Part shown: positions 1 to 64,000 of the stretch, one piece after another
Layout: the number at the start of each line of letters is the position of its first letter
How positions within the stretch are numbered: position 1 is the first letter of the stretch
Program-made: the position numbers and the translations under genes
Assembly: GCF_004379255.2 (NCBI RefSeq)
Contig: NC_056041.1
Coordinates: forward strand, 2,914,001 to 2,978,000
Length of the DNA: 64,000 nt
Source: Salvia splendens
Lineage: Eukaryota > Streptophyta > Magnoliopsida > Lamiales > Lamiaceae
Direction of reading: 5' to 3'
The notes under the pieces: generated by a model
Database searches by the model: none
Seen by the model: the letters and a program-made list of their open reading frames with translations, nothing else
Told to the model about the DNA's origin: nothing

Positions 1-18
1 CCACCTATCATAAACCCA

Positions 19-37
19 CTCTCTCTCTCTCTCTCTC
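19..37 (+). repeat. (CT)n microsatellite in the 5' leader of the first P450
   Basis: An uninterrupted CT dinucleotide run ends two bases before the ATG of the first P450 gene. Pyrimidine runs like this are common in plant 5' leaders. The promoter itself lies outside the window. Confidence 0.9.
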
Positions 38-38
38 C

Positions 39-1605
39 ATGGAATTTCAGTCAACCTTTAGTTTGACTACCGCCGCCCTCTTCCTCCTGACACCTGTCGT
101 TTTCTTACTCATAATCAAGTCACGTAGACAAAAACCACACCACCACCAGCTCCCGCCGAGCCCGCCGCGGCTGCCTCTGATCGGCCACGTCCACCATCTC
201 ATCGGCAAACTACCCCACCACGCCCTCACCGCCCTCTCCCAAAAATACGGCCCCGTCCTCCACCTTCGCCTCGGCCAAGTCCCCGCCGTCATCATCTCCT
301 CCCCGGCGGCTGCGCGCGAGGTCCTCAAATCGCAGGACCCCGCCTGCGCCGACCGCCCCGACAGCATCGGCACCAACATCATGTGGTACGACCAGGCCGA
401 CCTCGCCTTCAGCCCCTACGGCGAGCACTGGCGCCAGATGCGCAGGATATGCGTCCTCGAGCTCCTCAGCGCCCGCAACGTCCGCTCCTTCGGCCTCCTC
501 CGCCGCCACGAGGTCGACCGCCTCGTCGACACCCTCCGCCTCTCCGCAGGCCGGCTCTTCGACCTCACGACGGCGGTGTTCGCCGTCACCAGCGCCACCA
601 CGTGCCGGGCGGCGTTCGGGAAGGTGGTGAGGGGCCGCGAGGCGCTGATTAAGATGATGAGAGAGGCGGTGACGATGACCGGAGGGTTAGAGCTTGCGGA
701 TTTGTTTCCGTCGTCGAAGCTGCTGAATGTTCTCTGCTGGAATAGGTATAGGCTGCTGAGGATGCGGCGGCGGCTTGACCGGATTCTGGATGTGATCGTG
801 AAGGAGCACCGCTTGAAGAAGAGCGGCGAGTTCGGCGGTGAGGATATAGTCGATGTTTTGATCAGGATGCAGGAAAACAGAGAGCTTCAGATTCCAATCA
901 CGAATCACAACATCAAAGCTATCATTTTCGTAAGGCCATTACTTTTTTTAATCAGTTATACCGTTAATATATTTCTGACAAATATATATGCAGGATATGT
1001 TTTCTGCTGGAACTGAGACAACGTCAACGACTATTGACTGGGCGATGGCGGAGTTGATGAGGAACCCTGCTGTGATGGAGAAGGCGCAGGCGGAGATCAG
1101 AGCGGCCGTGAAGGGAAAAACGAGCGTCCAAGAGGGCGACTCGGAGGCGCTGAGATACCTAAAACTGGTGATCAAAGAGACTCTGAGGTTGCACCCGCCG
1201 ATTCCGTTGCTTCCGAGAGCGTGCAGAGAAGAATGCAAAGTTGATGGATATTCAATCCCGGTCAAAGCTAAAGTGGTGATCAACGCATGGGCCATGGCCC
1301 GGGATCCAAAATACTGGGACCGGCCCGAGATATTCTGGCCCGAGCGGTTTGAGGGGAGTTCGGCAGACTTCGCGGGCAGTGAATTGCAGTATATTCCTTT
1401 TGGGGCAGGGCGAAGGGCCTGCCCGGGGATAGGGTTCGGGCTGGCGACGGTGGAGCTGACGCTGGTGCAGCTTCTCTATCACTTTAACTGGAAGATGCCG
1501 GTGGGAACGAGCGTGGATATGGCGGAGGGCGATGGGGTCGCCGTCGGTCGGAAAAACGGTCTCTTTGTGGTCCCCACGCCCTATGATAATTCGATTGCTA
1601 TATGA
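39..1605 (+). CDS. CYP71-family cytochrome P450 (CYP71D/CYP71BE-like), two exons
   Basis: Membrane-anchored P450 monooxygenase of the ER; this family usually oxidises terpenoids or other specialised metabolites, but the substrate cannot be read here. Exons are 39-929 and 994-1605 with a 64-nt phase-0 GT-AG intron, giving 500 aa, the normal length. Visible in order: N-terminal hydrophobic anchor (about 10-26), proline hinge PPSPPR (about 40-45), I-helix AGTETT (302-307), ExxR in KETLRLHPP (E359, R362), PERF (413-416), and the haem loop [10 protein letters not shown] with ligand Cys440. No lesion is seen. The first roughly 600 nt of exon 1 are very G+C-rich at third positions, far above the surrounding DNA, which creates long shadow frames. 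It converges with a second P450 at 5.9-7.5 kb that has the intron at the same site, so they are probably old tandem duplicates. Family call is firm, subfamily is not. Confidence 0.93.
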
Positions 1606-1721
1606 TAGTTTTGTGACTGAGTTTTCGTTCGACTTGTTGCTAAATTTACTCTGTTTTTACAGTTTGATATATGTATTCAAGGAGCATGATGTAAGCGATA
1701 ATATAAGATTAATAAAATAAT

Positions 1722-1940
1722 TACGCCCTCTGTTTTTTCATAGTTGAGTCATTTCCCTATACAGTAACTTTTTTCTCTTTCTTACTTTACTCTCTCTTAC
1801 TTTATTCTCTCTACTTTATTCACTTTCTACTTTTTTCCCTCTCTTACTTTTTTATCTTTTTATTTAACACATTCAAAATCTCTTTCTTAAACTCCGTACT
1901 GAAAAGTTTTGCTTCAACTATGAAGAAACGGAAGGAGTAC
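1722..1940. mobile_element. Stowaway-like MITE (about 220 bp)
   Basis: The left end (TACGCCCTCTGTTTTTTC) and the reverse complement of the right end (TACTCCTTCCGTTTCTTC) resemble each other and the plant Stowaway/Tc1-mariner MITE terminus (TA then CTCCCTCCGT). Both continue into CATAGTTGA. The interior is a pyrimidine-rich CTTACTTT/CTCTC stretch. No coding capacity. It lies just past the 3' end of the first P450. Confidence 0.6.
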
Positions 1941-2537
1941 TAAATAGTAGTATTTAGTATGAATGATTAGATTTGTGATAAACAGCTTGATTAATTACTC
2001 AATTAGATAATCATCCTTTCAATTATTTCTATAATATAGGGTAGATTAATTAATGTAAAAACGGAAAACATTGTAAAGTTACTGTATTTATAGTAAAATA
2101 CTTATATTCCATTAAAATAAAACTGAATGAAAATTTGAAAATGAAAAGTATTACCCCATTAAATTAAAATTATAGAAATTAATCCTTATAAAATGATTAG
2201 CTTAGAAAAACAATTAACCACTACGTACGTTGAATTACTCAATACTCTTAAAAATAAGGCAATTTTAGTATTAGTTGTTGAGGACGAGTGTATAATGATT
2301 GATTAATTATAGTCCAGAATAAAAAAAATTTATTTAATTCAGTGATAAAGAGCCAGCAAAAAGTTTGTATACATTTCGAAGTGGATAAGGAATAATAAAA
2401 ATAAAATACTCCACTAAATATAATATTCTACAAATCTCTGTTCATTTTAAAATCACAAAAGGACAAGGCAGTTAAAATTTGAAGGCACAAGCATGAACTA
2501 TATAGTCCATAATACCAAATACCAACACATGCTATAC
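1941..2537. other. AT-rich intergenic spacer
   Basis: No credible ORF, RNA gene or repeat boundary seen. Very AT-rich, between the MITE and the transposase remnant. Confidence 0.6.
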
Positions 2538-2770
2538 TCAGAGTATCCTTATCACTGCTCTTGCCAAAAATCACAGATATGGGCTCGGATCCACTTTTAT
2601 TATTTTTTTACTTACTGCTCTAAGGCAATAGTACAACACCCACATGCATACTCTTCCGCCAGGACATGCTCAAGGGTCTCACCATTTTATTATTCAATTT
2701 AAATAAAAACATTTTCACAATATTAAAATACATTAAAAATACCTGAAATACTATTACAAATTACAAAAAA

Positions 2771-2860
2771 ATTAAAAATTACATAATTAAAATCATAAAA
2801 ATTAAAAATTACATAATTACAATCCTAAAAATTAAAAATTACATAATTAAATTCATAAAA
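2771..2860. repeat. Three tandem copies of a 30-bp AT-rich unit
   Basis: Three consecutive 30-bp units start at 2771, 2801 and 2831, each beginning ATTAAAAATTACATAATTA and differing by two or three bases. They lie immediately downstream of the transposase stop codon. Confidence 0.9.
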
Positions 2861-2873
2861 TTAAAAAAACGCA

Positions 2874-4152
2874 CTACTCGTGGCCGAATTTCGCCCAAAT
2901 GTATTTGATTAGGTCTTCTTGTAGCTCAGTGTGGGTTCGGGTATCGCGCATTGTGTTTCTTGTTTCGATCCTCTCGCCCACCGTCGTATGCACACCTCGG
3001 CGTGGGGGAGACCTCGCGGTTGAGCTTCCGGCTTCATCCTCGTCGTAAAAGTTAGTCGTCATCGGTCCTTCGTCAGCTATAATCATGTTGTGCAAGATAA
3101 TACACGTGTACATGATGTCGACGATATTCTTAACATACCACAGCCGAGACGGGGCCTTCACAATATTGGATCGGCCTTGAAGGACCCCAAGAGCTCTTTC
3201 GACGTCTTTCCGAGCAGACTCTTGACGTTGTACAAAAAGAACCCGTCTCGGGTCTTGCGGATTGCTGAACGTCTTCACGAAAGTCGACCACCTTGGGTAT
3301 ATACCATCGACGAGATAGTAACCCATGTGGTATGCATTTCCGTTGACGGTGAAGTCGATCGTCGGTGCTACACCATTCAAAACATCATTGAAGAGTGGTG
3401 AAGAATAGAGCACGTTCAAGTCGTTGTTGGATCCGGCAATACCGAAATATGCATGCCAAATCCATAGGCGGTAGTCGGCGACCGCTTCAAGGATAAGTGT
3501 TGGGTCGCCGTCTTTGTGGTCGCTTAAGTGTTGCCCCCTCCAAGCAGTCAGGCAATTCTTCCACTTCCAATGCATGCAGTCAATGCATACCGGGAAAACC
3601 GTGGACTATTTCGTGAAGACGAAGCAACCATTGACAATCATCGGTGGTGGGTGCCCGAAGGAATTCCTCACCGAAAGCATAACGAACGCCGTCGCAAAAA
3701 TTTTTAAGGCATAGGATTCCAGTTGACTCACCGACATGCAAATACTCGTCGAAGAGGTCAGTTGTTTGCCCAATAGCAAGTTGTCGGATGACACAAATAC
3801 ACTTCTGCAATGCCGAGAGACTTTGCCGACCGGTTGCGTCTCTACTTGGTTGAAAGTATTCAACACGGGCGGATAATGTGTTGACAATACGCATAAACAA
3901 CCGTTTTGACATGCGAAAATGGCGCCGAAAGTAATCTTTCAGAAACCGCGGCTAGTCGGAAAAATAGTCGACAACGAGCCTTTCGTTGGCTCCCTCCCGG
4001 TAACGAGGGATGTAGCGGCGAATTGATCTAGTTGGTCGAGGAGGAGGGGCGGGAGTAGTGGCGGCGACATAAGCTTCATAGGCGGCACGATATTGTTCAT
4101 AGTATTCTTGTTTTTCACGCTCCGCTTCCGCCATGATATCGGTGAAATCCAT
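2874..4152 (-). pseudogene. PIF/Harbinger (HARBI1/ALP1-like) transposase pseudogene
   Basis: Remnant of the DDE nuclease of a PIF/Harbinger DNA transposon. Reading the minus strand: an N-terminal segment (4152-3952) ends in TAG just after VVDYFSD. The same frame continues as PRFLKDYFRRHFRMSKR through 3580. It then shifts frame at HGFPGM, where a short stretch before the first catalytic region is missing. The other frame, from MHWKWKNC at 3575, runs to 2874. Family hallmarks kept: MHWKWKNCLTAW, the YYLVDGIYP aspartate block, the ESARKDVERALGVLQ glutamate block and CIILHNMII. One nonsense codon plus one frameshift make it inactive. The partner MYB-like ORF is not seen. Family identity is well supported. 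Confidence 0.85.
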
Positions 4153-4568
4153 TTGAGAGGGTTTGAGTGAGAGAGGAAGATATAGATGAGTTGTATGAAA
4201 AAATATGAATGTGAGATGAATGAGAGATGATTTGATGTGAAAAATGGATGATGAATGTGTGTATTTATAGATGATTTTGGGAATAAAAAAATTATTAAAA
4301 AATAAAAAAATTCAGAAAAACGGTAATAAACGGCCATATTTTTGGGAATTTGAAATATATATTTTTTAATTTTTGGTATTATTTTCAATTTTTTAAAAAA
4401 AATGAATTTCCAACGGATAATCCGTTGGTCAATACAAACGCACCACGTAGCTTGCTCAGCGGCACGAACGTGCTCGATGCATCAAGCAGCGCCGTGCCAG
4501 CGACGGGAATGCAGCAGCGGCGCGGCACAGACACCGTCCGTCCCAGCGAACACAACTGTGGATGCTTA

Positions 4569-5139
4569 AAACTAAGGCAACTAGTAATGATATGTCTGCG
4601 CCTCCTACCTTGAAAATAAATTTGCAAATACGAAACCCATACCCTACAGCCGCCTATGTAACCGCTCTTTTTTTTTTGGTACCATTCCAAGCAATTTACC
4701 AAACTATTACTCTGCCTCCATAAATAAATACTACGACTCTAGTATCTCACCTTGACTCGTCGGTTTATCATAGATTTGGAAAAATGTAGAAAAGTAGATA
4801 TACTTACAAAATTGGTGGATTGCAAGTTCTACTTATATAAGTATTAACTTTATAAAATTCATTTATCAAAAATAATGAAACGTTATATTTAATGATGGAT
4901 ATCTCAAATGACAATACGGCATGTTTAATGGCATACGACAAGAGAGACTAATCGATTGTTACATTGGACCATGCATCAAATCTTATATTTTGTGTAAAAA
5001 AAATTTCAATCATATTGTAGACCCAAATTCATTTTTAATATTTTTCTACTGAACAACAATACGAGGCTACCAAAAATTTGTGAGACATATACTACTCCAG
5101 CTATTCAAAAACGGTGTAACATTTAAGTTTAATATAAAT
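4569..5139. other. AT-rich intergenic spacer
   Basis: No gene or RNA seen. AT-rich DNA between the Harbinger remnant and the next MITE. Confidence 0.6.
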
Positions 5140-5551
5140 GGATATTGGTCCCTAAACTCATAAACTTTGCCTAAAATATGGTATTTCCCATGAACTTCAA
5201 AATTGGTCTATAATATCATTATATCACAAATTTTACACTTTGTTTGGCATTTCTCACGGCATGTCTATCACTATATTTGACTAACTTAAAAGTCTTTTTT
5301 ATCATACTTGACACAATAAAGTCAATGTGGTTTTTAATGTGACTTATTATCCTACTTGTATGAATCTAAAAGTGGTTTAAAATATCATAAAACGTATCAC
5401 GGTTGCCCACGTAAAATAAGATTTTGATAAAAATATCTTATATGAGCCAGTTTGAGAAATACAAACAATGTGCAAAGTTTATGTTATTATAGACCAATTT
5501 TAAAGTTTATGGGAAATACCAAAATTTATGATTTTAGGGATTAATATCCAT
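5140..5551. mobile_element. Inverted-repeat MITE, Mutator-like, with 9-bp target duplication
   Basis: A 412-bp element with long imperfect inverted arms. The left arm begins GGATATTGGTCCCTAAAC; the right arm read inward is GGATATTAATCCCTAAAA, and similarity continues through TGGTATTTCCCAT and AAATTGGTCTATAA for about 80 bp. AATATAAAT occurs directly outside both ends (5131-5139 and 5552-5560), a 9-bp direct repeat as expected for Mutator-superfamily insertion. No ORF. It sits about 340 bp beyond the stop codon of the minus-strand P450. Confidence 0.75.
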
Positions 5552-5892
5552 AATATAAATGGTTGAAATAAAATTATTTTTGGTGTGATACATACTTAAA
5601 AATGAGTTTGAATTTAATGAAAATGGTGATAGATCAAGATAGATAATTGCAAATTAGCAAATCATAATCTTAAATAAAAGGCGCAACTTTCTCATTATTG
5701 CACGGTCATATGGTTATTTTCTCCACACAGAGCTGAGCTGACAGAAAAGAATGCAACAATAATCCCTTTATATATAGAGAAGAAAGGTGCCGCCGTTATT
5801 AAGGCCAGCGCCATATAATTACAGACGAAAACATAAACGTTACACGAAACATGAAATTAATCAAAACAAAATATGATGAGCTCCCATCGTTA

Positions 5893-7470
5893 CTAGTTTG
5901 TAGGATTGCAGAGCTGCGGAATAATGATAAGCGGCGCCTTTCTAGAAACAGTAAGGCCTTCTCCCTCACTCATATCTAAACCATCACTCGTGATTCCCTT
6001 GGGCAGCTTCCAGTCAAAATGGTACAGCATTTTCGCCAACGGCAGCTCAATATTCGCCAGCCCGAAATTCAACCCCGGGCAGATCCTCCGACCCGCCCCG
6101 AATGGAATGTACTCGAAATCATTCCCTATGAAATCCTTCGGGCTGTTCTCGAACCTCTCCGGCCGGAACACCTCCGGCTCGTCCCAGTATTTCGCATCCC
6201 GCCCCATCGACCACACGTTGAACATCACCTTCGTTTTGTTCGGAATCGCATATCCACCGGCCTTGCATTCCTCTCTCGTCTGCCGCGGCAGCAACGGAAT
6301 CGGAGGATGCAGCCTGAACGTCTCCTTGATCACCAGCTTCAAGTATTTCAGCTCATGAACGTCGCTCTCCTCCACCGCCGCCTTCCCCTTCAACGCCGCC
6401 CGCACCTCCGCCTGCGCCTTCTCCATCACGTGAGGGTTCCTCAGCAGCTCCGCCATCGCCCACACCGTCGTCGTCGATGACGTCTCCGTCCCCGCCACGA
6501 ACATGTCCTGTTTTTTTCAAATTAGGTCAAAATTGAATCGAATTCGAAAAAATTCCTAATTGTGTGTGATTAATTAATTGAATCGATTACTCACGAAAAT
6601 CACAGCTTTGATGTTGTCGGTAGTGATGGGGAATTTGAGTTCTCCGGTTTGCTGCATCCGGATCAGAACGTCGACAATGTCTTCTCCGCCGAATTCGCCG
6701 CTTTGTTTCCGCTTATGCTCGTCGATGATTCCGTCGAGAATCGAATCGAGCTTCCCGCGCATTCTCCACAGTTTATATTTGCTCCAGCTGAGGACGCTGA
6801 AGAGCTTCCACGAAGGGAAGAGATCAGCAAGCTCGAATCCGCCGGCCATGGCGACGGCCTCCTTGAACAGAGCAATGAGGCCTTCGCGATCGGTCATCAC
6901 CTTCCCGAACGCAGCTCTGCAGGTGATGGTGCTGGTGAAGGTGAAGATCTTATCCGTCAAATCAATCGCATTTCCAGAAGAAGCTTCTAGAGACTTCATC
7001 AGTCGGGACGACTCGTCCCGCCTGATGTAGCCGAAGGACTTGACGTTCTTCGAGGAGAGGAGCTCGACGATGCAGATCTTCCGCATCTGGCGCCAGTAGT
7101 CGTTGTAGGCGGAGAATGCGATGTCGGTGTAGTCGTACCAAAGGATCTTGCTGGCGATGCTCTCGGGCCGGTCCGCGCAAGACGGGTCCTGAGCTTTAAG
7201 CACCTCCTTTGTGGCCTCCCGTGATGAGATCACCACGGCGGGGACCTCCCCGAGCTGGAGGTGCATCACGGGGCCGTGTTTCTTTGCTTGGCGCTGCAGA
7301 GCTTTGTGGGGGAGGTCTCCAACTAAAAGGTGGATGTGGCCGATGCCCGGGAGCTTGGGAGGGCTCGGAGGCAGGTTCTGGTGGGGTTTGGAGGGCTTTG
7401 GTTTGGTCCATTGCTTGATTAGGAAGAAGAGGAAGGTTGTGAGGAGAAGGAGAGTGGTTGTGAGATCCAT
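5893..7470 (-). CDS. CYP71-family cytochrome P450 (CYP71D/CYP71BE-like), two exons
   Basis: Second ER-anchored P450 of the same type as the gene at the left edge. Exons on the minus strand are 7470-6595 and 6507-5893, with an 87-nt phase-0 intron; product 496 aa. Features: anchor helix (about 4-19), PPSPPK hinge, I-helix AGTETS, ExxR in KETFRLHPP (E354, R357), PERF (408-411), haem loop [10 protein letters not shown] with Cys435. The start [10 protein letters not shown] was chosen over an in-frame upstream Met at 7518, because a TATA box at 7535-7542 would put transcription start near 7505. No lesion is seen. Its codon use is less extreme in GC than the first gene. The substrate is unknown. 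Confidence 0.94.
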
Positions 7471-7534
7471 CTCTATTGTTATGATACTTGTGTTTTTGTG
7501 GTGTTTGATGAATTGCATGAGATGATGAATGATG

Positions 7535-7542
7535 TATTTATA
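7535..7542 (-). promoter_or_regulatory. TATA box of the minus-strand P450
   Basis: Reads TATAAATA on the minus strand, 65 bp upstream of the chosen start codon. It would place transcription start near 7505 and leave a leader of about 35 nt. This spacing argues for the downstream of the two in-frame Met codons. Confidence 0.6.
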
Positions 7543-10500
7543 GTGTAGGAATTTAGAGTGTAGTAGTATTTAAGTTAGTCGCATGCACAAGTTTAAATAT
7601 TTAAAGTTCAAGGTAGGAGGCTGGAAGAAAGTGCAGCAGAGATGAATATTTTTTTAATTTAATGTACTAGTGTTTGGTGCATGCTAGGGCAGTCAAATAT
7701 TACTAGCTTTTTAGAGTGTATTTTTCTTGATTGGAGACTTGTAGTCGCGCGATATGTATCATTTAGGTTTTTTAATTGTATAATATTGGATATAAGGTCA
7801 TATAAGCTCGTTGTATTTTTTTGAACTATTTATATTTATATGCAATTATATACTATAGTTCATGCATTCACCGACTTAATTACTATAACTATATGCAAGT
7901 GAACTATTTATATTTATATTTACAGTGTTAGTCTTTCATAGAGAATGATTAAGCTATAGCACAAACTTGACCAAAGTGTGAAGTATTCAACATGCAAAGG
8001 ATGAATATTCTTTACATGAAATATACTAGTAGTATAGTACTATTAGAAATGATTTCTTATTAACTTGAAATATAGTACCCCTTTCCATTCCAACTAAGTT
8101 AGGACATTTCTTTTAAGCATAAATGAAAATTAAGAAACTATGTTGAATATGTTAAATGAAGATAAAATAAAATATATGATAGAATAAAATAGAAAAAATA
8201 GTTTATTCTTTTCAGATACGGGGATGTGTCAATGAGAAATAATTTCTTATCTTTAAAACCAAACACCTTAAATAATGTTAGAAATGTATACAAAAATATA
8301 GTACTATTAACCTGTAATAGAGTATTAGAAATGATTTCTTAAAAAACGCTAATGATAAATATATGAAATTGTATTTTAAGTATTTAGATGCTAAACTATT
8401 CTGAAATTCTAGTTACTAAAATAGTTAAGGATTGTAAATATTTTATAAGGGCATTCACTTTTATACATCATATCATTTTATTGCCATTAGATAAATCAAT
8501 TTTTGTAAAAAGGACTGTATATATGTTGAAACTGAACTATGCTTCTGAATTATGTTGAAACTGAACCAATGTTCAAGAAAAGTGTCCAAATAAAAAAAGG
8601 TAGTCTTACTGTTGACTGGAACTAAATTTCTTTGACCAGTTTTATAAGTTTCTTTCTTCAGTTGCAGCATCTTATTTTAATAGTAAGGCTATTTTATGTT
8701 ACGTACTGGTATAAATTAGATGCTTTGCAGCTTAATTAGTGTTCAATTAAATGCCCAACTAAATTAGATAGGGAAAATATCCGCTTTTTATCTGATTAAT
8801 AAGATGGAGATTCGAGTCAGAGTAGATAAAAATGATTATTGATCTTTCTAAATTAAAAAATTGAAGAGATTATTGTAAGTGTTACTCTTTATAAGTTTCT
8901 TTGACCAGATGTGGCCATCTTAATTGAATTCCCTGCTGCTATCAACGCTATCTAGATATGTAATTATATGTTTTTCTTCTGATTTCCGGAATTAGAGTAA
9001 TTTATTATTAGTATATTCTTCTCCTCTAATACATGGATACGGAATATTATGCAAACATCGTTGAAGTTCGAGTCACCACTATCACACTGTGAATAACTGA
9101 ATATATATATAGAGAGAGAAAATTAATACTGATTCTCATTTATATAATAAAAAATGTAGCTACTCTTCAATCACCTCAATAAGAAATCATACCATTATAT
9201 ATCCAGTTATTCACAGTTAGACTAAATAATATTTTAGGAAAATTAACACAAATTAATCATCAAAATAGTGAGTCGCTACTACTCCTGTCTTAATCCAAAG
9301 CAATCAAAATTAGGTCCAAGATCTGGCCTAATAGTATTGGGCTAATGGGCTTAGGCCCAATCAAGTATCCACTCTGCTAATTAAGTACTACAAGGGAAAA
9401 TAGACATAAACAATCAACAGCACTTGAATTTTAAAAAATTGCACTATTGATTTCCACCATTTAATTATTTTTAAATGTACTCCAAACTTCGCCGTATGTT
9501 GCAAATATGATATTCATATGAAATATAAAGATTGGCAAAGATTATAAACCAATATTATACTAAAATGTTTGTGCAATTTGGTACCATTATACAACTAAAA
9601 ATTTAAACGAAAAGATGTCATTAATATTTTAGAAGAGCATCTGCATGTATGTGATACATTTGAAGATGTGATCAGCATTCAAAGATTTTTTACTTTTGAG
9701 TTGTGAAGCACAAAAGTTTGACAAAATATACCACACAATGATGACATAAAGAATTGCTCATGGTAAATTGCTAGGATAAAGTAGTGAAATATCACAATTA
9801 ACCAAAAAAAGTTAATTATATCCAATAAAGCAATATAAACTTATGACGATCAGCATAATCATGACTTCATGAGTTTCAATCACCCAAGACAAATTGTGTT
9901 TTTTTATAAAAAATTTGGACAAAGGGATAGCAAAGGTTGAACCATAAATCTATCTTTTTATGCAAGAAAGTTTATTCGCTTAAACATCCACAAAAGACTA
10001 GCATTTGTTAATTGTATACTGATTCTAGATAATTGTTCCTTTCCTATCATAATTTGCAAATTACACATTTGAAGAAATATATTTCTTGATTCGGTTGTTT
10101 TACATTTTTCATATTTTATCTCCTGTTTAATTTTTTATATGCTAGATATCTACAGTATTTATTAATATAACAACATGGTAATATGCTATACATGCGTTAA
10201 TTGTGATTATAATTAAATTAACTGAGGTGATAATTAAATTTTTATTACTATAGCACCAAAACTATTTGCATGATTACATATTGTTGGTCATTTGGACAGC
10301 AAATTTAGAGAATATGGGACACGATGATGAGTCATCCTCGTCCTTTTGTAAGACAAAAAAGATAAACAGATTAGAGTTAATCCATTAGATTAGTTTTATG
10401 TAGATACACTTTTACATTACTTCACACTACTTTTAATTTGTTCCAAATTTTACTTAATTATTCATAACAAGGCTGATTTGTCAAATATTCGTTTATACTT

Positions 10501-11824
10501 TTTTTTATCGGTTTGATAGCATTCAACAGAGAATAAAGCAATATAAGAAAAAAATAGCATCAATGAATTTCTTTATCAATATCCAAAACTTAAATGTTAA
10601 AGCATGCGATTCCAAATTTAAATTATGTGTTTAATTAAACTATACTGTAATTAATAACAGTAATAAGGATAATCTCTGCTATGAAACCATTAAAATAACT
10701 GTATTTGACAGCATTCTCTGATCAAACAAAATAATTCTAACTTCAAGAAAGGCATCAATGTCAACATAAATCAACACGTTACACATCCAATATCTCCAAA
10801 AACAAAAAGGAATTTAAAAAACCTAGTTTATGACAAACTAATCTTCACAAGGACTCACTCGCCTTTCATAATTGTAGTAATTTGAAGCTTTTCATTCAAA
10901 CCAAACTAATTATGATACATTATTCATAACATATGTTCTAGGATTTGCTTGGTCTAAAAATTGTACTACTATGAAATTAGCACTTTTTTTTTATTCTTTG
11001 CAATTTTGAAGTGGGAATCCTACTTTAGTTAAAGAGAAGTACTCCTATGTTGAGGCCCTAGAGCAGACTCTAGACAATTAGGCAGACAAAAAGGAATGTA
11101 GAACCGGAAAAGCCTCATCACTTTATTGCATTGTTCAATAGTTACATCTCTAGAACCTCGCCTCCATATTAAACTTCACATTTTCACACCGCAAGGTTCA
11201 ATCTTTAGTCTTTACCATCTTCTATCAGAATTTTTTACTGTGTAATCGTACTTATCAGCTTCTGGGATTTTGATATTTCTGCATTTCTTGACATTCTTGC
11301 AATAAAGATTCTATTTTGAGCTGTTTTGTAACTGCATATGTGCATATATTAGACTACAATTAATGAAGAGGATTAATGTTGAGTTTTGTCTTTTTGCTTG
11401 CTTAAATGAAGAAAATGGTGATAGCTTTTCTCATTATTTTTTAGCTGGAATTGATTCTGTGAGAATGTGCACCGCATAAGCCTTTTCGAAGTTGGTTTTA
11501 TTGTGCTTTTCTTGATTTGTGATGGGCTCTCCTCTATCATCTCTGTGGTTATAAAGATTTTTGCTTTTTCTTTTTCCCTTGCTTCCTTTTTTTGTCTTGC
11601 TTTCTCTATCGTTTTCAGGGTTCCCTTATCTTTTTCCATTTATGCAAAGTGGTGTATGCTAAGTCCAGCCCGTGCACACTATTTTACATCCTAATTTCAC
11701 ACTTTGAAATTCAAATATAAATAACACGTGACAATGTGATCTTCATTTCATTGCTAGGAGTTCAGTTTCAATAACTCGGATACATTTGCTCGTGCATTGA
11801 TTCGTTATAAAATCGAACCGAACT
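7543..11824. other. Long gene-poor AT-rich spacer
   Basis: About 4.3 kb without a supportable gene. It holds a fold-back pair at 9087-9216, a GGGCT/GGCCC cluster at about 9340-9360, and a weak MITE-like stretch near 8075-8235. The stretch at 11.4-11.8 kb carries a short open frame in a T-rich region that resembles no protein I know; it may be leader of the next gene. Confidence 0.55.
9087..9216. repeat. Short fold-back pair (21-bp inverted repeats)
   Basis: CTGTGAATAACTGAATATATA at 9087-9107 is matched, with one mismatch, by the reverse complement of 9196-9216. The loop is about 90 nt and AT-rich. Likely a small MITE remnant; no flanking duplication was identified. Confidence 0.55.
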
Positions 11825-14692
11825 ATGAGCTTCAATAGCGCTGCAGGGGGTACGTTAACTAGTATCCTTTGGTTGATTACTATAGTGTCTCAGCTATTTT
11901 TAGTCACATAATTTTGTGATTGTTACCAGTTACAGAATGTGTTATAAACACTTGTTTCTTACCATACATAGGTGGCCAATCATCTCGGACAACGTATGAG
12001 TTTGGAAGGACTCATGTCATCAGGCCAAAAGGGAGGCATCAAGCAACAATAATTTGGCTGCACGATCTTGGTGATAAAGGGTCGAGGTATTATGTCCGCT
12101 TTCGTTTGTAAGAATCTGATAGTCATTCATGTTGTTGATAGGTTGTTTCACTTTTTAATGGTGATACTTACATTCATCTTAAATTGCATGAATAGTATTG
12201 ATGAATTGTATGAATTCCGATTGGTCTAATCTTTGTACTAATTAAACTACAAACATGTGACTAATAAGCAAAGAGTGCATCGGATGCCTCAAATTTTGAG
12301 TTTTTACTCGTCTTTTCTTGCATAATCAACATGACGTCTGTGATGAGGATTTGTCGTCGAGTCTTTTAACCAAGTCTGGTACTAATTTACTATGTAGAAG
12401 ATGTAGAACAGGGGATCACTAACTCACTAACCACAATTTCCCACTTTTAAAAGCATGAAGTATTGTTTGTATCCATCTGGATATTTGAATCACAGGCTGT
12501 AAATTGTTGTATTTTAATTAAGAATTAGCCGGTCTGAGGATAGGACTATTGTCTTTGTCTATCATTATACTTAACCACTTAGTCAAAATTGTGGTCCCCA
12601 AAACTATGTAAGTTGCCACACTATGGAGATATAGATACACGAACTTTTGGAGCAAGTATAAACTCTTAACTCGCTACAAGTTTATGCTGTTATATTGTCA
12701 ACTTGATTAAAAAATGTTCCAGAGAATGATCTTCTTAACTCGTTTTGTTATTCAATACTATTCATTCTTCCTTCTAGACTGGTGTTGCTTACTATGTGTG
12801 AGCCAATGGATGCTCAAATATCAGAGTCAAGATATATTAAAATATTTAACTCTGGCAACTTTTTTAATCCTCAAGTGATGGTTAATGCAGTGTTATGCAT
12901 ATTCTTATCGTCGTTGCTGATCCACTGTGATTCTAATTTTATTCATATTTTTGCAGCTGGTCTCAGCAATTGGAAAACCTTCCTCTTCCGAATGTGAGAT
13001 ATTCGATATAATTCAAAGTCATCCCTTATCTTTCAACATCTGTGTGATGCAACAAATAACCCAATCCCTTTCTAGTTTGAAATAATGTTGATTGTCTCAT
13101 TTTAAAGTTTAAACTGATAATGCAGGTAAAGTGGATATGCCCAACTGCTCCGACTCGTCCAGTTTCTTTATTTGGGGGATTTCCTTGCACAGCTTGTAAG
13201 ATATTTTTCTTTACCCTATAACCATTTCGAACTTCTGCCACTGTAATTTCTATGCTTCTGCAAGCTCTAAATCAGTGGTGAATAATTTCTAAACAGTAGA
13301 TGGTGGATTTTCACTGTATTGAATAACATATTTATCTTCTTGACTGGCAGGGTTCGATGCACAGGATCTTTCAGAGGATGCACCCGACGATTTACAAGGA
13401 TTAGATGCATCAGCAGCACATGTTGCTAATCTCCTATCAACAGAGCCTGCCAACAGTAAGTTTCTACTTCAAAGCATCATAAATATGTTTCAGAGCTTGG
13501 TTAGAAATGAAAGAATCAACAAAACACAGAAAAACAATATCAAATTATTGGCTACAATTGTATATCATTGCAAAAGGTGTTTGGCTTCCAAAAGGGTGCA
13601 TATAGAATTAGACTGTCATTTAGTTTTTGATTTTCTAGGTGGTTTTCCAGAAGTTGTTTGCCTTTTTTTCTATGAAATTTGCTCCTTTACTAGAGACGTT
13701 TCACGATGAGCACATTTTAATCATCAAATTGTCCAGCGAACTCATTGGAGAAATGCTATGGTCTAATTTCGAAAGGATTTACAATAATCTCCCCGGTTAC
13801 ATAAGTTTAACAAGCACAAAAGGATCTTAATCGGAATTAGGAAGATCTCATGACCCTACACACAACTTAAACTATTACTACTTTTATGCATTGATTTCAA
13901 GTTGTGTACAAAATGCTGATGCATACTACATATTCACAGTCAAACTTGGTATTGCTGGCTTCAGTATGGGTGCTGCAACTGCTCTTTACTCTGCCACATG
14001 CCACATTTTTGGTCAATACTCAAATAGAAACCCGTACTTAGTTAACTTGAGCTGTGTTATCGGCCTCAGCGGCTGGCTTCCATGTTCCAGGTGCAACTCC
14101 CTTTCTCTGGCCTCAGTGACAACACATTTTACATAGCATAAATAATCAACATGCTCTTTTTGATCGCATGCTCTTTTGCACTCGACGGCTATTTGTTTTC
14201 TAGGATGTTAAGGAACCGAATTGAAAGGTCTAATGAGGCAGTTAGTCGTGCAGCATCATTGCCCATTTTGCTTTGTCATGGATCTGGTATGTATGATTTA
14301 CGTTTACTCGCTATCTCAAATGTTCAACATCCAGTTTCCCACTGCTATGATTGTGTTCTTGTTATCTAGACTACAATTTCATCATGCATTACTAGTTCCT
14401 ACATGAAAGAATCTTTGTTGCAGGGGATGACGTTGTGGCTTACAAACACGGAGAAAACTCTGCACGTACATTAAGTTTAGCTGGATTCCAAAACCTAATG
14501 TTTAGATCATATGGAGGGTACAGATACATCCAAATCTATTAACCTGTGTAACACCGAGTTAGCTAGCTTCTTGTTTTGTCCTAATGAATCTTATGTTTGC
14601 ATTCATGCAGGCTCGGGCATTACACCACCCAGGAAGAGATGGATGAAGTTTGTCTCTGGTTAGCTGCTCGATTGGGGCTTCAGGGATCGTAA
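11825..14692 (+). CDS. Acyl-protein thioesterase / carboxylesterase-like alpha/beta hydrolase, nine exons
   Basis: Serine hydrolase of the acyl-protein thioesterase/lysophospholipase family; relatives remove S-acyl groups from proteins in the cytosol. Exons: 11825-11849, 11972-12086, 12957-12993, 13126-13195, 13351-13455, 13940-14090, 14204-14286, 14424-14517, 14611-14692. All introns are GT-AG, every phase matches, and the product is 253 aa, the usual size. Seen in order: FGRTHVIRPKGRHQATIIWL, then HDLGD (39-43), WICPTAPTRPVSLFGGFPCTAWFD, nucleophile GFSMG (Ser126), IGLSGWLP, HGSGDDVVAY (catalytic Asp near 197-198), LGHYTTQEEMDEV (His230). The oxyanion loop is usually HGLGD; here it is HDLGD. 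The start MSFNSAAGG resembles the MSF-type N-terminus of plant homologues. Catalytic triad is intact, so probably active. Confidence 0.88.
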
Positions 14693-15389
14693 ACTGAGAA
14701 ATCCGTGAGGCGGTTTGGGGGTATACGTGAGAAGAAATCAAAATAAAACATTAGTAGCTATGACAGGTTGAAGAAGTAATAGGATAGAAATACTGTGTAA
14801 AATAACATTGTGTTTTCCTGGTGGTGGCATTGTGACTTTTATGTTTGAGATAAAACTTTTTGCTCATTCCCATCCAAAAGTATTTATATTTTTGCTTTTT
14901 CTGTACCTTTTATGACTCTGAGTTAATAATGCATTTTGCCTTCTAGTAACTCTATGTTAGTTATTGGGCTATTCATGATTTTTGTTATACTTAAGGCAAT
15001 CTTTTGATGTAAAGCAAGAATTTGAACATAGAATGGCAGAAATATAAATACTATGTAATTTGCATCACAAATGCATCAATTGTTCCCAACCAGGGCCTTT
15101 ATTAGTGAAGTAAAAGGTCTGTGAGTTTCCAAGAAAATAAGTTATGGAAAGATATCATAAACAATACACGATGTAGTTCAAGTAAATTAATCTGGGGCGG
15201 AATTTGGGAGCCAACGCTCTATCCACAATGTTTAAAGTGTTGCATCATGGGATAATTAAGCTCTTCAATGGATCAATGGAATGAATATTTCACAGCTCTT
15301 TTGAAGGCTTTCTTCAGACATTAACCATGGCACCTTTTGTCTCTCAGTTTTGATCATCTGTGGCTGGAACCATCTTGAAGGCTATCTCT
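14693..15389. other. Spacer between two 3' ends
   Basis: Convergent 3' flanks of the thioesterase and TCX genes. No ORF or RNA recognised; it presumably holds both 3' UTRs. Confidence 0.6.
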
Positions 15390-18300
15390 CTATTGTGGTG
15401 CGCCTCTTTTGGAACCTGCGCTTGAGGGTATGGCTTTCAGAATAAACTTGCGCCCGGATCTCAGGCCATTCAGGGACAAACCAGGCCCATGTCGCGAAGC
15501 ATGAGGAGGGGAAACACGTTTCTTATTTGGGGAGCTTGATTTCACAGCGTTGTGTGGTGCATGACTGTCCTTCAATATATCCGGTGTATCATCTTGCATG
15601 GTGTTGGATGGCTCACCATCAAGGTCGATTACCTTCAGATGTCTACTTGCACTAGACTGGGCCATAGGGGTGCCTGGTGACCGAAGCAAACTAAGCGAAT
15701 CAACAGGAGAATAGTGATTGGTTCCACAAGGAATCCCTTTCCTGCCAGTTTGGTGACGAACTGATGAGAATTCACCTGGAGTTTCTACATTACTAAGAAA
15801 CAATTCCTCCTGGGAAGATACTACATCCAGATCTTCCAGAGCAGCTTCTGAAATCATGGTGTTATTGTCTAAGTTTATAGGTGACAACGAGTTCATGGCA
15901 TTTGGTGTTACAGAGATGACACCAGATTCAGGTGACTGGAAAAAACGCCTGGGACGCAGACTTCCTTCTCGAACATCCTTCCTGTGGTCATGTAAGTGCA
16001 GATAGTAAACAAGGCAACTAGTGGCATTATTTAAGATGTCTCTGAATATTACTTGAGGAAATCAGACTTACTTAAACTGTACTGCTGGTGTTTGAGGAGT
16101 CAGCTCAGAATGACTTGAACTGCCATTCGTGACATCTGTTGTTTCAGAAGTGCCTTCCTTGCTCAAGATATCCTTCTCCAAGCTATATTCTACAGAAATA
16201 AGGGATCAAGTGAATGAGCATATTTCAACTTTTCCAGCAATTGGAAAACGTGCAAGAATTTGATCACTTAATTCTACTGATACAAAAGGTTACTATCCAT
16301 GCCAATCATACAGTTGTCGAGCTCAGTTAAGACAAGCAGAAGACGCTTTGCTGTATGCATACCCAATATCAGTACAGATAGCTTTCCACTGAGCAACGGA
16401 AACAATAGTGTCTTTTTTCTTTCAATCAAACTTCAGTCCACATATGTAATAAAATTGATATGCGTCATTGAGGCTTAAATACCTATACATTTGCTACTCT
16501 TATTACAAGGACAGTAACATGGTGAGCAAGGCAATAAAAATGAAAAAATATCAATATATAACAGCACTTGTGAGAAAAGGGGATGAATGGCCAGACGTGA
16601 GAGTTTATTCATCTCCTATAAGGTTCATGTGATGAAGGACTTGGTTGAATGTTGAAATAGGTGACCACTGCCATTATAAAGGTAAAATGAAAATAATGAA
16701 AATTAATGGACAAACAAATATTCTATTCAAGTATCATTCTAGCTTGGTGCATATTAATGAGTGTACATCAAGTGTGCATTTCATAAACAAGTGATACACC
16801 ATCCATCTTAAGATGGTGTAATGCCCCCAGTGCAAGGGACCGTAGAGATATGGCAGTACAACGGACTCTTCCAGCAACTACTTAACATCCGTTTTTGTTT
16901 TGTAAAAGTGGCCAGCCCAAATTATTAGTTAAGTCCATTCTACTACTCCTTCCATCCCATAAAAATATAGGCATATGATATGGCACGAGAATTAAAACAA
17001 AATTATTATTAGTGTTTTAATGGTGGTATAAGTTGTAAATAACTTGATGTATAGGGGTACTAAATTGGGATAACTTTCCATAAATGGAAATGTCTATAAC
17101 TTTATGGGACAGACGAAAAATGGAAAATGCACATATTTTTGTGGGATGGAGGTAGTATATATTAAATCCCCAAGCATTCACTGGGAGACCAGGAAATAAA
17201 ATGATGGGAACATTTTATACTGCATTAGAGATTTAGGATTTAAACATGGATAGGATTGCTTAGATTGCATCACTAAAAAATAGCTATATAGTCCAAAATC
17301 GTACCTCCTTTTCGTCCGTGCACATTTTTACATCCTTCACAACGGCATCCATCTGAGCAACCAACATTTGACTTCTCCACAATAAACAGACGTATCAATA
17401 ACAATAAACTGGGGATATAGAGTTAAGGCAAGGGAAAATAGAGACATGAAGTAAAAAGAGAAAATGCTCTTGTATGTTAATGTACGAATGCACAACTACT
17501 TACATGATAGCACTCACAGTACTTCTTGAGACACATGGACTTCTTGCAATTGCAACCCCTCTTATGCCTTGCCGAGGATGGTGTGAGGAGTGTTTCATCT
17601 TCCTGTGAAAAATTCTACATTTTAAAATATTATATTTTACATGTATTTAAATCACAAAATACTATTGAGTTAATACCCCAGGACTGCTTGCAGGTGTCTC
17701 AGTGACATGTTTCACAATTTTCGGTGCAAATGCAAGAGGATTCCGTGATTCAATTTGTTTCCGTGACTCAATAACTTTGTCCTCGTATTGGGGTCGGTTG
17801 TAGCACCCTTGACAAGCACAAGAACCAGCACAGTACAGCCCAGCTGCAAAGCAATCGCAGTACCTACAGATATCAAGTTACCAATGGGTCAACTGGTGGC
17901 TGCAAATAACTACACACAGAGCAGTGATTGACTTACAGCTTTAGGCATTTACTCTTCCTACAATGGCACCGTTTGCAACCATCACCATCACTGGAGTCGG
18001 AAGATCTCTTCCTGGAAATTAACACAGATTGGTCCCAACAAAAACGTAAGATATAAACTAGTAGAACTGAACATGATAATAAGTAAGCTTGCCTCTTCTT
18101 TTTGGGGTTTGAATCGAGTTCCTCTGAAATTTCATTCGTGTTGATATTAGTATACACCCTCTTGTTACCTTGAGCTGATTGGTTGGCTACAGGTCTGTTA
18201 GAAGATTCAGTAATCACAGAAGGTAATGATGTAACGGAATTAACTGCTGCCGAGTCATGGATTTTAGGCCCACTATCATCAGTGCATGCTGAAACATTCT

Positions 18301-19557
18301 CAACAGGAGAGAATACTGCAGAACTTTTTGATGCATCAGAGAGATGAGAGTTGATTGTGTGTGCAGACTTCACTCCTTGTATGCTGAAGTTAAAGGTCTG
18401 AGCAGATTTTGTATGCACTATTGCACCCGACCCAGCTTGCAAAACATTGATGATACTGTTCAGGTGCAAGCCAATACCCGAAGGCTTGGGAATATTTACA
18501 GTATCATTCCTACTTTGAGGATACAGAGGCTGATTTTTCTCAGTCTCTTTCCCCTTGATGGGAGTGCATGGTATGTCCAAAGGTGATTTGGAGCCACCAC
18601 TATTCGAAGGACTTTGGGTTGGCCTACGTATTACAGTATAATGATTATCTTCGAGTTGGAGGTTGCGTCTATCCATCCCATGGTGTTGAAAATCCTGATC
18701 AATTTCGTAAATTTCTAAGATTTTCCTTTGTACAAGAGTGAAAACATATGACAAGCAATGTTTAGTGTTCATAAAGAGCAAGATTACATAAACAACTACC
18801 GAAGCATAATTATTTGCAGTTAAGTACTTGCCTATAAACTACTATTGAAACGACTACTGAAGCATAAGTATTTTCATTTGAAGAAATTTGTGTATCGGTA
18901 CTTAATATAGCATTTGAAAACACTTATATACTTCACTTAGATTTTTCACGACTGTCATTCAAGATTGTAAAGAATGCACGAGCACAAGATTAGACTCTTC
19001 GAAGTGAAATTACTTAAATAACAAAACTTGCTATGTTTGGGTCCAGATATTTTGCAGCATCGTCATAGTAGCCACAACATTTGATAAATCGGTTCATTTA
19101 TTTTTCCTTTAGTAGCATAATTCAAACCTCAAGATTATTTTGAGCTTCCTCCGAAACTGGTCCTATGTGGAAATAAGAGGATTGATTCGAGGCACAAGTT
19201 TGTCCCACTTCTTCTACATTCTGCAATTGCAACTTATTAGGTGATGAGCAAACTACATAAACGTGAACTTTTAACATGGCAAAAAATGGGTGAATTTGTT
19301 GGATTATTCTCAACCTCAGTCATCGAATCTTGCTGATTTCCCAACGCTTGATATTCACGAAACTCAGATTCAACCATATGAGAACAAGAGGTAGATATGG
19401 TGTCTCGTGCATCAGTTTCTTCTCCACCGACAACAATCCATCCATTTCCCTCATCTACCTCTGCAATTCCCCTAATTACGCCAGCGGAAGAGATAGTTAC
19501 ATCCTCACTGGTCGTTGTATTATACTCACTGGACAGTTTTGGATCACTTGAGCCCAT
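15390..19557 (-). CDS. CPP/TCX-type (tesmin/TSO1-like) CXC-domain protein, nine coding exons
   Basis: DNA-binding regulator of the cysteine-rich polycomb-like (CPP/TCX) family; relatives act in cell-cycle and floral development, some in DREAM-type complexes. Coding exons on the minus strand: 19557-19315, 19220-19128, 18694-18093, 18011-17937, 17863-17677, 17602-17504, 17371-17305, 16189-16072, 15981-15390; phases agree throughout, 691 aa. Domains: GIGLHLNS (in the long third exon), CXC1 from C325 ([14 protein letters not shown] then YCDCF, CACQGC), linker [15 protein letters not shown]2 from C417 ([30 protein letters not shown]). The intron after KKKR starts with GC, not GT. A non-coding first exon probably lies at about 20200-20082. 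The N-terminal FEDSPVFNYI block usual in the family is not seen, so the N-terminus may be divergent or shortened. Confidence 0.88.
16942..17157. mobile_element. Stowaway-like MITE inside a TCX intron
   Basis: Ends TACTACTCCTTCCATCCC and, read inward from the right, TACTACCTCCATCCCACA; both then run into AAAATAT. The two arms frame about 215 bp. Lies in the large intron between the exons at 17305 and 16189, without touching splice sites. Confidence 0.7.
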
Positions 19558-20410
19558 GCTTACAACAACAGTCCTGATCAAGTAGCAAACAAAAAGAAAG
19601 AAATGTCATTTCTAAATTATGATAATGCAAGCTCAAGCTCCTTATTCCTAATTCCAGCATTGTTTTACTTCACATAGCATTTCAAAATTATATTCAAAAT
19701 CCAAAATCCAGCTCAAACATCATCTAAACAGATCTCAGTATCATCTCATAACAATCCAATGTCATGAAATTATATCTTCATAAGCCCCATCCCTCAAAAC
19801 CAAATCATTTGCTTAATTGAAAAACATAAATAAATTCCAAATTCAAGAATAAGAGTCCCCTGAAATGACCAGAGCATGTTCAATTTCACCAAAGAACCCA
19901 TCTTTACTGGTGGCATCTCATACCCTTTTTTTCTCAAAATCAAACCAACACCATCATCTCTAAATTAGCTCAATTGACAGTCACAGAAAATTAAGCTAGG
20001 AAAATATGCAGAAGGAACTAGTAAAATTCAAGATAGATCCACATTGAAATCAAGGATAATCTGAAGAGAAAGCTGATGTACTTGAGCAGTAACAGTTCCA
20101 ATTGTGGAGGCAGGTTTGGAAGTTTTAGGCAAAGGCCCTATTTTCCTGAAACCCTAATTCAAAACACAGAGAGATGGTTGTAGCCTTAGCATTTTCTACT
20201 CATTTTCCATTTTAGAGATCTCTGGAGTCAAATAAGCAAGTGATATACGACGCATAGCATGATTTCCTTTTCTTTTCAACACCGAAATAAATAGATTTAT
20301 TGCATTTCGTATCGGAAGATTAAAAATAGAAAATAATAAATAATTAATTAATATTGGGATAGACCAGTTTTAAATTTAGGCAGACTTCGGCGGGAAATGC
20401 CTCATGTGGA

Positions 20411-20512
20411 GGTTAGGGCCCAAGTACCAGCTGTCTTAAGCCCATTAGTAACTGTGGGCTTCTGCGTAAACAATCAGCCCAAAATAATTGCTCCGTAGAC
20501 TTCGCCCAATTA
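20411..20512 (-). promoter_or_regulatory. Cluster of site II-like (GGGCC/GGGCT) motifs upstream of the TCX gene
   Basis: Within about 100 bp there are AGGGCCCAAG, AAGCCCATTA, GTGGGCTT, CAGCCCAAA and CGCCCAATT. Site II elements of this kind, bound by TCP factors, are typical of plant housekeeping and proliferation genes. They lie 200-300 bp upstream of the probable non-coding first exon of the TCX gene. Confidence 0.5.
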
Positions 20513-20726
20513 TTAATTTGTTTTAGAATTAATTGCTTAATTTTTCAGAAGTATTTCTTATTCTCCATTGACTTTATTCAATTTTATTTTGTTTGTTGAG
20601 TACAGAAAATGAAATAAAAGAATGAATAAAGTAGAAGTAATGATGTTTCAGTTTTAAAAAAATGTGTTAGAAATATTGATATTTAAATTTTAAGAAATGT
20701 GTACAATAATTGTACTAACTTTCAGC

Positions 20727-23182
20727 GTTTCAGATCAGGGACGACGGCAAGTTGATCGCCACAGACAGAAAGCACGCGCCTATGCTCGTCAACTATGGTA
20801 GGCTTGGCAACCTCATTCTCAAACAGGAAGGTGTGATTATATGGCAGAGTTTTGATTTCCCAACTGATACCTTACTTCCCGGGATGAGACTTGGCTGGTT
20901 CCGATTGCAGGGAGCTCTGAAGGTTCTGCTGTCGTGGCTGAGCCCTCAGAATCCCTCCCGTGGCACGTTCTCGGTGGCTGTCTGGAACAGAGATATCAGC
21001 CACATGGATGTAGGCTGGCTGGAGAGTGATGGATTTAGGTTCATTTTCAAGAATCCATTTTCTAGTTTCAATCTCAGCTATACCTCTACCCTTCACGAGA
21101 GTTACCTCACTTTCAACACCGTTGATGGCTACGACATGTCGTGGCTGGTGATAGCCTTGACTGGGCAGCTCGACGAGTATGCTTTGCAGGGAGAGAGGCT
21201 CTCCCTCATTCGCCACGACTTGTGTGATGCATCCGGGAAGGAGGTGAACGCGACCGTGTGTTTGGTTGATGGGGCATCAGGGAATGTCCGGATGGGGATG
21301 TATTTGTAGCGGTGAATGGGTCTGTGGCGTCGTCTATGTGTGCTTTGAATGTTTCGATCATTGATGACTGTGAGCTGACTTGCCGGACCAACTGTTCTTG
21401 CGTGGCTTTCACCTTTGGGGACGATTCCGGTTGCTGGCTTTACTATGGAAGTAGGAGTGATGTTGATCGCCACAGTGGGAATGGTGTTTTTCATGTTCGG
21501 AGCATTGCAGCAAACAAGAAGCAGGGTAAATATTTCTTGATGTTATATTGAAATGTAGAGAATTAGTTGTGGCTATGTTCTTGTTATGATCCATGTCATA
21601 ACTTCCTAGTTTGAATTGTTGTTTCTTTTTTCGGTTAGGTGGAAAGAGAAGGAGGCTGGCAATGATCATCCTCGTGAGCTCAATTGTTCCGGTGATTCTA
21701 GCAACTGTAGTCTTGTGGTGCTTCAGACGACGCCATAAATGCATCTTTGCAGGTTTTAAAATTTAAATCATCTTCATCTCAGAACAGAACAAGTAGAACT
21801 AATGAATATGCATATAATGTTTCAATGTGATTTCTTGACTTTTTGTATGGATATTGTCAGCGAACAAGGTAACAGATCCTAAAGCTGCAACTACTATTGA
21901 CATATGGAAAACCAACGATGTTGAGTTCATCGGAGAAGGGCACAATTTGACATGCTTTTGCATCGACACAATTGAGAATGCAACAGATGGTTTCAATGCA
22001 GAAAACAAGCTTGGTGAAGGCGGCTTTGGACCTGTTTACAAGGTGAAGTTTCACCATGTTTGTTATTATTCTGTTGAATTATTTTCCAACACCAGAGTGT
22101 TGCAATTGGTTTCTCTCTCAATGCAGGGAAAGCTCCCGAGTGGCCAAGAAATCGCAGTGAAAAGGCTTTCAAAGCGATCCGTTCAAGGAGCCAAGGAGTT
22201 CAGGAACAAAGTCGCGGTGGCTTCAACACAGGAATCTTGTCAAACTCCTAGGCTGCTGCATTCAAGGGGAAGAATACATATTAGTGTATGAATACATGAT
22301 AAACAGAAGTTTGGATTCTTTCATCTTTGGTACGTATTCAAGAATATATCTCGTCATTTGCAAAAAATTGGTACTTGAACAATTTCCTCTGCTGCAAATG
22401 AATCCAAACAATCATTAGTGGATTGGAAGACTCGGGTTCAAATCATTGAAGGGATCGCGCAGGGCATTCTCTACCTGCACAAGTATTCAAGGCTGAGGGT
22501 CATACATCGCGACCTCAAGGCGAGCAACATCCTCTTGGATGGTGGTGGTATGAATCCCAAGATCTCTGATTTTGGCATGGCCAGGATTTATGGTGAGAAT
22601 GGAGCTCGTGCAAAGACAACTAAAATCGCCGGCACCTAGTAAGAAATTCATGTTCCTAGTGTATTGTATGGAGTTGCATTTTTCTCGAGCATTACGCATA
22701 AGTATTGTTTTTGAGTGTTTAGTGGTTACATGTCGCCTGAATACGCTATGGATGGCAATTTCTCGGAGAAATCGGATGTGTTTAGCTTTGGCATTATAGT
22801 GCTAGAGATCATCAGTGGCAAGAGGAATATTTCCTTCTTTGAGGCTGATCACTCTCTGAATCTGCTCGGCTATGTAAGCTTCGATAGTCACTCGTTTTTT
22901 CTGTTTTGTTAATCATGGAAAAGTAAATGTTTTAACATGAAGGGGAATGAAACCTAATCAGGCATGGAAGCTGTGGAAAGAAGGGAGGAGCATTGAGTTC
23001 TTGGACGCGACACTGCAGGCTGACTCATGCGCGGCTAGTGAAGCAGAAAGTATGTCCGGTTAGGGCTATTGTGCGTTCAGGAACGAGCTGCAGATCGCCC
23101 GGACATGCCGGGTTTTGTAGAATTGGCTGGCAACGACGTAGCTGCTCTTCCTCTGCCTAAACAGCCTGCATTTTTTAGCTAA
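20727..23182 (+). pseudogene. G-type lectin S-receptor-like Ser/Thr kinase pseudogene
   Basis: Remnant of a plasma-membrane receptor kinase. It opens abruptly inside the lectin domain at IRDDGKLIAT, with no signal peptide. Present in order: ILKQEGVIIWQSFDFPTDT, S-locus glycoprotein stretch, a frameshift near 21303, PAN-like cysteines (CELTCRTNCSCVAFTF), a transmembrane exon at about 21640-21751 (LAMIILVSSIVPVILATVVL), a kinase P-loop [17 protein letters not shown], a second frameshift with short deletion near 22216, [12 protein letters not shown] (about 22507), DFGMAR (about 22568), [11 protein letters not shown], and a third frameshift near 23050 before LGLLCVQERAADRPD. It ends at ALPLPKQPAFFS and TAA at 23182. 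Three frameshifts and the missing 5' end rule out a full receptor. Splice sites are mostly intact, so decay is recent. Confidence 0.9.
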
Positions 23183-24725
23183 CAGGACTGTACAGTTGAT
23201 GCTGTTTTTTTAATTGTAATTGTGCATATCCTTTTGCAAGGTCAATATTGATTTAGATGTAGATGTATCATATATTGAATTAAGTAGAAGGGAATTCTTT
23301 CTCTCTCTTTTTTTTTTGTAATTTTGAAAAAGTCAAGCTCTGATCCATCAATATTTGTAATATAAGTAAGGTAAACTTCTATGAGATTTCTTGACCAATT
23401 AAATGGTGACATCCACCATTATTAACCTAATCACATAGTATGACATAGCAAAAATAACTTGATAAAATATGATAGTCACAAAAAATATATAAAGTCTTAT
23501 TTAGTTGACAAAGTTTAAAAACAGCAACTAGACCACCATCTTGGATTAGGATACAATCATACATGATTCATGTTTAATTTTACGCTCAATTCACGATGAT
23601 ACACCGTTAAATCCTATAAAGCACATGTGATGTGATGTGATGTGATGTGATTATCTGGAGTTGTGAGAAAATAGCAACTTTAAAAATAAGAGTATTGTGA
23701 TAGATTTGAAGAGAGCATTCAAGCGCATGAAAGAAAATAAGAAGAATCCAGACCCACGATAAAATCATTCCAGAAATAGATTCAGTTAAATCCTGTAAAT
23801 GATCGAACTTAAAACTATGCTGAATCAAGCATTTCAATACAACCTCATTCAACTCAGACAAAATTATAAAAAAAATTCATTTTCAACATTCGAAGTATTG
23901 CAAATCATCAATTTCAATTCAAACACAACACCACATGATATTCAAAACAACTACTAATACACAAAAACATAACTATGAAGAACACTCAAGAAATGCGACA
24001 ACAAGACTGAAATTGGAAGGGGCAGGAATTCACCAGAAACACTAGAAAAATAAAAATAAAATGAGATACCTTCTTACAATGAGTTGAGCTTCATTAAATC
24101 CTTACCCAGGAATGTACGGTACCCTTTAGATAAGGGTTCGTATGAGCACCAAAGTGGCAGTGATAATTTGTTATCCTCAAAAGCTCAATCTGTAAATCAG
24201 CAAGAGTTCTCTTGTTATATATGAATACAATTGAATGAGTGTCATCTCATCAGCAATTTTTTTGGTTTTGCAAATTTGTTACGTATTGATCATATACCTC
24301 AGTACTAATATACAACTACTACTTAAATGTATAACTAGAGACCAAAACACGGAGTTCACTATAAGAACGTTTTAGTTCATTATAAAGATGTTTTAGTTCA
24401 TAACACGGATTTGAAATACGAAGTGAACCAAAAAGCTATAATAGTAAATGGTTTTATAGTTTATAGTTCACTATAAGGGAATTTTAGTTCACTATAAAAG
24501 CGTTTAGTTCGTAACACTTTATATACTTTAAAAAACAATCTTTTCTTACGTACTACCCATGTTTTTACGATAAGAGAATGTGCGAAATGAGATACCTGTG
24601 TGAAGACTACTTGTAGAGAATAATTGAAGGGACATGACGGACTTAGTGGAAATCATGTCCTGATGGTGATACCCTTTTTGCCATTGCTGGCATTCGTTTG
24701 ATTACAAGAGACTTGAGCGTAGAAA
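23183..24725. other. AT-rich spacer with small repeats
   Basis: No gene recognised. It holds a five-copy TGTGA pentanucleotide run (23626-23650). At about 24350-24510 there are several loose copies of a TTTTAGTTCACTATAA motif, direct and degenerate. Their origin is unclear. Confidence 0.55.
23626..23650. repeat. (TGTGA)5 microsatellite
   Basis: Five perfect tandem copies of a pentanucleotide in otherwise unremarkable spacer. Confidence 0.9.
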
Positions 24726-25731
24726 GAGTAAATGTCAAAATTGATCCTGAACATATGCTCATTTTACAATTTTGATCATAAACATTATCTTTTGAATTTT
24801 TGCATCCCTAACATTTCAACTCGGATCACAATTGGTCTTAAACTAACAATTCCGTCAATTTTTAAACGGTCAACGTTTTTAACCCGATTTTGACCAATTA
24901 AAGTTGTTAATCATGATAATTTTTAATTATTTAATAATCAAAATTATTTTTTGTAAATAAAATCATAAATTATTTACATGAAATGAATATAAGATTCATT
25001 CAATAGGGTTTCAAAACAATTATTTAAGATTCATTCATAAATTATTTACATGAAATAAATTATTTAAGATTCATTCACAAATTTTTAATCCGCGATGGCG
25101 GATTTGAGATTGATTTCCGAATGTATGATCTCGTCTGGCTACGCGAAGGAGTGCTTGAAGATGTACAAAATTATCAGGAAATCGATCGTTGACGAAGGAA
25201 TCTACAAGCTCGGAGTGGAGAAATTGAGTTCCTCTCAGATTCATTAATTGGATTGGGAGGTTCTAGATCTGAAGATTAAGAGCTGGCTGAGCGCGATCCG
25301 CACCGCCGTGGCGAGAGCATCCTCTGCGATCAGGTCTTCGCCGCCGCGGATTCGATCAGAGAATCGTGCTTCACCGAAATCACGAAGGAAGGCGCAATGC
25401 TTCTGTTTCAATTTCCGGAAATCGTAGCGAAGCACAGCAAAAAATCGCCGGAGAAAATCCTCCCGAGCACTCGACATGTACACCGGAAAATTATATTCAT
25501 TTCATGTAAATAAGTTATGATTTTATTTACAAAAAATAATTTTGATTATTAAATAATTAAAAATTATCATACTTAACTGCTTTAATTGGTCAAAATCGGA
25601 TAAAAAACGTGTTGACCGTTTAAAAATTGATAGAACCGTTATTTATCCGAGTTTAAATGTTCGGGATGCAAAAATTCAAAAGATAATGTTTATGACTAAA
25701 ATCATAAAAACGTACATATGTTTAGGAGTCC
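24726..25731. mobile_element. Pack-MULE-like inverted-repeat element carrying an EXO70 fragment
   Basis: About 1 kb element whose outer arms (about 24740-24985 and 25495-25730) are inverted copies of each other. Shared landmarks include ACATTATCTTTTGAATT, ACGGTCAAC, TTTAATTGGTCAAAATC and AAATAATTTTTGATTATT in the matching orientations. The left end begins GAGTAAATGTCAAAATTGATCC; the right end lacks its last bases, so no target duplication can be shown. The interior holds a fragment of an EXO70 gene. Terminal sequences match the elements at 33.9 and 48.8 kb, the latter with a 9-bp duplication, so a Mutator-type origin is likely. Confidence 0.8.
25095..25480 (+). pseudogene. Captured EXO70 exocyst-subunit fragment
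   Basis: Fragment of the middle of an EXO70 protein, the exocyst subunit for exocytosis. The first frame reads MADLRLISECMISSGYAKEC, then MYKIIRKSIVDEGIYKLGVE and KLSSSQIH, then a stop at 25247. The same frame goes on as [17 protein letters not shown]. After a small deletion the frame changes to [32 protein letters not shown] and [16 protein letters not shown]. Both ends of the protein are missing. It is the only GC-rich block inside the AT-rich inverted repeat, as expected for a captured gene piece. Not a functional gene. I identify the family by recalled EXO70 motifs, not by search. Confidence 0.82.
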
Positions 25732-25771
25732 CATTGGAAGCATCTTCTGCTCATCCATTTTAATTCATGAT

Positions 25772-25781
25772 ATCTACAATC
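25772..25781. repeat. 10-bp target-site duplication, left copy
   Basis: ATCTACAATC directly abuts the left terminus of the element at 25782 and recurs exactly at 26681-26690. Confidence 0.85.
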
Positions 25782-26680
25782 AATGTTTTAAAAACCGGAC
25801 CGGACCGGCCGATTCGACAGGTCGGACCGCGAACCGATAGGTAGTCCGGTCCGGTTCACCCCTTTAAACCACCACTGCATTGAACCGTCGTGAACCGGTG
25901 GAACCGGCCGGTTGGACCGTGAACTGGAAACCGATTTTCTTTTTTTTTCCAAAATTTTTTAAAATTTGTTGTTGGTAGAGTTGAACTTATGACCTCTCTT
26001 CTAGTTAAGAAGATTTCTACCACTCCACCACATGGGCTCATTGAACAATTTGAACATTAAATATTTTTATACATTAGCCATTAATTTTATCTACAAAAAC
26101 TAATAATTCATTTTAATTTTATTATTCTTTAATATAATTGTAAATTATAATATATATAATTATCATCCTTTATATTTTAATGATGCTCTACTTACCACCC
26201 ATATTATTATTAGTAACATATAAGATTCATTATTTACTATAAATAAATTTTTTATATTACATACTTAATTTATATACCCTAGCTATTGACATTAATGAAT
26301 AATCTTATCTAAACTAATTAATAAGTACTTAATTCGTACTTAATTATATATTATTTTATGAAATAAATTTTCTTAAATTAATATAAACATTATCTATTTT
26401 AATACATGAAATATTAAATTTTTTATCTAGCCTAACTAATATTAAATATATATATCTGAATATATTTACTAAATTTTAATATTATTTATATTTATACATC
26501 ACTAATTATCTATAAGGTTCAATGTTTTGTGATATATTATTAATTGTAAATCATTTACTAAATTTAATATATTTTTATATATATTTGCAACAGTAAAACG
26601 GTTAGACCGGTGAATCGACCGGTTGAACCGTGAACCAGTAACGTCGCCGGTTCGCTTGCCGGTCCTGTTTTTAAAACATT
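25782..26680. mobile_element. Mutator-like element (899 bp) with exact 10-bp duplication
   Basis: Termini are AATGTTTTAAAAACCGGACC and, inward from the right, AATGTTTTAAAAACAGGACC. Subterminal arms are rich in CCGG/GGTTC motifs (for example GGACCGGCCG, GGAACCGGCCGGTT, GACCGGTTGAACCG). The interior is extremely AT-rich and has no ORF except a tRNA-like piece at about 25970-26043. Exact 10-bp direct repeats flank it. Non-autonomous: no transposase. Confidence 0.85.
25970..26043 (-). ncRNA. tRNA-like pseudogene inside the Mutator-like element
   Basis: On the minus strand, an A-box-like TGGTGGAGTGGTAGA (26030-26016) and a B-box-like AAGTTCAACT (25988-25979) flank a possible anticodon arm, TCTTC-TTAACTA-GAAGA. 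That arm is a perfect 5-bp stem with a 7-nt loop, T at position 33 and formal anticodon AAC. The acceptor ends do not pair well, so this is a degenerate tRNA-derived sequence, not a working tRNA gene. Confidence 0.5.
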
Positions 26681-26690
26681 ATCTACAATC
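26681..26690. repeat. 10-bp target-site duplication, right copy
   Basis: Second exact copy of ATCTACAATC, immediately after the right terminus of the 899-bp element. Confidence 0.85.
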
Positions 26691-27384
26691 GACGCATGCT
26701 AGAGTCTCCAGCTCATCCAATCTTACTCTATAATTTCCAACCTTTTCATCTCCATAAGGAGGAAAAATCAAGTGTTTTAATCGTAGCAACTCATTGATAG
26801 CATTTGGAACTTCAACATTCACTGAATCTGTTAAATCCTGTGTATCCATGTAAACAAAATTCCTAAGGTTGTCTCGTGGTAGAGCTTCTTAGCAATGGCG
26901 GTCTAGCATGAGCCTCTTATCCATCTCTTACCTAAGGTTGTCCCTTGATGGAGGACCCAACCCTTTTTGAAGGGACGACGTGACACTCCCTGATCGCGTG
27001 GTAGCGCCCACTTGCCTTCTGCGAGTGAGCATTGTGTTGGCAATTTAAAATTTAATTAAATCGGAAAAAAATAAAATTAATAAAAAAAATCACTTTCTCA
27101 AATAGTACAAAATTTTCTCTTTTTTTATATATTTTTAATTTTTAATCCTTCACTTCTTCCCAAAATCATATATAAAAATACTTCAAATCTTTAGACATTA
27201 GTAATGTAATTTTAGGTTTTTAATGAAGTTTTGTTAGAAGAATATTTTTTTTATTAAGGTGGAGAGGGGTGAAGAGGAGATTGAGGAAGATGGTGAATTG
27301 GTGATTTGGGAATTTTGAGAAGTAGCACAGCGGGATGTGTTGCTTTCATTTAATGGTTCCACTCTAGTTTTATTAAGGTTTGGG
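26691..27384. other. Intergenic spacer
   Basis: Mixed sequence without a recognisable gene. A moderately GC-rich stretch near 26880-27030 has no usable frame and may be transposon debris. Confidence 0.5.
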
Positions 27385-28030
27385 CCTCACAACTAAATTT
27401 TGGATTGGGCTGGGAGTTAGTTTTTCTTTTCTTGGATGGGCACATGGTTTTAATTAAAGAATGGGCTGCTTTCTCTTGGGCCAGTCAACTAAGTGAATTT
27501 TCGAATTTATCTGGACCGACTTTTAATATACCAGAATTTAGGCAGTGTTTGGGAATATAAAATTGTGGCTATAGAATGGAATTTAAGACTCCAATTTCAT
27601 CATTTGGTATCACCAAAATTGTATAAAACTGGAATTGAATTATAAGTAATATCAAGTTTTTCAATTCTACAGTTCAACAAAAGAATTCGAATTCCAAAAT
27701 TTCAATTCCGGGGTCAAAACTTAAAAAGACACAGACCCTATTCTGGTCAAAATAGATAACCGAGTCATAATTATTTTCTCCCAACTCTCCACCTCTTCTC
27801 CTCTCTCGCGATCGTCCCTTCTCTCTGCAGATTTGCCTCCATCTTTGTTCAAACGATTCATCAAGGTAATTATTCCCCATAAAAAAAAAATTCAGATTTA
27901 CCACCATCTTCTTATGTTATGGTGTGTATTTTTGTGTTTTTGCATTTGAATTTGCGAATTTGTATTACAGTTAAATCTAAAAAAAAATTAATTTGCCATT
28001 TTTTTTTCAGATCTCGACTGTAGTTGTTAG
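27385..28030 (+). promoter_or_regulatory. Promoter-like motif cluster and candidate non-coding first exon
   Basis: TTTGGGCCTC, ATTGGGCTGG, GATGGGCAC, AATGGGCTGC and TTGGGCCAG lie within about 100 bp (27385-27485). They are followed by a CT-rich leader-like stretch (about 27780-27860), a donor-like CATCAAGGTAATT near 27866, and a T-rich tract ending in CAG near 28010. This looks like a plant promoter plus 5' UTR exon on the plus strand, yet no coding exon was found downstream. Could be a non-coding transcript or a gene that lost its body. Confidence 0.35.
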
Positions 28031-30530
28031 CTAGGGTTAATTGTGTTGAATTGGGCTCTATCATATCAACGATAAAATCTATCTATAATAAGGATAACGT
28101 AGCCATCATCATCAACAGTATTATATACAGTATAGTTATCATAAGAGTATAATTTTGTCATCACAACTATAAGATATTAAGATTCATCAATCTAGAGCAC
28201 AAACTTGCTCATTACAATATTAGAGTTTTCTCGTTGCATACTGGATACAAACAAATCGCAAAATTTGTGTGAATTATGAAGACCTCAAAATTAGCAAAAT
28301 TAAAGTGACATAACATAATGAGGAAATTTTAGACTATACCATAATTGCAAATTACATACGAAAAATCACAGAATCTTTTAGATCTTCGATTTCAAAGGCT
28401 TAATATTTTTTGTTTATTTTGCAATATTATTAGAATCTGTTAGATCTTCATATATATATAGTAGTATTACTTACTTTCACTTTCAAGTGGATAGTTAGAA
28501 CTTAGATGCAATAAGGCAAAAATGGACAGTCAGCTTATGGTTAATTTCATTGGTAAAAGTAGAAATGTAACAAGTTTAGGTTCATGAAAACAGTAACGTC
28601 ATTATACTATAATTTAAATTTGTGATGGTGGTCTTGCATGAAAATTAAGAAGCATCTCCCAAAGAGAGGAATCGAATCAGTCCCCATTTCCTTTCCTTTC
28701 TTTTTGCTTTTTCACAGTTTGCAACAGCTCTCTTTAACACTCCCCAAGAAAATGGTGGGTGATATGCTCATGCATATCTTAATTAGGGTTTTCTTTTCTT
28801 TCCATTTCCATTATTACCATTTCTTGTTTCTTGGAGTTTCCCACTTTCCAATCCAATTCCCACCCACATACACCATATATATATATACATAAATATTAAT
28901 CATTCAAAAGATTGTTATAGTATACTAAATTATGATATCTTCAAATACACATAATGTGTATATACTAAATGGGAGTACATAATTAGTAACAACTTAATTA
29001 GTAGATTAATTTCACTGCATGAGAGAGGAGGGAAGGGGCGGATTCAAACTGGGTCTAAATAATTAAAGATCATTAGGGCAAAAGAAAATGTGACAGCAAA
29101 AAAGCCATGGCAGTGTATAGAGAGGGAAAAAGAAAAGATAATAAAAGAAAAGATGGTCAAATTGAACCTCGAAGACTACTTCAATTCTCTTCCATCATCA
29201 GCTTCGACTATCTTTATCGAAACTCTACCATTTTCACTTTCTTTCATTTTTGAAACACCCCCAATTAAGTTTCCCATTTAATATACATTAATTAGTATAC
29301 ATCCTTAATGGATTAAAAAAAGAAATATTTTTTTACTCAAAATTGCTGGCCAACATCATCCTTGGGAGTTCCAGCCATGCAACTCCTTCGATTTCAGCTT
29401 CAGATAGTTTTATTAAAATCTGACACACACGAGTGGACACACTGCACTCTATCATTGCATCCGAAAAATTCCATTATTTTTACATTAAAATAAATAAATA
29501 AATATATACTCCTACTATATTTTATTCTTTGTGAAGCCAGGGCCTTAGTATGTCACAATTTTACCAGTTTTTCATAATTGATAAAACAATACCTCGAAAA
29601 TAAAATTTTGAAATTATTATTGATTGTAATTACATAAAGTGAATGAGACCAACAAATAAAGCAATTTAAGTTCGCAGCCTGTTTTGTAATAATATGACAA
29701 ATTTAGTCCTAAAATTAATGAGTGTCTCAACTAAAGCTATTAAAGTTGAGTGTGTAGTTGCACATATTTGACTTGCCATATTACAACTCAAGCTTCAAGT
29801 ACGAGACCACGAATATTCAAAAGAAATAAAAGAAAAAGGAATCACAATTTTTAACTTATATAGTGACTTGCTGGAGAGTTGGTCTGGAGTGGTATATTAT
29901 TGAATGAGAGACAATTAGATAAAATGGGGTCATTGCAAAAGATTTGGAATATTCAATTTGTCTGGCAATTACAAATACTACTAATATACTTCCTTTTCTT
30001 GCTTGGAATATTAATAATAACGGTCTTCTTCTTTTGTCACATGTACAAAATATTCAGGCTTATCCGAACTTCACATATATTTAAATTTATACTAAGATTT
30101 TCATTGCAACTTCTAAATAAATCTGAATATCAATTCTCTTGTGGATTTCAATAATTTTTCATTTTCTCTTCAAATTTAATCCCCGTTACATTAGTTAAAT
30201 TAAGCTAACTATTAACTAGGGTTCATGAGTCCAATTAGAATTTATTAATAGCTATATTTTTGAAGATTTGATTAGCAAATTTGAAAAGAAAGGCATTGCG
30301 GGAAAGCAAAGGGTCGAATTTGTTGAGAAAATCCAAAATCCAGTAGCCTTAAAAGCATAGGCAGATAAGCTTTATCAAATTCCACGAAATATTTACCATC
30401 TTTACTACGGAATCCCATATTCTCATTATACATAATTATTACAAATGATGCACCACCACCACCATAATATTCCCTCTCCCCTTTTTATTTAAATTTAATT
30501 ATGTGATTCCGTTCCACAGTTTAAATAAGA
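28031..30530. other. AT-rich spacer upstream of the zinc-finger gene
   Basis: About 2.5 kb with only short chance ORFs and (TA)n runs such as the one near 28878. No gene, tRNA or clear transposon end seen. Confidence 0.55.
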
Positions 30531-30586
30531 GCAAGTGAAGAATATTTGCAAAGGAATTTCCTCGCTTCTCGAGCCCCATTCCCCAC

Positions 30587-30595
30587 TATATATAA
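30587..30595 (+). promoter_or_regulatory. TATA box of the RanBP2-type zinc-finger gene
   Basis: TATATATAA precedes a CT-rich leader. A probable leader intron follows, with donor ATTGTAAGAT near 30685 and acceptor TATGTATAG near 30814, ten bases before the ATG. Confidence 0.6.
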
Positions 30596-30824
30596 CCCTT
30601 CTTCACCACCACCATTTTTCTCACTCATCCTATCCCACATTTATCTCTCACTCCCTCTCTAAATTTGTAACCTTCCTAGCTCATTGTAAGATTTTCTATT
30701 TTTCCCAAAATCAAATTCTTCATTCTTTATTTACTTGTTATATGTATATGCATGTTAACTCATTTGTGAGATGTGAAAATGTGACTAATTTTTATGTATG
30801 TTTATATATGTATAGGGAAAAAAA

Positions 30825-31868
30825 ATGAACAGGCCAGGAGACTGGAACTGCAGGTCATGCCAGCACCTTAACTTTCAGAGGAGGGACTCGTGCCAGCGCT
30901 GCGGCGACCCGAGGCCCGGGGATAGGGCGGACTACGGCGGATTCGGGGGCAGAGGCGCTGCCGCGGCGGCGGCGGCCTTTGGGTTCACGGGGCCGGACGT
31001 CAGGCCCGGGGACTGGTACTGCTCCATTGCCAACTGCGGGGCCCACAACTTCGCCAGCCGCTCCAGCTGCTTCAAGTGCGGCGCCGCCAAGGACGACAGC
31101 GGCCCCGCCTCCTTCGACTCTGAGACGTCGAGGGCCCGTGCCTTCGGATACGGCGTCGGAGGCGCCGGCGCCGGGGGCCGCTCGGGCTGGAAATCCGGCG
31201 ACTGGATTTGCGCCAGGTAAGAATATTATTACTTAATTAGTTAATTACACATTGTAAGTTTCTATTAATAGATTTATGTCTAATTAGTTACTGATTTCGG
31301 TTATTGCATGATAGAACAGTAGTAATATCTTATTTTGTAAATAAGTTCACGTGTCTTTGGAGTTTGGTGCATAGTATAACTCTTATGGTGAACTAGTATT
31401 GAAAAAGTAAAACCTAAAAGTTATATGTATGTACAAAAATATACAATGGCGGATCAAGGATACAGAACTATTGGGATTAGACATTAGAGAAGACAGAGAT
31501 GATGCCGAGTTTGTTATTGCCAATGGATGTCGGATAAAGAACCAAAGTGACTTAGGAGGGTAGGGACTGAGTTGTCGCACACTAAAGTCAACAGATGCTG
31601 AATTTAATGAAGTTTTCCAGCCCTTATGGCTGCTATAGTGACATCAGTCTACTCGATTCTATATAGATCTGCTCTTGCAATATATAGCATGAAATTTGAA
31701 ATTTTTAACAATAATTATAGTTTTACATGCTCTTTTAATGTCATGAGATAAGAACTAATAACCGCTGCTTCACACAGGCCGGGTTGCAACGAGCATAATT
31801 TCGCGAGCAGGATGGAGTGCTTTAGGTGCAATGCACCGAGAGACACCGGGAGCAAATCTTCGTTCTAA
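30825..31868 (+). CDS. RanBP2-type (NZF) zinc-finger protein with three fingers, two exons
   Basis: Small zinc-finger protein of the plant RanBP2/NZF group; such fingers bind single-stranded RNA or ubiquitin, and the plant role is little known. Exons 30825-31216 and 31778-31868 (phase-2 GT-AG intron) give 160 aa. Three fingers are visible: DWNCRSC...CQRC (Cys 9, 12, 23, 26), DWYCSIANC...CFKC (Cys 66, 71, 82, 85) and DWICARPGC...CFRC (Cys 129, 134, 145, 148). Each carries the typical W before the first Cys and an NF core. The intron splits finger 3. Linkers are Gly/Ala-rich, with a run of alanines at 45-51. Exon 1 is much more GC-rich than the AT-rich flanks. A 3' UTR intron ending near 32000 is possible. 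Looks intact. Confidence 0.92.
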
Positions 31869-33911
31869 TGCAACAGATTCTCCATTTTTGGGTAGAGATT
31901 TAAAATCAACACCCAAAATAATTATATTTCAATTATTACGTTGTTTGGACAAATCTATTTGATTTAAATAATTAATTTGAATTTGATTTGTGTTTTCAGG
32001 TTCAAGAATTGGAAGTGAATGAAAGAGATAATCAAGATTTGAACACAAAGGACGAGGATGAATGTTTCTTTTTGGAGCTACTTTGGAATTTCGTCATTTT
32101 CTATTGTCATCTTTTATTTTCTTTTGTAATATTTTAATTTCCTTTTTTGAACTTTAGGGAGCATTAGGTCAATTCATGGTACGCAGAGCTGAATCTTTTA
32201 TTAGTAGTAATTGTAGTTTGGTTTGAGATATTAATTATTGTCATGTACTTTCCTTGCTGTTTTGAGATCTAATTAATATCTACGTTTCCACCAGTTTTAT
32301 TTTATTCCATAAATTCGATAAAGTTGTGGTAAATTGCCCTTTTTTATTGTACGTAATATGCAACTAAAGTTAAGACCAAGAGTCCTCAAAAATTTAAGAG
32401 CCCATTTTTTTTCCTAGTAATAAGCGTGTATGTTTATTGCTCCATCAACCAACAATATGTGATTAAATTTAAGGGACCATTTGTCCATTTCTATCAAGTA
32501 TAGTACGATATGTATTCGTCAAGATTTAAGACATCGGAAGTTGGTTATTCGGCATTTATTATAATATGTTAACACCTTATCTTTGATAATTTTATGTCGC
32601 TAGTAGAAAATAAATTATTTTCCATTTGATTATATAGTAATTTGAAATTTTGAACAGTTAATACCTAAAAATTAAATAGAGATAAATTTTTTATACATAT
32701 ATTATGTATATGTACGTACGTGGAGATTAAACTAATGATCTTTTCATTAAGGAGAAATTCTCCTTATTTTCTCATCTTTATCGATCATTCAAACAAGATT
32801 AACGAATACTATAATTAAGTTCTATATATACTTAGAAAATACAATCAACTTCTTTAGAATTTGACATATATATATATATAATTTCGTGGTATATATATAT
32901 ATATATGTTATTGCCGAATTGATAAGATTGATAAAGACTAAAACTGATTTAAGCTTAGACTTTAATAATTCATGAGTTGAAAGATGTATATTATATGAAA
33001 GTTGGGATGAGATTTAAGGTACTTAAGAAATCCAAGTTCACATTGGATTCCAAAGCTTTTAAGATAACAACATTCTTTTGGAGTCTTTTTCATTGACCTC
33101 CTCATTGGGCTGCATGCACAAGGAGAGAGAGAAGTGGTCAAAAAGTGAGCACCAAAAATTGATTAATGTCTGCTGCTACACTCCATTATTTCGCTTTTAG
33201 GGAGATTCTTGCTTCCCTTTAAGCAGGCTTTACAAAAATTGATTCATGTGCTTTGTTTATACACACCTCAACGTCTTTGTATATATTATCCTTGTTTCAC
33301 CAATTCTATGACTATGGCTTCGATGAATAAGGCTAGCTGGCCCTTGATTCACTTGAGCTCGGCCGACATTCGGCTGCCAAGGGCGTCGGTTGCTCCGAAT
33401 AGAAGAGATTGTGTCGTTGAAATTGGTGGATTGGTTGCAAGCTTGCGTGCGAACACGAACACGAACACATGAGATTCTGCATTATACACACATATTGGAC
33501 TAATTACCAAACCACTTAATATTAGTTGGATAGACGCAGAAAAAAATATTGATAGACTCATAAGAAAATTAATTTTCTTATAATCACATAAAACATGTAT
33601 ATATACGCACAGATACAAAAAATGAAATTAATTAGTATGGTTAGACATATTAAAAAAAATAACAATAAATGTACTCCATATTTTCCCACTAGACTATGTA
33701 ATTTTGACTGTAATCATAAATGTCATATTTTCCTTTTGATCTCCCCAAACCAATTACACTGAGCTGTTTTTTAATTTTTGCAAGACAATACTATCATAAT
33801 ATCTCGTACAATTTGAATCTCGGAACTACTAACACAAATGGAAAAAATAAAAAAATAAAAAAATAAACACAAAAAGTTGACTGCATTTGTGATAACTGAA
33901 AATAGAAAATA
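31869..33911. other. Spacer downstream of the zinc-finger gene
   Basis: Holds the 3' UTR of the zinc-finger gene, (TA)n runs near 32866 and 32892, and a short plus-strand open frame at 33209-33472 ending in an Asn-Thr repeat (ACGAAC)n. I do not recognise that frame and do not call it a gene. Confidence 0.5.
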
Positions 33912-34538
33912 GAGTAAAGGCTAAGAGTGGTCCTAAGCATATGACGATTTTACGATTTTGGTCAAGAACATTATCTTTTGAATTATTTGGTCCCGAACAA
34001 ATAAAAATGGACCGGATTTGGTCTATTTTCGACGGAACCGTTTATTTTTAACGGTCGACGCACCATTGGTATCCATCTCCGCCCTCAAAATCCGCATCGG
34101 AGCCCTGCTCCTCCTTAACAATTCTCGTATCATCGGCCAATCCGGTCGGCAGTCCCAATTTTCTGAAACCCTATTTTGCAATTCCAGTATCAAATTAGAG
34201 CAAGATCGTGGCTTTACTCGATGCCATTCAGACGGATTTGGGAAATTTCGGGTCGGGTCGTTGTTGAAAGGGGCGGCGACGAAGGTGGGGTAGAAGAAAA
34301 CGAACAATTTTGATGCTTGCAGGGATACGAGTGGGCGTCGGCTGCGGCATGTGAATGCTGAGAAGAAGCTGGAGGAGTGGAGGAGAGGAAGTTGGCCGTT
34401 AAAAATAAACGGTTCCGCCTAAAATGGACCAAATCCGGTCTATTTTTATTTGTTCGAGACCAAACAATTCAAAAGATAATGTTCAGGACCAAAATCGTAA
34501 AATCATCATAGGTTTAGGACCACTCTTAACCTTTACTC
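33912..34538. mobile_element. Inverted-repeat Mutator-like element, 627 bp, with captured insert
   Basis: The left end GAGTAAAGGCTAAGAGTGG and the right end read inward, GAGTAAAGGTTAAGAGTGG, are nearly identical. The arms continue for about 140 bp through GACGATTTTACGATTTTGG, ACATTATCTTTTGAATT and AAAATGGACC to AACGGTTCCG. Outside are TAGAAAATA and CTGAAAATA, a 9-bp duplication with two mismatches. The interior (about 34064-34396) is GC-richer and looks like captured genic DNA of unknown origin. Same family as the elements at 24.7 and 48.8 kb. Confidence 0.8.
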
Positions 34539-34547
34539 CTGAAAATA

Positions 34548-36016
34548 TTAAACAATTCCTCCACATTCCACCTTTTTCCAAGAAAAAAAAAAGAAGCAAT
34601 GTGACACTTAACCATCTTCTCTAACTCCATAATCATCTCTCTCTAACTTCATCTTTTATAAGCCTATTTTCTCTTTTAAATTTATATGAAGCTCAGAGCA
34701 AGCTAAATTCTTTACCACATATTCTCACTAATCAATTCATATTTCTAATTAATTTCCATCATTTTCCCCTTTTATTTTGAATGGAACCGCTTATGGGGTC
34801 GACAACATCTCGAAAGACCTACTGTAGGTCGAATGTAATTTTCGAAAAACTCAACAAACATTTACATGCATGTGTATAACTACAGATCATACACCAATAT
34901 TTACATGCATGTGTAATGAAATTAGGCTCTAGCTAAATCTACTTAATTGGACCATAGTGATCTATCATGATTCAAGAATCAAAGGTATTTTGAAACCTTG
35001 AAAATCTCTTTAAATTTGAAAAGAGCCTAGCATTAATAAAAGAGACAGAGGATGAAGACAATTAATAATTGTCACATCATCATATAAATTCTACATCAAT
35101 TGAAAAGCTCTCAAATTCATGCATGTAGTGAAAGAAACTTTGGACACCTTTAAACCGTGACTTTAAATCCATATGGCCCCCCAAACACATACAATTATAG
35201 ACTAATAAAAAATGGGTTTGATTTTTTTTCTTAAACTAACAACTGTGATAGTCAATGATTGCAAAAAAATGTGAAAGATTTTTATCCAACAATTCTAAGT
35301 GCCATAAAAAGATTGCTTTTATTCACTCAAAAAAGAAAAAGATTGCTTTTAATTACTTTCTTTTTATGTTTACGGAGAGTAGCACAAAAGCATAATTACT
35401 GAGTTAGTAGGCCATACTGACTTTGTGTAATAAGCTTTTAAATGGGCCCTTAAACACCTTTTAAGGTTCAATGGGCCACTAAGACCATATGGGCCCACCA
35501 TTTATTAACCATCTTGATTATTTGTTATTTGAAGTAACATACAAACTGATAAAAGTTATAAGTAGAATAATTTATTTTAATTAAACATTAATTTCTATGA
35601 AATGTCAAGCAACTATAAAATGAATATTAGAAAGCCAGTTTTTTCAGTTATAAAGGCCCAGAGTGTCTTATATATAGCCCAAGAGATTAATTGTGATCAA
35701 TGGACTCCAGCCCATACGATATAAAATAAAATTGTACGTTCATATACGAGCCCAATAACTAATTAATGATCTACTAAGCTCGTACTCCGTAGTATATGAC
35801 ATAACACTAACAAACCTAAACAAAAATAAATAAATAAAAAATGAATGAAAATTTGTAAATCCAATAGAGAGCTAGATCTCTTACTTTTATGAAATATTCA
35901 TATTTACCTATTACAAAAAGGAAAAGTATTAATAGTAAAACAACGGCCGTGACAATTGTATATAGAAATCTCGAGTTGATTTTTCAAATTTGGATATACT
36001 CTTACGTTTAATTTGT
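34548..36016. other. AT-rich spacer with a cluster of GGGCC motifs
   Basis: No gene recognised. Between about 35440 and 35755 there are repeated site II-like motifs (AATGGGCCC, AATGGGCCAC, ATGGGCCCAC, AAGGCCCAG, TAGCCCAAG, CAGCCCATA, GAGCCCAAT) without an adjacent coding exon. Confidence 0.5.
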
Positions 36017-36204
36017 ACTACTCCTTCCGTCCAATAAAAATATATATATTTAAGAAAGAAGAAAAAGTAATTGACATATTTTTAGTAGATAATGAGGTCT
36101 ACCATCTCATTAGAGAGACAGAAGTTACCAAAAATAAAATGGACTATTTTTATGGACGAACTAAAATGAAAAATGTTCATATTTTTATGAAAAAGAGGAA
36201 GTAT
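36017..36204. mobile_element. Stowaway-like MITE
   Basis: Left end TACTACTCCTTCCGTCC followed by AATAAAAATAT. The right end near 36204 read inward is ACTTCCTCTTTTTCATAAAA, so the arms are imperfect. About 190 bp, no coding capacity. It lies past the 3' end of the MADS-box gene. Confidence 0.55.
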
Positions 36205-36624
36205 AAAATTATGTGCTTTTGGGTCATGAAAAATACCTATTGATTACTGATTCATTCCCAAAAACATTTACAAGGGGAAAAGAAATACAAATATCATTGG
36301 GGTATGTATGTAAAGTGTACCTCAAACCCTAGAATTTGTGATGGAGTGAAAAAATACCACACATAAACAGCATTATCATAAATAGATATACAGAGTCATG
36401 ATAAAGCACACTACTAGTTCATGACAAAGTCTTCTTACAAGTCACAACAACATACTAGGAGAGAATAGTGTAGTTAGGCTTGAACAAGACAACCACCACC
36501 ACTCATAAACAGACACATAGACAACCAACAAAATAACACATTACATTACAGTAGTCTTCCACAAACATCAACTAAATCCCAAGTTGTGTAGTTATTTGTA
36601 AATTTTAAGGTAAGTAGGGAGCTC

Positions 36625-38312
36625 TTAGAAACGCTCCTGCAGATTGGGCTGCATCGGCTGCACGCGAAAGGCGAAGGGCATCTGCTGCTGCGCTTCATAG
36701 TCTGCGACTTGCTGATCGTACACGCCCTGCGCCTCCATCACGTTATCATCCATCGGATCCAGATGCATCTGCCGCTGCTCATCACAAAATTGAACATTTT
36801 TAATTTCACATATCTGTATTATGTAGATAAACTATTGATATAAGAAGCTTACCAGCTTGAATAGAAGGTTCTGGTTCTCCTCCTCCCTCATTTCATTCTG
36901 GAATTATTTTTAGTAACACAAACATTAGTAGACATACATAACATGTGTGGAAAAAGTGAGAAAAATTATATCCAATACTATTGAAATGAAAATGTGTGAG
37001 AATGTGGTGTGATATTTATACATGTTTCCTCATCATCCGCACAAACTCCATCTGTCATAGTGAAAAATAAAAGAAAATAAGGAGATTTTAGATACATAAT
37101 ATTTTAGAAAATATTGAATACTATATAATATGTAATCATAAGGACCTGTTTGGCTTTGAGAGTAGTAATTCCATTTTCAAGGGCTTCCTCCAACACCATC
37201 AGCTCCTTGTAATTCAAATTAGATATATCTTCTCCTTTCAGATGCCTGGGCCAAAAAAATTCTAAATTTTAAGAAAAATAAATGGGAAGATGGGAAACAT
37301 CAAGATAGAAAAAGGGAGGAAAAAGAAAACCCCAAATCCTTACAACCTCAATTGAATCTGCATGCTGTCATTTTCTTTCTTGATTCGATTGATTTCATTG
37401 TCCAAGTGCTGCATTTTTTTAGTGTTGGTATATGCATTAGTAGACCCTTTATAAAATGATAAATAAATAAACATAAATATGCAGATCTATAGATTAAGCT
37501 AATGATATATTCAATCAAAAAACCACTGAAATCTTGATAAGAACCAACAGGCCAAGAAGGAGCACATCAAGTACAAAAAGGGGAGCCCTACAACTGAATC
37601 TCTATTTGAGGGTACATAAATACATAAGTTTATTTCCCTTTCTTGTGCTAAGAAACTGCAGTAGTACTCATAATTTTTCTTTCACAAATTTTTGCAACCA
37701 AGGGAAAGAGAGAGAATGACAATTTTTTACCAGATCTGTTGACAGATGTAACATCTTATGCAGTTTTTGGAGTTCTTGTCATGGAAAAGTGCTAAAATGG
37801 TAGCTAGTAGCAGAAACAGAATGGGTCAAGGATAGATCCAGAGATGGAAACCTTCAAACTATATAAAGATCTTTCACAAAATCCAGTCTTTGAGACATTT
37901 TACACACTTTCAGCACAAACCCATGTTGGTTTTGCCAAATTCTTGAATTCTAGGGCTAAAATTTATGATATTCCACACACACAGTTAATACCTCATGTTT
38001 TGCATCCCAGAGCCTCTTTCCAGACAGTTTGTGGTACTGATCCAACATGTCAACAAGCCTTTAAAAGACAAACACAGAAATTAGGTAGTGAAACATCAAG
38101 AAACTATAAAAACACACAACATACGTAGTGGAGGGGCTGCAGAAATCGTGCATCTTGCCGGAGTTGGCGAAGATGATGACAGAAACATGAGCATCGCACA
38201 AAACGCTGATCTCCTTAGCTTTTTTCATGATCCCATTTCTTCTTTTGGAGTAGGTGACCTGCCTGTTGCTTGAGTTCTCAATCCTCTTGATCTCAATCTT
38301 TCCTCTACCCAT
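36625..38312 (-). CDS. GLO: GLOBOSA/PISTILLATA-type B-class MADS-box transcription factor, seven exons
   Basis: MIKC-type MADS factor of the GLO/PI lineage, which pairs with a DEF/AP3 protein to specify petals and stamens. Exons on the minus strand: 38312-38125, 38058-37992, 37408-37347, 37245-37146, 37051-37022, 36897-36853, and 36777 (or 36774)-36625. Sizes 188, 67, 62, 100, 30, 45 and about 153 nt match the canonical MIKC/PI layout; 214 (or 213) aa. The MADS box starts [20 protein letters not shown]. The K-domain shows [19 protein letters not shown] and [15 protein letters not shown]. The C-terminal PI motif [18 protein letters not shown] is the lineage signature. The acceptor of exon 7 is a GAGCAG (NAGNAG) pair, so one Gln may be optional. 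No lesion. Minor MADS-box changes ([16 protein letters not shown]) do not touch invariant positions that I can judge. Confidence 0.94.
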
Positions 38313-40358
38313 CTTCAAAGATCACTTTTTTTCCCCTCTATTTCTCTCTCTTGTTTATCCTTCTCACACCAGGAGAAACACTTTTAATGTTGAAGAAGGA
38401 GAGGGGAAATTGATAAGAATATGAGGGGTATGTAATGGCATTTTCCCTTTGTAGGAATGAGGGACAAGAAACTTTCGAAAAACTCAGCAAAAGACAACCG
38501 TTTAAGGAATTACGGTCTGTTGACAAAGCCTAGCCAACTGTAATAAATAAATAAAAAGATTAATTTTTTTTTTTTGTTATTCTCTTAGTTTCACCTTGTT
38601 GTCTTTTGGTCTCTCTATATCCTTGCAATTGAAGTGATGAAACTCAGTAATTTATTCATACTTGTAGATAGGGTTAGTAGGTTTCCAGTAATCTTGAAAT
38701 TAGGGTTTTCAGTGAGGCGGAGAGAAGAAATCATGCGGTTACTTGTGATTAGTGTGTTTCTTGAATTGAAATCTTTACCATCAAATCAAAATCAAAATGT
38801 TGGTCAGAGAAGGAAAATGGCTATTGATGGGAATTTTGAAGGGCTATAGCTCTATGAGATATGAGATGGGACAGGAAAGTGTTATCAATCCAGTTTTGAG
38901 TCTCAACAACATTCGACCACCAAATTAATAAGTGTGTAATCTAAGGCAAGATTTTAGTCAAAATGTCAAGTCTACGTAGCTCGATTCGATATTCCTGGCA
39001 AGGGTGAGGAACTCAATAAAATTATTGATCATGGGACTAAATAAAGTTCATGCAATCTTTTTTTATGAAAGATTGCTTAATTTTTCTAAATCATTTTTAT
39101 TACTTACTCCACATTACAAACAACTTAATACAGAGAATTTTTTAGGGACACAAAAATTGAGAGACAATTATTCACGTTGGAAAATTTTAAAAATAACAAC
39201 AATTTAGGACGCAAAAGAAAACATTCCTAAATTGAGGATAAATTAACTTAATTTTTTTTGTTTGTAGGGCGCTTCCAAATGCGTTCTCTAATTTTAGTTG
39301 TGACACCAACAATAAGGACGATTTTTATACCGTGGGTGGTATAGTTAAAAACACAAATTAATATCATTAATTGCATATAAAGATGTCCTTAATATACTCC
39401 TATAAAATTATCCTTGCGCAATGAGTGGTTGAGCTTGACCCTTCTCTATTTGCATGATTAATAGGCAATTACGTACATAATAAAATTAATTAATTAGGAA
39501 CTATTGAACGACATTTATCCTCGATACTTGTGTTTCCAGGAATGAAAGGTTGCTATCAAAATTTATGTTTGTTTGATTTATGTATTAAAAAAACTACATA
39601 TAGAGTATATATAGGTTTGCATGAGGTGATGTAAGATTGAACCTAAAACCTCTAAACCCTAATTAGGGAGAGTACTAGTATTATTTATGCATCAGCTTAG
39701 CCACTTGAGCTACGCGCCATGTTGACATATTAAATAAATGCTTACTAACATTACAATTATTACCGAAATACATAATTATTGTTTATAATCCTTATGAAAA
39801 CCACTATATAAATATTTTTAAAATTAATTAGGCACATTAATTTATATGTATTCTCAACTCCCAACTTCTACAAATGTGTGTTCGAAAGTTTTCTCGTCTG
39901 TTTAAATAGTGGGGTTGGTGTCTTGATTTGGACATATACATGAGATTTGAGTTTGATATCTCGTATTGGGCTTACTCTCTAGCCCAACTTCGAAATGCAA
40001 AATAAAAATGAAAAATATAAATAAAATGATGATTGATAGAGATACTGAGATACACAATATGGCAATAGTATAGAACCAATTAACGAAATCAAACTGTTGA
40101 AGATGTAAACATTAACATGTATCTGATTTTTTGAATAAAAGAGTATAACATGTATCTTGAATTATCCATCAACAACTAATTCAGCAAGAAACACAAATAA
40201 AAAACTTAAAACTACATTTTGACAATGTGAAACACAACTTGCCTGCTATTATGAACATATACAGATTTATATATATCCCTGTTTCAAACTGATAATATGT
40301 TAGCAGAAACTGATGGGATATTCGGAGAGGATACTGCTTCTCTGCCACGATACGGAGC
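38313..40358. other. Promoter side of the GLO gene and spacer
   Basis: Contains the 5' flank of the minus-strand MADS gene; no perfect CArG box (CC, six A/T, GG) was found. It also contains a tRNA-derived SINE at about 39590-39722. Otherwise AT-rich without a gene. Confidence 0.5.
39590..39722 (-). mobile_element. tRNA-derived SINE
   Basis: Minus strand: an A box TAGCTCAAGTGG (39712-39701) and a B box GGTTCAATCT (39643-39634) lie about 58 bp apart. They follow a tRNA-like head GCGCGTAGCTC, and the unit ends in a T run (GTTTTTTTAATAC) as many plant SINEs do. Internal distance and tail fit a SINE better than a tRNA gene, since no cloverleaf closes. Exact ends are uncertain. Confidence 0.6.
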
Positions 40359-43300
40359 TCACGCTCTGATCAATAACTCGTAGAGGTTACTGTTACTGTC
40401 ACCTTGAACGCGTTTCAACATTTCAAAACTCCTCCGACTGCCAAGAAAATCAATCCGTCTGAATTCTATATGACCGCACTCTGCTGTTTCCTTGCTCGAG
40501 TAGATGGACCTGAGCCGGTCAGCATGCCTCGAGTCTGTGTAGATGGCAACTTCTATTTCCTCGCTAGACATATTCTCCTAAGGATCAAGTGATATATAGT
40601 AAGATCACTGCATTGCATCATTGAATAATAAGATGCCAAGAAGAAAACATACCTGATAAAATGCATATATATAATCTAACACCTGCAAACATGTAAACCC
40701 TTTGTTGCTGAAGAATGTTCTCGAACAAGGGCCCATCTCAGAGAACCGGTCGACAGGGAACATGATCGTGAGGAAAGGGCCTTTTAGTATTAACTCCGTC
40801 TTCTCACTGCATTTGACATGTATGAAAAGCTATCAGATACAACAAAACTTTTCGATAGAAAATTGTTTTCATTGTAACATGCAGTTTTCAAGGTGCATAT
40901 GAGACTAGAGATGAGTTTTAGCTGACCTTTCTGTAAGAGGTCGAGTTAAGTTCACAAATGAAGCCTCTGATTCTTTTCCATCTTCTTTTGCATCAAAGAA
41001 CACGGGTGGCTGGTCTTCAGTGCCATTCTCGACACTTGAGGACTCTGTATAAATGGATGCAGTTGAGGTTGGCTCGGATACTGACCAGCAAATTGAATCC
41101 AAAAGACTGCCTGGCGTTATTGGTCGTATTGGAGTCTGGCATGTCTGCAATCAAATACCACCACCAAGTCATCACCAGATTAACCATATCCTTTTATTAA
41201 TGAGTTCAAGGGACAAAATCAACCTGCATTTGACGGTTCCGACGCTTTCTGACACCATCTTTGGCTAGGGTCACCTTTATTTGCCTTGCTTCATGACTGG
41301 CTTTATCAGCAGAACAAGTCACCCTACTCGCTCCCTGAAAAGATTCCTAGTGAAAACTCAAACGGAAAGGAATATAACATCTACTCAAAAACAGAAAAAA
41401 AAATGAAGTCCTTAACAATATATTCCATAAAATAAAGAATAAGTTTTGGGAATTTCTGATCAAACCACTTCCAATTATATCTATCAAGTTCACACGGCTG
41501 TGGATATAAAAAATTCGAGTTATCAAGTGATTGTAAATGTAATAACGGAAGTCGGGAAAAGAGAAAGTAAGGGTTAAGTAGAGGCATTTAGTCCATACCT
41601 CATGGGAAACATCATGCCGGAGGTTATCAACCCTCGCTCCAGTATACCTGGCTAGATCAGTTGATAAATGGACAAGTCTTTGAAGAGATTTTTCTTTTGC
41701 AGACTTTAGAACCCATAGTGGCTGAGGGGGAGAAAAAGAAGGCATCAAGAGCACGATATGTTAAATTTCACTGGATAGAACAAGTGAATTCACACAATCC
41801 TAACCAAAATATCAACACAAAAATCTGCCAGGCCGCACCCTTATTCAGATCTCTAATACACAAGGCAAGAACCGCTTAAATAAATAAGCAATATTACAAG
41901 TGACATGGAGAACTTACTGTTACAACGTTGGTTGAGTGTCCCAGATATTTTTGTACAGAAGGTCCTTCACATACTACATAATTAACATTGCAGCCAACAA
42001 ACCATTGATCCACTAAGGAAGCACCTTCGGCAGAGAGAGCCTCAGAAACCTAAGAACACATTTGATGCAGTTTTCTCAAAATGCATTAAAAATAGTTTAG
42101 ACGAGGCAGTACGATTGGTGAACAAACGGAGACCATAGATTTAATCAACTGCGAGCCTACCTTACTGAGAAGTTCTGCCGGTACATCTACATCAACATAA
42201 AAGGATTGACCGGAAAAGGATGATGAAGTAGTGTATCTTTTACTCTCCCTCTCTGAAAACTGGGAGCCAGGAGCTCCACAAAATTCGGGTTGTTTATTAT
42301 GCTTAAGCAAACCAGAAGGCAAACACGAATTTTCAGCACCAGAGTTCTGATCAAGCCGTTTCAAGTCATTACTTGCCAGACCATTATCTCCGATGCTATT
42401 AACACTGTACAGTGTTTCGCTTAGCCTAACTGAAATAAACCCAGTGGTTATCTCCCATTGTAGCTCAAACAGAATGCATGCAGTAGAGACTATTGCATCA
42501 ACCAAGTCCGAGATGCATAATACATGCCAATATCTTTCTATTACAGAAGTACCTCAGTATCAGTACAGGCGGATACAGATATCGTTATCTTTGGCACAAT
42601 ATAAGTATTAGCAGGTGCACATATATATCTTATCAAAATAATTTTTTTGCAAATGAGCAGTATTTGAAGTTTAAGAAGCTCACTTAGAAACAGGCTACAT
42701 CGAAACCGGAAACACAATTAACACTGGTCATGGGGTTTAATGGATAAAGATGGTAACCACAAGGTGTAAAAACTTATAAAGTCTACCAATGCAGAAGAAT
42801 TATTATGCAAAAGACAAATAAATGGAACTATTACCATTCCTTTTGACGCTATCCACAAACCACCCAATTGTTACCAGGAGTAAACCATTTGTAGTTCCAT
42901 GTTGCATAGCATGCTCAAACTTACGTCCTTGAAAGCTGTAATAAACGGTTAAGGGTAACACAACCATACTCAGGCTTATTAAACAAGTAAAAATAGTGGA
43001 TTTAGTTACAATTATGTTCGTCTGATGCAACGGAAGGAAGAAAAAACTAATATCTCACCACAAGATAATTTGATGGGAGATTCACTAAAATAAAACTCTT
43101 GTTTCTATATCAGTAATAGCCAAATGCAGTTGAGGATAATATAAAGTGCTATTGAACCTAAATACTCTAAAACGTGCACTGACAAAAGGATATCTGAACC
43201 ACCAAGTGAGTGCAATGAGGATGGAGATGAGGACTATACAGGCCTCCCAATCTCTCCGTAGCTTCCTTTACCTGCTTCCTTGTTTCTACAAATGAACACA

Positions 43301-43925
43301 ATAATTGAGAAGATATATTTGTACTAAATTATTAACAGGACATCAATAATTCCTCACAATGGGAAAACATTTTAGAGTCACAAATGGTTTATATATGTTG
43401 TAGAACAATTAACAGTTAAAAAAAGTGGGATCACCAATTAACAAAACAGCTTGATTCAACCACAATAAAACAAGGTTGATCAACCATCACTTTCAACTAA
43501 AGAAGGGATTGAAATGGCCACTTGCTTCTCTTTATGAAAAGCTAAATTGCAAGAAGCTTCTCAATTATATTGAGACTGCATAAAACTTACTTAAATTCAT
43601 CAATCTCAACACACATATTCCCAAACTAAGCAACAACAATCACAATACTGATACAAGACACATATAAATCACAGAGCTAAACACATTTAGTAACAGTATG
43701 CATACCTTTAGAGAGCCCCGTCACGCAAATGACAAGGCCGGAGAAAGGGCCTCTCGCTTTCACGGTTTTCACCGGAGTTTCAGGCACTGCGGCGGCAGCT
43801 GGAGAAGGCGGCTCCAAAGAAAACGTCGAGATTCCTCTGAATGAGGAAGAGAAATCCATGAACAGCCTTGAACACCCCTTCGCAGCGATCACCTCCACCC
43901 TCCCTCCCCCAATTCCACCACCCAT
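40359..43925 (-). CDS. Plant BRCT-domain protein, ten exons, one U12-type AT-AC intron
   Basis: Single N-terminal BRCT domain (about 59-146), a fold that binds phosphopeptides in DNA-damage and cell-cycle proteins; plant relatives are annotated as BRCT DNA-repair-like proteins. Exons on the minus strand: 43925-43706, 43285-43194, 42937-42835, 42429-42161, 42049-41918, 41721-41599, 41334-41224, 41144-40927, 40806-40653, 40577-40359; phases agree, 546 aa. Seen: FSGLVICVTGLSK (61-73), RLGGLYSPHLHPHCTHLVVQ, SFQGRKFEHAMQHG, GWFVDSVKRN with Trp130, VRLSETLYSV. The C-terminus has a second conserved block, FTCLQVLDYIYAFYQENMS, plus a basic stretch VRKRRNRQ near 340-350. The second intron begins AT and ends AC. 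The gene looks intact; the exact role is unknown. Confidence 0.88.
42938..43193 (-). other. U12-type AT-AC intron (256 nt) in the BRCT gene
   Basis: The 5' splice site is ATATCCTTTT, matching the U12 AT-type consensus ATATCCTTT exactly. The branch site CCTTAAC lies 11 nt before the end, and the intron ends TTAC. Splicing here joins LVVQ to SFQGRKFEHA, the expected BRCT reading, in phase 0. Using conventional GT-AG sites nearby does not give this join. Confidence 0.88.
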
Positions 43926-46276
43926 TTTCTAAATCATTCAATCAACTAACGCAATACACTTCTGTAAATCAAATTTTGTTTTTCCTATGAAGCTCAATCG
44001 AAAATTCAGTTTACTGCATTAAAGGGAGGGGAAATTGAAAGTTTTGAGGGTCAATGCATCTACTTTTCACAGGAGAGAGAACACGCGAAATTCTTGGGAA
44101 AAATCAATCCTTTTTCAAGAAAATAAGAGAGAAAGGCAAAGAAGGAGGGCTATTGAAATGCAAAATGTTTACTTTAACAAATGTTTGGAGTGATGTGCAC
44201 CGCAATATGAAGTGAAATAAAGACTGGAGAATGGAGAATGGAGAATAATCTAAAGCAGAAATTTTCATGAAATTGCGATTTTATGCTCTTTTCCTTTTTG
44301 GTCCTTTTGCTTTTTGATGAGGTTCAGAAAAGTGGGAATTGGCGTGAACCGAAAATCACTTTATTTTCATCCATCTTCATTCTCTCTCTAAATTTTGCAG
44401 AGCGAAAGGCCGACGCCATGGACGCCTCGCATAGTCGTTTTTCCATTGATTTTTGAACTGTTTGCTCAAATCTTAAATCATAAACAAACGTTAGCTATGT
44501 CCTAATTACTTTTATATCCTTGCTTCCGTTTCTTTAATTTACTATTACTCCGTATTATTTATTTTGTCGCGATGTGGTCCATTAATTTAAGATCAATGAT
44601 TTAAAATCTATAGTTAATATGGATGAACAACTCTTAGCTTGTTAAAGGAGACCCTGCTTATTTATACATGGTATGAGATTATATATATTTTTTATAGTGA
44701 TTCACAAAATAAGAAAAGGAATTGATATTCTAACACTAAATGAAAGATGATTTGCAGCTATTAATTGATTGAATTGTGAAAATAATCCTTTTAAATGTAA
44801 AGTGAATAGATTTATTCATCTAAAAGGAGTTAGCAGCATGAGTTTAGGGTGGGGTGAGGCATATAGTGATAGCAATACCTCTTGTGAAAACAATCCTTAA
44901 ATATAAATGATCCTTGAAAATCACTCCCACATTTGGTAGCAATAGCTCTTGTTCTTGATCATTAAATCGAGGAGCCAAACAAGGACCATGCATCTCGTAG
45001 TTTAAAATGATGGTCCACCTCACATCCCTTATTTCTATTTTCATTGGGTTTTGAGTTTTCCTATTTCACTATGCAATAACAATGTCACTATCTTGGTTTG
45101 TTTCATGGGAACTTCATCACCTTAGCGTCTGATGTTCGAATACCGGCTCAATACATTTTCTCTACCCCTTCTTACCATGAAAAAAATCAAGAGACATTTT
45201 ACATTCGTGAATCAATAATCATTTTCTGGTTAACCTGGTGTGTTTCGTCCCTTGAGATCAAGCATTGTTACAAGGTGTGTGTATAAAATCAATTTCTCTT
45301 TGACAGTAAAAATGAGAGATGCTAGACTAAGACTTAAAAGGCAATACTTAAATTTGAAACCTTGCCCATGAGAATATTCATATCTACCACTATTAAAAAA
45401 AAATTATTGTTATTAATTAGTAAGTATTAGCAAATTATGTAGAGAAAGCACATAGAAATGTTTGATCTGATGACATTTGGTTGCTATTCACGAAATGGGG
45501 TCCAAAATTATTGTATTCACCGGTTATAGTGCGACAGCAAACCTACGTTATATCACTATGACATAATATTGTTACTGTGGGTGTTGGGTGAGGGTTGAAG
45601 TTGACCATCTTAAGGTCTTTTAATTAATTTGATGGAGTGTCTTAATCTGTTTGATTGATAATATTTTATATAGTCAACTCAATAACTGATCATTAAAGTT
45701 GCATTATGACAGTATATAAGTCCCTATATATAGCTTTCATCTAACCCAATTGATAAAGTAGATTATATGACTGGGATTGTATCTGTTTGATCAAAATATA
45801 ATATAGGAGTCTGTTGACCTCAATATTGAACGGCAAAATAAGCTTATTATATTTTCCATCCATTTTCATACATGTTACATTTGGCGAAAGCTAATACTAT
45901 ATCAAATTTTGCATGCAAATTTGCCGGTTGTTGATCTGTTAATTGAGGTCAAATTGGCAGTGATTTTTTATATAAATAATGCAGATGGCGGGTGAGGCAT
46001 ACTTGTGCATATGGGTGACACTATTTGTAATGTTGAATGACCAATCCTCCACCAACTGATTACTACATTACACCACTTTGTAATATGATCATTACAACAC
46101 ATTACACAAACAAAAATGTGTGTTTACACATTAATAGAATATACATGTAATCCTGATGCAAATGGTCCTATACTACTTTTTCAGAAAGAATATATTGGCA
46201 TAAGACAATAAATCTGCTTTTCAAATTAAATAGAGCGGCAATACACTGACATTCTTTACAATCATACTACATCTAT
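43926..46276. other. 5' flank of the BRCT gene and AT-rich spacer
   Basis: Leader and promoter of the BRCT gene (up to about 44450, with a CT-rich tract near 44383), then AT-rich DNA. No further gene seen. Confidence 0.55.
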
Positions 46277-46290
46277 CTAATTTTTTATAT

Positions 46291-46308
46291 AGTAGTAGTA
46301 GTAGTAGT
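46291..46308. repeat. (AGT)6 microsatellite
   Basis: Six perfect AGT repeats beside a short CA-rich tract (46326-46342). Confidence 0.9.
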
Positions 46309-48239
46309 TACTAATTTTTAAGATCACACACACAAACACACAGTGACAGACACAGGCATATACAAAAAACATGTATACATACATTGCATGTGTAATGTCT
46401 ATCACACCCATTCCGCCAAAGGGGCAAAAAAGCATATTAGGAGGATGGTGATGGCACAGGGTGGTGAGGGGATATTCTTGGCCTGTGCAGGAAAAAAAGA
46501 AAACAAAAGGCAAGTTAACAATATGCACAACTCAATCACCACTACCATCCAATCAACAAGACTATTACTGACATTACATAACAACATCTCTTCGCCCTTT
46601 AAAGAATATGTCCAGTTGATTGGACTAGACTCACATGTAAACGGGACACCAAAATAGCGTCTCCTAAAACGACCCCACGGCCGAATTCAAGGTCCACAGA
46701 CTCATGTCAAAACAAGCCCCCAAAGTTAGTGGTCCACAAACTCATGTCAAAACGAGCCCCAAAGCTAAATGCCAATTTTTTTTACCAGTTATTGCTTTTC
46801 CTTGAGTCAATCTTTGCCCTAGCGTTTGAGCTTTGAGGCTTATTTTATCGATCTCTTTGTACGAAACACAAGCTTCTGGTTTTCTATCCTAGAATCTTTA
46901 CAGAAACTTAGCTGATGCTCTGTCCTTCATGTTCATTGGAAGTTACACTAGCATGCATCAAAGGCAAAGTAACTCATAAAGGCCTCATTTAATTCACTTA
47001 AACAAGATAATAACAGATACAGGAGTTGTTGTAAATCTTACAGTAAATGTTAAAACATCTTAAAAGCCCCAGTAACAAGACAACTGCCTAACTCAAAATG
47101 AGAGCACCATTAAGGGATTATTTCATATCACTTTAACAACAGCCAGACCTACAATTATGAAATAATCAAGTAACAGACTAGTGACGTTCCTTTACAGAAT
47201 GATTTGAATTCAAAGCAGCAGAATTCCATATGGATGTCACAGACAAAGCAATATGGTTGGAAGCAGCTTCAGAGGCATGGAATTTTGATTCAGGAATCTT
47301 TTCTATTTTATACCCTATTTGACATAATAATGCAGCCGATGGCTATTAATGGATGAATCAGGAGCAGCCAAATAGAATACAACCTCAACTCCTGTGCAAG
47401 ATGGAATAAAGTGACTGGAATTATTCCAAACAAATTCTTGTATGTGCAAGTATGGCAATGAAAAAATGTGCAAGGGATAGTGCGGAATTACAACATAACA
47501 GATTCTTATATGTGCATTACAAATTCTAGCCTTCCTATGCATCTTCGGTGTCACACAATCAGCAGTACAAGACTTCTAAACAATGTAGGACAAGTGCATT
47601 ACCACATCTATTCACTATGAACCAACTTCTTAAACAAAGTACAGTACACAATGTAAATGAACCACTTTGTATGTTAACAAAGAAATGCACAAGCGGTAAA
47701 AAGAGTTGCATCATAACAGATTCATAGATTTTTGAAAGCACATTCTAATTCCAAAACTGAACTCTGCTGGATGTGCATCACACATATTTGATCTCAAATA
47801 TGCAGGATGGGAAGTGCATGATCACATCTATCCATTGTTTGAACTCAACAAAATTAACTTCTCAGATATCAAATTATGTCCACTCAAATTCTTAATCCAA
47901 ACAAATTTCGACTTCGTGATGAATCAAGCAATCACTAGGATATAGAAATTGACAAGCTGTAGCTCTCGTCATATTTTGCTTCGATTAAAACTTGCTTAAA
48001 TAGTTCATTAGACAATCCAAAACTAATCATAAGCTATATCTAGTGAACTCAATTAATCTACAATAGCACATTATCAATTAGTTCACATTACCAACAAAAG
48101 CATAAATAGGTAGTCAAGTAAACAATATTAACCCTGAATTAACAAGCTGACAAAGGAAGAACCAACCCTTAAGCACTTGTGCTTTGTCGCGAAGATCTGC
48201 AGACACCTAGTCGGCACGGCACAGCCGGACTAGAGCTTC
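46309..48239 (-). other. Region without recognisable coding exons
   Basis: Only short ORFs that resemble nothing I know. Base composition is less AT-rich than the neighbouring spacer and resembles introns or a non-coding transcript. A promoter-like segment for the minus strand lies at its right edge (48240-48350). It holds a two-copy 40-bp tandem repeat at 46691-46768. Confidence 0.4.
46691..46768. repeat. Two tandem copies of a 40-bp unit
   Basis: GGTCCACAGACTCATGTCAA at 46691 recurs as GGTCCACAAACTCATGTCAA at 46731. Both are followed by an AACNAGCCCC(C)AAAG block; a few substitutions and one indel separate them. Confidence 0.85.
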
Positions 48240-48350
48240 GCAGAATGCGGGCCCCAAAATCCGCAATGCGAACTGATTATACACATAATTAAAGTTTTGG
48301 GCCTAGCCCATTGGGTTCCTAATTTTAGAATATGGGCCAAAATAGTAACT
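48172..48350 (-). promoter_or_regulatory. Promoter-like segment and possible non-coding first exon
   Basis: TTGGGCCTAGCCCATTGGG, ATGGGCC and CTGGGCTGG lie at about 48298-48357. Next to them, toward lower coordinates, is an unusually GC-rich block (about 48185-48275) with no ATG-started frame of note. This matches a minus-strand transcription start with a non-coding first exon. No downstream coding exon was recognised. Confidence 0.3.
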
Positions 48351-48761
48351 GGGCTGGACTTATTTTAAAATTACAACAGATAAAAATGAAAAAGAATAAA
48401 ATTTAAAAATTGTTGCATATGAACTATGAATCAAATTTTGTTTGGGGAAATTTGGCCGATAACGTGACAGGTACCAGTTCATTGCTATACTAGTTAATTG
48501 AACTCTGCGGTTAACAGATTTCAGAAAATTTATTTAAATACAGAGAAAATATATAATTGAATATGCTAATATGCAATAATAATAATAATAAATTATTAAA
48601 AAAGAGAAAAAAAAATAATTGAATTTATTATTGATGTTTTTTTAATGAAAGTATGATATCCTTGTTGGGACAATTTGAATTTATCTAAGGATGGGAAGAA
48701 GTATTTTCTACTACAACACAGTACATTTTTACTCATGTTTTATCTGTGTTGGTATTTTATA

Positions 48762-49005
48762 GACTAAAGGCCCTTTTTGGTCCTAAATATATGACGTTTT
48801 TATAATTTAGTCAAAAACATTATCTTTTGAATTATTTGATCCCTCATAAATAAAAACGGGTCACATTTTATCCGAATTGGATGGAACTGATTAAATTTCG
48901 GACCAAATGTGACATGTGTTTTATTTGTGAGGGACTAAATAATTCAAAAGATAATATTTTGGACCAAAATCATAAAATCGTCATGTCCAAAAAGGACCTT
49001 TAGTC
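48762..49005. mobile_element. 244-bp Mutator-like MITE with exact 9-bp duplication
   Basis: The ends GACTAAAGGCCCTTTTTGG and, inward from the right, GACTAAAGGTCCTTTTTGG form inverted termini. The arms run almost to the centre (ACATTATCTTTTGAATTATTT in inverted copies). TATTTTATA flanks it exactly (48753-48761 and 49006-49014). No cargo. It shares the arm sequence with the elements at 24.7 and 33.9 kb and fixes that family as Mutator-like. Confidence 0.9.
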
Positions 49006-49014
49006 TATTTTATA

Positions 49015-51492
49015 TCCTAATTCTGTTTTATGTCAAATTCAGAATGTTGTTACTCTCAAGCATTATTAGTGATCTATCTATACAAACCATCGTTAATTAG
49101 TGTAAGAATTAGTATAACCATGTGCACAATAATTGTGTTGTTGAATATAATTGGATCATTTATGTGAACCCGAACTAGTACGTACGTAACCTCAAAATTA
49201 ATTAGTGCATGAGATTAGTACCTTGAATTTCATTTTCAAACTTTCATTGATCTTTATTTTCTTTGCAAAGATAACATTTGATTTACAGTTGACTATTTAT
49301 TTTAACATTGATTTTTAGTGCCAAAATTAGTGTGTGAGATTAGTACCTTGAATTATATGTATATTATGTGAAAAGTTAGAATTTTGGAAATTGAAAACAA
49401 CTTTTAATTTATGTGCAAAACAAAAGTTTTAAAAAAAATGTACTCCTATTTTTTATTTGTAATCATCTCTATAAATTAGTGTAATATTATCATGTACAGT
49501 ATTTAAATACGAAAAACGTTACAAAAACAAAACGAGCATACGTGACTACTGAAGTATCTTTTTACCTAATTAGGTAGTACTATTTGTTTAATTATAGTAC
49601 ATAAATATACAAACATCTTTAAGTTATTTCGCATTCACGGCCACCTAATCCATGGCTCCATGCATATAAACACAGTAATTAATTAATACACATGATTATT
49701 GATTAATGAATAAAAAATTCCAATTCCAGTAGCACCATTTTTTATGAGTTTTATCAAGCGTAAATTTTTAAAAAAACCGGACTATATAAAGAATTGCTAT
49801 TAAATTCTCAATCCAACCCGCGTGACTGGTCGATAGAAAAAACTGGACTATAATATATCAATTTAATTCTCCATGGCTTAATAATTGACAACATCTAATC
49901 TTATCAATCTGTGGTGCCTAACTTGGTTGAAAAATGATGTAAACGTATAGAAATAACCAAGAGAGTAATGTTTCTTTTTCTAATCTATCGTCGTGAATTA
50001 ATAGATCGTTAAGCAACAAATAAATATTAAAATGACATCTACCGAAAACTTTTTCTTAGTTCACTATTCATTTTAAAGAAACTTAATCGCCCAAAGGCTA
50101 ACATAAGTTACTTTTACTTAGGTAAAGATAATTAATTTTTACTATATCATTTAATTAAAAAAACATTATTAAGCATATACATAAATGCAAACCACTTCTT
50201 TATATCGTCTATGTTCCCTACATATATCATAAGTACTCCACATACACAACAATTTTGTCATAGGGTAAATCAGCTTATTAATTAGTACACCCTAGTTTCA
50301 TATATAAGTTTGTCATCCAAAGATCTAAATTGTATTCGTTCCTGTAGACGATGCTGAAACCATGAAATGCGTCCAAATGATTTGAAATTCACATATAGGC
50401 TTGCAAAACAAACTAATGATTCGAAAACATCACTATATCATGCTGTACGAGAGAATTTGGGCATTGAACATTGTTTAATTAAAATGCGAAATAGTCTTTT
50501 TAATTCAACTTTATTTTTCATTTATATATATTTAGTTTGAGTTCATAGAGTTTACAAATCATTTATAAATAATGATTTTCATTAATGACAAAATTTTGAA
50601 ATCAAGAAACTAGAATTTTCGTATTTTATCCACCAACTCCGGCATTTTGTAGCATGTTTGGATCAATTCCACTTATTTTCTTGACATATAAAGTTAGTTG
50701 GAATTAGGCAATATAAACACTAAAGAATGGAGAAAACCCATTAATTCAACAAAAATAATTTTGTTGAATACTGATAAATAATCCATCATAAACCGAACAA
50801 AATGAAATGAAGAGCCCAAAATTATACGAAATTGCCAGAAAGATAAAAGATGTCAGTCGTAAAATTTGGAACCACTTGTCATAAATGCAAGAAATAAATA
50901 GTATAGTTTTGAAAGCCAATTAACTAACTACCTTCGGAGCTCGCATTTAACTACTGTTACCCATTTCTATCTCCATAGTTTTTCTTTTTCAAAATCCAAA
51001 TTTGATTGCCTTCCAATAGTAAAATCCTACTTAATCTCAATCTACTATTGAAACACCATATGACTCAACTCAATTTTAAGAAACTGTTTAACTTTTATGA
51101 ATAAAAATAGGTGAAATAAATAGTGTAATTTGATTTTCATTTTTATAATACTAATATAATTTTATCTGTGAGTGTAATAATTTAAAAGAATATATGATCA
51201 ATTTCATACATCTAAAATATCAAAATGAGTCATTATTTTGAAATCAGAAATATTGATTAGAAACTATTGTACCAGTTCATAAATAATGTAAAATCATACG
51301 CTTGGTCACATATACAGTAGTATATCCTAATTAGTCCCTTTTTCACATCTAAAAAGTAAAAACCAACATAGAATTCTTTGATAAATAAACATCATGGCTA
51401 ATTGTAGGGAAACCAAATCTGATCTCCCCTAATGCAAATGTATCCAATCTTAAAACAAACAAAAAAAATACTATTAGCTAACCAATTCTGAT
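49015..51492. other. Long AT-rich spacer
   Basis: About 2.5 kb of very AT-rich DNA with no supportable ORF, RNA gene or transposon terminus. Confidence 0.6.
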
Positions 51493-52475
51493 GGAATGCA
51501 GGTAACAAAAGATGTATTCATCGAGCAAGCTCGAAAATCCGGCAAATTCGACGAACCAAGCCTCGAATTCCAGAACGAATCCTCAACTCCTACTTCCTTA
51601 TGGGCTGCTCCGCCGTCCTCCTCTCCAACCGCCTCCGTGATTATCGCCGCATTAAGTACACCCTCGAGCACATCGTCCGCACCCACAAGGGTGCCGACAA
51701 TCGCATCTTCGGGTATCTCATCAATCTTAAAATCACGGAGTTTGGTCAGATTTTAGTCTATCCTCGTGATTCTGAATTTTGACTTTACAGCATCAATTTA
51801 AATTTAGTGACGCAAAAGTATATGAATGTGAGACTTTGACTGACTAAACAATGTCATTTTAAGGTTAAGAAACTAAAATTTTAAAATGAATGTAATTAGA
51901 TGCGATAATTGAAATTTTATGATTAATCCTAAAATTTAAGTGTATATATAACTATAAGTGTGACTCTGTAGGAGTGTATATCAAGAAGACAGCGAGAAGC
52001 ACAAGGGGCTAAAAATCAGTAGAGATCTTGTAGAAGTCGGAGGCGACGCGATCAAGACGAACATCACAACGCTGGGGCCGCTAGTCCTGCCGTTTTCGGA
52101 GCAGCTCCTCTTCCTTTCGACGCTGGCGTGGAAGACGGTGCTCGGAAAAGAAGGCGGCCAGCTGTACATCCCGGACTACAAGCTGGCGTTCGAGCACTTC
52201 TGCGTGCACGCAGCGAGCAAGACCGTGCTGGACGAGCTGCAGAGGAACCTGAAGCTGAGCGACAAGAATCTGGAGGCGTCCCGCGCCACACTGCACAGGT
52301 TCGGCAACACCTCCAGCAGCAGCATATGGATCGCGTCTGGCAGCTGTCGTTTGGGTCGGGTTTCAAGTGCAACAGCGTCGTCTGGAAATGGCTGCGAAGG
52401 AGCCGGAGGCCGGAGAGCCGTCCCTGGCTCGACTGCATCGACAGGTATCCGTTGCAGGGGAATGGGGATTTTTAG
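51493..52475 (+). pseudogene. 3-ketoacyl-CoA synthase (KCS) pseudogene
   Basis: Remains of a KCS, the ER condensing enzyme of very-long-chain fatty acid elongation. It begins in mid-protein ([24 protein letters not shown]). It then jumps, with a frame change, to [19 protein letters not shown], so the large central part with the catalytic Cys is deleted. After [13 protein letters not shown] a probable old intron (about 51712-51971) follows. A small indel separates VY from [20 protein letters not shown]. Next come [40 protein letters not shown] and [12 protein letters not shown] further deletion/frameshift precedes [19 protein letters not shown] and [10 protein letters not shown], ending at 52475. 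Membrane segments are absent. His and Asn motifs survive but the Cys is gone, so it cannot work. Confidence 0.87.
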
Positions 52476-53337
52476 ATGTTTTGGTTTTCATTTACATATG
52501 TTACACTATTCCAATACTTAATTAACGCAACAACGTTGTGTTCCAATTTTATTCTGGTGCATAATTTAGATATTTTTGTTACATTGGCTAGTGGGCTTGA
52601 AATTGCTCCTCACAGGCCACAGCAAATTTTAAATGATTAGAGTAGAGCCTTTATGATAGGTAGCAATGAAGAAACAACGTAACGTAACATAACATGTGAA
52701 AACCAATAAAAAAAACAGAGAGAGAGCCAATCTCCAATGTAGATTTTCACCAAAATTTCTAGTGTTGCTCAAAGGAATATGATATCCCGAGATTCGAAAT
52801 CTACGCAACACACCGAATTTACTCTGAATCTGTTCTATATATCAAGCTTGAAAATGGGATTTTGCAATTACAAACTACTAGGAAACATAATACGTATATA
52901 CTACTTTATATATATAAAATACAACTTCAATCAACAAAAATTCGGTTGCCTGACGAGTCTTATTCGCAATATCTAGAAATAGAAATTATAAGTTCCAGGG
53001 GTGCTCAAGTGATCGGCAGGAAGACGGAAGGTTACAGGCGGTTTGATTATTATGCGAATAAACGAACAATCAATCTTTCTCAGGCAGAGGCTAACCAGTC
53101 ACCATCCATCCCTTCAATTTCTTCAATATCCATGCTTCAAAATTTGAGCAAAAAAAGGCAACAAAAAACGCATAACCGTCAGTGATCTGGAAATGTGGCT
53201 CAAATTTCCTTCTATTTCACATTCAAGGAAAAGGATTATAATTCGACGAGACATGCAAGATATTAAGAGAGAAAACATAAGGGAACCAGTGAAATTATAA
53301 AAGACCAGAAAGCATATAACAGACACAAACTAATTCT
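52476..53337. other. Spacer between the KCS pseudogene and the next gene
   Basis: No gene recognised. It probably includes the 3' UTR of the minus-strand gene that ends at 53338. Confidence 0.55.
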
Positions 53338-54492
53338 TTACCACGGCAAAGCAGGATCGTCAAAGTAATTGTCTGAGAAAAAACCATTGCCATGCTCATT
53401 CGTATTGAGCCAGTCTGGGAACTCCATGACTTCATCAAATGGGTAGTTCATGAAATCCTGACCGCTCTGATTCTCAGGTGTGATTTCCATTTCCTTCAAG
53501 AATTTGAACCACCAAGCTGAATTCACCAAATTCAAAGTATCATCCCATTCCATCTGGTATTGGTCCCCAATTGACCTGATCTCAGCAATATCCTTATCAT
53601 CCATCACTGGATGCAGCCCAGAATCTTCAAACTCTGCCACCGAAGCTGGTGGTTCCATGCATTGAATCTCCTCAGTGGTGGCTGAAGGGGAAGAGGAAGA
53701 GGTTGATGAGGATGAGTAAATTAATGAATGATTTGTACTGCAGTGGAAAGTGGAGTCCAAGTTGTTAAATCCTTGAAGATTAAGATTGAGGCCAAGTGTT
53801 TGGGGCAGTGTGAAGTTGAAATTTTCTTGGACAAGTGGTGGTGGTGCAATAGGAGAAACGGACCAAGAATAAGGAGAAGAAAATCTCGGTGGTTGGGAGA
53901 AATTATCAAGATAACTATCTGGGAATCTATCAGGAATTAAGGAATTTGAAGCATAAACTCTTGGATTTCTCCTGCACTTCAATTTGTCTTCATGTTCTAA
54001 AGAAAATTGATGAGATGAAGACTCAAAGAGCCGAGTTTCAGACCTTACTTCCATTTTCTGCTGCAGCAGCTGTTTTTCACTGGCTTGTTTCATAGATGCT
54101 CTATGAAACTTAAGGGCAGTGACGATTTCTCGCCGCGCTTCAGCCATATTTAGCAGCCTTTGTTGGTAAGGTCTACTGGTATGCAGCCGTCTCCTTACTT
54201 TCTTTTTGCGTGGTTGAGGTGGCGGAGGGGATTTTTCTTGTTTCTGATCAGAAAATCCATTACAATTAATTCCAAACAAGCTTCCGTTGCTCGAATTCCC
54301 ATCTCCTTCTCCTTCTAAGCTGGAATTGGATGATTCTTTGGTTCTCGAAGAGGAAGAGGAAGAGGAAGAGGATGATAACTGTTTAACAAGGTTTCGAATG
54401 TAAGCACCTGACAAATGAGGCTCATTCAGTTTCTCAAGCCTCTCAGTTTCTACTCCATTTTTAGACATTGACAAAGAAGATTTGCCCCTCAT
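53338..54492 (-). CDS. Plant-specific protein of unknown function, intronless
   Basis: A 384-aa single-exon frame. I do not recognise a named family, but it has blocks that look conserved in plants: SGAYIRNLVKQL (28-39), a basic patch RKKKVRRRLHTSRPYQ (95-110), and a helical stretch NMAEARREIVTALKFHRA (115-132). Around these are low-complexity parts: ten serines at 40-49, a proline run near 89-93, a second Ser-rich run near 260-275, and an acidic C-terminus (WDDTLNLVNSAWWFKFLKEM). The basic patch could be a nuclear signal or nucleic-acid contact; this is inference. A TATA-like box lies about 170 bp upstream. The start Met at 54492 is the first in frame after upstream stops. Frame is clean, so it is very likely a real gene. 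Confidence 0.8.
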   Translation of the reverse strand: MRGKSSLSMSKNGVETERLEKLNEPHLSGAYIRNLVKQLSSSSSSSSSSRTKESSNSSLEGEGDGNSSNGSLFGINCNGFSDQKQEKSPPPPQPRKKKVRRRLHTSRPYQQRLLNMAEARREIVTALKFHRASMKQASEKQLLQQKMEVRSETRLFESSSHQFSLEHEDKLKCRRNPRVYASNSLIPDRFPDSYLDNFSQPPRFSSPYSWSVSPIAPPPLVQENFNFTLPQTLGLNLNLQGFNNLDSTFHCSTNHSLIYSSSSTSSSSPSATTEEIQCMEPPASVAEFEDSGLHPVMDDKDIAEIRSIGDQYQMEWDDTLNLVNSAWWFKFLKEMEITPENQSGQDFMNYPFDEVMEFPDWLNTNEHGNGFFSDNYFDDPALPW

Positions 54493-54659
54493 ATTTCCCT
54501 AACTAGCAAGATTTTAAAATTTTGGTTCTTCAATTTCAATAAGCTAAAATGGAAAATGGAAGGATGAAGAGAGGGTGGTCAAGAAAATCATTCTTTTCGC
54601 CTGGGGGCTGAAGCAAAGAATGCAAATAACAGGTAGAATGAAGAGGTGGTCGTGGCTGT

Positions 54660-54668
54660 TATAAATAT
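54660..54668 (-). promoter_or_regulatory. TATA-like box of the 53.3-kb gene
   Basis: ATATTTATA on the minus strand, about 170 bp upstream of the ATG, suggests a leader of about 140 nt without need for a distant first exon. Confidence 0.45.
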
Positions 54669-57445
54669 CTGCCAACACAGTTTAGGCTTTTAAATTCTCT
54701 TGGTATTTTCCTATTTTGGCTAACAACTAGATTTTTTTTTATTTGAATAGATTTTTTTAATCTGAGGGGGATAGACTATTCAGTAGGTGGTTGAGGAAGT
54801 TTCACATTTGATTTGGCCCTGTTGCTGCAGAAAGTTATATTCAATTGTTTTTACCAGATTCCTGACTAGCAACTAATTTCACAGTCCAAGTTTTGTTCAA
54901 TCCTCGAGAAATGCTTAGGGCCAATTTATATATTTTATCAACTAACAATTCATTAATATGCTTTCGAAGTACATAGTGCAGCAACCGTAAGATGTTCAAG
55001 TGCATCAGAGTCTTCTGTCCGGAGCAAAATGATTAGATAGCAGTTCACAGGCAAGTTACAAGAAATACCTATTAGAATCTGAAAAAGATTGGAATAACTC
55101 AAATTTAATTTCCTGTAGAATTATCTAAATAAGTCAAGACAATAAATGAATCTTAAGTACTAAACTGAGCTTGGAGAATCAAATTTGGTGGCAGAGTAGT
55201 TTCACATGAACCAAGTCCACAACCAACTAAGTGAAATAAATATCAGAAAATTGTTACCATGTCATGATAAAAGTGTTTTAGATTTCTAGTAGATTCCAAA
55301 TGCAATAACTCCATAAACGACACGATGATGAAAATAATGTACTAGTTTTTAACATGGAAAAGAGTAACCATATGAAATGTGGTTCTTCAACTTTCAATAT
55401 TTTGATTTATTTTTATTTCTCAACATGATTAAGTCATTTGATGAAACGAACTTGGACCGTTTATAAAGTCATAAAAACAGACTGCATGGGACAGAATAGG
55501 TCCATACCTTCCCCCTTCATTGTCTCAGTTTTAATTAGCTTTCATGCTCTTTTCCATCCAAGCAGCTTTTTGGCTTATTGGTTTATGAGTGTTTTACAAT
55601 GGCTCTGCAGCAGCACCTGTATGAAAAACAATTTTAGTAGATGTTGCGATTTCAAATAGATTTCTAAACAGAAGGCACGTAAATGTTTTTTAAGCATTAA
55701 ATGAATTAAAAAAGATGGGACTTGAACCAGAAATAATGATTCTTAAAGAAACATATTTTCTCATTTCATATAACTTTTGCATCTTCCCTTACTCCTCGGT
55801 TCCTCAATTGTTTATGGTCTAATGCTAATCTACAAAATATCAAGATTTTGTTCAATCAACTGACTTAAACTTTGTAACGCAAGCAGAGCAGATAATTTTA
55901 AGAATTCTGTTCAAGCAATTTAAATGATCAATTCATTGGTACATCAAAAAATAATACTGTAAGAAACATGATTTAGATAAATTTTCTGCTACATACAATA
56001 TCCAATCAGCTACGTTTCTACAGCATCCAGAAGATACAAATGAGATATCAGTTATCCCATATATTTTAAGTTCTGTTTTCCAATTGAACGCCTATATTTT
56101 ATTCCGCTGATACAATGGTATCCATATCCTCTATATCAATGCCAATTTTATCTCTATTTTCCCTCCTTGTTAACTGCACTTACAAATTCCATGAGTTTCT
56201 CTGGTAAAAAAAACACATTTTTACTGTGAAGTATAACTCCAGTTTGAATTCATTTTGGCTTTGATTTTATATGTATCATCATTCATCAATAAAGAAAAGT
56301 AGTAATACTATATCTCAAGGAAAACACATTCATTCCAATATAATTATGGTTTCACGAGAAAAAAAACCCCTATGATTCAGCAAAAAATGACAAATGTGCA
56401 TATGTGATCAAAACCTAAAATAATCCAGCGGCTCCACTGGATAATCATAATATCCAAAAAATTGATCCAAAGAGGGGAAATACCTGCTGCAGCTTCCACC
56501 AATCCGGTTCCGCCGCATCGCCTCTAATCGTTGGATGAATCGAATTGTAACACAACATTTTCCGCCATAACTCGTATACATATCCACACAATTAATACTC
56601 ATACGCGTATGATCCCTTTCACACCGCCGCTGCAGTATTCAATTACTATTATAATGTTTGGTGATGACGATGATGAGATGAGAGAAATCTGATTCATTGA
56701 GATAGATATCAAAATTTGTGTTTCAATTTTAATTTACTTTTTCTACGGTGGATCTGTACTAGTAGAATATATTTAGACAAAATACATTTGAAATTACGAT
56801 TATTCTAATTTATTAAGGACAATATTATATTTTTAATTATTTCTAAGTGACAAGCAAGATTTCATTTGTCCTTGGCTAAAAATTTATAAACTAAATATTG
56901 AATATGCATGCATATAACAAAATGTAGGTGTGAGATAAAAGTGAAAGATGGTCCCTTAATATTGTAAAATTAGTTCGCTGTTATGCTATAAATTTGGGAT
57001 GAGGCAAAAGCTCAAATTGTGGTCCAATATGCTATACAAGTTCTTACCTAGGTCTGGATTGTTATTTTACTTTTATGCTGCAGTACTGATAACAGAACCT
57101 AAAAGTTAGAGTGCTTCACATGCAGCTCTACTCATTCTTTATCTTAGGCAATTGAATGGAAGTATATTTGTATGTGTACATATAATTTTTCACCATATGC
57201 GCTGGTCATGGTTATTTATGCATGCATAAAGTATTAAGTAGGAGTAACATTTTTATTTTGTATGATAGTGTAGTGTTCTCGTCTGCATACCATGTAGTAT
57301 GAGTACGTACCTTATTTGATTATCTACAAATCACCTATTTTAATTGTATTGGGTTTCTAATACTCACATCAGTTATGGAACGATAATTCAGGGAATTATC
57401 TTTGAGGTGTTTCACACCACATGGACATTAATCAAGTATACTGTA
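54669..57445. other. Spacer with a possible orphan first exon
   Basis: Mostly AT-rich. At about 56640-56480 (minus strand) is a GC-richer block with a short frame starting MSINCVDMYTSYGGKCC and a donor-like AGCAGGTATTTCC. It may be a non-coding or alternative first exon for the gene at 53.3 kb, or a remnant. Not called as a gene. Confidence 0.4.
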
Positions 57446-57632
57446 GTCCTCCTCTCTAAGGTAGTTGAAACATTTCTTTTGAACATGAGATTTAAAAAAT
57501 TGATGTCAAAGTTAAAATAGAGAAAGTAAAGTAAGAAAGAGAATAAAATAAAAGAGATGAAGAAAGAATAAAGTAAGAGAAAAGATAAAAATTTTGCCAA
57601 AAAAATGACTCAACTATCGTGGGACATTAAAA
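57446..57632. mobile_element. Stowaway-like MITE remnant
   Basis: The left part (CTCCTCTCTAAGGTAGTTGAA) and the reverse complement of the right part (TCCCACGATAGTTGAGTCAT) are degraded inverted arms. The ATAGTTGAGTCATTT core is shared with the MITE at 1722-1940, so they are probably the same family. Confidence 0.5.
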
Positions 57633-57835
57633 AAAGAATATGACGAGGAAGCATTAGAAGTTAGAGTTATTATTTTCAATTATGGAAAAAGTAAAATATT
57701 AAAAATGTGTAATCGAATTTAAGACGGGCATATGTCATAAAGACATTGTGACATTTCACAGTCACTTGTATCATCCTCTCAACAACTGAGTATTAATTAT
57801 AGTGTTATAGTATTTTGTTAGAATTCATGAGTGAT

Positions 57836-58082
57836 GCAGTTCGAACGTAGAAATCGGGTTAAAATCTTCGGTGTCAGAATGACTTAAAATTCGCACGATG
57901 CTAAAATCCATCGTCCGTCATTGGACCGTCACAATGAGTTCGATTCCAAATTGCGAACCATCGTCCGTCATCGCGACGGTGTCGCAATGAGTTCGATTCC
58001 AAATTGCGATTCGCATGCACCGTGCGAATTTCAAGTCATTCTGACACTGAAGGTTTTAGCTCAATTTCTACGTTCGAACTGC
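57836..58082. mobile_element. 247-bp MITE with internal duplication
   Basis: The ends GCAGTTCGAACGTAGAAAT form near-perfect inverted repeats; the arms continue about 70 bp through GTGTCAGAATGACTT and AATTCGCAC. Inside, a unit of about 50 bp starting CATCGTCCGTCAT and ending TTCGATTCCAAATTGCGA occurs twice in tandem. TTCATGAGT-like sequences lie outside both ends, a possible 9-bp duplication with an indel. Confidence 0.8.
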
Positions 58083-58408
58083 TTCATTGAGTGTATTAAT
58101 TTGAGGCACACACGAGTTTAGGGTTCATACAACAGGAAAATGAAACATCACGTCTCGATAATTTAATGCTCCTCATTTTAATTTAATTGGAGGGGATGAT
58201 CAAATCATGAAGCTTCTAGTAAATTTGAACAGTTGCACTTGATTTTGGCTGTGATACTATAAATTTAATTTTAATCTAGAACTAATTTATATTTAACCAA
58301 AAATATACTCTATTTAACTTGTTAATGAAGCAAATTACGAGAGATCTTTGATTTATGAAACATATAATAATTTTCATATTTTAATAATGATTATATTGGT
58401 AATATATT

Positions 58409-59833
58409 TGTCACGCCCGCATTTTCTAAGGATAGAAAACACGGTTGATCGCGACTAGGGGAGGATAAAGAAGCGGGGAAGAAAGGGGAAAACAACACAA
58501 CTCGACCAAAGCTCGAAACAAGTGGGAATAACTAGAATAAAATCAGAGTATCTCAACAATCAACAACTCAAAAATGAATATTATCTCAGCGATACAAGAA
58601 CTCAAAAGAAGGACAACTACTCAGCGGAAGCATTTGAGAGAAGGAATATGCCACGTGTGAAGACATGACACATTCTAAACACTTAAATTTCTTCAACGGT
58701 CTTGCTCAACACCCACCGCGCCCGTCACGCTCAACCTGCACATTTTTAAAAAGAAATGCAGGGCTGAGTACTTGATGCACTCATTGGACTCATGCCGAAA
58801 ACATTTTATAAAAAGTATTTATCATGCCACCATTGAGTGACCTTGGGGTTTTAACTTTAGAAATCGCCCAAGACACTAAAATCTTTTCCATTGTAAAATT
58901 CGGTTGATCAACCATTTTCTCATAGCTATCTCTCATATCTGATCCATTGATGACAAGGAATGTGGCCACATTCCAAGTCACTAGACCGGCCGACCCAAAA
59001 GACGGCTCACGATCTCCATAGGTGTACACTAGCCTGAATAGGGACTCACTCCCTAGACAGACCCGAATTCGATTATCCATTGATGACAAAAGTCACATAA
59101 GATAGGTTCCATAGAATAAAACAAAACACGGCATGACAAATATTCATATCATTTTCACAAAAAAATATACTTAGGGCATTGCCCTTATCTCTCTTCAGCA
59201 GGCTGTAGCACCGGTGACCTCCAATTCACACCACCGTCGTCCTGCTGCATATCTCTCTTTCTCGCCGTCTCCCTTCCTTAGTTGGCAGCTCCTCCGTCGG
59301 TCAGAACGCAGCCTCGTTGCTTTCACACCGTTATCTCCAGCCATCGTCACTTCGTCCAACCTCATCGCCTAGTGCAGCGGTTGCCGCTGCGTGCGCCCCA
59401 CATACCAGCCGTCGCCGCGAGACTCCGCCTTCGTCATCTCCTCTCTCTCTTCCTTGATAGATTCAAAACCTCCTCCATAAATTTGGATGTGTGTAACGTG
59501 AAAGTAAATAGATTATTGCTAGGGTTTGCTGAAACTGATTTAGTTCCTAATTTTCAGCTAGCGCAGATCATGGCCTGAAAGATTTTATGGAGCTGAAATT
59601 TTTGTGTTGGCCGTTTAATTCTTTATGGAATAATTGGGCTTTCAAAAGTAGTTTCATAAAAAGAATTGGGCTAGGAAAAATAAATAAATTGGGTAGAAAA
59701 AGAATGATTGGTATAGGCCCCAAAATGATTATATCCTTCTATCGACTAACGAAACAAAGGCAAAAAATTTTAGGTGCACAAACGATGTCACTACGAACAA
59801 TAAAAAAAAAGTAGAAAAAGTCGGGGTATTACA
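58409..59833. mobile_element. Solo LTR (1425 bp) with 5-bp target duplication
   Basis: Begins TGTCACGCCCGCATTTTC and ends CGGGGTATTACA (TG...CA). ATATT flanks it exactly (58404-58408 and 59834-59838). There is no second copy, primer-binding site or gag/pol next to it, so it fits a solo LTR left by recombination. TGTCACGCCC resembles the LTR start of some plant Gypsy chromoviruses; that assignment is from memory. The short frames inside are not genes. Confidence 0.82.
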
Positions 59834-60059
59834 ATATTATAGTAGTAATTTTTTAACTAAGAACATCAACGTAAAAAATTAAACTTATGGTCTTATTTAA
59901 TGTAAAATAATTAGGGATAATACGGTATATACACAAAATACTTCAGGTTGGGTACGAATACCCGCAATGTCGAGTATGAGAAATCCAACACGGATATTGA
60001 ATAATCCCGGGGCGGGTATTGGGACAATGATGGTTTGGCGAATTTTTGATGGTGATGAA

Positions 60060-60960
60060 TGCAGGAAAATGCTGATCACGACACAGAGATTTACGTGGTT
60101 CGATTTACTGAGGTAAATCTACGTCCACGGGAAGAAAAGAGGGCAGAGTTGTATTGCTTGATCTGTTTTCTACAGCTTACAATACAGACTTGCTATTTGA
60201 TATTTGATCTCTAGAGAGCTTAACCCCAGTCTATCTGATCTAAGTTCTATTTATACATTGAACTAAGATCGTGGCTTGCATCACCACTAATGATGGTTGT
60301 GGATGTCGTGGAGGTCATGGAGATCCTGCATGGGTCCACTACCTCTTTGTTTGGTCCGCTTATCCCGCATGAGATCCTGCATGATTTGACACCACTAAAT
60401 AGATCGTGTAGTGGTCATGAGATCCTGCATGGGTCCACTATCTCCCAGTTCGGTCGAATACTGAGACCGAACTGCTGAACTATTGCCGAGCAGCTTTTGC
60501 CGATCTGAGAGTAGAGCTTGATTGGTCGGCTTTTACCGAGCAGTAGGCTGGGACCGAACTCTTTGGTAATGCCGAACTGATTGGTCGGCTTTTACCGAGC
60601 TGTAGGCTAGGGCCGAACTCTTTGGTAATGCCGAACTGATACTCTTCCTTGGGCTTTGGGTTGATGGGCCGTCACTGCTATTGGGCTTGTTTAGTACGTA
60701 CTCCATCACTACCCCCCCGAAAAGCGAAGTGAATCACTTCGGCGAAGGGAGTCACTTCGGCATTCTGGATAAAGGTACGGGGGAGGCTGACGTCAGGGGA
60801 CGTGCCTTGCGCGTGACTGCATTAAATGCGACAGTAAAATCCGGCCGTTGAATCCTGAAAAGGTGGGATTCGAAACGGTGCGATGATTTTGAAATCTTCT
60901 CCGAATCTGATAAATACGTCCTTTCTTCATCAGTTGAACACTTTTGCTATTGCTTCTTCT
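60060..60960 (+). mobile_element. Long-terminal-repeat or leader region of a retrotransposon-like unit
   Basis: Starts around GATTTACGTGGTTCG and CTACGTCCACGGG, sequences often seen at plant LTR ends. It runs through GAGATCCTGCAT repeats (near 60320, 60370, 60420), a 59-bp tandem duplication, and CTTCGGC-rich short inverted repeats (60720-60770) just upstream of the transposon ORF. Boundaries and class are not resolved. The element runs off the window's right edge. Confidence 0.5.
60521..60638. repeat. Two tandem copies of a 59-bp unit
   Basis: ATTGGTCGGCTTTTACCGAG begins each unit (60521 and 60580), and each ends in GGTAATGCCGAACTG. The copies differ at a few positions. Confidence 0.9.
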
Positions 60961-61034
60961 GCAATCTCTCTCTTTTGCGTAAAAATTTCCTTCCGCTTTC
61001 GAGAATTTCTTCAGAATTTCGAAGAGTAAGAACT

Positions 61035-62897
61035 ATGTCTTCTTCTTCTTCTTCTGAGTCAGGTAGCGGTAGGAAAAGGGGTAAGGGGTCTTCTAGCCGG
61101 AAAGAATCTGGGGAGAAGACCGTAGAGTATTTTCACAGCGTCTTGAGTAAGGATACTGTGATATCCATATACGAAAAATATCTTCTTCCCAGGGGGAAGG
61201 CGGTGGTTCCCGACGACGATCATAGGGCTAACGAGCCGCCGGAGGGTTATGCCACCGTTTACGAAGCCTGCTAAGAATGCGGGCTTCGTTTCCCTCTTCC
61301 CCCACCTTTTGTAGAGCTTCTTGATTTCTTTCAACTCCCTTTAGGTCAGGTGACTCCGAATTCTTGGAGGCACTTATCGGCCTTTGCTGCCGAACTGCGT
61401 AGGCTAGATAAGGATCTGTCTCTGAGGGCAATCCTTAATTTTTTCCAGTTTAAGAGGAAGGGATCTTGGTTTTACTTGATCCCTTTACAGCCTTTTAGGG
61501 CGTTCTGCAAAACCAAATGGCCGAAATGGCAAAACCGCTTCTTTTTTTATAATAGGACAGCGGCTCCGGGCTTTCCTTGGAGAGGGCCGAAGTCCGTGAT
61601 TCCTCATCCTCGGTTAGAACCGTTGGCCGAGCTCGAGGGCGAGCTCAATAAGATTCCTATGATTAGGAAACAGTACTCGGAAACTGAGCTCGTCAAGGGC
61701 GACCTCGTGTTCAATATCTCGTCTTCGGACGAAGAAACTGAGGGTGAGGATTTCTTTTTTATGCTTTACTGCTTTAGCGGCGAAAACTAACCTTGTTTTC
61801 TTACTTTTTGGCAGTGTACATGCTGAATAAGATTAGCCGCAAATCCTCCGAGCTTAAGGAGCCGGAGAAAGAGAAGGCTACCAGCTCGGCGCCTGATGCC
61901 GAGAAGAATCCGAAGAGGCAAAAGACCTCTTCGGATCCAAAGAAGCCGGAGTCGACTTCGGCAAGTAGGAAGGGGAAGACCCAGAAACCCCCAAGAGCGC
62001 CAGAGAAAGACGTGGTCTTGGCGCCTCCTTCGGAGCATATCTGTGAGCCATTTTTATGGCCCACGGACTTCGCCGAGGTGAATTGTCTTCTTGATTTTCT
62101 GGCCTTGCTTTTTTCCTGTATTTTTTGTGGCCCCTCTGTTGACTTTTTGCTTTTTCCATTTTCAGAGGAGCGATATGCTCTCCAAGCTCGTTGCCGTCGA
62201 ACTCTCCAAAGCGTCCAACGACTATGCTGAGATGCAGAGAAAGTTGGCGGCTGCTTGTCACCGGGCCGAGCAGGCTGAGGCAAACTTTGAGAAAGCCAGA
62301 GCTGCTAGGATTTCGGCCCAGGATGAAGCTCAGTTTGCCAAAAACCAGCTCGTCATCCAGCGAGAGCAGACGAAACGGAGGGATGCTGCCGCCGTGGTTG
62401 CCCAAGGAGAGGTTCTCCGTGCTTTCGGGGAGAAACTCTTTCTGAGCAACCAATTCTCGGCCTTTGTCGGTGATCTTCTGAAACTGATGACCGATAAAGC
62501 CGAGCAGGGGCCTGAAGTCGTCCTGCCGCTGTACGGCCGGGAGATAGCAGCTCGGCTCCAGAGTCTGCCGGTGCTTGAGGAGCTTGCTTCGTCCTCGGTC
62601 CTGCTTTCTGCGGACCAAGTTCGTAGTTGCCGAGCTGACCGCGATGAGAATATGGAGGCTATCTTTGCCTCCATAGGGTCAGTTTCACCCGCTCCAATTT
62701 TCCACGGAGAGGGTGAGACCGACCAGCTTGAGCAGCTGGTCGGTGATGAGCAGGCCGAGCAGGAGGCGCAGCAGATCGGCTATGGGGGCGCCGAGCAGGC
62801 TGGGGGGAGCAAGGAGGCCGAGGCTGAAGCTGAGGCAGACAAGGAGAAGGAAGCTGAACCTCACCGAGGAGCCGGAGACGAAGCTGGCGGAGTATGA
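61035..62897 (+). pseudogene. 'Putative gypsy-type transposon' protein, three exons, one internal stop
   Basis: Transposon-associated plant protein of the PF04195 type (assignment from memory of its motifs), followed by a coiled-coil region. Exons 61035-61743, 61815-62077 and 62166-62897, phases matching, 568 codons. The N-terminus is Ser-rich. The domain shows VISIYEKYLLPRGK, GLRFPLPPPFVELLDFFQLP and VTPNSWRHLSAFAAELRRLD. After a basic Lys/Pro linker a long helical stretch follows (KLVAVELSKASNDYAEMQRK onward, Ala/Glu-rich), and the C-terminus is acidic (AEAEAEADKEKEAE). A TAA at 61272-61274 (codon 80) interrupts the domain; the frame is otherwise open. No protease, reverse transcriptase or integrase is seen. 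One stop suggests recent inactivation, or a sequence error. Confidence 0.75.
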
Positions 62898-63120
62898 TTT
62901 CGTCTCCCTTCTCCTAGTTTAGTTTCTTCCTTCTTGTAAGATGGCCTTGAAGCCCTCCTTGTGTAAAAAAACTTTTCCTTATGTATGAAAAAATTCTTCT
63001 GTCTACCCTTGTGTCTTCGTATAGCTTTTCGTACTCTCTTACTCCTGTTGTGGTTTACTACCTGCTCGGTAAGCTGAAATGCCGAACTGACGTAGCTGCT
63101 TTGTATTCTTAACTCTCAAG

Positions 63121-63876
63121 GAGCTGGAGGTACTTCACTGGAAGCGGCTGTACTCTTCGGCTTTAGACGAAGCTGAGAAAAGAGCTATAGCTGACCAGAT
63201 GAAGAATGACGAACTCTTGGCTCGTTCAATGAAGCTGGAGGCCGATAATAAGGACTTAGAGTCCGAAAAGAAGGATCTGGAGGCCGAGCTGAACACTGCC
63301 GTCGCTGAGAGGACTGCGTATGAGGATTTCATCTGCAGGCGTGGGGGAATGACCATCTCTGAAGTTCAGGAACGAGTTGACGAACTGTGGGAGGAATATC
63401 ATGTACTCCGGAGGAACAATGCGCTGGAGAGTTCGGCTTGCCAACAAGTCGTGAAATCATTGCGGCGCTGGGCTTCTCGGTACGACATAGTTCTTTCCCG
63501 GCGTCCCTCAATTGAGAGATTCCTCAGGCATTTCCCGCCAACAGATGCTAGTACTCCAGCTCAAACCTCTGATTCACTTGCTCAAAACCCTACTCCAAGT
63601 CAGCAACGAACTCAGGGACAACCAGAGACGTCAAGTCGAGGACGGACTGAAGTTCGCAGAGGAGCTGTGGTTATGAGTGAGCAAGATCGGCAAATGCTTC
63701 GTGAAGAGACTCTTCGCCGCCGAGGTGCTAGGGCTTCCCGGGCTCAGAGAAGAGGTGGCAGGTCGATTAGAGCATCTCGTCGACCTGCTTATTCTGCAGC
63801 TGCCCGGAACGCCCGAACTCAGCTTCACGAGGATTTTGTGAATAGATGGCTCAACTTTAGCAACCCTGGACAGTAG
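63121..63876 (+). CDS. Downstream coiled-coil/basic ORF of the same transposon unit
   Basis: Open frame from an acceptor-like CTCAAG at 63120 (ELEVLHWKRLYSSALDEAEK onward; first Met at 63199) to a stop at 63876. The first half is a coiled coil (LEADNKDLESEKKDLEAELN), then GMTISEVQERVDELWEEY, a Ser/Pro/Gln-rich linker, and a strongly basic C-terminus (LRRRGARASRAQRRGGRSIR). This pattern is common in the second ORF of such elements and suggests nucleic-acid binding, but that is inference. It may be a further exon of the unit at 61.0-62.9 kb; which donor it joins is unclear. Confidence 0.55.
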   Translation, partial: ELEVLHWKRLYSSALDEAEKRAIADQMKNDELLARSMKLEADNKDLESEKKDLEAELNTAVAERTAYEDFICRRGGMTISEVQERVDELWEEYHVLRRNNALESSACQQVVKSLRRWASRYDIVLSRRPSIERFLRHFPPTDASTPAQTSDSLAQNPTPSQQRTQGQPETSSRGRTEVRRGAVVMSEQDRQMLREETLRRRGARASRAQRRGGRSIRASRRPAYSAAARNARTQLHEDFVNRWLNFSNPGQ

Positions 63877-64000
63877 AATAGTCCTTTGTAATAGCGTAAC
63901 GCCATCTCGTAGGGTAGCGGAGTTGTGTGCCGAACAAGATTTGAAAAATGAAATTTTGTTTTCGCTTCTAACACTGTGTATTTACAGCTTAGCGAAAAAA

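What the first reader, a model, noticed from the sequence alone, without database searches (positions are those of the whole stretch)
42938..43193. U12-type AT-AC intron in a BRCT-domain gene
The intron starts ATATCCTTT, has CCTTAAC 11 nt before its end, and ends in AC. All three U12 signals are present. Splicing at these sites restores the BRCT core (LVVQ then SFQGRKFEHA) in frame, while nearby GT-AG choices do not. AT-AC introns are a small minority even among U12 introns, and automatic annotation often misses them, so the gene is likely mis-annotated. Minor-spliceosome dependence could also couple this gene's expression to stress or cell-cycle state.
Basis: partly seen in the sequence, partly recalled or inferred. 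Interest (0 to 1): 0.78.

Follow-up and report, generated by a model that had tools for sequence, protein, structure and literature searches.

The report
AT-AC minor-spliceosome intron, plant BRCT gene
A sage gene for a two-BRCT-domain protein carries a rare type of intron, with AT and AC at its ends, that many database gene models of its relatives get wrong; the intron looks real and conserved but belongs to a known class.

Summary
On the minus strand, 43193..42938 (256 nt, phase 0, intron 2 of 9) begins ATATCCTTTT, holds CCTTAAC with 11 nt after its second A, and ends TTAC. A first-order Markov model of the window gives such a pattern 0.015 times per strand. Splicing it gives a 546-aa protein, 98% identical to a Salvia hispanica model, with two BRCT domains and DUF6699. 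The junction is intact in 35 of 35 'lgn' homologues listed, which look like transcript assemblies (14 groups at 90% identity), but in only 58 of the 85 other listed models. The wrong models act as an accidental assay: read-through often gives I-S-F (ATATCCTTT), L-N (CTTAAC) and a Y/H/N codon (xAC) before exon 3, in eudicots and grasses. So this is a conserved U12-type AT-AC intron. It separates Thr69 and Arg76 from Lys110, spaced like the phosphate-binding triad of TOPBP1 BRCT1; retention would stop the protein at 112 aa. It is a good new example of a known kind. No reads of this species were available; regulation by stress or cell cycle is untested.

The parts
40359..43925 (-). Whole coding span of the BRCT gene (10 exons, 1641-nt CDS with stop, 546 aa)
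   Evidence: Exons joined; product 98% identical over 100% to P0001
43706..43925 (-). Exon 1, aa 1-73 and first base of codon 74; holds Thr69 of BRCT1
43194..43285 (-). Exon 2, to aa 104, ends ...CTHLVVQ; holds Arg76
42938..43193 (-). U12-type AT-AC intron, 256 nt, phase 0
43184..43193 (-). U12-type 5' splice site ATATCCTTTT
42948..42954 (-). Branch-site heptamer CCTTAAC, 11 nt after its second A to the intron end
42938..42939 (-). 3' terminal AC; the exon then begins AGC, so an AT-AG alternative lies 2 nt downstream
42835..42937 (-). Exon 3, from aa 105, begins SFQGRKFEHA; holds Lys110
42161..42429 (-). Exon 4
41918..42049 (-). Exon 5
41599..41721 (-). Exon 6
41224..41334 (-). Exon 7
40927..41144 (-). 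Exon 8
40653..40806 (-). Exon 9
40359..40577 (-). Exon 10 with stop codon

Best explanation
43193..42938 is a genuine AT-AC intron of the U12 class. Inferred mechanism: U11 and U6atac read ATATCCTT, U12 pairs with CCTTAAC and bulges the branch A, and the minor spliceosome joins ...GTGGTTCAG to AGCTTTCAA, giving LVVQ-SFQGRK. The other eight introns of the gene are GT-AG. The product is a two-BRCT protein with a C-terminal DUF6699. Its first BRCT keeps the Thr-Arg-Lys triad of phosphopeptide-binding BRCTs, so it probably works as a TopBP1-like phosphopeptide adaptor. If the intron is not removed, a stop comes after 112 aa and the Lys and everything after it is lost. Shown here: sequence signals, frame, conserved junction, traces of conserved intron ends in relatives' wrong models. 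Inferred: dependence on the minor spliceosome, adaptor function, effect of retention in the cell.
For: Motifs and spacing; best of 80 in-frame pairs and the only one giving LVVQSFQGRKFEHA; product 98% identical to P0001; Pfam PTCB-BRCT 3.1e-15 at aa 64-119, across the junction; the three TopBP1 chains shown align through the junction. Junction intact in 35 of 35 'lgn' homologues (14 groups at 90% identity) against 58 of 85 others. A gap within 8 aa of this junction in 22 of the 85, against 16 of 595 cases at seven other junctions. Read-through: 25 of 167 proteins fetched hold [VI]VQIS (18 with ISF), in eudicots and grasses; among 28 models with other sequence before exon 3, the last residue is Y, H, N or D in 21 (background 0.19), and L-N stands with N at -4 in 13 and at none of the offsets -2 to -9 otherwise. 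Triad T69, R76, K110 invariant in 33 proteins that I picked out of 167, Physcomitrium and Chara included; spacing 7 and 34 as in TOPBP1 Thr114/Arg121/Lys155 (PMC6175577, passages).
Against: No RNA reads of this species were seen. The two bases before CCTTAAC are AC where the consensus has TT. An AT-AG choice 2 nt downstream keeps the frame (Q-I-F in place of Q-S-F) and scores only 3.5 bits less; three of 85 non-lgn models have I at this place, and P0125 and P0142 as well. Intron ends in relatives are inferred from peptides, which fix only some bases; 7 of the 28 end in T, E, L or P; rows are not independent, and favoured long models by design. The 'lgn' label is unexplained; I read it as transcript assemblies because the longest contig is below 3.1 kb in 33 of 35 rows, against a coding span of 3567 nt here; the other two have 5755 and 4208.
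Confidence: 0.96

Rival explanations
1. Same U12-type intron, but spliced as AT-AG 2 nt downstream (43191..42936), wholly or in part, giving Q-I-F.
For: ATAT and ACAG allow the shift; the frame stays open and the profile score is second best, 948.7. Three of 85 non-lgn models have I there.
Against: 35 of 35 lgn homologues have S, N or G there, none I. ATATCC fits the U12 5' site; the shifted start ATCCTT does not.
Confidence: 0.02
2. A GT-AG intron of the major class, for example donor 43179 or 43173 with the acceptor ending at 42936.
For: 21 of 80 in-frame pairs are GT-AG; best score 940.8. Several models of relatives appear to use such sites.
Against: These two insert residues into a conserved BRCT stretch, which 35 of 35 lgn homologues lack, and GT-AG pairs score 11 bits or more below AT-AC.
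Confidence: 0.01
3. An AT-AC intron removed by the major (U2) spliceosome, as known for some sodium-channel introns.
For: Terminal dinucleotides alone do not fix the class (PMC2831892, passages).
Against: C at +5 and +6 with a U12-type branch site; the U2-type AT-AC introns of sodium-channel genes have G at +5 (same paper).
Confidence: 0.01

Closest known systems
U12-type AT-AC introns of plants, e.g. the CBP20 gene (PMC5932401, abstract start and passages seen)
   Same: AT-AC ends, U12 branch site, one such intron among others in the gene, kept across plants, splitting two functional parts of the protein
   Different: Another gene; here the intron cuts inside one BRCT domain, and its role in processing has not been tested
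TOPBP1 / Rad4 BRCT domains (PDB 6hm5, 2xnk, 4bmc by sequence)
   Same: First BRCT with the Thr-Arg-Lys triad at the same spacing as TOPBP1 BRCT1
   Different: The plant protein has two BRCT regions and DUF6699 in Pfam; no further BRCT was found there
Non-canonical introns missed by ab initio annotation (PMC5716242, passages seen)
   Same: Non-GT-AG sites missed, causing wrong models
   Different: Here one intron seen through many species' models

Membership tests
U12-type intron | 5' splice site [AG]TATCCTT (recalled consensus) | tested here: met
   ATATCCTTTT at 43193
U12-type intron | Branch site TTCCTTRAY (consensus as given in PMC5932401) | tested here: met
   7 of 9 positions: CCTTAAC exact, preceded by AC instead of TT
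U12-type intron | Short branch-to-3' end distance (about 10-15 nt, recalled) | tested here: met
   11 nt
U12-type intron | No polypyrimidine tract before the 3' end | tested here: inconclusive
   73% pyrimidine in the 15 nt before the terminal AC, which include the branch heptamer itself
U12-type intron | Position and signals conserved in orthologues | tested here: met
   Inferred from peptides of read-through models; no DNA of relatives seen
U12-type intron | Removal depends on U11/U12/U4atac/U6atac | not testable with these tools
   Needs RNA from mutants; the window's genome could not be searched (11 unanswered calls, 9 to 60)
TopBP1 family | Phosphopeptide triad Thr/Arg/Lys in a BRCT | tested here: met
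   T69, R76, K110 invariant in 33 picked sequences; spacing as
TopBP1 family | Long array of BRCTs (recalled: nine in human TOPBP1) | tested here: not met
   Two BRCT regions only, aa 58-134 and 210-286, at E up to 1
TopBP1 family | Phosphopeptide binding | not testable with these tools
   Needs a binding assay

The most novel reading that the evidence does not exclude
The AT-AC intron acts as a switch kept by selection since before monocots and eudicots split: when minor splicing is slow (cold, stress, non-dividing cells), the message keeps a stop between the Thr/Arg and the Lys of the phosphopeptide pocket, so a TopBP1-like adaptor is made only in cells with enough minor-spliceosome capacity.
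Probability: 0.08. Interest if true: 0.6.

Novelty: new member of a known kind. Interest (0 to 1): 0.27.

Why it matters
It gives a clear, checkable case of one minor intron that spoils gene models of a conserved plant BRCT protein: 27 of the 85 non-lgn models's list depart from the conserved junction. Correcting it gives back the BRCT with its phosphopeptide triad in those records. It also shows a cheap way to notice conserved U12 introns without the DNA: wrong models translate the intron ends into recurring I-S-F and L-N peptides.

Tried and rejected
Considered: GT-AG, GC-AG and AT-AG alternatives, scoring below the AT-AC pair. Further U12-like pattern matches in the window, from 2543 to 3143, 3148 or 3150 (+) and 11862..12680 (+), were set aside after a look at the open frames around them, where I saw no exons that they would join; this was by eye, without a homology search. 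No Rfam family reached its gathering score in the window. Literature: searches for U12-type intron with BRCT, minor spliceosome with BRCT, plant and U12, TOPBP1 with minor introns and AT3G43930 (my recalled guess at the Arabidopsis orthologue, not confirmed) each gave 0 papers in the held library. The listings were seen; from them I read passages of six papers and no paper in full. Supplementary tables and databases such as U12DB could not be searched, so the intron may already be listed there. A structure model of P0001 from the 33-row alignment is weak overall (mean pLDDT 51.2), about 70-80 in BRCT1; it puts the junction in the loop between strand 100-103 and helix 109-118. I did not search it against fold libraries.

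Full report
What was claimed.

The sequence. The minus strand reads ...CACTTGGTGGTTCAG|ATATCCTTTTGTC...TGTTACCCTTAACCGTTTATTAC|AGCTTTCAAGGACG. A ten-exon model from 43925 to 40359 gives a 1641-nt CDS and 546 aa, with eight GT-AG introns and this one AT-AC intron, second of nine, phase 0, 256 nt. CCTTAAC has 11 nt after its second A. The two bases before the heptamer are AC, not the consensus TT. A strict pattern (ATATCCTT, CCTTAAC at 40-500 nt, then AC after 4-9 nt) occurs once on the two strands; 200 simulated strands of 64 kb under a first-order Markov model gave 3.

Alternatives. I listed GT-AG, GC-AG, AT-AC and AT-AG pairs around the junction: 80 are in frame and stop-free (34 AT-AC, 21 GT-AG, 18 AT-AG, 7 GC-AG). 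Against a profile of 20 of the 35 lgn homologues the proposed pair scores 952.2, the AT-AG pair shifted by 2 nt 948.7, and the best GT-AG 940.8. Only the proposed pair gives LVVQSFQGRKFEHA. So the frame alone does not exclude GT-AG; homology does.

The protein. Pfam finds PTCB-BRCT (64-119), BRCT (58-134), BRCT_2 (210-286) and DUF6699 (369-530). The best PDB match by sequence is TopBP1, aligned through the junction. P0001 of Salvia hispanica is 98% identical over the full length, P0002 of S. splendens 97%; the window is thus probably from a Salvia or near relative, species not determined.

Junction in relatives. One search listed the best 120 of 566 homologues. Of the 35 with source 'lgn' alone, 35 have the intact junction; they fall into 14 groups at 90% identity, so they are fewer independent witnesses than 35. 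Of the other 85, 58 are intact, 3 have the same length with I first, and 24 are disrupted. Models with a gap within 8 aa of each junction among the 85: 5, 22, 5, 0, 0, 33, 2, 1, 3 for junctions 1-9; among the 35 lgn rows: 0 at all but junction 6 (27), a naturally variable place. Junction 2 stands out: 22 of 85 against 16 of 595 at the seven others without junction 6. The Fisher P values there (4e-4 against lgn, 5e-12 against the other junctions) ignore relatedness.

Wrong models as evidence. Of the 167 proteins (P0167 is an animal TopBP1), 25 hold [VI]VQIS, 18 of them ISF, after which the peptides mostly diverge. ATATCCTTT translates as I-S-F. They include Lamiales, Asterales, Vitales, Myrtales, Rosales, Malvales, Sapindales and the grasses Avena (ISL), Dichanthelium and Digitaria (names; orders recalled). 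In 28 models with other sequence before exon 3, the last residue is Y, H or N in 21 (Y, H, N or D being 19% in the eight residues before), as xAC would give, and L-N stands with N at position -4 in 13, at none of the other offsets from -2 to -9, as CTTAAC would give. Four end in T and one each in E, L and P, so not all fit; some of the 28 are exon skips or GT-AG choices rather than read-through. Close relatives (for example two Escallonia and several Gossypium models) are counted apart. Physcomitrium and Chara proteins have the junction at the same residue count; whether they hold the intron is unknown.

Meaning for the protein. T69, R76 and K110 are invariant in 33 aligned proteins from Salvia to Chara, picked by me from the 167, mostly ones with an intact junction. 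TOPBP1 BRCT1 binds phosphate with Thr114, Arg121 and Lys155, called the triplet common to phosphopeptide-binding BRCTs (PMC6175577, passages): same spacing of 7 and 34. The three residues lie in exons 1, 2 and 3. Retaining the intron adds ISFCQCTF and a stop after 112 aa; skipping exon 2 or exon 3 also gives early stops, after 78 and 106 aa.

Rarity. AT-AC ends make up about 0.06% of plant splice sites (PMC6310983, passages), and 81 of some 119,000 Araport11 introns as counted in PMC5716242 (passages). Among U12 introns the AT-AC share is put at 4.8% to one half, depending on the source. Phase 0 is a less usual phase for minor introns, about 22% on average (PMC10639083, passages); the same passages give a 5' bias of minor introns in 112 of 290 streptophyte species, which an intron 2 of 9 fits.

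Verdict. It is a new member of a known kind. Regulation through the minor spliceosome is open.

Noticed in passing
window 38061-38315 (-): First exon of a MADS-box gene (SRF-TF, 1.3e-24), about 2 kb downstream of the BRCT gene; by its letters it resembles PISTILLATA/GLOBOSA (recalled, not tested).
   Followed up: partly
window 2874-3605 (-): Plant transposon protein (Plant_tran, 1.7e-79; DDE_Tnp_4), a PIF/Harbinger-like element (recalled), on the strand opposite to the P450 frame near it.
   Followed up: partly
window 979-1605 (+): C-terminal part of a cytochrome P450 (1.6e-63).
   Followed up: partly
P0045, P0047, P0101: Three models have the right length but I in place of S after VVQ/VVL; this may be an AT-AG choice, a GT-AG choice or an annotation artefact.
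   Followed up: no
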